Assembly (NCBI GenBank): GCA_002722955.1
Contig: PBMZ01000050.1
Span: forward strand, 1 to 50,523
DNA: 50,523 bases
DNA from: Planctomycetaceae bacterium
Lineage (GTDB): Bacteria; Planctomycetota; Planctomycetia; Planctomycetales; Planctomycetaceae
Direction: 5' to 3'
Below, one piece after another: positions 1 through 50,523 of the stretch (the first letter of the stretch is position 1; each line of letters opens with the position of its first letter). The translations under genes were made by a program, and so were the position numbers. The notes beneath the pieces were generated by a model. The model was not told the DNA's origin. It saw nothing but the letters and a program-made list of their open reading frames with translations, and did not search any database.

Positions 1-3000
1 ATCTTCGCCATCGATGATATCGAAGCCGTCACCTCCACGAATTGTGTCGTTTCCGTCGCCGCCGCGAATCGTATCGTTGCCGCCATCACCGTCGATGGTG
101 TCATGACCCTCGTGGCCATCGATGATGTCGTTGCCTTCGCCGCCAGCCAGAACGTCGCCGCCTTCATTACCACGGAGCTTGTCGAAGTCGGTGCCTCCGC
201 TGATCGTGTCGCTGCCTTCACCACCGAACAGTTTGTCGTTGCCGTCGTTGCCTTCCAGTTCGTCGTCACCCGCGCCGCCCAGTAAGATGCTGACGCCGCT
301 GCCGCCTCGCAAGATGTCGTCGTCATCACCAGCGTTCAGGACAGTGAGGCCGCTGAAACCTGTGGCGTCGATGGTTTGACTGCCGCCGCCTGTTGTGATC
401 TTCAGTTTCTCCAGACTGATTAGCTGATCGGTGCCAGCACCTATAAGCGACGTGTCCGTTGCCGTGAAGTCTCCGCCGCCCGTTTCCGTCAACTTGTCAT
501 TGCCGACACCGCCGTCCACTGTGTCGTCGCCAAGATTGCCCTCGAGCAAATCGTTGCCGCCACCAGCAGTGATGATGTCATTGCCATTGCCGCCAACAAG
601 ACTGTCCCGTCGAGGCGATCCGGTGATTGTGTCGTTGCCATCACCGCCATCAAGCGTGACGTTGCCATCGAAGGCACTGGCATCCAAAACGTTGTCGCTG
701 GCACCCGCGGTGATCTCGGCGCGTTCGATGTCAACAACTCGGTCTGTGCCGTTGCCGGCCATCTGCGTATCGGTCAACGTAAAGTTGAAGTCGCCGGATT
801 CGACCAACTTATCATTGTCGCCTTGGCCGTTCAGGGTGTCGTCGCCAGCTCCACCTTCGAGCGTGTCTTTACCGGCGGAACCAAACAGTTTGTCGTCGCC
901 AGCGCCGCCAATCAGTTCATCGGGGCGAACGGAACCACGCAAAGTGTCGTCGCCGCCGTTGCCGAATAGAGTCGTCCGACCATCGAAGCCGCGGACATCG
1001 ATGTCATTGCCGCTGATGCCACCGGACAATTGAGCGTTCTCAACGTCGGTTACTCGGTCCGTTCCCAAACCCGTCAATTGGCCATTGATTGGTCCTGTTG
1101 GGTTGCCGTCGCCGTCGACGGGAACTTGTCCTGTCAACACGTAGTTGACGTCCGCTGACTCGATGATCAAGTCGTTGCCCGTTTGGCCATTCAGAGTGTC
1201 GTCATCAGCGCCGCCACTTAGTTGATCGTCGCCGTTCGAGCCGAACAGCTTGTCGCTTCCGGCTGCTCCGACCAATACATCGTCGAAGCCGCTGCCTCGC
1301 AAGATGTCGTCGCCTATGCCACCGTTGAGGCTCGCGCCTTGTCCCAGTTGACGAACGTCGAGGTCATCGGCACCTCCGTCGCCTTCAATCGTGACTGTTG
1401 CCGCAAACTGTCCATCGAGGGCCGCTGCGGTGATTTCGTCGTCGCCATCACCTAGTCGGACCGTCAAAGAACCGGTCGGATTGGTGAAGTCAACGGTCTC
1501 GCTGGAGCCAGTACTGGAGATGCGAGAAATGCCATTGTTGGCCGTTCCATCGTCTCCTAACTGAACGATGTCATTGCTGCCAGCGAAGACGAACACACGG
1601 TCGACGACATCGGTGTTGTCGATGATGGGCTCGAGTCCCGTGTAATTCACGGTGAAGTTATCACTCACGACCGACCCATCACTGGCGTTCGTGAAATTGT
1701 GAGTGATCGAGGTCGCCGAACCGCCCGAGATCGTCAGCGTATCACCAGTCGCCGTTTGTTGGCCGCCACCATTAAACGTGATGTCACCCGCAAGCAACGG
1801 ATTGCCGTTGGTAAAGTCTAGCACCAAACTGTCGTCATCAGTCGATCCGTTAATGGTGATCCCGCTCACCGACAAACGGTGCGTGACGGAGACAACGACA
1901 TCGTTGACCAGTGTCTCGATCACATCGCCCACCTGGCCAACGGTGAACGTGTCAGCAACTCCATCGTCGGCTTGATTGGTAAACAGCGCATCAGCAGCGG
2001 AAACAGTCAACTCGCTGGCCGAGCCGACGATTGTGATTGGAACAACTTGGTAGTCGACGATTCCCAGAAAGATTCCCGTCGACATCACAATCGGGTGCGT
2101 TCCGGTCAGCCCGTTAACTGGCGTGATCGTTGCCAAACCAGAGGTGGCGTTGATCGAATAGTTCAATTCCGCCGGCGAGAGAATCAGTTGATTGTTCTCG
2201 TCACGAGGCATGTCGTTTTGCTGATTGTTGGCGACCAGCAAGTTCTCGTCCAAGAACAGCGCGTTGGTGTGGCCTTCGGCGTCGATGGCGGAGAGTTGAT
2301 AAGTGATCTCTGTGTCCGCCAAGGTTTGAATGGCCGGGATGTCTTCCAAGAACGGATTGCTGTTGATCTGATCCGGTCGCACGGTCACTTGGAAGGTTTG
2401 AGTATCCTCGTTGCCATCCGTGTCGGTCACTGTGACGGTCACGGTGATTGGATTGTCGACGTCCGAACCGGGACTTGTTTCTGTTGAGAAGCCTTCCGGA
2501 GCTTTCAGCATCAAGACGCCGTTTTCGTTGTCAACGAAGACCTCGACACTATTCACAACGACATCAACGAGCGGCCGATTGTTGACGGCGTTGACGGCGA
2601 CGTCGCTGATCGCCGCGCGGACACTTTCGCCTTCGGTCATTTGGCCAAAGATGGTGTGATTGTAATCCAGGTGCCTTTGAGCTCCCTCTGTGATGAAGAA
2701 CTGTGAGTTGTTTGTGTCGTCAGTTGTCTTGGCCATCGACAACTGGCCGGTCGTGTTGTGTTGTAAGTCAACGTGAAACTGATCGTCGAAATCGGGAAGG
2801 GCCGAGCCGCCTGTTCCCGGCGGGTTGCCGACAGGATCGCCGCCTTGAATGACGAAGTTATTGATGACTCGGTGGAAGATGGACCCGTCGTAGAAATCGG
2901 ATTCGGCCAGATTGACAATTTGGTCGGTGGCCCGAGGTGCTCGGCCTTCGAACAGTTCGAAAGTCATGTTGCCGAAGCTCTCGACTTCCATGCGAATGCT

Positions 3001-3279
3001 GCGGTTGCCCTCAGGAATGAAAGTCGTCAAATCGGCGCTGTCGCTGGATGCTTGAAACGTGAGCGATTGGTTTTCGGCGTCGCTGGCGTTGAGCGGAATG
3101 TGCAACGGCGAGCCACCCAAGATTTGCACGTTGGCGATCGTTTCCAACACGGGGGCTGTCGTCAGGAGGGTTCTGGCCTCTAGAGATTCCAGTGTTGGTG
3201 CTTGTCTCTTGGTGTTTCGGCGTCTGGCGGATTTGGCCACCCGTTGCCGGAGCGATTCAAGCCAATGTGTAAAGCGCAT
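1..3279 (-). CDS. Secreted cyclophilin-type peptidyl-prolyl isomerase fused to RTX Ca-binding repeats (3' end beyond window)
   Basis: The frame is open from an ATG at 3279, with GAGG 6 nt upstream, through position 1, so at least 1093 residues are present and the C-terminus lies outside the window. Residues 1-45 are basic and carry LESLEARTLLT, a LEPR-XLL-type leader found on planctomycete exported proteins. Residues about 95-260 are a cyclophilin domain with the motifs FHRVI (Arg137), QGGDP, SQFFIT and LDYNHTIFGQ, so prolyl isomerase activity is plausible. Residues about 260-600 look like Ig/cadherin-like sheets. From about 600 to the window edge there are many GGxGxDxL nonapeptides typical of hemolysin-type Ca-binding beta-rolls. 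I infer a calcium-folded surface or secreted protein. The RTX part gives the plus strand many artificial open frames. Confidence 0.9.
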   Translation of the reverse strand, partial: MRFTHWLESLRQRVAKSARRRNTKRQAPTLESLEARTLLTTAPVLETIANVQILGGSPLHIPLNASDAENQSLTFQASSDSADLTTFIPEGNRSIRMEVESFGNMTFELFEGRAPRATDQIVNLAESDFYDGSIFHRVINNFVIQGGDPVGNPPGTGGSALPDFDDQFHVDLQHNTTGQLSMAKTTDDTNNSQFFITEGAQRHLDYNHTIFGQMTEGESVRAAISDVAVNAVNNRPLVDVVVNSVEVFVDNENGVLMLKAPEGFSTETSPGSDVDNPITVTVTVTDTDGNEDTQTFQVTVRPDQINSNPFLEDIPAIQTLADTEITYQLSAIDAEGHTNALFLDENLLVANNQQNDMPRDENNQLILSPAELNYSINATSGLATITPVNGLTGTHPIVMSTGIFLGIVDYQVVPITIVGSASELTVSAADALFTNQADDGVADTFTVGQVGDVIETLVNDVVVSVTHRLSVSGITINGSTDDDSLVLDFTNGNPLLAGDITFNGGGQQTATGDTLTISGGSATSITHNFTNASDGSVVSDNFTVNYTGLEPIIDNTDVVDRVFVFAGSNDIVQLGDDGTANNGISRISSTGSSETVDFTNPTGSLTVRLGDGDDEITAAALDGQFAATVTIEGDGGADDLDVRQLGQGASLNGGIGDDILRGSGFDDVLVGAAGSDKLFGSNGDDQLSGGADDDTLNGQTGNDLIIESADVNYVLTGQVPVDGDGNPTGPINGQLTGLGTDRVTDVENAQLSGGISGNDIDVRGFDGRTTLFGNGGDDTLRGSVRPDELIGGAGDDKLFGSAGKDTLEGGAGDDTLNGQGDNDKLVESGDFNFTLTDTQMAGNGTDRVVDIERAEITAGASDNVLDASAFDGNVTLDGGDGNDTITGSPRRDSLVGGNGNDIITAGGGNDLLEGNLGDDTVDGGVGNDKLTETGGGDFTATDTSLIGAGTDQLISLEKLKITTGGGSQTIDATGFSGLTVLNAGDDDDILRGGSGVSILLGGAGDDELEGNDGNDKLFGGEGSDTISGGTDFDKLRGNEGGDVLAGGEGNDIIDGHEGHDTIDGDGGNDTIRGGDGNDTIRGGDGFDIIDGED

Positions 3280-3783
3280 TGCGGACCTCGATCCATACGC
3301 CCGCGATGACTTGGACCTGGATGAGTCCCAATTTGGGATGACAAATCAGCGCGGTATAAAGAGGTGTGAGAGAAACTCGGCCAACAAGAACGACCGCGCC
3401 CGCACTTTTCAGCTTAGGCAGGCGACGACGCCAGCGTTAAGACGAACTGCTCTCAAGATGGACAAGAACCGGCCTGAGCGTAACACCCATTTCGGTTGTA
3501 AGGGATGGATGATTTCCGGCACGCGGAAATCGTGAAAATGGGCGGGAAATCTACCGCCAAAGCGGAAATAGCTCTAGGCGAAGTTGGACATTGGACATTC
3601 AATGGTGTCCGAGCCTGTGATTTTTTGTGGTCCCGCGACTCTGTTCGCGGGACGTCCTGAGACGGAGTCGCAGGACCACAATCACTTCGAGACGAAAGAG
3701 CGTGTATAAGTAGCTCCCTGTGAAGTCGACAGTGAATTGCTTCACCGAGCCAGGCGACGGTAGAATCCTGGAGGCGACTTCTT
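3280..3783. other. Divergent intergenic region with a palindrome
   Basis: This 504-bp gap separates the minus-strand cyclophilin-RTX gene from the plus-strand DUF1501 gene, so both promoters should lie here. I see no convincing protein-coding frame. The only clear structure is the palindrome at 3627-3679. Confidence 0.5.
3627..3679. repeat. Large imperfect palindrome
   Basis: The left arm at 3627-3643 (GTGGTCCCGCGACTCTG) pairs with the right arm at 3663-3679 with two mismatches around an inner GC-rich loop. It lies in a divergent intergenic gap, so it is not placed as a terminator. It resembles the other arm-loop-arm elements found elsewhere in the window. Confidence 0.7.
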
Positions 3784-5301
3784 ATGCAGGAAACGAAAAT
3801 CATGAATAACCCGCTGCGTGAATATGACTTGATGATGACTCGCCGCCAGTTGTTTGGCCGATCCGCGTTGGGGTTAGGCACCGCGGCGATGGCGGGGCTC
3901 TTGCCACGCGAAATGCAAGCCGCCACGGGTGGCGTGCTGAAAGCCACTCATCATCCGGCGAAAGCCAAACGCGTGATCTATCTATTCATGAGTGGCGGGC
4001 CGAGCCATTTGGACTTGTGGGATTACAAGCCCAAAATGCACGACATGTTCAATCAGCAGTTGCCTGATCACATTCGCAACGGGCAACGCGTCACGGGGAT
4101 GACTGCGAACCAAAAGAACGGTTTGCCCGTGTGTCCCAGCAAGTACAAATTCACGCAATGTGACAACAACGATCGCGGCGTTTGGATCAGCGAGCTGTTG
4201 CCGCACACTCAAAAAGTAGCCAGCGAGCTGTGTGTCGTTCACAGCACGTTCACCGAGGCCATCAATCACGATCCGGCGATTACTTATATTCAGACGGGTA
4301 GCCAGATTCCTGGGCGGCCAAGTTTGGGGGCTTGGTTGAGCTACGGTTTGGGGCGGATGAATGAAAACTTGCCGCACTATGTGGTGATGCACGCCAAAAC
4401 CAACCACCCCGAGCAAAGCTTGTTCAACCGGCTGTGGGGCACGGGCTTCTTGCCATCGGATCATCAAGGCATTTTGCTGCGTAGCCAGGGCGACCCGGTG
4501 TTGTATCTCAGCAGCCCGGCCGGAGTGACTCGCGAGGACAGGCGGGCTCAATTGGATGTTTTGGCGACCATCAACCAAGGGCAGCTCAAGGAGTTCGGCG
4601 ATCCAGAGATCCTGGCGCGAATTCGTCAGCACGAAATGGCTTACCGCATGCAAGCTTCCGTCCCCGAATTGATGGACTTGTCGGGAGAGAGCAAGCACAC
4701 CTTCGATTTGTACGGTGAAGAGGCGAAGACGCCGGGGACTTTTGCCGCCTGCTGCTTGAACGCTCGCCGATTGGCGGAGCGTGGCGTGCGGAACATTCAA
4801 ATTTTCCACCGCGGCTGGGATGCTCATGGCGGCTTGCCCAGAGAGCATGGGTCTCAGGCCAAGGACATCGATCAAGGATGCGCCGGGCTGATCACGGACC
4901 TGAAAGAACGCGGTATGCTGGACGAGACCTTGGTGATTTGGGGCGGAGAGTTTGGACGTACCGCATATTGTCAGGGTGACCTAACTCGCCAAAATTACGG
5001 CCGAGACCATCATCCTCGCTGCTTTTCGACCTGGATGGCGGGCGGAGGCATCAAGCCGGGGATCACGTACGGCCAGACGGACGATTACGGGTACAACATT
5101 GCCGACGAAGACGGCAACCCCATGGATCCTCAACCGAACAAGGAGACGTGGACGCCGGGAACAATGCACATCCACGACTTAAATGCGACGATCTTGCACT
5201 TGTTGGGGATTGACCACAAACGGCTTACCTATCGTTACCAAGGACGAGATTTCCGGCTAACCGATGTTCACGGACACGTGATTCGTGATATCATCAGTTG
5301 A
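3784..5301 (+). CDS. DUF1501 family exported protein
   Basis: A 505-residue member of the DUF1501 family, which is related to the alkaline phosphatase/sulfatase fold and greatly expanded in planctomycetes; its substrate is unknown. The N-terminus has a twin-arginine signal (TRRQLFGRSALGLGTAAMAG, residues about 19-38). Family hallmarks follow: FMSGGPSHLDLWDYKP near residue 70, RGWDAHGG, and GGEFGRT near residue 385. The start at 3784 has GGAGG 9 nt upstream; the ATGs at 3802 and 3832 are alternatives. In planctomycetes such genes often follow a DUF1549/DUF1553 cytochrome gene, but none is seen upstream here, so this copy stands alone. Confidence 0.9.
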   Translation: MQETKIMNNPLREYDLMMTRRQLFGRSALGLGTAAMAGLLPREMQAATGGVLKATHHPAKAKRVIYLFMSGGPSHLDLWDYKPKMHDMFNQQLPDHIRNGQRVTGMTANQKNGLPVCPSKYKFTQCDNNDRGVWISELLPHTQKVASELCVVHSTFTEAINHDPAITYIQTGSQIPGRPSLGAWLSYGLGRMNENLPHYVVMHAKTNHPEQSLFNRLWGTGFLPSDHQGILLRSQGDPVLYLSSPAGVTREDRRAQLDVLATINQGQLKEFGDPEILARIRQHEMAYRMQASVPELMDLSGESKHTFDLYGEEAKTPGTFAACCLNARRLAERGVRNIQIFHRGWDAHGGLPREHGSQAKDIDQGCAGLITDLKERGMLDETLVIWGGEFGRTAYCQGDLTRQNYGRDHHPRCFSTWMAGGGIKPGITYGQTDDYGYNIADEDGNPMDPQPNKETWTPGTMHIHDLNATILHLLGIDHKRLTYRYQGRDFRLTDVHGHVIRDIIS

Positions 5302-5420
5302 GTGATTTGTAACGCAATTCCGTTATGTTGAAGATATATGGGCTAGTCTTCGAGGCGCCTGCCTTACGGCTTGAGAGCCCGAAGACAATCAACTGCATCC
5401 AAGCTGACAGGGAAAAGAAA

Positions 5421-6185
5421 ATGACACGTCTGATCGCTCTTACGACGGCTCTTGTCTTTTGCGTGACTCCGGCATTTGCCCAAAAGAAAAAGGTGAAGGC
5501 CAACACCAACGCGTCTCAAGAATACAAAAACGTCTATCACAGCCCCTCAGCCGATTCGACTCCCCAAGTGTTTCGGTCGGTGCTGCAAATGGAGGTTATC
5601 GCCAAACGTGGTAGTGCCGAGGCCGAGATCGTGTACGCCAACGGCGTCGTTGTCTCGAACGATGGGTTGATCGTCGCCGTTGTTGATGCTCCAGGGGCGA
5701 AAGAGGAGTTGGAAGTGGATTCCGGAGCCGTGTTGATGCTCGACGGGACTAGCAAAGCCGCCAAGTTGCTGTCGTACTCGGCAGAATACGGAACAGCCGT
5801 TTTTCGTGCCGACTCGGAAGGCCTGCGGCCCTTGTCCATTTCAAAATCGCCGCTGGTTGCGAAACGTCGTCTAAGTTGGCATACGATCTATCGGGATGGT
5901 CGCAAAACTTGGTTGTACACGCGGCCTCTTCGAGTTCATAAATCGGCGAAGGAAGTCGCGACCACGAAGGACCTTTGCGAAGTCATTGATCTTGGAACAA
6001 GTGCTCTCTCACCCGAGCGGAGTGGCTCGGCGCTCTTGGCCCATGATGGTTCGCTGGTTGGTGTGATGGGACGGCTGAAGCACTGGAACGTGACACCCAA
6101 GAATGTTACGCCGCGGACAAAGACGGCTTGGGCTGTTCCCGCTAGCGTGATTTTGAAGCTTGTCGATCAAGCAACCGCGGAATAG
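5421..6185 (+). CDS. Secreted trypsin-like (HtrA-fold) protein, probably proteolytically inactive
   Basis: This 254-residue protein has a clear signal peptide (MTRLIALTTALVFCVTPAFA). The pattern of a trypsin-like fold is visible: NGVVVSNDGLIVAVVDA matches the strand that normally carries the catalytic His, EYGTAVFRAD matches the DLAVL segment with the catalytic Asp, and ERSGSALLAHDGSLVGVMG matches the GNSGGPL segment. The Ser is retained, but the expected His and Asp are not, so I infer a pseudoprotease or binding domain. The ATG at 5421 is preferred over an upstream in-frame start at 5325 because AGGG lies about 8 nt before it and the signal peptide begins there. Confidence 0.7.
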   Translation: MTRLIALTTALVFCVTPAFAQKKKVKANTNASQEYKNVYHSPSADSTPQVFRSVLQMEVIAKRGSAEAEIVYANGVVVSNDGLIVAVVDAPGAKEELEVDSGAVLMLDGTSKAAKLLSYSAEYGTAVFRADSEGLRPLSISKSPLVAKRRLSWHTIYRDGRKTWLYTRPLRVHKSAKEVATTKDLCEVIDLGTSALSPERSGSALLAHDGSLVGVMGRLKHWNVTPKNVTPRTKTAWAVPASVILKLVDQATAE

Positions 6186-6198
6186 GTGAACCAATTGT

Positions 6199-6221
6199 AG
6201 GACGGATTGCCAATCCGTCCT
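6199..6221. terminator. Perfect 10-bp hairpin after the trypsin-like gene
   Basis: AGGACGGATT (6199-6208), a 3-nt loop, then the exact complement at 6212-6221, starting 13 nt after the stop codon. There is no long T tract, so it may be a palindromic repeat acting as a transcript end rather than a classical intrinsic terminator. Confidence 0.55.
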
Positions 6222-6351
6222 TCATTGCGTACAGTGCCATAGATGTTGTGAGGTGACACTCGATTTTGGTGAATGAAAGTCGCTTCTCGGCGAATATCTA
6301 AGACGCGGAATCAAAAGTTGGGAATCGACCTCGAATCACCAAGGTAGACCG

Positions 6352-6774
6352 ATGGCGGACGAACAAACGATCTGGATCGGGACACCCTCGCAGTTAACGA
6401 ATCTTAAAGTGTTCCTCATCTGCGGGTTGCTTTCGTTTTTGGTGGTCCCCATCTTCTGGGCCATCTGGAAGTGGTTCGAGGTCCGGTCGCTCAATTATGA
6501 GCTGACGAATCAGCGATTACGGGTGACCAGTGGAGTCTTTACTCAGCAGACTGACGACATCGAACTGTATCGTGTTAAGGACACGTTGCTGGTTCAGACA
6601 TTTTTTCAGCGTATGTTTTCGCTGGGAAGTGTGGTGATGATAACCTCGGACCGCACAACGCCCGAGTTTGTGATTGAATCCGTGGCTGATCCGAGCGTCA
6701 TTCGCGAGGAAATCCGCACTCACGTCGAGGAGTTGCGGGAACGAAAACGAGTTCGCGAAGTGGACTACGAGTAA
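6352..6774 (+). CDS. Membrane protein with bacterial PH domain
   Basis: A 140-residue protein with one strong hydrophobic segment (residues about 18-41) followed by a bacterial PH-like (YdbS/bPH_2-type) domain. The typical phrase YELTNQRLRVTSGVFTQQTD is followed by IELYRVKDTLL and a basic C-terminal helix. Such domains probably act in membrane or envelope assembly; no ligand can be assigned. Fourteen bases separate it from the lipid-kinase-like gene, so the two are probably cotranscribed and both relate to the membrane. Confidence 0.8.
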   Translation: MADEQTIWIGTPSQLTNLKVFLICGLLSFLVVPIFWAIWKWFEVRSLNYELTNQRLRVTSGVFTQQTDDIELYRVKDTLLVQTFFQRMFSLGSVVMITSDRTTPEFVIESVADPSVIREEIRTHVEELRERKRVREVDYE

Positions 6775-6788
6775 GGGAATCGGTCCGT

Positions 6789-7661
6789 ATGTCACCATGG
6801 GTCGCCATTCAGCGGAATCCGTCTTCGGGAGCCGGACCCAAGCGTGATTTGTTGATCCAGCTGATCGACGGTCTGAAGCAGCACAACATCCGAACGCGGC
6901 TGTTTCGCAATCGTGATCGTCTGAAACGCCGACTGGAGAATGCCGAGGCTCGCGAAGCCCTGGTCTGCATTGTTGCCGCCGGTGGTGATGGCACGGTGGC
7001 CGATGTGATCAACCGACATCCAGGCGTTCGGATGACAGTCTTGCCGCTTGGCACTGAAAACCTGCTGTCGAAGTACCTGGGTATTCAAAAATCGGGCAGT
7101 TTCGTCGCCGATATCATTGCCAAGGGCAACGTCCGCAAGCTGGACCTTGCCGAGCTCAACGGTCGCCGATTTTCTCTGATGACAAGCTTCGGAATCGACG
7201 CCGACATCGTTCACAAAACCGACGCACGGCGGAGCGGGCACATCTCAAAGTTGACCTACCTGATGCCGATCCTGGAAAGTCTGAAGGACTACAAATATCC
7301 GCAGTTGAGCTTGTATCTGGACGGCTCCGAAGACCCAGTCACCGCCAAAACCGTCCAAATTGTGAACTTGCCCGCCTATGCACTGGGGATGCCTTTCGCT
7401 CGATCGGCTCGTGGGGACGACGGGCTCTTAGATTTGCGACTGTTCGAACGCGGCTCGCGGTGGAACATGCTCCGATACATCAGCAACATCGTGATGGGTG
7501 GACGGCATGAACGCTTGAGCGACGTTTCTTGTCTGACGGCTGAGCGAATTCGCGTCGAGTCCGAAGTGCCTGTGCCTATTCAAGCTGACGGCGATCCCGC
7601 CGGCTGGACTCCCGCTGAAATCAATGTGTTGCCTGGTGCGCTTGAGGTGATCGTTCCGTAA
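6789..7661 (+). CDS. Diacylglycerol kinase / YegS-like lipid kinase family protein
   Basis: A 290-residue protein of the DAG kinase catalytic family. N-terminal NPSSGAG (residues 10-16) and GGDGTV (residues 65-70) form the nucleotide-binding fold. PLGTENLLSKYLGI replaces the more usual PLGTGND. The C-terminal QADGDPAG phrase is typical of this family. It is expected to phosphorylate a lipid alcohol at the inner face of the membrane with ATP; the substrate cannot be read from the sequence. It follows the PH-domain gene by 14 bp. Confidence 0.85.
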   Translation: MSPWVAIQRNPSSGAGPKRDLLIQLIDGLKQHNIRTRLFRNRDRLKRRLENAEAREALVCIVAAGGDGTVADVINRHPGVRMTVLPLGTENLLSKYLGIQKSGSFVADIIAKGNVRKLDLAELNGRRFSLMTSFGIDADIVHKTDARRSGHISKLTYLMPILESLKDYKYPQLSLYLDGSEDPVTAKTVQIVNLPAYALGMPFARSARGDDGLLDLRLFERGSRWNMLRYISNIVMGGRHERLSDVSCLTAERIRVESEVPVPIQADGDPAGWTPAEINVLPGALEVIVP

Positions 7662-7667
7662 CTCGCT

Positions 7668-8093
7668 TTATGGCAACTTCTGCGGCAAGTTCTCTGTTGA
7701 GTTCTCCGCCGTGCTGAGCAAAGTGTAGTCCTGACCGTCAAGACAATACGTGGCAACCACGACCGGCGATTTTTCATCGTTAAAGGATAGGACGAATTGG
7801 AAGCGTGGGTAGCCTACGGTGTCTGGTTTTGGCTCCACCTCGACATAGGTGCGATGAGCTTGGTTGTCGAACGCGTGAATCTTCCATTCAAGGCCTGTTT
7901 CGTCAGGAAATTCTCCCTCGGCGATTGAGACGATGTTCTCCCGCAAATGCTTTTCCCGTTCCGGTTCCATCTGCTTATTGTTGTTGGCTTGCGGGACCTC
8001 AGAAATTGGATTCGATGTGGTTTGAGTCGATTCTTACTGGCTGCAACCGACACAAATCGCTATGACGATGGCCGGTACGACTGAGAATCTCAT
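7668..8093 (-). pseudogene. Small lipoprotein-like gene interrupted by an in-frame TAA
   Basis: The ATG at 8093 has GGAGA 6 nt upstream and encodes MRFSVVPAIVIAICVGCSQ, a lipoprotein-like leader with a weak lipobox. A TAA at 8034-8036 follows directly. The same frame then stays open for 121 codons to a stop at 7668-7670 and reads like a normal soluble domain (for example HLRENIVSIAEGEF and RFQFVLSFNDEK). I infer one former gene of about 141 codons broken by a single nonsense codon. The alternative is a shorter cytoplasmic protein starting at the Met at 7970, but no ribosome-binding site is seen there and it would lose export. The domain is not recognised. Confidence 0.6.
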
Positions 8094-8641
8094 GAAGTTC
8101 TCCGATGTTAATTGAGTCGACTTAAGATGGTGCGGACACGGGAATGTGAATAGGTTCAACGTTCATACTTTGGCGCAGTTGTCCGCGAAATGTAACGGTC
8201 AGAAATCGCAGAAGTGGGATTTCTCGGACGCTTGAGGAAATCAAATTGGTGTGCCGAGGTAATTCACGAGCTTATTTCAGATTACGTGATTGACTTTCCG
8301 ATCAACCGATGTTACCACTTGGAGCTAAAGCGGATATAAATACAGAGATTCTGTTTCGACAAATGCTACTCATGTTCATTCGGTGACATGTAGCACTAAG
8401 TTTTCACGGCAGATAAAGCGCTAGCTGCCGTGTCTTAGATCGGACGATTTTAGAAAAGGAGCCTCGTCATCCAGCGAAATTCGTTGCTTCCGCAGTAGTT
8501 CAAGAAATAATTGGCTAGCGAGTCACTTACACATCACGATTTACTCATCCGGTGTCTTCTGGACGCCAAGCACTGTGACTTGCGGGCCTGATCTGGCAGA
8601 TCAACAATCGATAGTACCTCTCCTGATGAATTGCCATATCT
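8094..8641. other. Intergenic region upstream of the redox cluster
   Basis: This 548-bp gap has no convincing coding frame. It holds a perfect 8-bp hairpin, CACGGCAG at 8405-8412 and CTGCCGTG at 8425-8432 with a 12-nt loop. The control region of the cytochrome/NuoEFG-like cluster should lie here. I could not identify a specific operator or promoter. Confidence 0.4.
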
Positions 8642-9640
8642 ATGTTAGTCGATCGTAAGAACCTTCGGATGCATCTGTTCTGGATCATCATTTTCGTGGT
8701 AGGGACAGCCGCATCAATCTTTTACTATTATCACGAGTATCAACAGAACGAACGCACGCCCGGTGGTAGTGGCGAGGTTGGTATTGTCCTTGGCGTTTTA
8801 GGCGGGGCAATCATTCTGTTCGAGTTCATGCTGTGGCCACGGCGCTTCCGAAAAGTCCGAGCTTGGCGAATCGGCAAGGCGCAAGCGTGGATGCGGGCTC
8901 ATATCTGGCTGGGATTGCTCACCATCCCCCTCATCTGGCTGCACAGCGACTTTAACTGGGGCGGTCAACTTAGCACCATCCTGGCTTGGCTCTATATCAT
9001 CGTGATCGGCAGCGGCGTCTTCGGGCTGGTGGCTCAGAATGTCATTCCTAAGAACCTCTTGGCGAACGTGCCAGCGGAGACGATCTTCTCGCAAATCGAG
9101 TACGTTTCCGAGGAACTTGCTACTGACGCCGAAAAGTTGGTTTTGGCCGTTTGTGGTCCTGCACCGGATGACTCGGACTTCCAGCCAACGGAAGCAGTCG
9201 CTACAAGCGCCTCGGCCATGCGTCCAGGTCTTGTCGTGCAAGGTTTTCAACGGCCAGTCGGCAACGCGTTCGGACGCGATTTGAGATTTCAGCTCTCAGC
9301 CGATTTAGCGGGAACGCAAATCAATAACCCGGAAGCACTTCGCAATATGTTTTACACCACCATCCGCCCATTCTTGTCGGAAGGTGCTAAATCGACTTCG
9401 CCTTTGAGATATCGTGATCGTTCGTTGGAGCTATTTCGCGAGTTGCGGGCACGCTTGTCCGAGGAAGCTTTTCCAGTCGTTGACGCGATGGAGAGCTGGT
9501 GCGAGCACCGTCGTCAATTTGACCGGCAAGCACGCATGCATCGCATGCTCCACGGATGGTTGGCGATCCACCTGCCGCTTTCGATGGCACTAGTGATATT
9601 GATGTTCGTGCATATCTTTGTGGCTTTGAAGTACTGGTAA
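8642..9640 (+). CDS. Diheme b-type cytochrome membrane subunit with a large soluble insert
   Basis: A 332-residue integral membrane protein. Hydrophobic segments lie at about 11-30, 45-65, 86-104, 111-131 and 306-330. Two His pairs with the spacing expected of bis-His heme b sites are visible: H87/H101 in one helix (RAHIWLGLLTIPLIWLHSDF) and H310/H324 in the last helix, so one or two hemes b are likely. A soluble stretch of about 170 residues (132-305) separates the last two helices. It begins an apparent operon with two multiheme cytochromes c and NuoEF/NuoG-like proteins and is the only obvious place for electrons to cross the membrane. No strong ribosome-binding site precedes the ATG. I recognise the general type but not a named family. 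Confidence 0.75.
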   Translation: MLVDRKNLRMHLFWIIIFVVGTAASIFYYYHEYQQNERTPGGSGEVGIVLGVLGGAIILFEFMLWPRRFRKVRAWRIGKAQAWMRAHIWLGLLTIPLIWLHSDFNWGGQLSTILAWLYIIVIGSGVFGLVAQNVIPKNLLANVPAETIFSQIEYVSEELATDAEKLVLAVCGPAPDDSDFQPTEAVATSASAMRPGLVVQGFQRPVGNAFGRDLRFQLSADLAGTQINNPEALRNMFYTTIRPFLSEGAKSTSPLRYRDRSLELFRELRARLSEEAFPVVDAMESWCEHRRQFDRQARMHRMLHGWLAIHLPLSMALVILMFVHIFVALKYW

Positions 9641-9732
9641 ACAGCGGAAACTTTGTTTGCTTGTCCTTTTGGTATTGAGAACTTGCTCTGCCGAAAGCCA
9701 AGCGATGGACTGATAACACGCGGAGCGTGCGC

Positions 9733-11256
9733 ATGAATCTGAAGATGACCGGTAAGCAGCGTGCTCTGCGCGTGCCGCTAACACACCATCAACGCAAAGA
9801 CGAATTGGTTCGTTCGCGTTTGACATGGACGTTGATAGCCACGGTCCTGGCGGCGGCGTACTTCTTTATTGACCTGATTCCCAACGAGGGTGGCACTGGC
9901 GATGAGCGATATTCGCGAGGGCCGGTGGCGGCTGTTCATGCCACTTGGGAAAAGGAATGCGATGCTTGTCACATCGACTTTGTGCCGATTCGCTCGGACG
10001 CTTGGGCTTCCACCGACGGTTGGTTGGCCTCGCTCTTGCCTGAAACGGCTGGCGATGATCCTGCACGGGCCTCGGACAAGAAATGCATGAGCTGTCATAA
10101 GGGCCCGGCTCATCATAGCAACGAAAAGGCGTCGGACATCCAAAGTTGTGCTCACTGCCATTTGGAGCACAAGGGCCGCGAGTTCGCCTTAGCCCGCACA
10201 GAGGATGCCAAGTGCATCGAGTGCCATAGCGATTTGATTGACCACATCGGCGGGGATTCGATCTATCCCGATGATCCCATCGAGCACGTTGTGCTGAGTT
10301 TTGCCTCGAGCCATCCCAAGTTTCGCTCGATCAAAACGGACCCCGGCAAAATCAAGTTCCCGCACGAGCGTCACTTGACCGCTGGCATTAAGCTTGGCGA
10401 GCGAGACCGCGGTGAGCTGAAGTTGTCAGGCTTGGCGAAACACCACGCGGATCGGTATATGAAAGAAGGACAATCGCCTGACGACGCTGTTCAGCTAGCG
10501 TGTGCCGATTGCCATAAGCTCGATAGCCAAGACCTAAAGGAATCTCTGGGCGACGGTCATCACACTGGCATCTTCCCACTTCGCTCCGGTGGCGAATACA
10601 TGTTGCCGATGAGCTACGAAATGGATTGCCAAGCCTGTCATCCGTTGTCGATTTCTCCAGGCTCAAAGGATCAAGTTCCTCACGGTTTGAAACCGGAAGA
10701 AGTGCTCAGCTTCGTCAAGGATTACTATCTTCGCGAATACTTGAAGAACGATCCCGCGCTTTCCGAACGAGAAGTGCCGCGACGGCGTGTTCCGGGCAAG
10801 ACCGAACTTTCCACGGATAAGATCAAAGCCAACAAGGCGGTCGCGCAGCAAGTGGCCAATGCCGAGAAGCACATTCGCCGCGTCTGTAACGAGTGCCATT
10901 ATTTCGAAAACGAAGAGGCGTCGAAGTTGTCGGCGGTTCAACCTGCCAACATTCCGAAGGTCTGGTTCAAGCATGCCAAGTTTGATCATACGGCTCACCG
11001 TGCGGTCAATTGCCAAGATTGCCACGCAGGTGCCGCGAACTCAAAACGTCACACGGATGTACTGATTCCGGGGCGCAACCTTTGCGTCAAATGCCACTCC
11101 GGCCGAACAGACGATGGAATGCAAGGTGGAGCTCGTTCGGATTGCGTTGAGTGTCATCGTTACCACGGTGGCGACGACCCACTACACGGCATGGGTACCA
11201 AGGATCGTGTTGGTAGCAGCATGCGAAAAGTCGAGGAGTTCTTGAAAGGCGACTGA
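9733..11256 (+). CDS. Decaheme cytochrome c, membrane anchored
   Basis: A 507-residue protein with an N-terminal transmembrane anchor (residues about 31-48) and ten CXXCH heme-c motifs: CDACH 76-80, CMSCH 118-122, CAHCH 139-143, CIECH 161-165, CADCH 257-261, CQACH 299-303, CNECH 385-389, CQDCH 427-431, CVKCH 451-455 and CVECH 471-475. Additional His residues between the motifs could be distal ligands. It should sit on the periplasmic side as an electron wire. An in-frame GTG lies 6 nt upstream, but the ATG at 9733 is preferred because GGAG is 7 nt before it. The downstream cytochrome gene starts 92 bp after the stop. Confidence 0.9.
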   Translation: MNLKMTGKQRALRVPLTHHQRKDELVRSRLTWTLIATVLAAAYFFIDLIPNEGGTGDERYSRGPVAAVHATWEKECDACHIDFVPIRSDAWASTDGWLASLLPETAGDDPARASDKKCMSCHKGPAHHSNEKASDIQSCAHCHLEHKGREFALARTEDAKCIECHSDLIDHIGGDSIYPDDPIEHVVLSFASSHPKFRSIKTDPGKIKFPHERHLTAGIKLGERDRGELKLSGLAKHHADRYMKEGQSPDDAVQLACADCHKLDSQDLKESLGDGHHTGIFPLRSGGEYMLPMSYEMDCQACHPLSISPGSKDQVPHGLKPEEVLSFVKDYYLREYLKNDPALSEREVPRRRVPGKTELSTDKIKANKAVAQQVANAEKHIRRVCNECHYFENEEASKLSAVQPANIPKVWFKHAKFDHTAHRAVNCQDCHAGAANSKRHTDVLIPGRNLCVKCHSGRTDDGMQGGARSDCVECHRYHGGDDPLHGMGTKDRVGSSMRKVEEFLKGD

Positions 11257-11348
11257 ACACGGGGGTGTTGATGTCGTCCCCTGAAAACTATCACCCAGAA
11301 GGCCACAAGGTTCGTCCTTGCGGAATTCATCGGTAAACTAATCGATTC

Positions 11349-12995
11349 ATGAAGCAATTTGTCACAACAGTTATCGTTTTCGCTGGCATCGTCGTGGCTT
11401 CACGATTTTGGTCGGGAAAGGAAAAGGAAGCGGAGCAGCACACAGGCTACAAAGATGCGGGAGTAGCATCGCCGTCGGATCCCGACCCAGAGGAAAGCTT
11501 GCCAGAAATAGTGGGCTCAGCTTACTTGGGTGTTAGCTCGTGTGCGGCGAGCGGTTGCCATGGTGGTCCGATTGAAAGCGATGGAGATCAGAAACGCGGC
11601 ATCTGGAACAGCTCCTATAGTGTCTGGGCCACAAAAGATATTCACGCCGATGCTTACTCAGTACTTTGGAGCGACCGTTCGCGCCAAATCATTAGCTACT
11701 TGACCATGCCGATTTTGCCGACGGAAGAGCAATATGCTCAGCACCAAACGAAGCTGGATGATTCAAAATTCTATTTGACGAAACTAAAGAAATACTGCAC
11801 TTCGTGTCACGCGACATACGATCCCGAACAGAATTCCCCTGATTCTGTCTTGGTGGATGGCGTAAGCTGCGAATCTTGCCACGGAGCCGCTCGCGATTGG
11901 CTGGCCGAGCACACTTCTCTGGACTGGCTGGAATACCCAACTAGCAAGAAATACACGCAGTGGCAATTGAGCGATTCCGACGCCGCATGGTCTAAGTCGG
12001 AGAGCAAGTACAAGATGACCGACACGCGTGATTTGTTGACGCGAGCAAAAGTTTGCTCGGACTGTCACATCGGTTCGCCGGATTCGCAAGGGCGGCCGTG
12101 GCGCGACCTGGATCATAAGATCATGGCGGCCGGCCATCCGCCGTTGGATTTCGAGTTGGCGGCATATATGGAAAACATTCCCAAACACTGGGACGAAGAC
12201 GACGATCATCGCTTCCAAACGAAGGATCGTGGCAAGGACGATAGCAAACGGGCAGAACGGTCGAATTTCCATTCCGAAGTCTGGTCGGTTGGTCAATCAG
12301 TGTCGCTGCTTTCTCGCGTCTTGTTACTTCAATCTCGAGCCCAGGCTGAGGTTGAGGGCATCAAGGAAGAGTGGCCAGAGTTTGCCGAACGTGGGTGCTA
12401 TGAATGTCACCACGCTTTGAAAGCGGACAGCTACCGTCAGCGGAAGATTAGCTTTAAACGTGGCGAGGGTGCTTGGGAGCCTTGGTATACGCCGATGGCG
12501 AAGGCTTTGGCGACGCATCTTGAGATGCCCACAGTTGGGCAGAACATCGCAAAGATTGAAGAGACGATGGGTCCGTGGTGGGGTAAACCTGAAGACGCCA
12601 GCGTTGCGGCTTTGGCAGCGATACCTTCGACTCGACGTATGGTTTCGCAGATTCTGGCCAACCCGGTCGAACCGAGTGGTCTGATGCAGTCCTTGTCAAA
12701 GTTCGATGTGGAAACGACTCGGGTAATTTGGAGCGATGTCGCTCAGTGGTACCTAGCCATCATGTCCACGCACAACGCAATCAAAGCAACACGTGATGAG
12801 AATGATAACGATAAAGCGCTCGCCGCGAAGATGAAGGAACTTGCCGTGTTCCTTGATTTTCCAGCACCTGTATCGGCCGATGATGGAAGCACGGAATCTT
12901 ACGACAGTCCAAGAGATTTCGACCCAACAGTTGAAAGCTTCCAAAGAGTGGTTGGCGAAGTTCGTCAGTTAATGAAGCAAGTTTCCCAACAGTAG
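11349..12995 (+). CDS. Multiheme cytochrome c (c554-like) with one CX4CH and four CXXCH motifs
   Basis: A 548-residue exported protein with an N-terminal hydrophobic anchor (residues 4-18). Four canonical heme-c motifs are seen: CTSCH 150-154, CESCH 174-178, CSDCH 236-240 and CYECH 350-354. A fifth, CAASGCH at 65-71, has four residues between the cysteines. The segment MAAGHPPLDFELAAY (about 259-273) resembles cytochrome c554-type planctomycete proteins. The last 170 residues lack heme motifs. It lies between the decaheme cytochrome and the NuoEF-like gene, with only 16 bp to the latter, which supports one functional unit. Electron transfer in the periplasm is inferred; no catalytic activity can be assigned. 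Confidence 0.85.
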   Translation: MKQFVTTVIVFAGIVVASRFWSGKEKEAEQHTGYKDAGVASPSDPDPEESLPEIVGSAYLGVSSCAASGCHGGPIESDGDQKRGIWNSSYSVWATKDIHADAYSVLWSDRSRQIISYLTMPILPTEEQYAQHQTKLDDSKFYLTKLKKYCTSCHATYDPEQNSPDSVLVDGVSCESCHGAARDWLAEHTSLDWLEYPTSKKYTQWQLSDSDAAWSKSESKYKMTDTRDLLTRAKVCSDCHIGSPDSQGRPWRDLDHKIMAAGHPPLDFELAAYMENIPKHWDEDDDHRFQTKDRGKDDSKRAERSNFHSEVWSVGQSVSLLSRVLLLQSRAQAEVEGIKEEWPEFAERGCYECHHALKADSYRQRKISFKRGEGAWEPWYTPMAKALATHLEMPTVGQNIAKIEETMGPWWGKPEDASVAALAAIPSTRRMVSQILANPVEPSGLMQSLSKFDVETTRVIWSDVAQWYLAIMSTHNAIKATRDENDNDKALAAKMKELAVFLDFPAPVSADDGSTESYDSPRDFDPTVESFQRVVGEVRQLMKQVSQQ

Positions 12996-13011
12996 TGATA
13001 AGCACCTCGAG

Positions 13012-14739
13012 ATGATCGTTCAAGAACTTCATCGAATCCAAAACATTCACGGTTTCCTTCCGGATGATGAACTGAGATCGCTTTCCGATCGAACCGGAAC
13101 GCCGCTTTATCGTTTGGAAGAAGTGTCGAGCTTCTTTCCGCACTTCTTGCGCGAACCGCCACCACAAGTCGAGGTGACCGTTTGCCGAGATATGACTTGT
13201 CATCTGCGCGGCTCCGACCAAATCATCGAAAAGTTGCAAGCGTTGCCCGAGTGCGATGGCAAGCGAATGAGTGCAAACGGAGTTTCTTGTTTGGGACGCT
13301 GCGACCGCGCGCCGGTTACCAGAATCGGCCATCACAACTACATGATTCCGTCAGCGACGGACGTTATCGAATTGGTGCAACAGGTCTTGGCCGGAGGTCA
13401 TCCGCCCGCTGATACCGATGAAGCTTACAACGATCTTTCGACGACTTGGGACATCGACATTTACGACTTGAAACCCGAGTTTCACGCGGTTCGACGCTAC
13501 ATCGAAGCCGAAGATCGTGATGCTGAACGTGACCGAATCATCGGTGCATTAGAAACCGCCAACTTGCTCGGTATGGGCGGTGCCGGTGGACGTGCCTATA
13601 AGAAATGGCGCGACGTCTACAACGCGGTCGGTACGGAAAAATACGTTGTCGTCAATGGTGACGAGAGTGAACCGGGGACGTTCAAAGACCGCGAGTTACT
13701 ACTCCGCACCCCGTACCTAACCCTCGAAGCGGTGATTCTTGCGGGCTTAGTTCTCAGCGGTACGCGAGGTTACATCTACATCCGTCACGAGTTCGAAGAA
13801 CAAATTGACGCCTGCAACCGCGCCATCAAGCAGGCCGAAGAGATGGGATATTGTGGGGAAGACATTCTGGGCTCGGGCATTGATTTCCCGGTCGAAGTCT
13901 TCGCCAGCCCTGGTGGCTACATTTGCGGTGAACAGACCGCCTTGATTGAAGCCATGGAAGATAAGCGTGCGGAGCCGCGGAATCGTCCGCCGGAACTGCA
14001 AACGAATGGCCTCTGGGATAAGCCAACACTTTTGAACAACGTCGAGACGATGGCTTGGGTACCCTCGATCGTTCTGAAGGACAACGGTCAATGGTTCGCC
14101 GATAAGGCCAAGCCTGGCTACAAGGGAAAACGGTTCTTCTCGATCAGTGGTGATTTGGAGAAGCCGGGCCCCTACGAAGTTCCGATTGGCATTACGCTGG
14201 GCGAAATGATCAACGATTACTGCGGCGGCATGAAAGACGGACAAGAGTTGAAAGCGTTCGCGGCTTCAGGTCCGTCAGGCGGTTTCTTGCCGAGGATGTT
14301 GCCGGTCGAGTACTTGGGCAAGCGGTTTGCCGATACCTTGCCCGAAGGAACGACTCACTTCGACATCTTGGATTGGCAGCTGGACATCGGCTTGTCCCGT
14401 CAAATGGGATTGATGATGGGTGCGGGCATGGTCGTCTACGGCGAGAACGCCGATATGGTCGAGCAGGCTTTGGCCTGCCTGAAGTTCTATCGCGCCGAGT
14501 CCTGCGGCAAGTGTGTGCCATGTCGGATCGGATCGCAAAAGCTGGTCGATTTGGGCTCTAGGATTCACGCTAAAGAGTTTGATTCGGGTGCGGTCGATTT
14601 GACAAAGGATTTGGTCGAGGAATTGGCCGAGGTAATGGAGATCACCGCGATCTGCGGTTTGGGAACGGTCGCACCGAATCCACTGCGAACGTTGCTCCGC
14701 CACTTCCCGGAAGAAGTCGAGAAGTACAAGAAGAAGTAA
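13012..14739 (+). CDS. NuoE-NuoF fusion: NADH-oxidising diaphorase subunit
   Basis: A 575-residue protein. Residues 1-130 form a NuoE-like thioredoxin-fold domain with the [2Fe-2S] ligands C58, C63, C93 and C97 (CRDMTC and CLGRC). Residues about 165-570 are NuoF-like: GMGGAGGRAYKKW (187-199) and NGDESEPGTFKDRELL (215-230) for FMN and NADH, GGYICGEQTALIEA, and a [4Fe-4S] site CGKCVPC (C498, C501, C504) with C548. NADH oxidation with transfer through FMN to iron-sulfur clusters is expected. The same fusion type occurs in diaphorase modules of hydrogenases and formate dehydrogenases, but no such catalytic subunit is nearby. The next gene is the matching NuoG-like carrier. Confidence 0.93.
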   Translation: MIVQELHRIQNIHGFLPDDELRSLSDRTGTPLYRLEEVSSFFPHFLREPPPQVEVTVCRDMTCHLRGSDQIIEKLQALPECDGKRMSANGVSCLGRCDRAPVTRIGHHNYMIPSATDVIELVQQVLAGGHPPADTDEAYNDLSTTWDIDIYDLKPEFHAVRRYIEAEDRDAERDRIIGALETANLLGMGGAGGRAYKKWRDVYNAVGTEKYVVVNGDESEPGTFKDRELLLRTPYLTLEAVILAGLVLSGTRGYIYIRHEFEEQIDACNRAIKQAEEMGYCGEDILGSGIDFPVEVFASPGGYICGEQTALIEAMEDKRAEPRNRPPELQTNGLWDKPTLLNNVETMAWVPSIVLKDNGQWFADKAKPGYKGKRFFSISGDLEKPGPYEVPIGITLGEMINDYCGGMKDGQELKAFAASGPSGGFLPRMLPVEYLGKRFADTLPEGTTHFDILDWQLDIGLSRQMGLMMGAGMVVYGENADMVEQALACLKFYRAESCGKCVPCRIGSQKLVDLGSRIHAKEFDSGAVDLTKDLVEELAEVMEITAICGLGTVAPNPLRTLLRHFPEEVEKYKKK

Positions 14740-14806
14740 GACAAATGGATCAAGCCTGTGTCTGCTGAGGATGCGGGCGTGATAACGTGACAACTGGAGA
14801 GTCTCA

Positions 14807-17269
14807 ATGGCCGACGAAGATGCCTTTCTGGATGAAGTAGCACTACTTTGGGAAGAGGAAGGTCTATTTGCTCGTGACGTCGATGGTCAACTCGTGCGCA
14901 TGGAGAAAGCGACCGAGAGTGACTACACGATGGACATTACGATGAAGATCGATGGTCAAGAGATCACGGTCAAGAAAGCGCGTCCATCGACCGACTCTCA
15001 AGGAAACATTCTCTTCGATCAGAACGGTCGGACTGTTCCGCGTTTGACCACAATCTATGACGCCGCTGACGAGCTGTTCGTGAAACAACAAGGCGGCACC
15101 AATCCGATTCCGATCCTTTGCCATCAAGAGCACATGCACCCGGCTGGCGTTTGCCGTGTTTGCTCGGTCGAAGTTTGTCGGATGAAGGGCGACCGCGAAG
15201 TTCCCGGCGGTAAACTTCTTCCCGCGTGCCACCATCCGGTCAAGCCGGACATGATCGTGCACACGATCGATTCTCCGCAGGAGGAAAGCAGTGTTCGGAT
15301 GCGTCGCGCCATTAAGGTCTTGGGCGAGCTGCTTGCATCCGACCACTTGCATAAAGAAGAGAGCAACGGCGTTCCCAACGAATTAGAAGTGCTCACCGAC
15401 CGCATGGGTTGCGAGACAAAACGCTTCACACCGCGCGAACGTCATGACCGTGGCCGCGACAATTCTTCTCAGCTGATTTCCGTCGATCACAATTCGTGCA
15501 TCCTTTGCAATCGTTGCATTAGGGCTTGCACGGAGATTAAAGAGAACAAGGTTATCGGTCGTACAGGCAAGGGCTATACGGCGACAATCGGATTCGACCT
15601 GAACAACAAGATGGCCGATTCCTCTTGCGTGTCCTGTGGTGAGTGCATGGTCTCTTGCCCGACGGATGCGTTGACGTTCCGCAATCCAGTCATCTCTGAC
15701 TGGTACAAAGAGGAACTCAAGGACCCCGCCAACACAGAAGTCACGGTCGAGGAACTCAAGCAGCATCGCTTGTTCAAGGCGATCTCGCATAAATGGTTGC
15801 AGTGGAATGTAGCGTCTGTGATTCGGCGAACCGTCAAGAAAGGCGACGTGCTTTGTCGTCTTGGAGAATACGGTGCGACCGCGTTTATCTTGAACAAAGG
15901 AAGCTTTGGAGTCTGGCTGCAGGATCCGTACGCTGGCCAACTGATCAAAACTCGTAAGAAGCGAAACTTCTTACAGCGATTGTTTGGCGCCAGTCCTCGT
16001 ATCGACAACGACGCGTTGGGACGCGGCAAAGTGCCGCCCGGCGATCCGTTGTTTACGATGACCCCCGAAGACTTGATCGTCGGCGAAATGACGTGCATGA
16101 GCGACCAGCCGCGGACTGGTACGATTGCCGCTATGGAAGATGGTGAGATCTTCGAGATTCGCCGTAACGTGCTTTACGTGCTACAGCGAAACGCGGTCTC
16201 GCGCGAAGAACTTGATTCGGTCTATCGACAACGCGCGTTGTTCTCTCACCTGAAGAAGATTTCGTTGTTCGCGGAATTGTCGAAGGGCGAGCAAGACGAG
16301 TGCGTCAATTACCTGAAGGATCGTGTTGACCTTATTCGCGTTGATCCGGGACAGAACATCTTCAGGCAGGGTGAAGCTGCGACAGACTTTTACATGGTCC
16401 GTTTGGGACACGTCAAAGTGCACCAATCGTTCCTCGGTCAAGAACAAGTCTTGGCCTACCTAAGACCGGACACGCACTTTGGTGAGATTGGCTTGGTCTC
16501 GAACTTCCCCGAGCTGATCGAAGAGCTGCAAAAGCAGGAAGTCCCGGAATATCTATGGCGGCGCCGAACGGCCAGTTGTACAGCCTTGGATGACGTCGAG
16601 TTGGTACGCGTCAAAGGACGCGACTTCTTTGAACTGACCAAGAAATTCCCAGCCCTCAAGGACCGCTTTATCGAGCACTCGCGGCAGATTCTTTCGACGA
16701 ATAAGGAAAAGCGAAAGAAAGTCGATGTGCCGATCGATGAGTTCTTAGACCAGGGCTTGTTCAATGCCCAACGTCTGCTGGTTATCGATCTGGAAGCCTG
16801 CACCCGCTGCGACGAATGTACCCGCGCCTGTGCAGACACGCACGGCGGTGTGACTCGTCTGGTTCGCGATGGCTTGCGATATGACAAGTTCTTGGTGGCC
16901 AGTGCTTGCCGATCATGCACCGACCCGTACTGTTTAGTCGGTTGCCCCGTCGATTCCATTCACCGTGATGATTCGCTGGAAATCATCATCGAAAACCACT
17001 GTATCGGTTGTGGTCAGTGCGCCAACAATTGTCCCTATGGCAATATCAACATGCACGGAATGGATCCGGTGATGCCAACCGTCGAATCAGACGACGGCAA
17101 AAACAAGCATGTTGCCGTCGTTCAGCAAAAGGCGACAACTTGCGACCTATGCCGCAATGTCGTTGGCGAGGGCGAAGATGTTAGCTGTGTCTACGCCTGC
17201 CCTCACAACGCCGCCTTCCGAATGACCGGCCCCGCGCTGTTCGACACCATCAAGGCCAACGCTAATTGA
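14807..17269 (+). CDS. NuoG-like ferredoxin with two cyclic-nucleotide-binding domains and a polyferredoxin tail
   Basis: An 820-residue cytoplasmic protein; GGAGAG precedes the ATG. Residues 45-150 form a [2Fe-2S] domain (C105, C116, C119, C141) as at the NuoG N-terminus. The Cys-rich segment that usually follows in NuoG is degenerate here (only C202). A 2x[4Fe-4S] ferredoxin uses C231/234/237/241 and C274/277/280/284. Two cNMP-binding domains follow, at about 330-465 (GE at 426-427, RT at 436-437) and about 480-630 (GE at 559-560, RT at 587-588). The C-terminus has four more [4Fe-4S] motifs: C665-675, C701-713, C732-742 and C779-798, like DmsB/HycB subunits. There is no molybdopterin domain. 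It probably takes electrons from the NuoEF fusion, with regulation by cAMP, cGMP or a related ligand. Confidence 0.88.
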   Translation: MADEDAFLDEVALLWEEEGLFARDVDGQLVRMEKATESDYTMDITMKIDGQEITVKKARPSTDSQGNILFDQNGRTVPRLTTIYDAADELFVKQQGGTNPIPILCHQEHMHPAGVCRVCSVEVCRMKGDREVPGGKLLPACHHPVKPDMIVHTIDSPQEESSVRMRRAIKVLGELLASDHLHKEESNGVPNELEVLTDRMGCETKRFTPRERHDRGRDNSSQLISVDHNSCILCNRCIRACTEIKENKVIGRTGKGYTATIGFDLNNKMADSSCVSCGECMVSCPTDALTFRNPVISDWYKEELKDPANTEVTVEELKQHRLFKAISHKWLQWNVASVIRRTVKKGDVLCRLGEYGATAFILNKGSFGVWLQDPYAGQLIKTRKKRNFLQRLFGASPRIDNDALGRGKVPPGDPLFTMTPEDLIVGEMTCMSDQPRTGTIAAMEDGEIFEIRRNVLYVLQRNAVSREELDSVYRQRALFSHLKKISLFAELSKGEQDECVNYLKDRVDLIRVDPGQNIFRQGEAATDFYMVRLGHVKVHQSFLGQEQVLAYLRPDTHFGEIGLVSNFPELIEELQKQEVPEYLWRRRTASCTALDDVELVRVKGRDFFELTKKFPALKDRFIEHSRQILSTNKEKRKKVDVPIDEFLDQGLFNAQRLLVIDLEACTRCDECTRACADTHGGVTRLVRDGLRYDKFLVASACRSCTDPYCLVGCPVDSIHRDDSLEIIIENHCIGCGQCANNCPYGNINMHGMDPVMPTVESDDGKNKHVAVVQQKATTCDLCRNVVGEGEDVSCVYACPHNAAFRMTGPALFDTIKANAN

Positions 17270-17331
17270 CGTGGCATTTTCTCTAGCCCCTGCAAGATGA
17301 ACGCGTCTTTTTGTCGCTGACGATTCGCCTC

Positions 17332-18252
17332 TCAATCGTCAAGGCTGCTTTCCATTGTTTCCGTTCGTGTTGGTGTCGTGAGCTCGAAACGAATATACGT
17401 TTCTTTAAGGCGGTCCACGGCGTCCAGAGGGGCGCTGCCGAATCGGTGGCGGTATGTCACGTTGAGCTGGTATTTTCCCGCTTTGTCCGCAGGGTGCTTG
17501 CGAGTCCACGATCCGGGCAGCGGTTGATTGAGCGAGATCGGAAGCCGGTTGAACACCATTGTTTGACCAGGAGCTAGCACTTCGTAATCGTCTTAGCCGA
17601 TTCCAGATATTCGTCGACGCGGGTATGCGTCTGAGAGTGAAACGCGTTTGCCTCCTGGACCATATAGCGTCATTTTCAGGCACAACAGCGGGAGCTTGCG
17701 ATAGACCTTGATCGGCTGTTTTGAGCGATTCTCGACCGCAATTTCGATTTCTCACGCTTGATTTCTCTTAGACGAATCCGCACGTCGCGAAATTCGTGCC
17801 GACTCGCGGATCTTCTTTAGCATAGGAAGCAGCTGGCGATCGATTTCATCATCACCGGTAGACACAACACTTGCATTTAGCGGTGACTTGAGCGACGAGT
17901 AGTAGACCTCCAGTGTCCGACGTCCTTTTTCTTCGTAGATGTCGATGAACCAATGTCTCGAGCTTGAGTCAAAATCACCGAACGTATCGTTCTTGGCTTG
18001 GAAGCGTTGCAGAAGATCACGAAGCTCAGTGATGTCGCTCGCGTTCCGAACGAGGGCGCGGACACGACCTTGTGGGTGAATGCCCTTTGGCGAATAGACA
18101 AGATCCACGGCGATTGGTTGTCCAATGTTCAATGCATCCTACAAGTTCGCAGGTTTGGGTTTACTCGTGGATTCTTTGGGCTCAGTAAAGACTTGACTGG
18201 CAATTGTCGAGATGAGCACAACCGCGAGCAGCGCGCAAAGTTCTGTCTTCAC
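17332..18252 (-). pseudogene. Secreted protein gene broken by three in-frame stop codons
   Basis: One minus-strand frame from a GTG at 18252 (AGGGG about 8 nt upstream) encodes a signal peptide (VKTELCALLAVVLISTIASQ) and continues in the same frame to the stop at 17332-17334. It is interrupted by TAG at 18139-18141, TGA at 17752-17754 and TAA at 17593-17595. Sequence after each stop still looks like protein: GQPIAVDLVYSPKG, then ENRSKQPIKVYRKLP and LYGPGGKRVSLS, then VLAPGQTMVFNRLP and AGKYQLNVTYRHR. The last parts resemble a BsuPI/Ig-like beta domain. No frameshift is needed. A recently decayed gene of about 307 codons is the simplest reading. TTG-initiated fragments such as the one from 18132 could still be translated. 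Confidence 0.7.
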
Positions 18253-18331
18253 CGAAAGGACCCCTGCAATTGTTTGAATTGTTGTAGGTGAAGACGTGCT
18301 CGACTCACAAAGAGTTCCCACAAAGAAAGGA

Positions 18332-18364
18332 AAAGAGTCGGTCAGGATGTCTGACCGACTCTTT
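18332..18364 (-). terminator. Strong intrinsic terminator of the PEP-CTERM gene
   Basis: A perfect 14-bp stem (18332-18345 with 18351-18364) with a 5-nt loop. Read on the minus strand it is followed by a T-rich run. It lies 35 bp beyond the stop codon of the PEP-CTERM gene. Confidence 0.9.
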
Positions 18365-18399
18365 CTGGGGTATTTCGCATTCTTAGGTGCAACAGAGTT

Positions 18400-19008
18400 T
18401 TATGTCGTCGGCTCAGAATCTGCCTGAGCGTTCTTGCGTCGGCGATGGCAAACGGCGAACGCGACACCGATTCCGGCGAGGGCTAATCCAGAGGGCTCTG
18501 GTACGACAGGCGGATGATCGTCACATGGCTTTGGCTCGTGAGTGTACGTGATGATTTGACCGTTGAAGTCGAGCTTAACGGCGAATGGGCCGCAATTGAG
18601 CTGATGGATTACCTCGGCGAAGTCGACCCCGTCGGCGTTTTGTCGCCAAACATAGACACGTTCGCCCTTGTCCAAACCAAACTTGACATTACTTGTCACC
18701 GCTTCATGAGCGTTAGTCATCGTAAAGTACGTGCCATGTGTTTGCGTGTAGTTGTAGACATGGAATCTGGTGTCGTTGAACAGGTCATCGTCACAGAAAT
18801 AAATCCGCGTGACCGTGCCGGCATTGCTGTTGTTGCGAACGTGGAACCCGGTGTATTGATCACGGTAGTTGATGACTTCCATTTGAATGGAAGCACCACC
18901 CTTGCCAGTGAAATCATAAATGTCCGGATAGTATCCGAACCCAGCCTCGGCTTCGTCGTGCACAAAACACAACGAGAGTACGGCGAGCGTAGCGAATGCG
19001 TATCGCAT
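18400..19008 (-). CDS. PEP-CTERM sorted exported protein
   Basis: A 202-residue protein with an N-terminal signal peptide (cleavage near residue 22) and a C-terminal PEP-CTERM tripartite signal: VPEPSGLALA, a hydrophobic helix, then the basic CHRRRKN. The mature part is rich in aromatic residues and Asn (DIYDFTGKGG, YNYTQTHGTYFTM) and is of unknown function. PEP-CTERM proteins are processed by an exosortase and delivered to the envelope; no exosortase gene is in the window. It is isolated, with its own terminator, between two decayed genes. Confidence 0.85.
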   Translation of the reverse strand: MRYAFATLAVLSLCFVHDEAEAGFGYYPDIYDFTGKGGASIQMEVINYRDQYTGFHVRNNSNAGTVTRIYFCDDDLFNDTRFHVYNYTQTHGTYFTMTNAHEAVTSNVKFGLDKGERVYVWRQNADGVDFAEVIHQLNCGPFAVKLDFNGQIITYTHEPKPCDDHPPVVPEPSGLALAGIGVAFAVCHRRRKNAQADSEPTT

Positions 19009-19275
19009 TTTTTAGCTCTTGCTTAATGAATTGTGTGAGATCAAAACGTGGTTACAGGTCCACGATTTGATACAAAGTCGACTGCGAGCATTGTCGACGC
19101 GATTACCAGATACAGAACTTCGAAACAGTCTTCGTGCCGATTTTTCAAGAAATCGCCAATTACTATGCAAGAAGCACTTACAGCAACTTCGGTGTGGGTA
19201 TTGTTGTGGCTGCTCATCAGCCGTGTTCTGAATTCGCAACAAACCCGATTTTTCGCAGCTGCTAGATTGCTCGGT

Positions 19276-19797
19276 TTAGACAGCCCCTTGGACGGCCGTG
19301 ACAATCATTTGAAAACCCGAGTCGTGTCGCAGAGAGTCAAAGTCTTCATCTTCGGCAATCAAATTGACCAGCTGTGGATCAAGTCTGAGTGATCGGCCTA
19401 GCCACGATAGTGCGCGGCTGCGTTCTCCGGCGAGCGCCAGGTAGCAGGCCAAGTTGTATTGGATCAACGCGTCTTTCGAGTCGATGTGATAATCCTGTTC
19501 AGTACTCGAAATGGCCGCCGCGATGTCTCCCATTCGCTTTTGGCACCAAGCGATTCCAATCAGTGCTTCGGTGGATTGACGCGACTCTTGCTAAGCTTTT
19601 TCGAATGAAGCGAGGGCGTCGATGATGTTGTTGTTACAACGGTGTGCTTCGCCCATTAAGCAGTGCCGTTCGTAGGCACATTCCAGCGGCTCATTGATTT
19701 GCCGTAGTTCTCGCAGGGCGTGATTGCCCATATTCAAGATCAAGTATCCGCGAGCCGCCTCTAACGACCGTTCTTCCCGTGTTTGAGCGCTTAGCAT
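19276..19797 (-). pseudogene. TPR protein gene interrupted by an in-frame TAG
   Basis: The ATG at 19797 is preceded by AAGGGG. The frame runs to TAG at 19591-19593 and continues in the same frame to 19276, about 173 codons in total. The two halves join as TPR helices: ALASFEKA, then the stop, then QESRQSTEALIGIAWCQKR, followed by ALIQYNLACYLALAGERSRA and SLRLDPQLV. A Leu is usual at the interrupted position in a TPR (EKAL), so a TTG-to-TAG change is a simple explanation. The intact protein would be a small soluble TPR scaffold. A shorter product beginning inside the second half is possible. Confidence 0.7.
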
Positions 19798-19970
19798 CGC
19801 GGTGCCCCTTGGGTGAATTGCCGGGATTCATTCTTCATCGATTCTATCGCAACGAATACCGAATGCCTACAATGAATCGACTTGACAGCGATTGAAGAAT
19901 TGCTGTCGTTTAGATTGACTACTTGAACATCGACTAAAGCGAACACGCGAAACGTGCGCTGGAGACTGAG

Positions 19971-20957
19971 ATGATTGACAAAATGAATCGCCGTGACTTC
20001 CTTTCCACCACTGCGGCTGCCGCAGCAACGGGCATTGCTATGCCGGCACTTAGCTTCGCTGATGATAAGAAGAGTGGTGCAAGAAACAAGAAGCCCTTGT
20101 ACAAGATATCCTTGGCTCAGTGGTCGCTGAACCGACGATTCTTCAAGCGAGAGGAACCGCACTTGGGCAACTTGGATTTCGCCAAGACGGCACGTCAATT
20201 TGGCATCGAAGCGATCGAGTACGTAAATCAGTTCTTCATCGATAAGGCCAAGGACAAGAAGTACTTGACCGAGATGAAGAAACGAGCCGCTAGCGAGGGT
20301 GTGGAGAGTCTCTTGATCATGATCGATCGCGAAGGCAACTTGGGCGACCCCGACAATGTTCGGCGAACGAAGGCGGTCGAGAATCACTTCAAATGGGTCG
20401 AGGCCGCGAAGTTTCTTGGCTGCCACTCCATTCGCGTTAACGCTCGAAGCAACGCCAAGCTGAGCTATGACGACCAAATGAAGTTAGCAGCGGATGGGCT
20501 CGGACGACTGACGGAATTCGGAGCGAAGCACGACATTAATGTCATCGTCGAGAACCACGGTGGCCTGTCATCGAACGGCAAGTGGCTCGCTGGCGTCATC
20601 AAAATGGTCGACAACCCACGATGTGGGACGTTGCCTGATTTCGGAAACTTCGGAATCGATCGCAACAAAGACGAGTGGTACGACCGCTATCTGGGCGTCA
20701 AGGAATTGATGCCGTTTGCCAAGGCCGTTAGTGCCAAGGCCCATGCCTTCGACTCAGAACGGCCGTTTGTCACCGTCGACAAGCGTCATGATAAGGAAAC
20801 TGACTTCCTGAAGATGATGCGCATCGTTCTTGACGCTGGCTACCGCGGTTGGGTTGGCATCGAATCCGAAGGTGGCCAGGACCAATTCCAAGGCGTCCGC
20901 GATACAAAAGCGCTACTCGAAAGCGTCCGCGACAAACTGGCGGACGAGTACACCTAG
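19971..20957 (+). CDS. Tat-exported sugar phosphate isomerase/epimerase-like TIM-barrel protein
   Basis: A 328-residue protein with a twin-arginine leader ([20 protein letters not shown]) followed by an AP-endonuclease-2 / xylose-isomerase-like TIM barrel. Likely metal ligands lie in [25 protein letters not shown] and GIESEGG. Members of this large family isomerise or epimerise sugars; many planctomycete exported copies sit in carbohydrate contexts, but the substrate here is unknown. The ATG at 19971 has GGAG 6 nt upstream; the ATG at 19983 is the alternative. It stands alone and diverges from the broken TPR gene. Confidence 0.88.
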
Positions 20958-20977
20958 TCGCGCGAAGCTAAAGACTT

Positions 20978-21036
20978 GTGGCGTATGCTTCCAGCTTGCG
21001 ATGGTTACACGTTCGCAAGCTCGAAGTGTACGCCAC
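20978..21036. repeat. Palindromic element, family A copy 1
   Basis: Arms at 20978-21001 and 21013-21036 match in 21 of 24 positions (left arm starts GTGGCGTATGCTTCCAGC). It lies between convergent genes and could stop transcription in both directions. The same arm sequence recurs at 38766-38826. Confidence 0.8.
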
Positions 21037-21047
21037 ATTTTCACTGA

Positions 21048-22454
21048 CTAGAACGGAATCGGCAGCATGAACGCGTGGTGCTCGTACAAGACGTTGCGCC
21101 CGTGTTCGCCGATGGCTTGCGTGAAGAATAGCAGGAAAACGTAAAGCCCAAGCAGTGGATAGTGGACCGCTCGGCACATCCAGCGGAAGCCGAACCAAGA
21201 GCGTTTTGTCTTCTTGATCGCTCGATGATATGACCAACCAATCAGGACCTTAGTTGGATAAATCGTCGCGATGAACACCAGCGTGACGCCCCACATGGCG
21301 TCTTGCGGAAGCAAGTAAATCTTGAACAGATACAATGGCAACGTCAGCACGAAGGTGATGATGATGGCGAACATCCAGGCAAAGGGCGCCCGCTTGTAAA
21401 GTTGCCTGACATGGCCTAATTCGAACATCGCGCGAAATCTGTTTTCGGCCGCGTAGCGTGCTTGCAAGAATGGAATGTAGCTGAACAGCAGAATCAGAAT
21501 GGTCCCGCCGAACAACGTCGAGAGGACTTGCGCGGGGTTCTCGACATCTTGTAAGGCTGCGAAGAAAGCTGTTGGGATTAACAGCCAAGCTAACGCACCT
21601 GCGAACCCTCGAACTCCCAACCAGAAGTGATGCTTCAGTCTCAACTGGGCGATGAATTCTTTGATGTGAGTGCTGGCGGTCTCCCAATAGTCGCCCGCGC
21701 GAAATCTCTGAATCAACCAAATCACGTTCTTGAATGGTCTCAAGAAGCACCCGACGCTGCCGCCGCGAGCAATCGCAAAGCAAATGTGACCTGTAATGAC
21801 GATCCATCCGATTTGTAGGGCGGTATGGAGTCCTAAGTCGGCGCGGCTTCCTGGATCGATCATTCGAGCATCGGCGGCTGCTCCGGCAAGAAGTCGTAGC
21901 GGCATCACGAAGGCCCAGATTCCTAAGACGATCGAGCCAATTCGAGGAGCCAAATCCAACAACGGGAACGCAAAACGCAGTCGGCCTGTTCGAGCCATTC
22001 GGCCCTCGACTTCGAGCAGATATCCGAGAGCCAGGAAATTGACGATCGGAATCGCAGCGATCACCGCCAGCAACACAACCAAACTGGCGATCCCAAACAT
22101 CATCCTGACCACCCACGCGATCGCCCGCAAGGGGTGCCAAAATGGATGGGGAAATGGTGGAATGGCACCAACTGTATCGACGGGCAAAAAGTCCGTGATC
22201 TCCTCAGCATCACTGAAGAAATACTTGATCTCGACCGGCTCGGCTTTTGGTTTTACGAGTGCCGGGGCGGGGGTGGCTTCCGCTTCGTTGGATGTCGGTG
22301 ATTCCTCGTCGATGGATTCCGAATCCGCTCCCTTTTGCCAGAAAGGTAGCGGTTTTAGCTTTGCTTGCTTGAAGTCCACAAGCTCCGCGGGCGCTTCAGG
22401 AGCGTCGTCCTCGAAAATCGGTTCAGCGGAATCGTTGGTGACCTGCCGAGTCAA
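21048..22454 (-). CDS. Polytopic membrane protein, DUF4013-like
   Basis: A 468-residue protein with an acidic, Pro-rich cytoplasmic N-terminus (residues 1-110) and then about eight hydrophobic segments (for example ASLVVLLAVIAAIPIVNFLA, and others near 180, 205, 270, 300, 360, 390 and 440). LGYLLEVEGRMARTGRLR is typical of DUF4013-like proteins. The function is unknown. The start is a TTG at 22454: an in-frame TGA lies two codons upstream, GGGGTGAAG precedes the TTG at short spacing, and the next Met is far inside. Confidence 0.75.
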   Translation of the reverse strand: MTRQVTNDSAEPIFEDDAPEAPAELVDFKQAKLKPLPFWQKGADSESIDEESPTSNEAEATPAPALVKPKAEPVEIKYFFSDAEEITDFLPVDTVGAIPPFPHPFWHPLRAIAWVVRMMFGIASLVVLLAVIAAIPIVNFLALGYLLEVEGRMARTGRLRFAFPLLDLAPRIGSIVLGIWAFVMPLRLLAGAAADARMIDPGSRADLGLHTALQIGWIVITGHICFAIARGGSVGCFLRPFKNVIWLIQRFRAGDYWETASTHIKEFIAQLRLKHHFWLGVRGFAGALAWLLIPTAFFAALQDVENPAQVLSTLFGGTILILLFSYIPFLQARYAAENRFRAMFELGHVRQLYKRAPFAWMFAIIITFVLTLPLYLFKIYLLPQDAMWGVTLVFIATIYPTKVLIGWSYHRAIKKTKRSWFGFRWMCRAVHYPLLGLYVFLLFFTQAIGEHGRNVLYEHHAFMLPIPF

Positions 22455-22654
22455 ACTTCACCCCATATCGATAACCATCGTTGATCCGTATCGATCATAA
22501 CATGCCGCTCGGAGTATTCGAATTCGGTCGAGGAATCTTAGCCACAGGTCCTCATAATTCTCGAATTGATCGATTGGCTGCGGGCTGTCTTCTTGACGAA
22601 CTCTAACTGAAGTACTCTTTTTCGCGAGAACCAGTTTCAGTCGGTCGCTTGAAT

Positions 22655-23518
22655 CTAGAAGTTTCCGATGAGCTCCCCATCACTTCGATGCCCCATCCGC
22701 TGCTGAACTTTCTGATCGATGTTCATGTTCAGAAACATGACGTGGCCATCGGCAAAGAGCGCGTTATAACCGTTCGAATGTGGACTGTTGAAACCACCCA
22801 CGATCAGTCGGATGTCTTTCGTTTCTGGTGGAACTTCTGGTCGGTCGTATTCGAATTCGGTCCCAATTGCATAGCCAGTGTTGCGTAGCGTTGAGTTCGT
22901 TCCCGAATTCCAGCCAAGATGGTCGGCTTGCGATTCCTTTTCGGCGACCATCATCGTGTGGGCTCTTCCGTCCTGGATTTTGTCTGGATGAACGCTGCTA
23001 TTAAGAAACAGGACGCCTGTGTTATCAACATCAATCGGCGCTTCCACGTGGTGGTGGACTCCCGCGAAGTTGCAAGGGCCAGCATCTGAATTGGAATTTG
23101 AAAATGACGAGCAAGTCAACGCGGGAATCCAGACGTTTCGAATCTCTAAGTTGCGGTCGGAATAAACGCTTTCAGAAAAATCCATTTTCTTAAAGGGATT
23201 TCTGCGATCGATGTGCGGAAGGATTTGAGCGATCCAACTGATGTGCAATTGCGACTTGTCTTCAACCGAGCGAATGGGGCCACCAACATTGACGACTCCT
23301 GGTGGCAGGACTTGGTGGAAGGCTGCGTAGGCCCTCAAGCCTAGACCGATTTGTCCCATTCGATGTTGGCATTGCCCTCGTCTTGCCATTTCCCGCGAGT
23401 TTTGAACAGAAGGCAAGAGCAAGGCGATCAATGTCGCGACGACGGCAATGACAACAAGAGTCTCAATCAGAGTAAAGCCGCGGACTCTTGACCGATCGAT
23501 GTTTGACGAAGCACGCAT
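22655..23518 (-). CDS. DUF1559 prepilin-like protein (H-X9-DG type)
   Basis: A 287-residue protein. RGFTLIETLVVIAVVATLIA is a type IV prepilin cleavage site and helix. The C-terminus holds HSNGYNALFADGHVMF, the H-X9-DG signature of planctomycete DUF1559 proteins. These pseudopilin-like proteins are numerous in planctomycetes and probably assemble or work at the surface; the role of this one is unknown. The ATG at 23518 is chosen because it places the prepilin leader at the N-terminus; a longer in-frame start at 23728 would overlap the divergent hom gene. Confidence 0.9.
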   Translation of the reverse strand: MRASSNIDRSRVRGFTLIETLVVIAVVATLIALLLPSVQNSREMARRGQCQHRMGQIGLGLRAYAAFHQVLPPGVVNVGGPIRSVEDKSQLHISWIAQILPHIDRRNPFKKMDFSESVYSDRNLEIRNVWIPALTCSSFSNSNSDAGPCNFAGVHHHVEAPIDVDNTGVLFLNSSVHPDKIQDGRAHTMMVAEKESQADHLGWNSGTNSTLRNTGYAIGTEFEYDRPEVPPETKDIRLIVGGFNSPHSNGYNALFADGHVMFLNMNIDQKVQQRMGHRSDGELIGNF

Positions 23519-23665
23519 GTGATCAATTATGGCTGAAGAAAGATTGCGGCGAAAGCCCTGGTGCAATCTGGATTGCTTGCTAAACTTCGGCCATCTCGAC
23601 CCATTGAGCCTTTGGCATAAACACGCAGATAGTGAGCTGGCTCGGCAAATAGGAGAGCGCGGAAT

Positions 23666-24970
23666 ATGACATCGCCGCTTAATGTTGCAATCATCGGTAT
23701 GGGTACGGTCGGAGGTGGAGTTGCCCAAATCTTAACCGAGCATTCCGAACGTTGCGCCCGTCGCAGTGGACGTTCGATCCATATCGCCAAAGCAGTGGTG
23801 AGAGACTTGAGTAAACCTCGCGGCATTGATTTGCCCGATGGCGTATTGACGGATGATGTGCAATCAGTAATCGACGATCCGAACATTGATGTCGCGATTC
23901 AATTGATGGGCGGCACAGATCCCGCTCGCCAAGTGATGCTCTCGCTGTTGGAAGCCGGCAAGGATGTTGTAACGGCAAACAAAGCGTTGCTCTGCGATCA
24001 TGGCCCCGAATTGTTCGAAAAGGCACGCGAATTGGGACGCTGTATTGCCTTCGAGGCGGCGGTTGCTGGCGGCATCCCAATCATCGAAGCTGTGTCCCAG
24101 TCGATGTCGGGCAATCAGATCACGTCGATCCAAGCCATCTTGAATGGGACGTGCAATTACATCCTGACGGAAATGCTGAAACGAAGTGCTTCGTACGGGG
24201 ATATCCTGTCCGAAGCCCAAGAGCTTGGCTACGCGGAAGCTGATCCGGCGATGGATGTTGAGGGAACAGATGCTGCCCAAAAGTTGGTCATCTTGTGCCA
24301 GCTCGCATTTGGTAAACGAGTTTCGCTAAGCGATTTTCCAACGCAAGGCATCGATTCGCTCGAACTCGCCGATCTGAAATACGCCGCCGAGCTTGGTTAT
24401 CGGATCAAGTTGCTGGCAGTTGCACAGTTAGTCGGCGATTCGCTCGAGTTACATGTCGAGCCGAAACTGGTGCATTCCGACGAACCGATTGCAAAAACTG
24501 ATGGACCCCTGAACATTGTCGCTCTGAACGGCGATGCGGTTGGCCCGACGTGGTATGCGGGTGCGGGAGCCGGAAAGATGCCGACAGCTTCGGCAGTGGT
24601 GGCCGACTTGATGGATGTTGTTATCGGGCGTGCCCAATTGACGTTTCCCTTGATGAGTGTTTGGGGCGATACGGGACCTCAAGTTCGCCCGCCAGAAGAG
24701 ATCACTCGGCGTTATTACTTGCGATTCAATGTGGACGATCGACCTCATGTGTTGGCAGACATCACTGATATTCTGGGACGAAACGAAATCAGTATCGCTT
24801 CAGTCATTCAGCACGAGGCACCTGAGGCCACTGGCGGCGAAACACGCAGCGTGCCGTTGGTCATCATGACGCACACAACAACGGAAGGCCGCATTCGGAT
24901 GGCGGATTCCGAGCTAAGCCAGCTCGACTCCATCAAAGCTCCAAGAATTCGCCTACCTGTTTTGGATTGA
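23666..24970 (+). CDS. hom: Homoserine dehydrogenase
   Basis: A 434-residue enzyme that reduces aspartate semialdehyde to homoserine with NAD(P)H, in the threonine/methionine pathway. The N-terminal Rossmann motif is GMGTVGGG (residues 11-18). The catalytic region has TANKALL, AAVAGGIPII, LNGTCNYIL and GYAEADPAMDVEGTDAAQK. A C-terminal ACT domain (about 350-430, starting LRFNVDDRPHVLADITDILG) suggests threonine feedback. AGGAG precedes the ATG. It heads a tight operon with two phosphatase-like genes (gaps of 16 and 12 bp). Confidence 0.97.
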   Translation: MTSPLNVAIIGMGTVGGGVAQILTEHSERCARRSGRSIHIAKAVVRDLSKPRGIDLPDGVLTDDVQSVIDDPNIDVAIQLMGGTDPARQVMLSLLEAGKDVVTANKALLCDHGPELFEKARELGRCIAFEAAVAGGIPIIEAVSQSMSGNQITSIQAILNGTCNYILTEMLKRSASYGDILSEAQELGYAEADPAMDVEGTDAAQKLVILCQLAFGKRVSLSDFPTQGIDSLELADLKYAAELGYRIKLLAVAQLVGDSLELHVEPKLVHSDEPIAKTDGPLNIVALNGDAVGPTWYAGAGAGKMPTASAVVADLMDVVIGRAQLTFPLMSVWGDTGPQVRPPEEITRRYYLRFNVDDRPHVLADITDILGRNEISIASVIQHEAPEATGGETRSVPLVIMTHTTTEGRIRMADSELSQLDSIKAPRIRLPVLD

Positions 24971-24986
24971 GAACTTTTCAGATTCT

Positions 24987-25643
24987 ATGAATACATCACC
25001 ACCATCCAACGTAACTTGGCTCTACCTCATTCGTCATGGGTCGACCGACGCCAACGAACGTCGTCCGTATATCCTCCAAGGTCAAGGCGTCAACGGCAGC
25101 TTGAGTTCAACGGGCCAACGTCAAGCCAGTTTGCTTGGCGAATTCCTGAGCGACTTTGCGATCGACGCCGTCTACGCCAGCCCCATGGTGCGCGCTGTTG
25201 AGACCGCACAATGTGTCGCCGGCCACCACGGGCACGAAGTGCAAACGCGAGAGGAACTTCTTGAGGTCAACGTTGGCCAGTGGGAGGGCATGGCATGGGA
25301 AAAGATCATGCAGCAGGACCCTGTCGAGTATCAATCTTTCATGTCTGACCCTGGTCAGAATGCGTATCTCGGCGGTGAATCCTACATTGATGTGTACAAT
25401 CGATGTCAGCCCGTGCTTCAACAGCTGTTGCTCAAAAACGTGGGCAGGTCGATTGCGGTTGTAGCGCACAACGTTGTCAATCGAGTCTACTTGGCCGGGT
25501 TGCTTGGCATCGATATCGGCAAGGGTAAAGGATTGCGGCAAGAGAACTGCTGCATCAATGTCATCAAATACCGGAACGACGAAACGACGTTGATCACGAT
25601 GAACTCGACGTTTCATCTTCGAGATGCTTTAGTTCCTGATTGA
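24987..25643 (+). CDS. Histidine phosphatase (phosphoglycerate mutase-like) family protein
   Basis: A 218-residue member of the histidine phosphatase superfamily. The RHG motif (R16 H17 G18 in LIRHGSTDANE) holds the phospho-accepting His. SPMVRAVETA, LLEVNVGQWEG and the second His in VVAHNVVNR complete the site. It could be a mutase or a small-molecule phosphatase such as a phosphoserine phosphatase. It sits between hom and a HAD phosphatase gene, so a role in aspartate-family or serine/threonine metabolism is a reasonable guess but not shown. Confidence 0.9.
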   Translation: MNTSPPSNVTWLYLIRHGSTDANERRPYILQGQGVNGSLSSTGQRQASLLGEFLSDFAIDAVYASPMVRAVETAQCVAGHHGHEVQTREELLEVNVGQWEGMAWEKIMQQDPVEYQSFMSDPGQNAYLGGESYIDVYNRCQPVLQQLLLKNVGRSIAVVAHNVVNRVYLAGLLGIDIGKGKGLRQENCCINVIKYRNDETTLITMNSTFHLRDALVPD

Positions 25644-25655
25644 GCGGTCCTTGCG

Positions 25656-26252
25656 ATGGACATTCGCGGTATCATTTTTGATCTTGATGACACGCTGATT
25701 CGCTCAGGCCTTGACTTCGATGCGATTCGTCAGGACATGGGGTTGCAACCTGGTCAGTTGATTTTGGAGTCAATCGAACAGATGGACGACCCCAAACGTC
25801 AAGCCGACTGCCTACGGATTCTCAGAGAGCATGAACTGCGGTCCGCTCACCAATCAACATTGATACCAGGCGTCACCGACTTTCTGAGCGACTTGCAGGC
25901 TCGCGAAGTGAAGACCGCCGTCTTGACGAGAAACTCGCGGGAAACCGTCAGCATCGTGTTCGAACGTCTTGATCTGAATTTCTCGATCGCACTAACCCGT
26001 GAGGACGCTCCACCCAAACCTGATCCAAGTGGTCTGGAGATGATCTGCCAGCAATGGGGCGTTGAATCGAGTCAGGTTTTGTTCTTTGGGGACTTTGGGT
26101 TCGATATCCAAGCCGGACAGCGGGCGGGGATTCACACCGTGCTTTTCGCTCCGGGGGACTTGCCTGAATTTGCCAGCGAAGCGGATTCGGTGTTGAGAGA
26201 TTACTCTGCTGCTGCTGCCTTGATCGACCAGCTGTCTCGCGGTTGCAAGTGA
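25656..26252 (+). CDS. HAD superfamily hydrolase
   Basis: A 198-residue HAD phosphatase. Motif I is DLDDT (nucleophile D9, acid D11), motif II is LTRNS, motif III has the Lys in PPKPDPSG and motif IV is FFGDFGFDIQAG. The alpha-helical cap is inserted after motif I, as in phosphoglycolate-phosphatase-like (subfamily IA) proteins. The substrate is unknown. It starts 12 bp after the histidine phosphatase gene and is probably cotranscribed with hom. Confidence 0.9.
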   Translation: MDIRGIIFDLDDTLIRSGLDFDAIRQDMGLQPGQLILESIEQMDDPKRQADCLRILREHELRSAHQSTLIPGVTDFLSDLQAREVKTAVLTRNSRETVSIVFERLDLNFSIALTREDAPPKPDPSGLEMICQQWGVESSQVLFFGDFGFDIQAGQRAGIHTVLFAPGDLPEFASEADSVLRDYSAAAALIDQLSRGCK

Positions 26253-26383
26253 TTGCGCGTAAAGGTGTTAGGGGTGAAGCGTGTGCCACAACATCCGGCT
26301 AGGCGGGATTCTGGTCAACTGCTAAAATTCGCCGCTTATGCAAGGAACTCCTTGGACATGAAGCAGGAAGGATCCGGTCTGAA

Positions 26384-27499
26384 ATGGTCCAATTGGTCGC
26401 TCGTTTGAAATCCGCACACATCTTCATTTGCGTGTCTTGCATTCTGTGTATTGCAGCTTCCACTGCTGCTGCGCAAGGTCAACGACCGGCTGGTGGCAAT
26501 GCCACTGGTGGTAACAAACCCGGTGCTCGCCCTGCAGCTCCTGAAGAGCAAGTCTCACCTGCATTGCTGAAGGTTCTGCAGAAATGGGAAGCATCCTCGA
26601 AAAAGATCAATTCCCTCGAAGGCGAACACGAACGAATCGTGTACGACGATGTGTTCTTCACAGCGAAGCGTTCTCAGGGACGCTTCTACTACGTGGCCCC
26701 GGATAAAGGTCGCATCGACCTGCTGGGCAACCGTGATGTGAAGGCCGGGACATTCACAACCATCGTTGATCCCAAGACGAAGAAAGAGAAACGCTACAAA
26801 GTTCAATCGGACAGACCAGAACGTTGGATCTGCAACGGCAAGTCGATCTATCAAATCAACGAAACCGAGAAGACGATCGATCAGTTCGAAATCCCGCCGG
26901 AAGCTCGCGGGAAAAACATCATCAACGGTCCGTTGCCGTTCTTGTTTGGAATGCCGGTCAAGGACACTTTGGATCGCTTCTCAATGAAACTGATGGGCGT
27001 CGATCAGGGTGGCCGTTTCTGGATCGAAGCATTTCCCAAATGGCGACAAGACGCCGCCAGCTACAAGTCTGCCCAGATTATTCTGAGCAACAAAACTTAC
27101 CTGCCATCGGCAGTTCGCTTGTTTGATCCTGCTGGCACGAAGACAACAACATTTATTTTCAACAATATACAAGTCAACAAAGCCGGCAGTTGGGTCAAGA
27201 AGTTCTTCGGAAACGCTGATCCATTTCAACTCCCGCAAAAGGGCTACACGATTATCGAGAAGAAGCCCGCACAGCGAGTTCCTTCTGTCGTCGGTTTCTA
27301 CTGGAAAGATGCCGGCAAGATCCTGGAAAAATCGGGATACGTCGTCAAATACAAGCAAGGCATGAAGGCCGGCAACGAAAAGTTCACCTACGTGGTCTAC
27401 AACCAAACGCCACAACGCTTCGCCCCGCTTCCCAAAGGCAAGGAAGTCACGCTGACCGTCTACTTGCCAGCAGCTAAAGAGAAGCCACAACGCAATTAA
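26384..27499 (+). CDS. Exported TIGR03009 (LolA-like) protein with a C-terminal PASTA-like domain
   Basis: A 371-residue protein with a signal peptide (cleavage near AASTAAAQG). Residues about 55-285 match the planctomycete TIGR03009 pattern, with phrases such as DDVFFTAKRSQGRFYY, ICNGKSIYQI and GPLPFLFGMP; the fold is probably like the lipoprotein carrier LolA. Residues about 299-362 (VPSVVGFYWKDAGKILEKSG, then a TPQ...LPKGKEVTLTVYL end) look like one PASTA domain, which in other proteins binds cell-wall muropeptides. I infer a periplasmic lipid or lipoprotein carrier with an envelope-binding tail. AGGAAGG lies about 11 nt before the ATG. Confidence 0.82.
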   Translation: MVQLVARLKSAHIFICVSCILCIAASTAAAQGQRPAGGNATGGNKPGARPAAPEEQVSPALLKVLQKWEASSKKINSLEGEHERIVYDDVFFTAKRSQGRFYYVAPDKGRIDLLGNRDVKAGTFTTIVDPKTKKEKRYKVQSDRPERWICNGKSIYQINETEKTIDQFEIPPEARGKNIINGPLPFLFGMPVKDTLDRFSMKLMGVDQGGRFWIEAFPKWRQDAASYKSAQIILSNKTYLPSAVRLFDPAGTKTTTFIFNNIQVNKAGSWVKKFFGNADPFQLPQKGYTIIEKKPAQRVPSVVGFYWKDAGKILEKSGYVVKYKQGMKAGNEKFTYVVYNQTPQRFAPLPKGKEVTLTVYLPAAKEKPQRN

Positions 27500-27570
27500 A
27501 GACGCACCCTGCCGCATGCGTCACATCATGATATACTCGTCTTGTGTCAGTTCACGAGTTGAGGTGTTGT

Positions 27571-28890
27571 GTGTTTCGGTTTCTTTTGCGAGTTGCTGCG
27601 CTTGTCGCGTTTCAATGTGTGATTTTCTTAGCGGGCTCGTCGGAGTTGTTTGCGCAGCTCGAGTTTGACAATGCTCCGATTAGCTATTCATCCTCGGCCG
27701 CCAATGATCCTGTAAATCGGTTGCAGGGTAAGATCGATCAGGGGAAGGTTCAGCTGCAGCACACTTCCGATCGAGGTTATCTGGAATCCGTGCTGGATTC
27801 GTTCGGCGTTTCGCAAGCGTCTCAGTTGTTGGTGTTTTCTAAGACAAGCCTTCAGTTTCGAAGAATCTCGCCGCGTACGCCGCGGGCTCTGTATTTTAAT
27901 GACCACGTTTATGTTGGCTGGATTCCGGGCAGCGATACGCTTGAGATTAGTGCTGTCGATCCGCAGCTTGGAGCGACGTTTTATACGTTGTCTCAGTATG
28001 AGTCCAAGAAACCACGCTTCGTGCGAGATCAGGGCAACTGCCTCTCGTGCCATGCCAGCGGTCGTACTCACGGCGTGCCTGGGCATTTGGTTCGGTCCGT
28101 TTATCCCGATAGCAATGGACTGCCTCACTTTGGATTGGGCACGTTTCGCACTAGTCATTCCAGTCCGCTGAAGAAGCGGTGGGGCGGTTGGTTTGTGACG
28201 GGCACTCATGGCAAGCAGCGGCATATGGGCAACGCCATCAATGCCGACCGAGACCGCGTGTCGTTGGACATGGAAGGCGGCGCGAATGTGACCGACTTGA
28301 GCAAGTTGACTCGAGTGGAGAGATACCTTACTCCGCACAGTGACATTGTCGCGCTGATGGTGCTCGACCATCAGACGGACATGCACAATTACATTGCCTA
28401 CGCCAACTATCAAACGCGAATTGCTCTTCACCACGGAGCCATCATCAATCGCGCGTTGGATCGGCCGGAAGATTACATCAGCGAGTCGACTCTGCGACGA
28501 ATTTACAACGCGGTGGAAAAGCTGGTGAAGTGTCTGCTCTTCGTTGACGAGACGAAGCTCACCGATCCCGTCAAAGGCACGTCGACGTTTCAGACCGAGT
28601 TCGCGAAGCGGGGCCCATTTGACAAACAAGAGCGATCGCTGCGGCAGTTTGATCTAAAGCGACGACTGTTTCGCTATCCGTGCAGCTTCTTGATTTACTC
28701 GGAAGCATTTCAAAGTCTTCCGGTCGCCGCGAAGAAACGCGTGTATCGACGAGTGTGGGAAGTTGTCTCGGGCGAGGATCAGAGTGAGGCCTTCTCGCAT
28801 CTTTCGGAGCAAGATCGCGATGCCATTCGCGAGATTCTGTTGAGTACGATTCCGAGTCTTGCTGATGCACGATCTGGTAACTCGGAGTAG
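27571..28890 (+). CDS. Exported protein with one cytochrome-c-type heme motif
   Basis: A 439-residue protein from the GTG at 27571, which has GAGG 6 nt upstream and begins a signal peptide ending near ELFAQ. The in-frame GTG at 27544 is less likely. A single CLSCH heme motif lies at residues 157-161, in a conserved-looking context (FVRDQGNCLSCHASGRTHG). The rest is rich in His and Arg and has no recognised domain. It resembles planctomycete hypothetical proteins with a lone heme motif. A periplasmic redox or binding role is inferred only from the heme site. Confidence 0.7.
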   Translation: MFRFLLRVAALVAFQCVIFLAGSSELFAQLEFDNAPISYSSSAANDPVNRLQGKIDQGKVQLQHTSDRGYLESVLDSFGVSQASQLLVFSKTSLQFRRISPRTPRALYFNDHVYVGWIPGSDTLEISAVDPQLGATFYTLSQYESKKPRFVRDQGNCLSCHASGRTHGVPGHLVRSVYPDSNGLPHFGLGTFRTSHSSPLKKRWGGWFVTGTHGKQRHMGNAINADRDRVSLDMEGGANVTDLSKLTRVERYLTPHSDIVALMVLDHQTDMHNYIAYANYQTRIALHHGAIINRALDRPEDYISESTLRRIYNAVEKLVKCLLFVDETKLTDPVKGTSTFQTEFAKRGPFDKQERSLRQFDLKRRLFRYPCSFLIYSEAFQSLPVAAKKRVYRRVWEVVSGEDQSEAFSHLSEQDRDAIREILLSTIPSLADARSGNSE

Positions 28891-28988
28891 CCCGGACCAA
28901 GCGCAGCGCTGTTCCGGCACAATGGTGGTCACAAGATTTTCGCCTCACCGCGTTCTGCCGGAACGGCGCTCCGCTTGGTCGGGCCTAC
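28887..28988. repeat. Large imperfect palindrome after the monoheme gene
   Basis: Arms at 28887-28920 and 28955-28988 match in about 29 of 34 positions (left arm begins GTAGCCCGGACCAAGCGC). The left arm overlaps the stop codon of the preceding gene. A further partial copy of the right arm (CGCTTGGTCCGGCCTACTTT) lies at about 29083-29102. Confidence 0.8.
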
Positions 28989-29020
28989 TTTGATTTCGGC
29001 TTACGTTTGGGAGACCTCTT

Positions 29021-29083
29021 CGCGTTTTCGACAGACAATTTCGCGTTTTCGACAGACGAATCCGCGTTTTCGACAAGCGCTGC
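29021..29083. repeat. Three tandem 21-bp repeats
   Basis: Three head-to-tail units start at 29021, 29042 and 29063, each beginning CGCGTTTTCGACA. The third unit runs into a partial copy of the neighbouring palindrome arm. The stretch lies between convergent genes and has no coding frame I can support. Confidence 0.8.
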
Positions 29084-29179
29084 GCTTGGTCCGGCCTACT
29101 TTAGCTCAATGGCGTGCAATGCTTCTTGGCCGTCGGCGCCTTCGGCTGGGCGTTAAACGAAGGCGCGCGATGTTGCAGC

Positions 29180-29506
29180 TCAATCCTTCTTGCTGGACGA
29201 ACTCTTTGAGCTTGATTCGGACTTGCTGGAGCTAGACTCCGATTTGCTTGAGCTGGATTCGGATTTCTTGCTGGCTGATTCCTTGGCCTTCTTGTCGGCT
29301 TCGGCGCCTTTCTTGTACGACGAGCTTCGGTAGTCGGTCTCGTAGAAGCCCGAGCCTTTGAAGATGATGCCGGCGCCGGGGCCGATGACTCGCTTGGCTT
29401 TCAGCTTGCCACAATCGGGGCACTTACGGATGGGGTTGGCTTTGATCGATTGGAACAATTCCCATTCGTGTCCGCACTCGCGGCATTCGTAATCGTAAGT
29501 CGGCAT
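29180..29506 (-). CDS. FmdB-like zinc ribbon protein with a Ser/Lys tail
   Basis: A 108-residue protein. The FmdB-type zinc ribbon begins MPTYDYECRECGHEWELFQS and has two Cys pairs, C8/C11 and C29/C32. The last 40 residues are a low-complexity Ser/Lys/Glu tail with a repeated SSSSKSE unit, likely disordered. FmdB-like proteins may be small regulators; no target is known. It lies 3 bp downstream of grpE on the same strand and is probably cotranscribed with dnaJ-grpE. Confidence 0.9.
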   Translation of the reverse strand: MPTYDYECRECGHEWELFQSIKANPIRKCPDCGKLKAKRVIGPGAGIIFKGSGFYETDYRSSSYKKGAEADKKAKESASKKSESSSSKSESSSSKSESSSKSSSSKKD

Positions 29507-29509
29507 GGA

Positions 29510-30142
29510 TTACTCGTCGTTTTCTGTTTCCTGAGACTCGGCGTTGCCAGCACTTCCATCAGCTTCAGCCGCCGCTTGAGGCAGTGGGGCGCTGACGAGA
29601 ACCTTGGATGGACGGATCACTCGATCGTGCAGGACGTAGCCACGCTCGACCTCTTGCAAGACCGTCATCGGTGGATGCTCGTCCGTCGGGATTTGCTGGA
29701 TGGCTTCGTGTTTGTTGGGATCAAAGGCCTCGCCTTCGGACTTAATCGGCGTGGCCGAGTGCCGCGACAGGATGTCTTCGAACTGTTTAGACACCATTTG
29801 CACGCCTTGGATCAGATCGGCTGTGTTGCCGGTCGATTCGGCGGCTTGGACTGCGCGGGCCAAGTTGTCCAAGCCGGGCAAGATATCGCGGATCAAGAAG
29901 ATACCGGCGTACTTGGCGTTTTGCTCGGTCTCTTTTTGAACTCGACGCCGATAGTTTTCCAGCTCGGCCTGAGCACGCAGCGCCTTCTCATTGGCGGCGT
30001 TGCATTCTTCAACGGCTTCTTGCAGTTGTTGATCCAATGGCTTTTCGGACATTTCGTCTTGCCCTGATTCCTCAACCGCGTCGGCTTCGTTTTGAGCGTC
30101 GTTAGCGATGTCTTCGGGGGTTTCTTCAGTTTCAGTCGTCAT
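29510..30142 (-). CDS. grpE: GrpE nucleotide exchange factor
   Basis: A 210-residue GrpE. After an acidic N-terminus come a long coiled coil ([20 protein letters not shown]) and the beta domain with the family phrase [11 protein letters not shown] and [20 protein letters not shown]. GrpE releases ADP from DnaK. Its ATG overlaps the TGA of dnaJ (ATGA), so translation is coupled. No dnaK is in the window. Confidence 0.97.
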
Positions 30143-31266
30143 GATTCATCATCCTGCGGAACAAACCATTCCTTCAATCGTTCAAGAAATGACGTTCGAT
30201 GCGGCGAGACGTGCGTGTTTTCCAACTCCGCCAAGCTTCGCAGCAGTTCTTCGTGTTCTTCGGAAAGTTTCGTGGGCACATCGACTTGGATGTGGATTAA
30301 TAGGTCGCCGGTTCGTCGCGTGCGAGGGTCGGGCATGCCGCCGCCTCGAATAACGAACACTTTGCCCGGTTGCGTGCCGGCGGGAACGTTCAGCGAGTGG
30401 CGTCCTTCCAATACGGGGACATCAAGATCCGTGCCCAACGCGGCTTGTGTGTAGCTGATCGGGACTTCGCAAATCAGGTGGTTGCCATCGCGTTCGAAAA
30501 GTGGGTGGGATTGGACTTTGATATCCACGAACAAGTCGCCGCGCGGGCCGCCGTGGCTGCCGGCTTCACCCTCGCCGGACAAGCGAAGTTGCATGCCGTT
30601 GTCGATGCCAGCCGGAATCGTCACGTCCAGTTTGACGGGTTTGAGGACCTTGCCATCGCCGCGGCAACCAGCGCATTTCTCGCCGATCGTTGTTCCAGCG
30701 CCTTGGCAAGCCGGGCAAGTTCGTTGTATCTGAAAGAAGCCTTGAGACTGCACGATCTGACCGTGACCGCCGCAGTAATCGCACTTGATGGGTTGCGTGC
30801 CGGGTTTGGCTCCCGAACCACCACAATCATCGCAGCGCTCTCGACGTCGAAACTCGAGCGTTCGGTTGCAGCCTTTGGCAGCGTCGAGAAGTTCGATCGA
30901 GATTGCTTGTTGAACGTGTTCTCCGCGTGAACTTCGCCGTCCGCCGCCGCGACGTCCACCACCAAAGCCGAAGCCTTCGAACAAGTCGCCGAACATCTCG
31001 AAGATGTCGCTGACATCACCGGCTCCGGCGCGAGCACCAGCGTCTTTGACGCCCTCGTGCCCGAAGCGGTCGTAGCGAGCCCGTTTGTTGTCGTCGCTGA
31101 GTACCTCGTAAGCTTCAGCAGCTTCCTTGAAACGTTCGACGGCTTCCTCGTCACCCGGATTGCGGTCCGGGTGATTGGCGAGCGCAATCTTCTTATACGC
31201 CTTCTTGATGACGTCCGCGGAATCGTTTCGCTCGACACCGAGCACTTCGTAGTAGTCGCGTGGCAT
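30139..31266 (-). CDS. dnaJ: DnaJ co-chaperone
   Basis: A 375-residue type I DnaJ: J domain with HPD at residues 32-34, Gly-rich linker ([16 protein letters not shown]), four zinc motifs ([32 protein letters not shown]) and C-terminal substrate-binding domains. It delivers substrates to DnaK and stimulates its ATPase. It lies about 200 bp after groEL, separated by a terminator, so it probably has its own promoter. Confidence 0.97.
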
Positions 31267-31407
31267 TTCTTGAAACCGGAATTGCGAAACCGGAAACCGG
31301 AGTAAGACGAGGTATCGAGTCGCGTCGGGTTACCGTGACGACTTCGTGGCTGGAGACGAGTCTTCGACCCCAGCCACCCCGGTATTCAGTGAAGAACCTA
31401 TTAAAAA

Positions 31408-31429
31408 CGGGCCACCCTTGGGTGGCCCG
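31408..31429 (-). terminator. Intrinsic terminator of the second groEL
   Basis: A perfect 10-bp stem (31408-31417 with 31420-31429) with a 2-nt loop, followed on the minus strand by a run of T. It lies about 40 bp beyond the groEL stop. Confidence 0.9.
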
Positions 31430-31471
31430 TAAATGGCAACTACAGTCTACAATCGTCGGCCTACAGCCTAC

Positions 31472-33088
31472 TTATCGTACCGCGCCTTCGATCTTTGGCT
31501 TTTCGCCGCCTTCCAAGTCGTCCGTTCGTGTGACGAGGACTTGTGTGGTCAGCATCAAACCGGCGATCGACGCCGCGTGCTTCAGGGCACTGGTGACAAC
31601 CTTGGCTGGGTCGATGACGCCAGCTTCGTACATGTCAACGTACTCGCCCGTGTTGGCGTTGAAGCCGGTGTTCGTGCCAAGGTCGCGAACTTCGTCGGCG
31701 ATGACCGAGCCATCGACTCCGCAGTTTGTCGCGATTTGACGAATTGGGCCTTCCAAAGCGCGAGCGACAATTTGGACACCGATCTTCTCGTCGCCTTTGC
31801 CTTTGACGCCTTCAACAGCTTCAATGCATCGCAGCAAGGCCACTCCACCGCCGGGAAGAATTCCTTCTTCGACAGAAGCGCGAGTTGCGTGCAAGGCGTC
31901 TTCCATACGAGCCTTGGTTTGCTTCATTTCCGCTTCGGTGGCCGCTCCGACCGAGATGATCGCTACGCCGCCGGTAATCTTGGCCAAGCGTTCTTGAAAC
32001 TTCTCGCGATCGTAATCGCTGTCGGTTGCTTCGATGTGATTGCGGATTTGTTGGACGCGATTTTGGATGGCGGAATCGTCGCCAGCACCTTCGATGATCG
32101 TGCAGGAATCTTTCGAGACCTCGATCTTCTTGGCTTGGCCGAGATCGGAGACTTGGACGTTTTCCAATTTGACGCCGATGTCTTCCGAGATCAACTTGCC
32201 ACCGGTCAATGTCGCGAGGTCGCCCAACATGGCTTTGCGGCGATCGCCAAAGCCAGGAGCTTTAACGGCACAGACGTTCAAGGTGCCGCGAAGTCGGTTC
32301 ACGACGAGAGCTGTCAGGGCTTCGCCATCGACGTCTTCCGCGATGATCAAGAGCGGCTTGCCAGTTTGGGCAACTGCTTCCAGCAGCGGCACCAACTCGC
32401 GAAGGTTCGAGACTTTCTTTTCGTGGATCAGGATCAAAGCGTCTTCAAGGATCGCCTTCATCTCTTCGGGGTTGTTGACGAAGTACGGCGAGATGTAGCC
32501 CTTGTCGAACTGCATGCCTTCGGCCAGGTCAAGCGTCGTGGTGCTGCCCTTGCCTTCTTCGACGGTGATGACACCATCGCGGCCAACGTTTTCCATGGCA
32601 TCGGCAATCAAGTCGCCAACGGTGTTGTCGTTGTTGGCGGAAATGGAACCAACTTGCGCGATCTCGGATTTGTCCGTGACCGGCTTGGCCATCTCATAAA
32701 GCGTTCCCAAAGCAGCGTCGACGGCGCGGTCGATTCCGCGGCGAACGATCATCGGGTTCGCTCCGAGCGTGATACTTCGCAAGCCTTCTTCGTAGATCGA
32801 TCGAGCCAACACGGTGGCGGTGGTGGTACCGTCGCCGGCGATGTCGCTGGTTTTGCTGGCCACTTCGTTGACCAGTTTGGCCCCCATGTGTTCGTAGGGA
32901 TCTTCCAGCTCGACCTCTTTACTGACAGTCACGCCGTCTTTGGTGACGACGGGATTGCCAAAGCTTTTATCAATAATCACGTTGCGGCCGGTGGGACCCA
33001 TGGTGACTGCAACAGCGTTGGCAAGTGTTTGCACGCCACGTTGCAGCTTGACTCTCGCCCGGTCTTCAAACAAAAGTTGTTTGGCCAC
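31472..33088 (-). CDS. groEL: 60-kDa chaperonin, second copy, without GGM tail
   Basis: A 538-residue GroEL. The start is a GTG at 33088 with GAGGAG 7 nt upstream, giving (M)[19 protein letters not shown]; a longer in-frame start at 33172 would run through the palindrome. Family motifs include [30 protein letters not shown] and GGGVALLRC. It ends KPKIEGAVR and lacks the usual GGM repeats. It follows groES with a 96-bp gap that contains a large palindrome. As the copy next to groES it may be a specialised chaperonin or the GroES partner. Confidence 0.97.
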
Positions 33089-33118
33089 GTTTGAACTCCT
33101 CAGTTGATGATTTATTTC

Positions 33119-33175
33119 GTAGTGGTGGCTTCTAGCCGCCACCGCAAACTGTTGGCAGCTGGAAGCCACCACTAC
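33119..33175. repeat. Palindrome between groES and groEL
   Basis: Arms at 33119-33140 and 33154-33175 match in 20 of 22 positions (left arm GTAGTGGTGGCTTCTAGC). It fills most of the groES-groEL gap and could attenuate, process or stabilise the shared transcript. Its core GGCTTC(C/T)AGC resembles family A. Confidence 0.8.
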
Positions 33176-33184
33176 AGATGCGAA

Positions 33185-33472
33185 CTAGACGATTTTGGCC
33201 AAGATGTCGCTTTCGCGAAGAACTTTGACTTCGACGCCATCAGCTTCGATGTCGGTTCCACCGTACTTGCCGAACAACACTTCGTCGCCAACTTCGAGGC
33301 TCACGGCACATCGTTCGCCGCTTTCCAACAGTCGGCCGGGGCCAACAGCCAGAACGCTTCCGCGTTGCGGTTTTTCTTGAGCGGCGTCGGGAAGAACGAT
33401 ACCGCCAGCAGTGGTTTCTTCGGCGTCAAGGGGCTGAACAACAACTCGGTCGTCAAGAGGTTTGAGGTTCAT
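33185..33472 (-). CDS. groES: 10-kDa co-chaperonin
   Basis: A 95-residue GroES that caps the GroEL ring. It begins MNLKPLDDRVVVQPLDAEE and has the mobile-loop phrase TTAGGIVLPD and VGDEVLFGKYGGTDI. GGAGAAG precedes the ATG by 7-8 nt. A second groEL lies on each side of it on the same strand. Confidence 0.97.
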   Translation of the reverse strand: MNLKPLDDRVVVQPLDAEETTAGGIVLPDAAQEKPQRGSVLAVGPGRLLESGERCAVSLEVGDEVLFGKYGGTDIEADGVEVKVLRESDILAKIV

Positions 33473-33611
33473 TGGAAATCTTCTCCGTAGGTTTGTTTTC
33501 GCTGATCTATGTGCGATGCAACTTAGCGTTGGCTGTTCTCAGTTGATCAGATTATTTTTCATTAGTTATTTGAGATTAGTCATTTGTCATTTGGATGAGG
33601 CAAGCGGACGC

Positions 33612-35744
<2,133 letters not shown>

Positions 35745-37313
35745 ATGCGCAGCAGTATATCGAACCAGCAGGCTTCGCCCCACCGAGGTGAGCGACGATT
35801 GGGCCGTCAAGACTCACCAGAATGGTTCAAGGCAACCTGCGCGCAATTCCAAGATGCGACTGGTTGGTCACTCGAGTTCGTTCCCGTCGAGTCGGGCGGT
35901 AACCATCAAGAGACCAGTTGCTGGACGGCAGAAATCACAAACGGACAGTGGCGGTTGGGATTCCTCAAGCTGGGGCTTCCCGACACTCCCGCGAAGGACA
36001 GCGAGTTCTTGGCGGTGACGCAATTGGCCGATTTGGTCGCTGGACTCGTGAATCGAGTTCTACAAAGTAATGAGTTGCTGGAACTACGAAGTCGTGACAT
36101 TGCGACGCTGGTCCGCTTGTCACTTTCGACTCCTAACGAAGGCAGTCTGCTGCGAACGCTGCAAGAAATTCTGCGAGCTTGTGTGCAGTTGACGGAATTT
36201 CACGGAGCGTGCTTCTTCTTGTTGGATCCCAAGAGCAATTCGCTGAATATTCGAGGTGCCTACGAGCTTGATTCGACCCAAGTTCCATACCGCAAACGCG
36301 ACTTGTCCCAGATTCCACCCGACCTCAAGGTGTTGACCGATGGGTCGGTCTTGCTGAGCCGAGATCAACCGGATGCGGCCGAGTGGTTGCCGGATGGTTA
36401 TTCGATTGGGCTTGGGATTTCTGTTCAATCGGAAAACGTGCCGCTGGGAACTGTTTGGGTGTTTGACCGTCGCCGACGCACGCCCAACGATCGCGAGTTG
36501 CAACTGTTGCTCTCGCTGGGGACACATCTGGCTCAGATTCTAGAGCGAGTGGTCTTATTGCGAGAGAGCGCGACGCAACATCGGTTGAAGCGTGACTTAG
36601 ACCAGGCGACAGAAGACGATGACGACGGCATCATCGAATTCGACACTCCCAACGGCTGCGACGTTGTGGCACTGTGCCAAAGTCGATACGAGCTGGGCGG
36701 CGACTTGTGTGAGATCATTAAGCTCAACGACAGCCAGACGTTGATTGCCGTCGGAGATGCTTCCGGCAACAGCATTCCGGCTGCCATCGTGATGACGACT
36801 GTTAAAGGCTCATTGCGAGCACTTTTGCCAGACATCATTCGGCACCGATTGACTGTTGAGCAGGCGATCGAGCGGATCAACATAGCACTGCATGAGATCA
36901 CGCCAGCTCACCGATTTATGAGCTTCTTGTGCGGGATTTTGGATACGCGCAAGAAGACGTTTCAGTATTCGAATGCAGGACACCTTGCCCCGCTTCATGT
37001 TCGAAACGATCAGGTCCAAGCGTTGAACTCGCACGGGCTGATCTTAGGAGTTCACGACGGAGCGAAATACGGGCAATCGACTTTGAAGTTGGCGTCGCAC
37101 GATCAATTGATCATGTTTAGCGACGGCATCATCGAGGCACAAAATCATGATAACGATTTGTTTGGCAACGAGGGCGTCATTCGATCGATTGCTGGCAAGA
37201 ACCTCGGCGCTGCGATGGATACGCTGAACGCTATCTGGCACGGTTATTCACTGCACATCGCGGGTGCAGAAGAGGCCGACGATCGAACGCTTTGTGTCGT
37301 CAAGATCGACTAA
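35745..37313 (+). CDS. GAF-domain SpoIIE/PP2C-type serine phosphatase
   Basis: About 522 residues from the ATG at 35745, which has AAGGG about 8 nt upstream; a longer in-frame start at 35502 is possible. A GAF-like sensor domain spans about residues 110-270. The SpoIIE-type phosphatase domain covers about 300-520, with ELGGDLCEI, AVGDASGNSIPAAIVM, FSDGIIEAQ and ADDRTLCVV supplying the metal-binding Asp residues. RsbU-like enzymes of this type dephosphorylate anti-sigma-factor antagonists, so a partner-switching signalling role is inferred; no such partners are adjacent. Its stop codon overlaps that of the convergent DUF1501 gene. Confidence 0.88.
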   Translation: MRSSISNQQASPHRGERRLGRQDSPEWFKATCAQFQDATGWSLEFVPVESGGNHQETSCWTAEITNGQWRLGFLKLGLPDTPAKDSEFLAVTQLADLVAGLVNRVLQSNELLELRSRDIATLVRLSLSTPNEGSLLRTLQEILRACVQLTEFHGACFFLLDPKSNSLNIRGAYELDSTQVPYRKRDLSQIPPDLKVLTDGSVLLSRDQPDAAEWLPDGYSIGLGISVQSENVPLGTVWVFDRRRRTPNDRELQLLLSLGTHLAQILERVVLLRESATQHRLKRDLDQATEDDDDGIIEFDTPNGCDVVALCQSRYELGGDLCEIIKLNDSQTLIAVGDASGNSIPAAIVMTTVKGSLRALLPDIIRHRLTVEQAIERINIALHEITPAHRFMSFLCGILDTRKKTFQYSNAGHLAPLHVRNDQVQALNSHGLILGVHDGAKYGQSTLKLASHDQLIMFSDGIIEAQNHDNDLFGNEGVIRSIAGKNLGAAMDTLNAIWHGYSLHIAGAEEADDRTLCVVKID

Positions 37314-38641
37314 CCCATCAACTCTGTGATTGGGGTTGGATCGCTGACCAAGTGAACCGGGCGTCCCTGCGGTGTGTAAGCCACCTTGTTCGGGTCGATA
37401 CCCAGTTTCAAGAGCACGGTTGAAACGAAGTTCTCAGGCGATTTGACGTTTTCAACCGCCGAGTAGCCAGCGCGATCTGTTGCTCCAACAATCGTACCGC
37501 CAGGAGTTCCCGCACCAGCCATCATCACGGACATTGCGTTCGACCAGTGGTCTCGACCGCCGCGTGTATTGATCTTTGGTGTGCGACCGAATTCGCCAAG
37601 CACGACGACCAGCGTGGAATCTAACATGCCACGTTCGCTTAGGTCTTCCAGCAGTGTTGCTATCGTGTTATCAACGTTTGGCAAACGACCGTTGAGGGTA
37701 GGGAAGATGGTGCGGTGATGGTCCCAGCCACCTTCGTAGAGAGTAATAAACGGCACGCCGGCTTCGACCAACCGTCGACCAAGCAATGCGCGTTGACCGA
37801 ATGAATTGCGGCCGTAACGCTCGCGAACTTCATCCGATTCGCTGTGGATATCGAAAGCTTCCTGTGCTTCTTTCGAGGTAATTAAATCGAAGCCTTGTTT
37901 GTAGTAATCATCCAACGAATTGACGGGGTCTGCGGCAACCTTTTCATTGATGCGGACCATCTTGTCGACGAGACCTCGCAAATCGCGTCGGTGGTCGAAG
38001 CGGTTATTGGTTAAGCCGTTGGGCAAGGCGACGTCACGAACACGGAAGCCGGATGAATTGGGATCATCGGGAACGACGAAGGGGGCGAACTTTGCTCCCA
38101 AGAAGTTGGGGCCGCCGGAACGAGACATTCGTGGGATGGAGAAATAGTTGGGCAATCCGCTGTTCTCGCCGCGTTCGCTGGCAACCATTGATCCGACGCT
38201 AGGATGAAAGCTGACGAACGCACCACAACCGACCGGGATTCGTGGCGGAGCACCGGTCATCATGTAGTGGTTGCCGGCACCATGATTGCCTTGGTTGTGT
38301 CGAATCGAACGGATGACGGCGAATTGATCGGCCATAGCCGCCGTCCGCTTCATGTGCTTTGAAAACTGAACGCCGGGCAACTTGGTCGAGATCGCTTCAA
38401 ACTCGCCGCGAATTTCGGCCGGAGCGTCGGGTTTGGGATCGAATGTCTCGTAGTGAGTTGGACCGCCATCGAGCCAGACAAGAAGGCAGCTCTTAGCTTT
38501 GGCACCCGGCGAATTGATGGCTTCTGCTGCGAGACCTTGCATTCGCAAAGTGTCAACCAGCCCGCCGCCCATAATCGTGCCCAGGCCAAGTTTAATGCAA
38601 TCGCGGCGAGTGAAACCTTCGCAGTTCTTGTGAATGCTCAT
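37310..38641 (-). CDS. DUF1501 family exported protein
   Basis: A 443-residue DUF1501 protein with a Tat-like leader (TRRDCIKLGLGTIMGGG). Hallmarks: VWLDGGPTHYETFDPKP (near residue 54), GNHGAGNHYMMTGAPP, YEGGWDHH and LGEFGRTPKIN. GAGG lies 7 nt before the ATG. The first base of its stop overlaps the end of the convergent SpoIIE gene (4-bp overlap). The substrate is unknown. Confidence 0.92.
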   Translation of the reverse strand: MSIHKNCEGFTRRDCIKLGLGTIMGGGLVDTLRMQGLAAEAINSPGAKAKSCLLVWLDGGPTHYETFDPKPDAPAEIRGEFEAISTKLPGVQFSKHMKRTAAMADQFAVIRSIRHNQGNHGAGNHYMMTGAPPRIPVGCGAFVSFHPSVGSMVASERGENSGLPNYFSIPRMSRSGGPNFLGAKFAPFVVPDDPNSSGFRVRDVALPNGLTNNRFDHRRDLRGLVDKMVRINEKVAADPVNSLDDYYKQGFDLITSKEAQEAFDIHSESDEVRERYGRNSFGQRALLGRRLVEAGVPFITLYEGGWDHHRTIFPTLNGRLPNVDNTIATLLEDLSERGMLDSTLVVVLGEFGRTPKINTRGGRDHWSNAMSVMMAGAGTPGGTIVGATDRAGYSAVENVKSPENFVSTVLLKLGIDPNKVAYTPQGRPVHLVSDPTPITELMG

Positions 38642-38765
38642 TCGGGTGCCTCAGAACGAATCTATTTGTGTAATCGTGTAAATATCGTAATCGATTGATG
38701 TGTTCGACGCCACTCGTTTTGGTATCGGCGGAATCGGAAGGGAATGTTGAAACCGGAAATGGGAA

Positions 38766-38826
38766 AGTGGCGTCAGCTTCCAGCTTGCGGACCTGACAGC
38801 ATCGCAAGTTGGAAGCTTACGCCACT
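38766..38826. repeat. Palindromic element, family A copy 2
   Basis: Arms at 38766-38789 and 38803-38826 match in 22 of 24 positions (left arm AGTGGCGTCAGCTTCCAGC). The arms are nearly identical to those at 20978-21036. Here the element lies between two divergent genes, so it cannot be only a terminator. Confidence 0.85.
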
Positions 38827-38907
38827 AGCGCGTTGACGGTGGCTCGCAAGGCACCCTAAGATGTGGCTCACAACATGACTCGCTAAAAGATCGATTCGAG
38901 GCTTCCC

Positions 38908-40446
38908 ATGACACGTTTATATCCCGTTTTTTGCTGTTTTCTTGTCCTCACGTTGGTCATTTCGTCGACTCGGGCCGAGGACGTCGCGAAGCCGAATATT
39001 GTCGTCTTTTTGGTTGATGACATGGGGGTGATGGACACGTCCGTGCCGTTCTTGACTGACGAAAACGGCAAGCCGAAGCGGTATCCATTGAACGACTATT
39101 ATCGAACGCCCGCGATGGAGCGATTGGCGGCTCGAGGAATCCGCTTCAACAACTTTTATGCCATGAGTGTTTGCTCGCCCACGCGGATTTCGATCATGAC
39201 TGGTCAAAATGCGGCGCGGCATCATGCGACGAATTGGATCAATCCTCGCAACAACAATCGAGGTTCGCTTGGCCCGCCGAATTGGAATTGGAAGGGGCTT
39301 AAGAAAGGCGACGTGACGTTGCCCGGAATTTTGCGCGAGGCCGGCTATCGAACGATTCACGTTGGCAAAGGTCACTTTGGTCCGAATGGTGCCGAGGGCA
39401 GTGAGCCGTTGAACTTGGGCTTCGATCGGAATGTTGGCGGCGCGTCATTCGGTGCGCCGGGCAGTTATTACGCGGAGAAGGAGTTTGGGCTTGGCACTCG
39501 TCGAGCTCATCACGCAGTGCCGCATCTTGAGAAGTATCATGGCAGCGACACGTTCTTGACCGAGGCGCTGACGATTGAAGCCAAGGTCCGCGTTGATCAA
39601 GCAATCGACGAGGGGAAACCGTTTTACCTCTACATGTCACACTATGCCGTTCACGCTCCGTTCGAATCCGATCCACGGTTTGCGAAGAACTACGCGGATT
39701 CGGGGAAGCCAAAGAACGCGCAAGCCTTCGCGACATTGATCGAGGGCATGGACAAATCGCTTGGCGACATTCTTGATCATTTGGACGAACGCAACGTCGC
39801 AAAGAACACGCTGGTCATTTTCTTAGGCGACAACGGCTCAGATGCTCCGTTGGGGCATCAGCATGAAGTCGCTTGTGCGGCACCGTTGCGAGGCAAGAAG
39901 GGAGCCCACTACGAAGGTGGAATGCGAGTGCCTTTCATTGCTGCTTGGGCCGCCGATGATAGCTCGAATCCGTATCAGCAAAGGCTCAAGATTCCGGCCG
40001 GCGCGTTGCAAAGTCAAGTTGCTGCCGTGCAAGACATCTTTCCGACGATCTTAGCTTTGCACCGAATGACGCCGCCTGAGGGACACATTGTTGATGGTCA
40101 AAGATTGCAGTCGTTGGTCACGGGCGAGTCCGATAAGTCGCGGCACCAAAAGTTCTTGATGCATTATCCTCACGGGCCGCACCGCAGCAATTACTTCACC
40201 GTGTTGAGAGACGACGATTGGAAGGTCATCTATCACTACCATCCGTCGAAGCAATCGGATAACTCGCACTATCAACTGTTCAACTTGGCCAAGGATCCCT
40301 TTGAGTCCACCGACTTGTCGAAGTCGCATCCCAAAGAACTCAAGCACATGATGCAACAGCTGGTTAAATTGACGGAAGCGCATGACACGCTTTATCCGCT
40401 TGATAAGCAAGATGGCGGGAAGCCGATGAAGCCGGAGTTACCTTAG
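38908..40446 (+). CDS. Exported type I sulfatase
   Basis: A 512-residue sulfatase with a signal peptide (cleavage near STRAED). The formylglycine motif is C89-S-P-T-R93 in SVCSPTRISIMTGQ. Calcium ligands include VDD (D37, D38) and DNGSD. It should hydrolyse sulfate esters, probably of sulfated polysaccharides, in the periplasm after formylglycine formation; no formylglycine-generating enzyme is in the window. GAGG lies 6 nt before the ATG. Confidence 0.95.
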   Translation: MTRLYPVFCCFLVLTLVISSTRAEDVAKPNIVVFLVDDMGVMDTSVPFLTDENGKPKRYPLNDYYRTPAMERLAARGIRFNNFYAMSVCSPTRISIMTGQNAARHHATNWINPRNNNRGSLGPPNWNWKGLKKGDVTLPGILREAGYRTIHVGKGHFGPNGAEGSEPLNLGFDRNVGGASFGAPGSYYAEKEFGLGTRRAHHAVPHLEKYHGSDTFLTEALTIEAKVRVDQAIDEGKPFYLYMSHYAVHAPFESDPRFAKNYADSGKPKNAQAFATLIEGMDKSLGDILDHLDERNVAKNTLVIFLGDNGSDAPLGHQHEVACAAPLRGKKGAHYEGGMRVPFIAAWAADDSSNPYQQRLKIPAGALQSQVAAVQDIFPTILALHRMTPPEGHIVDGQRLQSLVTGESDKSRHQKFLMHYPHGPHRSNYFTVLRDDDWKVIYHYHPSKQSDNSHYQLFNLAKDPFESTDLSKSHPKELKHMMQQLVKLTEAHDTLYPLDKQDGGKPMKPELP

Positions 40447-40506
40447 CTTCAGGGAATAGCGATTGATGAATGGTGATTTTTGATTTTGGAAGTGAAGCGA
40501 AGTCGG

Positions 40507-40566
40507 AATGACCAATGACCAATGGAAGATGAGCCATCGGATGTCTTCAATTGGTCATTGGTCATT
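40507..40566. repeat. Perfect 17-bp inverted repeat between convergent genes
   Basis: The left arm AATGACCAATGACCAAT (40507-40523) is the exact reverse complement of 40550-40566, with a 26-nt loop. Each arm itself contains a tandem ATGACCA unit. It lies between the convergent sulfatase and mutM genes and may end both transcripts. Confidence 0.85.
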
Positions 40567-40600
40567 TAATTAAAAGCAATTGCTATTCAAGCATTGCAAC

Positions 40601-41443
40601 TCACCGGCGTTGGCAGATCGGGCAAAAGAATGTCGATCGTTGCCCTTGAACGATTCGCTTGATCGGTACATCGCCGCATCGATCGCAGGGTTGCTCTTCG
40701 CGATCATAAACCAAGTGCGCGTTTTGGTAGCCGCCTTCTTTGTTCAACGAATTGCGATATGTGCCATCGCTGAGCGTCGAGCCCTCATAGCGAATTGCTT
40801 CGGACAGGACGGCGACGGTGTGCTCGGCGATTAGGCCGCATTGCTTTTTTGTGACGCGCGAGCATTTCTTTTGCGGGTGAATTCCGACTCGGTGCAGAAT
40901 CTCGCTGGCATACAAGTTCCCGATTCCGGCGATCATCTTTTGATCGAGCATCGCGACTTTGATCTCTCGCTGAGTTTTTTTGAGCATCGCGTGCCAGCCA
41001 GCCCCGTCGACTTCCAATGCGTCGGGGCCGAGGAACTTGGGGCCGAGGCGATGTGACAACTCGTCGGGAGTGAACAGCGACAACGTTCCGAGTCCGCGGC
41101 GATCCCAGAACCAGAGCGACTTGTAGTTGCACGGCGATTGGAAGTCCCATTGAATTCGCAAGTGGCCGGGGTCGGGCGGATCGCTCAATAACATCAGACC
41201 CGTCATTCTTGGCTCGATTACGAAGCAGTCGCCCGAATCCAGTTCCAGCACGACCCGTTTTGCTCGGCGGCGGACTTCGATGATTGTGCGGCCGCGTGCT
41301 CGGCGAGTGATCGATGACCAGCTGGGAGTGATTGTGATGGGTTTGCAAGAGCAACGGCATTTACTGATCCGCTCGATCGTGCGGCCTTCCACGTGCGGCC
41401 GAATTCCTCGGATCATCGTTTCAACTTCGGGTAGTTCAGGCAT
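40601..41443 (-). CDS. mutM: Formamidopyrimidine-DNA glycosylase
   Basis: A 280-residue Fpg/MutM that removes 8-oxoguanine and cuts the abasic site. It begins MPELPEVETMIRGIRPHVEG with the catalytic Pro2 and Glu3. RRAKRVVLEL supplies the conserved Lys, KMIAGIGNLYASEILHRVGI is the helix-two-turn-helix region, and a C-terminal zinc finger is formed by CDRC and CPIC. The start at 41443 is fixed by the obligatory MPE N-terminus; upstream in-frame sequence is not part of it. Confidence 0.97.
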   Translation of the reverse strand: MPELPEVETMIRGIRPHVEGRTIERISKCRCSCKPITITPSWSSITRRARGRTIIEVRRRAKRVVLELDSGDCFVIEPRMTGLMLLSDPPDPGHLRIQWDFQSPCNYKSLWFWDRRGLGTLSLFTPDELSHRLGPKFLGPDALEVDGAGWHAMLKKTQREIKVAMLDQKMIAGIGNLYASEILHRVGIHPQKKCSRVTKKQCGLIAEHTVAVLSEAIRYEGSTLSDGTYRNSLNKEGGYQNAHLVYDREEQPCDRCGDVPIKRIVQGQRSTFFCPICQRR

Positions 41444-41611
41444 GGTTAGAGGGTAGGTCCTAGGAGTTGGGCGGAGGTCTGTTTGGTCTTTACCGATTGC
41501 GCCAGTTGCGGAAAAGCAACAGCTGACGAAATATAGGAAATTTGTTGACGGACTTTCGATGGTAGACGATGCTACTGAAAGAGGTACTGGCGGAAGAGAT
41601 CCAGTGGCTCG

Positions 41612-41654
41612 TTTCCAATTTGAGATCCACAATCTGAGATTCGCAAATTGGAAA
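41612..41654. repeat. Inverted repeat upstream of the DUF1598 gene
   Basis: TTTCCAATTTG (41612-41622) and its exact complement at 41644-41654. It lies in the 336-bp gap between the divergent mutM and DUF1598 genes, in which no coding frame is apparent. Confidence 0.65.
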
Positions 41655-41779
41655 TCGAAAACCTGACTCTTAAGTTGTTTACCCCTTAGACCTCACAATC
41701 CATTACTATCTAGCAAGAGCTGGGCCAACGAGTCAGTACTGCTGACGCCCTTAGAATCACTCCAAAGGAGATGGCCGTC

Positions 41780-43717
41780 ATGAAACGCGGAACTTGCCAA
41801 TCCCTCACAACGCATTCCCGCCGAGGTGGGACGACCTTGCAGATCATGGTCACGCTAGGTTGCTTTGCAGTCGTCGCAGCATCCTACTTTGCGTGGTCCA
41901 CGTCCAGTGCTGAGCAATCTGTCGCCGGTACTGCACCGAAGGCAACTCCGGCGGTTGCAGCGACTCCGGAAACTCAGTCTGAAGTCATCATCCAAAAGGT
42001 AGAGGACGAAGTCGACGTTGCCTTGCCCACGAATGATGAGCAAGACGTCGTTGCTGCCGCCCCGAAGGAAGCAGTGGTTGTCGAATCCGTCTCCTTGGAA
42101 GACCAACTGCAAGCTCACTTGGAATTCGGCGAGTTCGTCTCGGCCGAGAAGTTGGCGCGATCGGTCAAAGTTCCCGAACAACGAGCCACCTTGTTGCGTC
42201 AAGTTGCCTTGGCCCAAATCGCCGCTGGTGATTTCGATGCCGCCAAAGCGACGGTTGGACGAATGCCGGTTGGACAAATCCGTGACGGTGCACAACGCGA
42301 CCGCATGAACCAACAAGCACTGGCTGGTGGAGCCCAAGCTGACTTCCAGCCGCTGATTGATTTGATCATTCAAGAAACCTCGGGACCTTGGGTCGATGAC
42401 GAAGGTACTGGCGGTACGGTTTCTCAGTTTAACCAAGGTGTCTATGTCGATCCGAAGGGGCTGCTTTCGCGTCTTTCGAAGGCTGATCATTCAGGACAAC
42501 TTCAAGCCTTGGGTATTGAAGCTCGCCAAGCTGACCTCAACACCGACTTGGCCAAAGCCAGCAAAATGCGAATGGTCTCGCTGACTCGGTTAGAACGCGA
42601 AGTGGCTCGATGCATCGAAGACGGACGTTCGATCGCCAAGACCATGAAGTTGATGGCTGGTATTCATCAAATCCAATACGTATTCGTTTTCCCTGAAGAG
42701 AACGAGATCGTCATCGCTGGTCCGGCTGAAGGTTGGAAATACAACGAAACCGGCCAACCCATCGGTGCCGAAAGCGGTCGCCCAGTCTTGCAATTGGACG
42801 ACATGGTGACATTGCTGCGAACTTACTCGGAAGACGGCATGCAAATCTTCGGGTGTTCAATCAATCCTCGACAAGAAGGTCTTGCGAAGCTAAAGGCATT
42901 CGTTGAAGCTTCTCGCAGCCCGCTGAGCCCGCGTCGAGTTGGTCGTTGGGTTGATCAACTGCAATCTCAATTGGGCCTACAGGATATCGAGATTTATGGT
43001 GTTCCCGCCGAATCCCGAGTCGCTCGCGTCATCGTTGAAGCTGACTACCGAATGAAGCTGATCGGTATCGACCGCATGGAAGGTGCCGAGATTCCCAGCA
43101 TCTTCGATCTGTTCACCAAAGAAGAGCAAACCAGTGGCAAGCTGGATGCACTTCGATGGTGGCTGACCATGAAGTACGCCGGACTGGCTCACACGCTGGA
43201 TCGCAACGCGTTTGAATTGCAAGGTTCCTCGGTGCTGTGCCAGTCCGAGAATCAATTCATCACCGCACAAGGTAAGCAAATCCAAACCGGCAAAGCCGAC
43301 GCCACGAACGCTCGCTTCGCAGCCGCGTTCACCGAGCACTACGCAAAGCTGGCTCAACGCGATTTGGTTTTTGCTGACATGCAAAACATTTTCGACGCTG
43401 GCTTGGTTGCCGCGATCTTGCAACACGAAAAGACCACCGACCGACTGGGTTGGGATTTGGGTGTCTTCGCCTCGACGGGCGAGTACCAACCGGCTCGATA
43501 CAACACGCCGAAGACTGTTGATTCCGTAGTGAATCATCGAGTCTACCGTGGTCGAGACATCGTCGTGCAAGTTGCCGGTGGTGTCCGAGCTGACTTGGCT
43601 TCAGTGGTCAAAAGTGGCAAGCTGCAAGAATCGAAGCGGCTCGAATTCGTCGACGACCGTGGCCGAGCCCGACAGCTCCCAGAAGGCCGCTGGTGGTGGG
43701 ACGTCGCTGAAAAGTAA
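41780..43717 (+). CDS. DUF1598 family protein
   Basis: A 645-residue planctomycete-type DUF1598 protein. An N-terminal hydrophobic segment (TTLQIMVTLGCFAVVAASYF) anchors or exports it. An Ala/Val-rich linker follows, then a helical, TPR-like stretch near 100-180 (EFVSAEKLARSVKVPEQRAT). The DUF1598 region from about 250 to the end includes GIHQIQYVFVFPEENEIVIA and RRVGRWVDQLQSQLG. The function is unknown. The ATG at 41780 is chosen over 41771 because AGGAG ends at 41770, which leaves the usual 9-nt spacing. A strong terminator follows. Confidence 0.88.
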   Translation: MKRGTCQSLTTHSRRGGTTLQIMVTLGCFAVVAASYFAWSTSSAEQSVAGTAPKATPAVAATPETQSEVIIQKVEDEVDVALPTNDEQDVVAAAPKEAVVVESVSLEDQLQAHLEFGEFVSAEKLARSVKVPEQRATLLRQVALAQIAAGDFDAAKATVGRMPVGQIRDGAQRDRMNQQALAGGAQADFQPLIDLIIQETSGPWVDDEGTGGTVSQFNQGVYVDPKGLLSRLSKADHSGQLQALGIEARQADLNTDLAKASKMRMVSLTRLEREVARCIEDGRSIAKTMKLMAGIHQIQYVFVFPEENEIVIAGPAEGWKYNETGQPIGAESGRPVLQLDDMVTLLRTYSEDGMQIFGCSINPRQEGLAKLKAFVEASRSPLSPRRVGRWVDQLQSQLGLQDIEIYGVPAESRVARVIVEADYRMKLIGIDRMEGAEIPSIFDLFTKEEQTSGKLDALRWWLTMKYAGLAHTLDRNAFELQGSSVLCQSENQFITAQGKQIQTGKADATNARFAAAFTEHYAKLAQRDLVFADMQNIFDAGLVAAILQHEKTTDRLGWDLGVFASTGEYQPARYNTPKTVDSVVNHRVYRGRDIVVQVAGGVRADLASVVKSGKLQESKRLEFVDDRGRARQLPEGRWWWDVAEK

Positions 43718-43745
43718 GCGGCTCGCTAACACGATCCAAAATCGG

Positions 43746-43781
43746 AAAGCCCGACATCTTTCAAAGGTGTCGGGCTTTTTT
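43746..43781 (+). terminator. Intrinsic terminator of the DUF1598 gene
   Basis: A 15-bp stem (43746-43760 with 43764-43778, one G-T pair) with a 3-nt loop, followed by T residues. It lies about 30 bp after the stop codon. Confidence 0.93.
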
Positions 43782-43952
43782 GTGCGCCATCGTCTTCAGA
43801 GACGACCACGAATTATTGCTCTGATTTTCGGCCTGGAAATCTGTGGAGAGCCTTTTTTTGTTCGTGATTGAATGAGTAACATCGTTGAGAGTCTCTTGGT
43901 TGTGATTCGCGGTTGGATTCCGCAGCCTTGCCAATCAAGATGTTGCTGAATT

Positions 43953-44004
43953 GTTTAAGCCGTAGGCGAGGAACGAAGACCTCGCCTACGGCTACGGCTT
44001 AAAC
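43953..44004. repeat. Palindrome upstream of the second sulfatase
   Basis: GTTTAAGCCGTAGGCGAGG (43953-43971) pairs with 43979-44004, whose arm carries an extra 6-bp CCGTAG duplication that would bulge out. It lies 28 bp before the sulfatase start, so it could fold in its mRNA leader. Confidence 0.8.
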
Positions 44005-44031
44005 GATGGTTGATGACAATTGGATTGAAAC

Positions 44032-45606
44032 ATGAGATTTCTCGTTACGTTGTTACTGGCCACTTTTGCGCTGCCGAGCTTCGCTGCTGCTGAACGCCCC
44101 AACATCATCATCATTTATGTTGACGACCTTGGTTGGGCGGATACCTCGGTGCAGATGATGGATGGTGATCCCGAATCGGCGAGTGATTTTCACCAGACAC
44201 CTCACCTCGAAGAGTTGGCTCGTCGAGGGACGAAGTTCTCTTGTGCCTATGCACCGGCTCCTACTTGTACGCCGTCTCGGAAGAGTATCCAGTTCGGAAA
44301 GACACCAGGACGACTTCAATACACTTTCGTGCATGATGTCTTGGCATTGCAGAGAAAGCTGAAATGGCAAGATGAAACTTCACTGGCCGATATCGTGAAG
44401 GCTGCAAACGCCAACTACATCACTGCTCACTTCGGCAAAGGAATGGGTGGAGAGCAGATGAAGACGATCGGCTACGATGTCACCGATGAAATCGATGGCC
44501 ATGCCGATAACGGGAATTTCCACGGTGAGTTTGTCAGCTTAAAGAACCGAGTTCCCTTACCGCCCGATAACCCCAAACGCATGGCGTCGCTGCAGAAGAG
44601 TTCTGTGGACTTCATCAACAAGTACAGCGGTAAGCGCCCCTTCTTCATGATGGTCTCGCACTACGCCGTCCACGTGCCGCACGCTGCTCGCGCGGACTTA
44701 ATCGAGAAATATCGAAAGCTGCCACGCGGTAAGTACTTGAGGGATGAGGACTACTTGCCAGTGGATCAGATCTCGAAGAGCATGAAGATCAGTCACTGGC
44801 GTTTGCAATACGCCGCCATGCTCGACGAGGTAGACCAAGGACTCGGTGCGATGGTTGATGTGGTCAAGAAGTCAGGTCAACTCGACAACACGTTGATCAT
44901 TTTTACTTCGGATAACGGAGGCGGACTTGCGCCGAATGGAACTCTGCGTGGTGGCAAAGCCAATCTCTACGAAGGCGGGCTGCGCGTTCCATTTGTTGTT
45001 GCTGGGCCTGGTGTTCAGGCAGAGACTCAGTGTGACGTCCCGATCGCACAATGGGATTTGTTGCCGACATTGTACGACTATGCAGGTAGTGATGGTCCCT
45101 TGCCGGAGAAACTTGATGGCGGCAGTTTGAGGGAAGTTTTCGAGAACGGCAACAAGGGGCACGTCACTCGACCTGTTGACGGGTTTGTCTTTCACTACCC
45201 CTGTTACTTTGCACCACCACTAAGCGTTATTCGGCTTGGCGAATACAAACTGATGGAGCATCTTTTGACGGGCGAACAAAAGCTCTTCAATGTTGCCAGC
45301 GATTACCGCGAGAAAACGAATCTCATCAAGGAATTGCCCGAGAAGGCTCGCGAGTTGAAAACCGTCATGTCCAAATATTTGAAGTCGATCAATGCTGAGA
45401 ATATCCAGGACGTCTACAAGGCTCGGCTTGCCGAACTCGACAGTTTTGAAGCCGGTGCTCGCACGGTTCACGCCAGATCAATTCAGCAAGCCAAAGGCGA
45501 CAAGGAACTTGTCAACAAGGCCAACGAACGGCTGGCAAAAGATCTCGAACGATTTGATAAGAATCGCATCCAGTGCCGTGAGAACATGCGCGGGACAAAG
45601 TTTTGA
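44032..45606 (+). CDS. Exported type I sulfatase
   Basis: A 524-residue sulfatase with a signal peptide (MRFLVTLLLATFALPSFAAA). The formylglycine motif is C79-T-P-S-R83 in PTCTPSRKSIQFGK. Other active-site phrases are YVDDLGW (D31, D32), FTSDNGGGL and HYAVHVPH. The C-terminal 80 residues form a charged helical tail not essential for the fold. Sulfate-ester hydrolysis in the periplasm is expected. It differs clearly from the sulfatase at 38908, so the two probably act on different substrates. Confidence 0.95.
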   Translation: MRFLVTLLLATFALPSFAAAERPNIIIIYVDDLGWADTSVQMMDGDPESASDFHQTPHLEELARRGTKFSCAYAPAPTCTPSRKSIQFGKTPGRLQYTFVHDVLALQRKLKWQDETSLADIVKAANANYITAHFGKGMGGEQMKTIGYDVTDEIDGHADNGNFHGEFVSLKNRVPLPPDNPKRMASLQKSSVDFINKYSGKRPFFMMVSHYAVHVPHAARADLIEKYRKLPRGKYLRDEDYLPVDQISKSMKISHWRLQYAAMLDEVDQGLGAMVDVVKKSGQLDNTLIIFTSDNGGGLAPNGTLRGGKANLYEGGLRVPFVVAGPGVQAETQCDVPIAQWDLLPTLYDYAGSDGPLPEKLDGGSLREVFENGNKGHVTRPVDGFVFHYPCYFAPPLSVIRLGEYKLMEHLLTGEQKLFNVASDYREKTNLIKELPEKARELKTVMSKYLKSINAENIQDVYKARLAELDSFEAGARTVHARSIQQAKGDKELVNKANERLAKDLERFDKNRIQCRENMRGTKF

Positions 45607-45885
45607 GGACGACCGGTGCGATGAAAGCGTTGGTTGTTGGGTCAACACATGGCACTCAAAAAAGTCCGGCCTTGCTTTGAGAAAATCGGGAAAGAATGCC
45701 ACGATAATACGCTCGGGATTCGTTCTGAGTCTCGGTGGTTAAGAAAAGACAATTAGCCCGCATTGAGCACGAACAGTTGGAGTCCAGCCTTTAGGCGTAT
45801 AAATGAGCCGAGTCGTTCCATTGGCGGCTAAAGCCTGCATTCCAACTGTCCGCACGCAATGACAGAGCAACAAAAGGGCAACACA

Positions 45886-46920
45886 ATGAATGTACGAATC
45901 GCCTTGGTGGCAGCAGCAGGATTCCTTTCCATCATGTACTCGCAGGCAAATGCCGTCGACCGCGTTGTTTATGAAGGTGAGGCTGGGCCAGGGAAAGGCA
46001 AGCACATTCTTTTCATCGCCTCAGATCACGAATACCGTGGCGAAGAAACTTGCCCCGCGATCGCTCGGATTATGGCGAAACGTTACGGCTTCAAGTGCAC
46101 GGTTCTGTTCGGTCAGACGGTTGAGGGGCTGATCAAGCCTGGCTCGAGTCATATTCCGGGCATCGAAGCCATTGACGATGCGGACATGTTGTTTTTGTTT
46201 CTTCGCTTCGTGCGTCCCAATGATGAATGGATGGCAAAGTTCGAGTCATATCTAAAACGTGGCGGTCCAGTGCTTGGGCTGAGAACCACAACGCATGCAT
46301 TCAACGGACTGAAGGGTACGTACGCCTATCACAACTACAACAACAAGGGCGAGGACTTCGCTGGAGGCTTCGGCCGTCAGGTCTTGGGCGAAACCTGGAA
46401 TCCTCGTCTCGGTGCAGGTCACTACGGACGCAATCACAAGTTCGCGACTGCCATGCACGTTGTGTCCGATCAGAACGAACATCCGATCATGCGTGGCGTC
46501 AAAGACATGCACGCGATGGCGGGAGCCTACTCGGCCCGCCCGATGCCGAACTCCACCATTCTGGCAACGAATCGAGTGCTCGAGTCGATGGAAGTCGGCG
46601 CCAAGCCGATTCCGGACAAAGCGCCGCAGCCGGCCGCTTGGGTGCGTAACTACAAATTCCAAGGCGGCAAAGAAGGTCGCGCATTTTGCAGCACACAAGG
46701 CGCCTCTGAAGATATCGTCAGCGAAGGCGTTCGACGAATGATCGTCAACGCGACTCTTTGGTGCATGAAGATGGAAGATCACATCAAGGCTGACGCGGAT
46801 GTCTCGTTCGTCGGACCTTACAACCCGACGACCTTCAGCTTCAAGCCGTCGATCAAAGACGCTAAGCCGGCAGACATCGTCGGTTTCGATTCTCCGATCC
46901 TGAAGCCGTCGAAGAGATAG
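45886..46920 (+). CDS. Exported ThuA-like domain protein
   Basis: About 344 residues from the ATG at 45886 (AAGGG about 8 nt upstream); an in-frame ATG at 45859 is possible. A signal peptide (LVAAAGFLSIMYSQANA) is followed by a ThuA/trehalose-utilisation-like class-I-glutamine-amidotransferase fold: ILFIASDHEYRGEETCPA, LLFLFLRFVRPNDEW-like strand-turn, GGPVLGLRTTTHAF and HPIMRGVKDM. ThuA-like proteins act in sugar metabolism, and this exported form is common in planctomycetes next to sulfatases; the reaction is unknown. Confidence 0.85.
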   Translation: MNVRIALVAAAGFLSIMYSQANAVDRVVYEGEAGPGKGKHILFIASDHEYRGEETCPAIARIMAKRYGFKCTVLFGQTVEGLIKPGSSHIPGIEAIDDADMLFLFLRFVRPNDEWMAKFESYLKRGGPVLGLRTTTHAFNGLKGTYAYHNYNNKGEDFAGGFGRQVLGETWNPRLGAGHYGRNHKFATAMHVVSDQNEHPIMRGVKDMHAMAGAYSARPMPNSTILATNRVLESMEVGAKPIPDKAPQPAAWVRNYKFQGGKEGRAFCSTQGASEDIVSEGVRRMIVNATLWCMKMEDHIKADADVSFVGPYNPTTFSFKPSIKDAKPADIVGFDSPILKPSKR

Positions 46921-47304
46921 CCCTTTTGGCTTGAGCGATAAACGACGGGGCGAGAGACTAATCTCTCGTCCCGGCAAGCGCGAGATGCCCGAAAATCGGC
47001 CCGTTTTGCCGATTCCCGAAAATCTCAATTTCAGGCACTTGACCTAAGTGAAGCCTTGCGTAGTCAATTGGCGTCCATTATCATTATTACATCAACGGTT
47101 CTTCATGTTAGGTAAGCTGTATCGCCGATATTGAAGAATCATTATCGCAAGGGCAGTGATGATGGTGTTCGTTAGAGGACACAATTGTTTGCGAGAAACC
47201 CCGCCATAAACCCACCCGTATACTGCCATCGTCACTCGGACCCTTCCGAGTACTGCAGACCCAATACACTATCCCTATGAAGGATTTTCCCAAGGAGAAT
47301 TGGA
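46921..47304. other. Intergenic region with two hairpins
   Basis: An 11-bp hairpin at 46947-46972 (GGGGCGAGAGA, loop CTAA, one G-T pair) follows the ThuA-like gene and may end its transcript, although no T run follows. A 7-bp hairpin at 47234-47251 (ACTCGGA, loop CCCT) lies in the probable leader of the next gene. No coding frame is supported. Confidence 0.5.
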
Positions 47305-48600
47305 ATGTTTCGACCTTCGCGCCGTGACTTCTTGCATGTTGGTTTTCTTGGTGGCCTTGGCCTTTCGTTAGACAGCTTCCTGCGAATGGAGTCTGCTCAA
47401 GCCGAGCAAAAGTTCTACGAAAGTAAAGAAGGCACGGCTAAGTCAGTCATCTTCATTTACTTGCCCGGTGGTATGGCTCACCAAGAGTCCTTCGACCCCA
47501 AACCATACGCCCCAATCGAGTATCGTGGTCCGATGGGTACGATTCCCTGCTCGATTTCCGGGGAACGCCTGAATCAGAACATGAAACAAACGGCAAAAAT
47601 CGCCGATAAAATCACGATTTGCCGCTCGATGTCACACGGTGAAGCTGCTCACGAGCGTGGCACTCACAACATGTTCACGGGTTACCGACCCAGCCCCGCC
47701 CTGCAGTTTCCGAGCATGGGTACGGTCGTTTCTCACGAGTTTCCACCGCGGAACAACCTGCCCCAATACGTGTGCATTCCGAATCAGCCGAACACGTTCG
47801 CGGGTACGGGCTACCTCAGCTCTGCCTACGCTCCGTTTAGCTTGGGTTCCGATCCGGCTAGTGGTGGCTTCAAAGTTCGCGACTTGAACTTGCCCGGTGG
47901 CGTTGATGACGCTCGCTTCGGTCGACGTCGCAGTGTCTTGGAAGCCGTCAATGATCACTTCGTCAAGAAAGAGAAAGCCGACTCGCTGGACGCTGTCGAT
48001 ACGTTCTATCAACGTGCCTACGGCATGGTTAGCTCGGTTGCTGCTCGCGAAGCATTCAATATTGGTGCTGAGCCCGCCGCGATTCGCGACAAGTATGGTC
48101 GTAACACTGCCGGTCAACGCATGTTGATGGCTCGCCGTTTGGTGGAAGCTGGGACACGCTTCGTTACGTTGACTTACGGTGGCTGGGACATGCACAGCGG
48201 CATTGCTGGTTCGATGAATCGTCAAATGCCGGCTTTGGATCAAGCGTTCGCCGCTTTGATCAGCGACTTGGAAGACCGTTCGATGTTGGACGAAACGATG
48301 GTCTGCATCGCGTCCGAATTCGGTCGTACTCCAAAGATCAACGGCAGTGCTGGTCGAGATCACTGGCCGAAGGTGTTCAGTGTTGTGCTCGGCGGTGGTG
48401 GTATCAAGCGAGGCTCGATCTATGGTATGTCGAACGCGACCGCCAGCGAGCCCGAAGAGAACGCCCTGAACGTTCAAGACTGGGCAACCACGATTTACAA
48501 GTGCATCGGTATCGTCGCCGACAAGGAGTTGATGGCTCCTGGCGATCGTCCGATCGAAATCGTCGATGGCGGCAAAGTTCGTCAAGAGTTGTTGGCCTGA
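47305..48600 (+). CDS. DUF1501 family exported protein
   Basis: A 431-residue DUF1501 protein with a Tat-like leader (RRDFLHVGFLGGLGLSLDSF). Hallmarks: YLPGGMAHQESFDPKPYAP, HERGTHNMFTGYRP, YGGWDMHSG and ASEFGRTPKIN. AAGGAG lies 7 nt before the ATG. The PPC-domain gene starts 127 bp downstream on the same strand; this pairing is frequent in planctomycetes, so the two may work together at the cell envelope. Confidence 0.93.
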   Translation: MFRPSRRDFLHVGFLGGLGLSLDSFLRMESAQAEQKFYESKEGTAKSVIFIYLPGGMAHQESFDPKPYAPIEYRGPMGTIPCSISGERLNQNMKQTAKIADKITICRSMSHGEAAHERGTHNMFTGYRPSPALQFPSMGTVVSHEFPPRNNLPQYVCIPNQPNTFAGTGYLSSAYAPFSLGSDPASGGFKVRDLNLPGGVDDARFGRRRSVLEAVNDHFVKKEKADSLDAVDTFYQRAYGMVSSVAAREAFNIGAEPAAIRDKYGRNTAGQRMLMARRLVEAGTRFVTLTYGGWDMHSGIAGSMNRQMPALDQAFAALISDLEDRSMLDETMVCIASEFGRTPKINGSAGRDHWPKVFSVVLGGGGIKRGSIYGMSNATASEPEENALNVQDWATTIYKCIGIVADKELMAPGDRPIEIVDGGKVRQELLA

Positions 48601-48727
48601 CGCGATTGGCGACAACCTAAGATTCAAGGCGGTCGGCTGTGTGAACAGTCGACCGCTTTCTAAATACACAGATTCGATAAGGGCGAAATCGGGAATTCGC
48701 CAAATCTCAATTTGAGGGGGACGTAGC

Positions 48728-50523
48728 ATGCGTCGAGTTAGGCTCGGTGTCTCGTTTGCGTTTGTCGTGGCTAGCCTCGTGTTGGCCAATTTGGTTCAAG
48801 CAGCCTCACCGTCGTTGAGCATTATTCTTCCGCGTGGATTACAACGCGGTGCAGAAACGACGCTGACATTCAGTGGTGCCCGCTTGGCAGATACTGAAGA
48901 AGTTCTCTTCTATTCGAAGGGCTTCACTGTCACGAAGATTGAGCCTAACGGCGCCAATCAGCTGAAGGTGACAATCAAAGTCGATCCAAAGACGCGCTGT
49001 GGCGAACACGTCGCCCAAGTGCGAACAAAGAGCGGCTTGTCCGATTACCGCAGCTTCTACGTCGGTCCGTATCCTGATCACGCGGAAGTCGAACCGAACA
49101 CTCAGTTCGAGGCGCCTCAAGCAATTCCGATGAACGTGACCGTTTCAGGTGTCGTCCAGAATGAGGACGTCGACTATTACGTCGTGGAAGCCAAGAAAGG
49201 CCAACGTGTCTCGGCGGAAGTCGAGGGCATGCGATTGGGCACTTACTTGTTTGATCCCTACGTCGCGATCCTCGATTCGAAACGATTCGAGTTATCTTCG
49301 TCCGACGACGCACCGTTGGCGTTCCAAGATGCCATCGCTTCGGTCATCGCGCCGGAAGATGGTAAATACTACGTTGAAGTTCGTGAAAGTGCCTATGCTG
49401 GCAACGGCAACTGTCGCTACCGTCTGCATGTCGGCCACTTCCCACGACCCACCGCCGTTTATCCGGCTGGTGGTAAGAAAGGCGAAGAAGTCGAAGTCGC
49501 GTTCTTAGGTGCTCCAGGCGGCGAGTTCAAGCAGAAATTCAAGCTGCCGACGGAAGACGAAATGGATTTCGGTCTTGAGCCGCAAATCGGGCAAGACTCA
49601 GCTCCTTCGCAACAAGTATTCCGCTTGTTCGATCACGGCAACGCGATGGAAAAAGAGCCCAACAATGGCTTTGCCGAAGCAACTCCAGCAGAACTGCCGT
49701 TGGCATTCAACGGAATCATTCAAGAAGCTGGCGACGTGGACATGTTCAAGTTCACCGCGAAGAAAGGCCAAGTTTTCGACATCGAATGTTACGCTCGACG
49801 TGTTCGCTCGGCCCTTGATCCGGTCATGAACCTGTACTATGCCAACGGACGCGGGATCACTGGCAACGACGATTCCCGCGGACCGGATAGCTTCTTCCGA
49901 GTCACTATTCCGGCGGATGGCGAATACGTGCTGCGAGTCACCGATCACTTGGGTCGCGGCGGCAAAGATTACGTCTACCGTATTGAATTGACACCACCAG
50001 AACGAAAAACAGTTTTGGGTATTCCGCGAGTCTCTCGTTACTCGCAATATCGTCAGTGGCTCGTTGTTCCTCGCGGCAACAAGTTCGCCACGTTGATCTC
50101 GGCCAGTCGCCGCAACTTTGGTGGCGAGTTGGTCTTGAATCCACAAGGCATGCCCGCTGGCTTGACGATTCACGCCGAGCCGATGGCCTCGAACTTAAGC
50201 GTCATGCCCGTCGTGATCGAAGCGGCCGCAGACGCACCGTTGGCAGGAGCTTTGGTCGACTTTACTGCTCGACACGTCGATGAGAATCAAAAGATTCCGT
50301 CGGGTTATGAGAATCTCGCCGATTACATTCGCGGTGGTCCCGGACAATCGATTTACTGGCGTCGAAAAGTCGACCGACTTGCCGTCGCCGTTGTGGAAGA
50401 AGTGCCGTATTCCCTGGAAATCGTGCAACCCAAAGTACCTTTGGTTCGCAATGGTTCCATGCAACTGAAGATCGTCGCCCACAAGAAAGAGGGATGGGAT
50501 GAGCAGATCAACGTTCAGTTGCC
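48728..50523 (+). CDS. Exported protein with two PPC-like domains (3' end beyond window)
   Basis: At least 598 residues from the ATG at 48728 (GAGGGGG upstream); the C-terminus lies outside the window. A signal peptide (VASLVLANLVQA) and an IPT/TIG-like N-terminal domain (ILPRGLQRGAETTLTFSG) come first. Two PPC-like beta domains follow: about 120-235 (VEPNTQFEAPQAIPM, then DVDYYVVEAKKGQ) and about 310-425 (KEPNNGFAEATPAELPL, then DVDMFKFTAKKGQ). Such proteins are probably secreted or surface-attached; no enzyme domain is visible in the part present. Confidence 0.88.
   Translation, partial: MRRVRLGVSFAFVVASLVLANLVQAASPSLSIILPRGLQRGAETTLTFSGARLADTEEVLFYSKGFTVTKIEPNGANQLKVTIKVDPKTRCGEHVAQVRTKSGLSDYRSFYVGPYPDHAEVEPNTQFEAPQAIPMNVTVSGVVQNEDVDYYVVEAKKGQRVSAEVEGMRLGTYLFDPYVAILDSKRFELSSSDDAPLAFQDAIASVIAPEDGKYYVEVRESAYAGNGNCRYRLHVGHFPRPTAVYPAGGKKGEEVEVAFLGAPGGEFKQKFKLPTEDEMDFGLEPQIGQDSAPSQQVFRLFDHGNAMEKEPNNGFAEATPAELPLAFNGIIQEAGDVDMFKFTAKKGQVFDIECYARRVRSALDPVMNLYYANGRGITGNDDSRGPDSFFRVTIPADGEYVLRVTDHLGRGGKDYVYRIELTPPERKTVLGIPRVSRYSQYRQWLVVPRGNKFATLISASRRNFGGELVLNPQGMPAGLTIHAEPMASNLSVMPVVIEAAADAPLAGALVDFTARHVDENQKIPSGYENLADYIRGGPGQSIYWRRKVDRLAVAVVEEVPYSLEIVQPKVPLVRNGSMQLKIVAHKKEGWDEQINVQL

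What the first reader, a model, noticed from the sequence alone, without database searches (positions are those of the whole stretch)
8642..17269. Candidate undescribed NADH-to-periplasm electron transfer system
Seen in sequence: five consecutive same-strand genes encode a diheme cytochrome b, a decaheme cytochrome c, a cytochrome c with five heme motifs, a NuoE-NuoF fusion and a NuoG-like polyferredoxin with two cNMP-binding domains. Established knowledge: NuoE/F modules oxidise NADH and pass electrons to NuoG-type clusters; multiheme cytochromes carry electrons in the periplasm. Inference: this is a stand-alone NADH:cytochrome c or quinone-linked complex that crosses the membrane by heme b, gated by a cyclic nucleotide. 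No hydrogenase, formate dehydrogenase, molybdopterin or Nuo membrane subunits are in the cluster.
Basis: partly seen in the sequence, partly recalled or inferred. Interest (0 to 1): 0.85.

Follow-up and report, generated by a model that had tools for sequence, protein, structure and literature searches.

The report
Signal-gated NADH-to-periplasm electron exporter
A bacterium, likely a planctomycete, carries five adjacent genes, kept together in many relatives, that likely form one membrane complex predicted to take electrons from NADH inside the cell and pass them through two b-type hemes to multiheme cytochromes outside the inner membrane, with two built-in sensor domains that would let a cyclic nucleotide switch the flow on or off.

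Summary
The set is conserved: of 80 loci found through A, 45 hold D and E, and 40 of those 45 keep the order A-B-(C)-D-E with no gap above 285 bp. Cofactor ligands are nearly invariant: 28 Fe-S cysteines of E in 45 of 45, four heme-b histidines of A in 73-74 of 74. A short form (cNMP + 4x[4Fe-4S] ferredoxin, A, B, no NuoEF) occurs in the same genome and elsewhere, sometimes with FHA domains or a flavoprotein. So the core looks like a regulated transmembrane electron conduit with exchangeable inputs; the window has its NADH form. Likely path: NADH > FMN > Fe-S > two hemes b > decaheme > pentaheme, outward with the membrane field. The cNMP-contact Glu and Arg are kept, so gating is plausible but untested; the acceptor is unknown. 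Linkage is not universal. Ten literature searches listed no description.

The parts
8642..9640 (+). A: diheme-type cytochrome b, 332 aa; predicted 5 TM helices with a ~170-residue cytosolic loop (res. 132-300); likely heme ligands His87/His101 and His310/His324
   Evidence: hydropathy gives 4 segments, the third helix (80-101) comes from the model; topology by positive-inside inference
9727..11256 (+). B: decaheme cytochrome c, 509 aa, ten CXXCH, N-terminal TM anchor (res. 33-51) after a basic N-terminus
   Evidence: 10 CXXCH in 66 of 71 relatives
11349..12995 (+). C: pentaheme cytochrome (CX4CH + 4 CXXCH), 548 aa, N-terminal hydrophobic segment
   Evidence: the five motif positions are kept in 41 of 41 sequences, the first as CX4CH in 38 of 40 relatives
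11511..12215 (+). C residues 55-289: cytochrome c554-like part
12252..12992 (+). C residues 302-548: helical bundle resembling periplasmic iron-binding EfeO/EfeM/Algp7, with heme 5 in it; the HxxE motif (recalled) is not conserved
13012..14739 (+). D: NuoE-NuoF fusion, 575 aa
13015..13404 (+). D residues 2-131: NuoE-like [2Fe-2S] domain, Cys58/63/93/97
   Evidence: PF01257 76.4 bits; four Cys in 47 of 47
13519..14727 (+). D residues 170-572: NuoF-like FMN/NADH domain with Cys498/501/504/548 for an N3-type [4Fe-4S]
   Evidence: PF01512 and PF10589; Cys in 46 of 47, with 1 gap
14807..17269 (+). E: NuoG-type Fe-S head, two cNMP-binding domains and a four-cluster ferredoxin in one 820-aa protein
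14999..15721 (+). E residues 65-305: [2Fe-2S] (Cys105/116/119/141) and two [4Fe-4S] (Cys231-241, 274-284); no N5-type cysteine triplet
   Evidence: 12 Cys in 45 of 45; Cys list
15809..16246 (+). E approx. residues 335-480: cNMP domain 1, Glu427 and Arg436
   Evidence: PF00027, 2 stretches, 89.4 bits against a cut-off of 27.5; Glu427 in 44 of 45, Arg436 in 45 of 45
16259..16666 (+). E approx. residues 485-620: cNMP domain 2, Glu560 and Arg587 with an insertion between them
   Evidence: Glu560 and Arg587 in 45 of 45
16769..17221 (+). E residues 655-805: HycB/DmsB-type domain, four [4Fe-4S] (16 Cys)
   Evidence: each of the 16 Cys in 45 of 45

Best explanation
The five genes likely encode one membrane complex that is predicted to oxidise NADH in the cytosol and export the electrons across the inner membrane to periplasmic multiheme cytochromes, and its two cNMP-binding domains would gate that flow. 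Predicted path: NADH > FMN in D > [4Fe-4S] of D > [2Fe-2S] and two [4Fe-4S] in the head of E > the four [4Fe-4S] of the E tail > heme b on the cytosolic side of A (His87/His310) > heme b on the periplasmic side (His101/His324) > the ten hemes of B > the five hemes of C > an unknown acceptor. Shown from sequence: the genes, the cofactor motifs and their near-invariance, the conserved order, co-variation, and a sister form without NuoEF that has the same ferredoxin-cytochrome b-decaheme core. Inferred: complex formation, direction, the heme pairing in A, and topology. Electrons moving outward go with the inside-negative field, so the step should need no ion pump and could deliver low-potential electrons to the periplasm, in the manner of an NADPH oxidase or ferric reductase but built from the complex I N-module. 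Inferred and weaker: that cyclic AMP or GMP bound between the Fe-S head and the Fe-S tail of E opens or closes the wire.
For: Order A-B-(C)-D-E in 40 of 45 loci that hold D and E (18 with C between B and D, 21 without, 1 with B in two frames), largest gap in any of the 40 being 285 bp, out of 80 loci found through A. Where E keeps the NuoG head, D is in the locus in 44 of 44; where E is the short form, in 0 of 9: head and NuoEF come and go together. A, B, D and E distances correlate at 0.89-0.93 over 42 loci, 0 of 500 permutations as high (this does not separate linkage from a shared species tree). 28 Fe-S Cys of E in 45 of 45; D clusters in 46-47 of 47; A His87/101/310/324 in 73, 73, 73 and 74 of 74; C's five motif positions in 41 of 41; ten CXXCH of B in 66 of 71. 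The only His of A invariant in 23 divergent sequences (20-38% identity to the window) are the two HX13H pairs. B and C are fused in one relative, L050, 14 CXXCH + 1 CX4CH. Phylum survey: 15 of 199 genomes have a strong A (E <= 1e-24), and all 15 have E at 1e-40 or better. cNMP contact residues Glu427 and Arg436 nine apart, Glu560 and Arg587 also kept; the genome has four PF00211 cyclase-domain hits over cut-off.
Against: Of 8 surveyed genomes with a NuoG-headed E, G056 and G171 have it about 720 kb from A and G003 about 15 kb; G058 has a second, solitary E (L117), and short E genes stand alone in L115 and L116. Among the 45 loci, in 2 D-E precedes A-B, in 2 D-E is on the other strand after A-B-C, and in 1 on the other strand after A. 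Nine of the 50 A loci with >= 6 kb left and >= 7.5 kb right flank have B but neither D nor E in range, and two more have none of B, D, E. The set is patchy: 26 of 59 near relatives match E at 1e-30, many through one part of E only. E lacks the N5-type cysteine triplet of NuoG, so cluster spacing in the head is untested. The A model is middling (pLDDT 75.5, pTM 0.64) and matches no solved fold. No terminal acceptor is found: no MtrB/PioB hit and no NrfA hit over cut-off in a genome 79% complete. Domain 2 has an insertion between its contact residues. No activity, redox potential or ligand was measured.
Confidence: 0.7

Rival explanations
1. Quinone-linked version: A exchanges electrons with menaquinone, so the complex is an uncoupled NADH:quinone reductase, or links the quinone pool with B and C.
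For: Many diheme cytochromes b of the b561 kind handle quinones (general knowledge); 9 of 23 members of the divergent A alignment hit PF01292 at E up to 0.1.
Against: A multiheme ORF is the most constant neighbour of A (74 of 80 loci) and lies beside it in long-form and short-form loci alike. Apart from the four His and W83/W306, the invariant residues are Gly and Pro, with no obvious quinone site. Quinone binding could not be tested.
Confidence: 0.17
2. Reverse direction: periplasmic cytochromes feed electrons inward to reduce NAD+ for biosynthesis.
For: NuoEF modules are reversible (general knowledge); some distant A-B loci carry record titles from Betaproteobacteria, Rhodocyclaceae and Thiomargarita (L085, L086, L088, L089; titles are not verified taxonomy), groups that include metal and sulfur oxidisers.
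Against: Inward electron transfer runs against the membrane field and no coupling site is seen in A; hosts of the NADH form are mostly titled as planctomycetes, which are chiefly heterotrophs (general knowledge).
Confidence: 0.08
3. The cNMP domains no longer bind a nucleotide; they are spacers or dimerisation domains between two Fe-S blocks, and there is no gating.
For: Domain 2 has an insertion between its Glu and Arg; domain 1 carries two near-invariant Cys (350, 430) not expected of a plain cAMP site; in some relatives FHA domains are added, so interaction domains are readily recruited here.
Against: Glu427, Arg436, Glu560 and Arg587 are kept in 44-45 of 45; a spacer would not need them. 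The family score is far over cut-off.
Confidence: 0.4
4. D-E is an NADH module for another enzyme such as formate dehydrogenase, and A-B-C is an independent cytochrome system that only happens to be next to it.
For: D-E and A-B are unlinked in some genomes; the same genome has a NuoG-headed formate-dehydrogenase-like protein on C11 and a lone NuoEF fusion on C115.
Against: E carries the same cNMP + four-cluster block that sits beside A-B in loci with no NuoEF, and the order is kept in 40 of 45 loci.
Confidence: 0.06

Closest known systems
Complex I N-module (NuoE, NuoF, NuoG N-terminus) and its re-used forms (HoxFU, HydABC, NAD-dependent formate dehydrogenase)
   Same: NuoE-NuoF and the NuoG-type [2Fe-2S]/2x[4Fe-4S] head; best solved matches are formate dehydrogenase beta and HydB for D, HydA and formate dehydrogenase alpha for E
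   Different: No catalytic molybdopterin or H-cluster domain and no quinone module; the N5-type Cys triplet is missing; the likely output is a cytochrome b
Ferric reductase / NADPH oxidase (FRD) membrane domains
   Same: Cytosolic NAD(P)H and two b hemes across the membrane with HX13H-like pairs in two TM helices (NOX arrangement recalled); 11 of 23 members of the divergent A alignment touch PF01794 at E up to 0.1
   Different: Input is a NuoEF/Fe-S chain, not a fused FAD domain; output is multiheme c; the window's A itself has no PF01794 hit
FdnGHI / DmsABC / HycB-type ferredoxin plus membrane subunit
   Same: Four-cluster ferredoxin handing electrons to or from a membrane subunit (E tail)
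   Different: No molybdoenzyme; sensor domains precede the ferredoxin; electrons would leave the cytosol
Inner-membrane cytochromes of extracellular electron transfer (CbcL, CbcBA, CymA; recalled; PMC9129911 seen in a search listing only)
   Same: Inner-membrane cytochromes handing electrons to multiheme cytochromes
   Different: Those take quinol electrons; this set starts from NADH and carries regulatory domains
Alternative complex III and the NrfD-type clusters of Planctomycetota (PMC10732223, section 10 read)
   Same: Pentaheme c plus Fe-S proteins in planctomycete genomes; two of our loci bear the isolate prefix OFTM of that study (L015, L045)
   Different: No NrfD, ActD or ActB-type domain in A-E; that section describes a different six-gene set

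Membership tests
Complex I (NDH-1) | NuoE-, NuoF- and NuoG-N-terminal-type domains | tested here: met
   Pfam domains over cut-off in D; NCBIfam equivalog cut-offs not reached; PDB matches
Complex I (NDH-1) | quinone module and proton-pumping arm with the N-module | tested here: not met
   no such domain in A-E; PF00361 genes lie on other contigs, e.g. C56
NAD-dependent formate dehydrogenase / HydABC hydrogenase | catalytic molybdopterin or H-cluster/NiFe subunit | tested here: not met
   no such domain in A-E; the FeFe-hydrogenase model hits in E cover only its Fe-S parts
Ferric reductase / NADPH oxidase (FRD) | two pairs of His in two TM helices binding two hemes | tested here: met
   HX13H twice, invariant in 23 of 23 sequences; heme binding itself not measured
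Ferric reductase / NADPH oxidase (FRD) | PF01794 over its cut-off | tested here: inconclusive
   window A: no hit; 11 of 23 members at E <= 0.1, best 2.5e-5; L087: 20.4 bits against a cut-off of 28
Ferric reductase / NADPH oxidase (FRD) | FAD/NAD(P)H domain on the same chain | tested here: not met
   A is 332 aa with no such domain
Cyclic nucleotide-binding domains (PF00027) | family score over cut-off and conserved Glu/Arg of the phosphate-binding cassette (residues recalled) | tested here: met
   89.4 bits against 27.5; Glu/Arg in 44-45 of 45
Cyclic nucleotide-binding domains (PF00027) | binds cAMP or cGMP | not testable with these tools
   needs a binding assay
Cytochrome c554 family (PF13435) | family score over cut-off | tested here: met
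   C 34.8 bits against 20.8
Alternative complex III | NrfD-type membrane subunits and ActB | tested here: not met
   no such family in A-E; B has one weak match to ActA, E 8.8e-4
EfeO/EfeM iron-binding proteins | helical bundle fold of the M75 type | tested here: inconclusive
EfeO/EfeM iron-binding proteins | HxxE metal motif (recalled) | tested here: not met
   no conserved HxxE in the second half of 23 C homologues
Quinol-dependent EET cytochromes (CbcL, CymA) | quinol oxidation site | not tested
   no reference sequences compared

The most novel reading that the evidence does not exclude
A new class of signal-gated trans-membrane electron exporters: a constant core of a sensor ferredoxin (cNMP, sometimes FHA), a diheme cytochrome b and a membrane decaheme cytochrome, onto which bacteria plug different cytosolic inputs (NuoEF/NuoG for NADH in planctomycetes, a pyridine-nucleotide flavoprotein elsewhere). 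Second messengers or protein phosphorylation would act directly on the wire between two Fe-S blocks, so the cell could switch NADH-powered reduction of its periplasm on demand.
Probability: 0.4. Interest if true: 0.88.

Novelty: new variant of a known kind. Interest (0 to 1): 0.76.

Why it matters
If true, electrons from NADH would reach periplasmic cytochromes directly, without the quinone pool, and would explain what some of the many multiheme cytochromes of planctomycetes are for. If the cNMP domains gate it, a second messenger would act on the electron path itself rather than on transcription. The wider family gives a ready comparison set: the same core with and without the NADH module, even inside one genome.

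Tried and rejected
Chance neighbourhood: rejected by 40 of 45 conserved loci. Plasmid cargo: tblastn of A against 72,556 plasmid records gave no match. RNA element: no Rfam family at gathering score in 7500-18500; promoter-like sites 2 against 6.6 expected and terminator-like 11 against 11.6 expected from shuffles, so nothing is claimed. Solved relatives of A: no credible profile match and none by fold with the middling model; the absence is only told, not used. NADPH use from NuoF Gln308: the 47 sequences have Gln 29, Glu 17, Ala 1, so no claim. EfeO-type iron binding in C: fold similar, motif not conserved. Porin-cytochrome conduit or NrfA as acceptor: no MtrB/PioB hit; one NrfA-family hit below cut-off (23.2 against 24.1 bits); the porin model also fails to score over cut-off in all 14 control genomes, so that test is weak.

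Other survey results: A at E <= 0.001 matches 55 of 199 genomes, 40 of them weaker than 1e-24. E at 1e-40 matches 33 of 199; of the 18 beyond the 15 with a strong A, 7 match only through the NuoG head and 11 only through the cNMP/tail part; three of those 11 were opened (L113, L119, L120) and each has an A relative and a ten-CXXCH ORF beside E.

Literature: ten searches of the open-licence library; several listings were capped (12 of 117; 10 of 295; 20 of 33; 10 of 13). None of the papers listed was seen to describe this set; subscription papers are mostly not held. Looked into: PMC10732223 (passages and section 10), PMC10734462 (passages; its table lists a ten-heme 'Forkhead-associated protein' in 27 iron-oxidiser genomes, perhaps a relative of FHA-carrying B proteins, not tested), PMC5317091 (passages). 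All others were seen in listings only.

Rows dropped or capped before counts: one search found 84 relatives by pattern and kept 80. In one search proteins under a coverage floor were left out (A 73, B 71, C 40, D 46, E 44 of 80 loci kept, plus the window). One search's flank filter kept 50 of 80. One search ignored hits under 45 bits and counts 45 loci because it includes L054, whose E is cut by the contig end; one search counts 44. In one search the six loci without an adjacent multiheme ORF are L036 (overlapping ORF start; a ten-CXXCH ORF is there), L067, L078, L083 (contig ends within 500 bp), L073 and L088.


Full report
What is there. Five + strand ORFs fill 8642-17269 with gaps of 86, 92, 16 and 67 bp. 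A is a small membrane protein with no Pfam or NCBIfam match and no credible PDB sequence match. Its alignment shows two HX13H pairs, His87/His101 and His310/His324, invariant in 17 of 17 homologues; in 23 divergent sequences, 20-38% identical to the window's, they are the only invariant histidines. The model has helices at 5-36, 45-63, 80-101 and 108-139 and a long one at 274-330; hydropathy alone gives four segments, 10-28, 46-64, 113-131 and 311-329. By the positive-inside rule the loop 132-300 is cytosolic and would face E (inference). B has one N-terminal hydrophobic helix after a basic stretch and ten CXXCH. C has a CX4CH and four CXXCH.

Anatomy of the electron path. D has the NuoE-type [2Fe-2S] cysteines (47 of 47 sequences), the NuoF-type glycines and the four cysteines of an N3-type cluster (46 of 47). 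E has a NuoG-type head with one [2Fe-2S] and two [4Fe-4S] sites, two cNMP domains, and a tail with four [4Fe-4S] sites of the HycB/DmsB kind. All 28 cysteines are kept in 45 of 45 sequences. The head lacks the cysteine triplet of the N5 cluster. Counted from motifs, the set would carry FMN, nine Fe-S clusters, two b hemes and fifteen c hemes.

Conservation of the set. A pattern scan of one genome for each of 84,980 species with the A alignment found 84 relatives and kept 80 loci. 74 of 80 have an adjacent multiheme ORF. 45 hold both D and E; 40 of these 45 have A-B-(C)-D-E in order on one strand, and in all 40 the largest gap is 285 bp or less. Where E keeps the NuoG head, D is in the locus in 44 of 44; where E is the short form, in 0 of 9. 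Distances among A, B, D and E correlate at 0.89-0.93 in 42 loci, which does not by itself separate linkage from shared ancestry. In an even sample of 199 genomes of the phylum, 15 have a strong A (E <= 1e-24) and all 15 have E at 1e-40 or better.

Results against tight linkage. Eight of the 199 genomes have a NuoG-headed E; in G056 and G171 it lies about 720 kb from A and in G003 about 15 kb. G058 has a second, solitary E (L117), and short E genes stand alone in L115 and L116. Nine of 50 well-flanked A loci have B without D or E in range, and two have none of the three. Among 59 near relatives of the window's genome, 26 match E at 1e-30 or better, many only through one part of E, so the set is patchy within its family.

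A wider family. The window's genome has a second copy of the core on contig C11: a cNMP + four-cluster ferredoxin of 765 aa, an A with a large low-complexity insertion, a ten-CXXCH B, a C and a second, five-CXXCH C-like protein, with no NuoEF. Similar short forms lie in loci titled Wallbacteria (L058, L069), Acidobacteria (L077), Deltaproteobacteria (L055) and others; record titles are not verified taxonomy. Of ten short E proteins that I chose for a Pfam scan, four carry a fused FHA domain (L055, L077, L091, L119). Of three B proteins scanned, two carry FHA (L091, L084) and one does not (L087). In L084 the ferredoxin is fused to a pyridine-nucleotide-disulphide oxidoreductase. Multiheme proteins of about 1200-1400 aa with 8-10 CXXCH lie near several core loci. 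My reading is that ferredoxin-A-B is the constant core and NuoEF/NuoG one exchangeable input.

Regulation. In domain 1 Glu427 and Arg436 are nine residues apart, as I recall for the cAMP sites of protein kinase A, whose regulatory subunits align with E 425-570. Both domains keep Glu and Arg in 44-45 of 45. The genome has four cyclase-domain (PF00211) hits over cut-off. So ligand binding is plausible; gating is inference. Two cysteines, 350 and 430, are also near-invariant in domain 1 (45 and 44 of 45) and unexplained.

Other NADH use. PF00361 (proton-antiporter family) hits, three of the stronger ones clustered on contig C56, are consistent with a complex I elsewhere in the genome, though I did not type the genes.

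Verdict. Its predicted logic is that of an NADPH oxidase or ferric reductase, but it is not filed as a member: the flavin module is NuoEF-type and the outlet is multiheme c. Direction, complex formation and gating need the bench.

Noticed in passing
L090:1369-11483 (G000 contig C11): Second core set in the same genome without NuoEF; its A-like protein (741 aa) has a ~370-residue K/A/P-rich insertion in the loop. A NuoG-headed, formate-dehydrogenase-like protein lies 3.7 kb downstream (15145-18066).
   Followed up: partly
L111:9396-11018 (G000 contig C115): A lone NuoE-NuoF fusion, 42% identical to D, with no A, B, C or E relative detected in the 19 kb fetched around it.
   Followed up: partly
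window 15854-15856 and 16094-16096 (E Cys350, Cys430): Two near-invariant cysteines inside cNMP domain 1 (45 and 44 of 45), not expected of a cAMP site; perhaps a redox switch.
   Followed up: no
L055:2587-6504, L087:16543-20433, L084:17112-20771 and others: Proteins of ~1200-1400 aa with 8-10 CXXCH and C-terminal repeats that look like LVIVD propeller repeats (recalled, no family search), near core loci.
   Followed up: no
L050:10984-13587: B and C fused into one protein with 14 CXXCH and 1 CX4CH.
   Followed up: yes
L084:7557-13232: Pyridine-nucleotide-disulphide oxidoreductase fused to two cNMP domains and a ferredoxin tail, next to A and a B with two FHA stretches.
   Followed up: partly
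L045:11009-18707: Beside A (OFTM393 contig) lie a 12-CXXCH ORF instead of a recognisable B, and a 17-CXXCH ORF.
   Followed up: no
window 18400-19008: Minus-strand protein with a PEP-CTERM sorting signal (22 bits, cut-off 20.7).
   Followed up: no
window 13933-13935 (D Gln308): The second Glu of the NuoF GEET motif (recalled) is Gln here and in 29 of 47 sequences; may affect NADH/NADPH choice.
   Followed up: no
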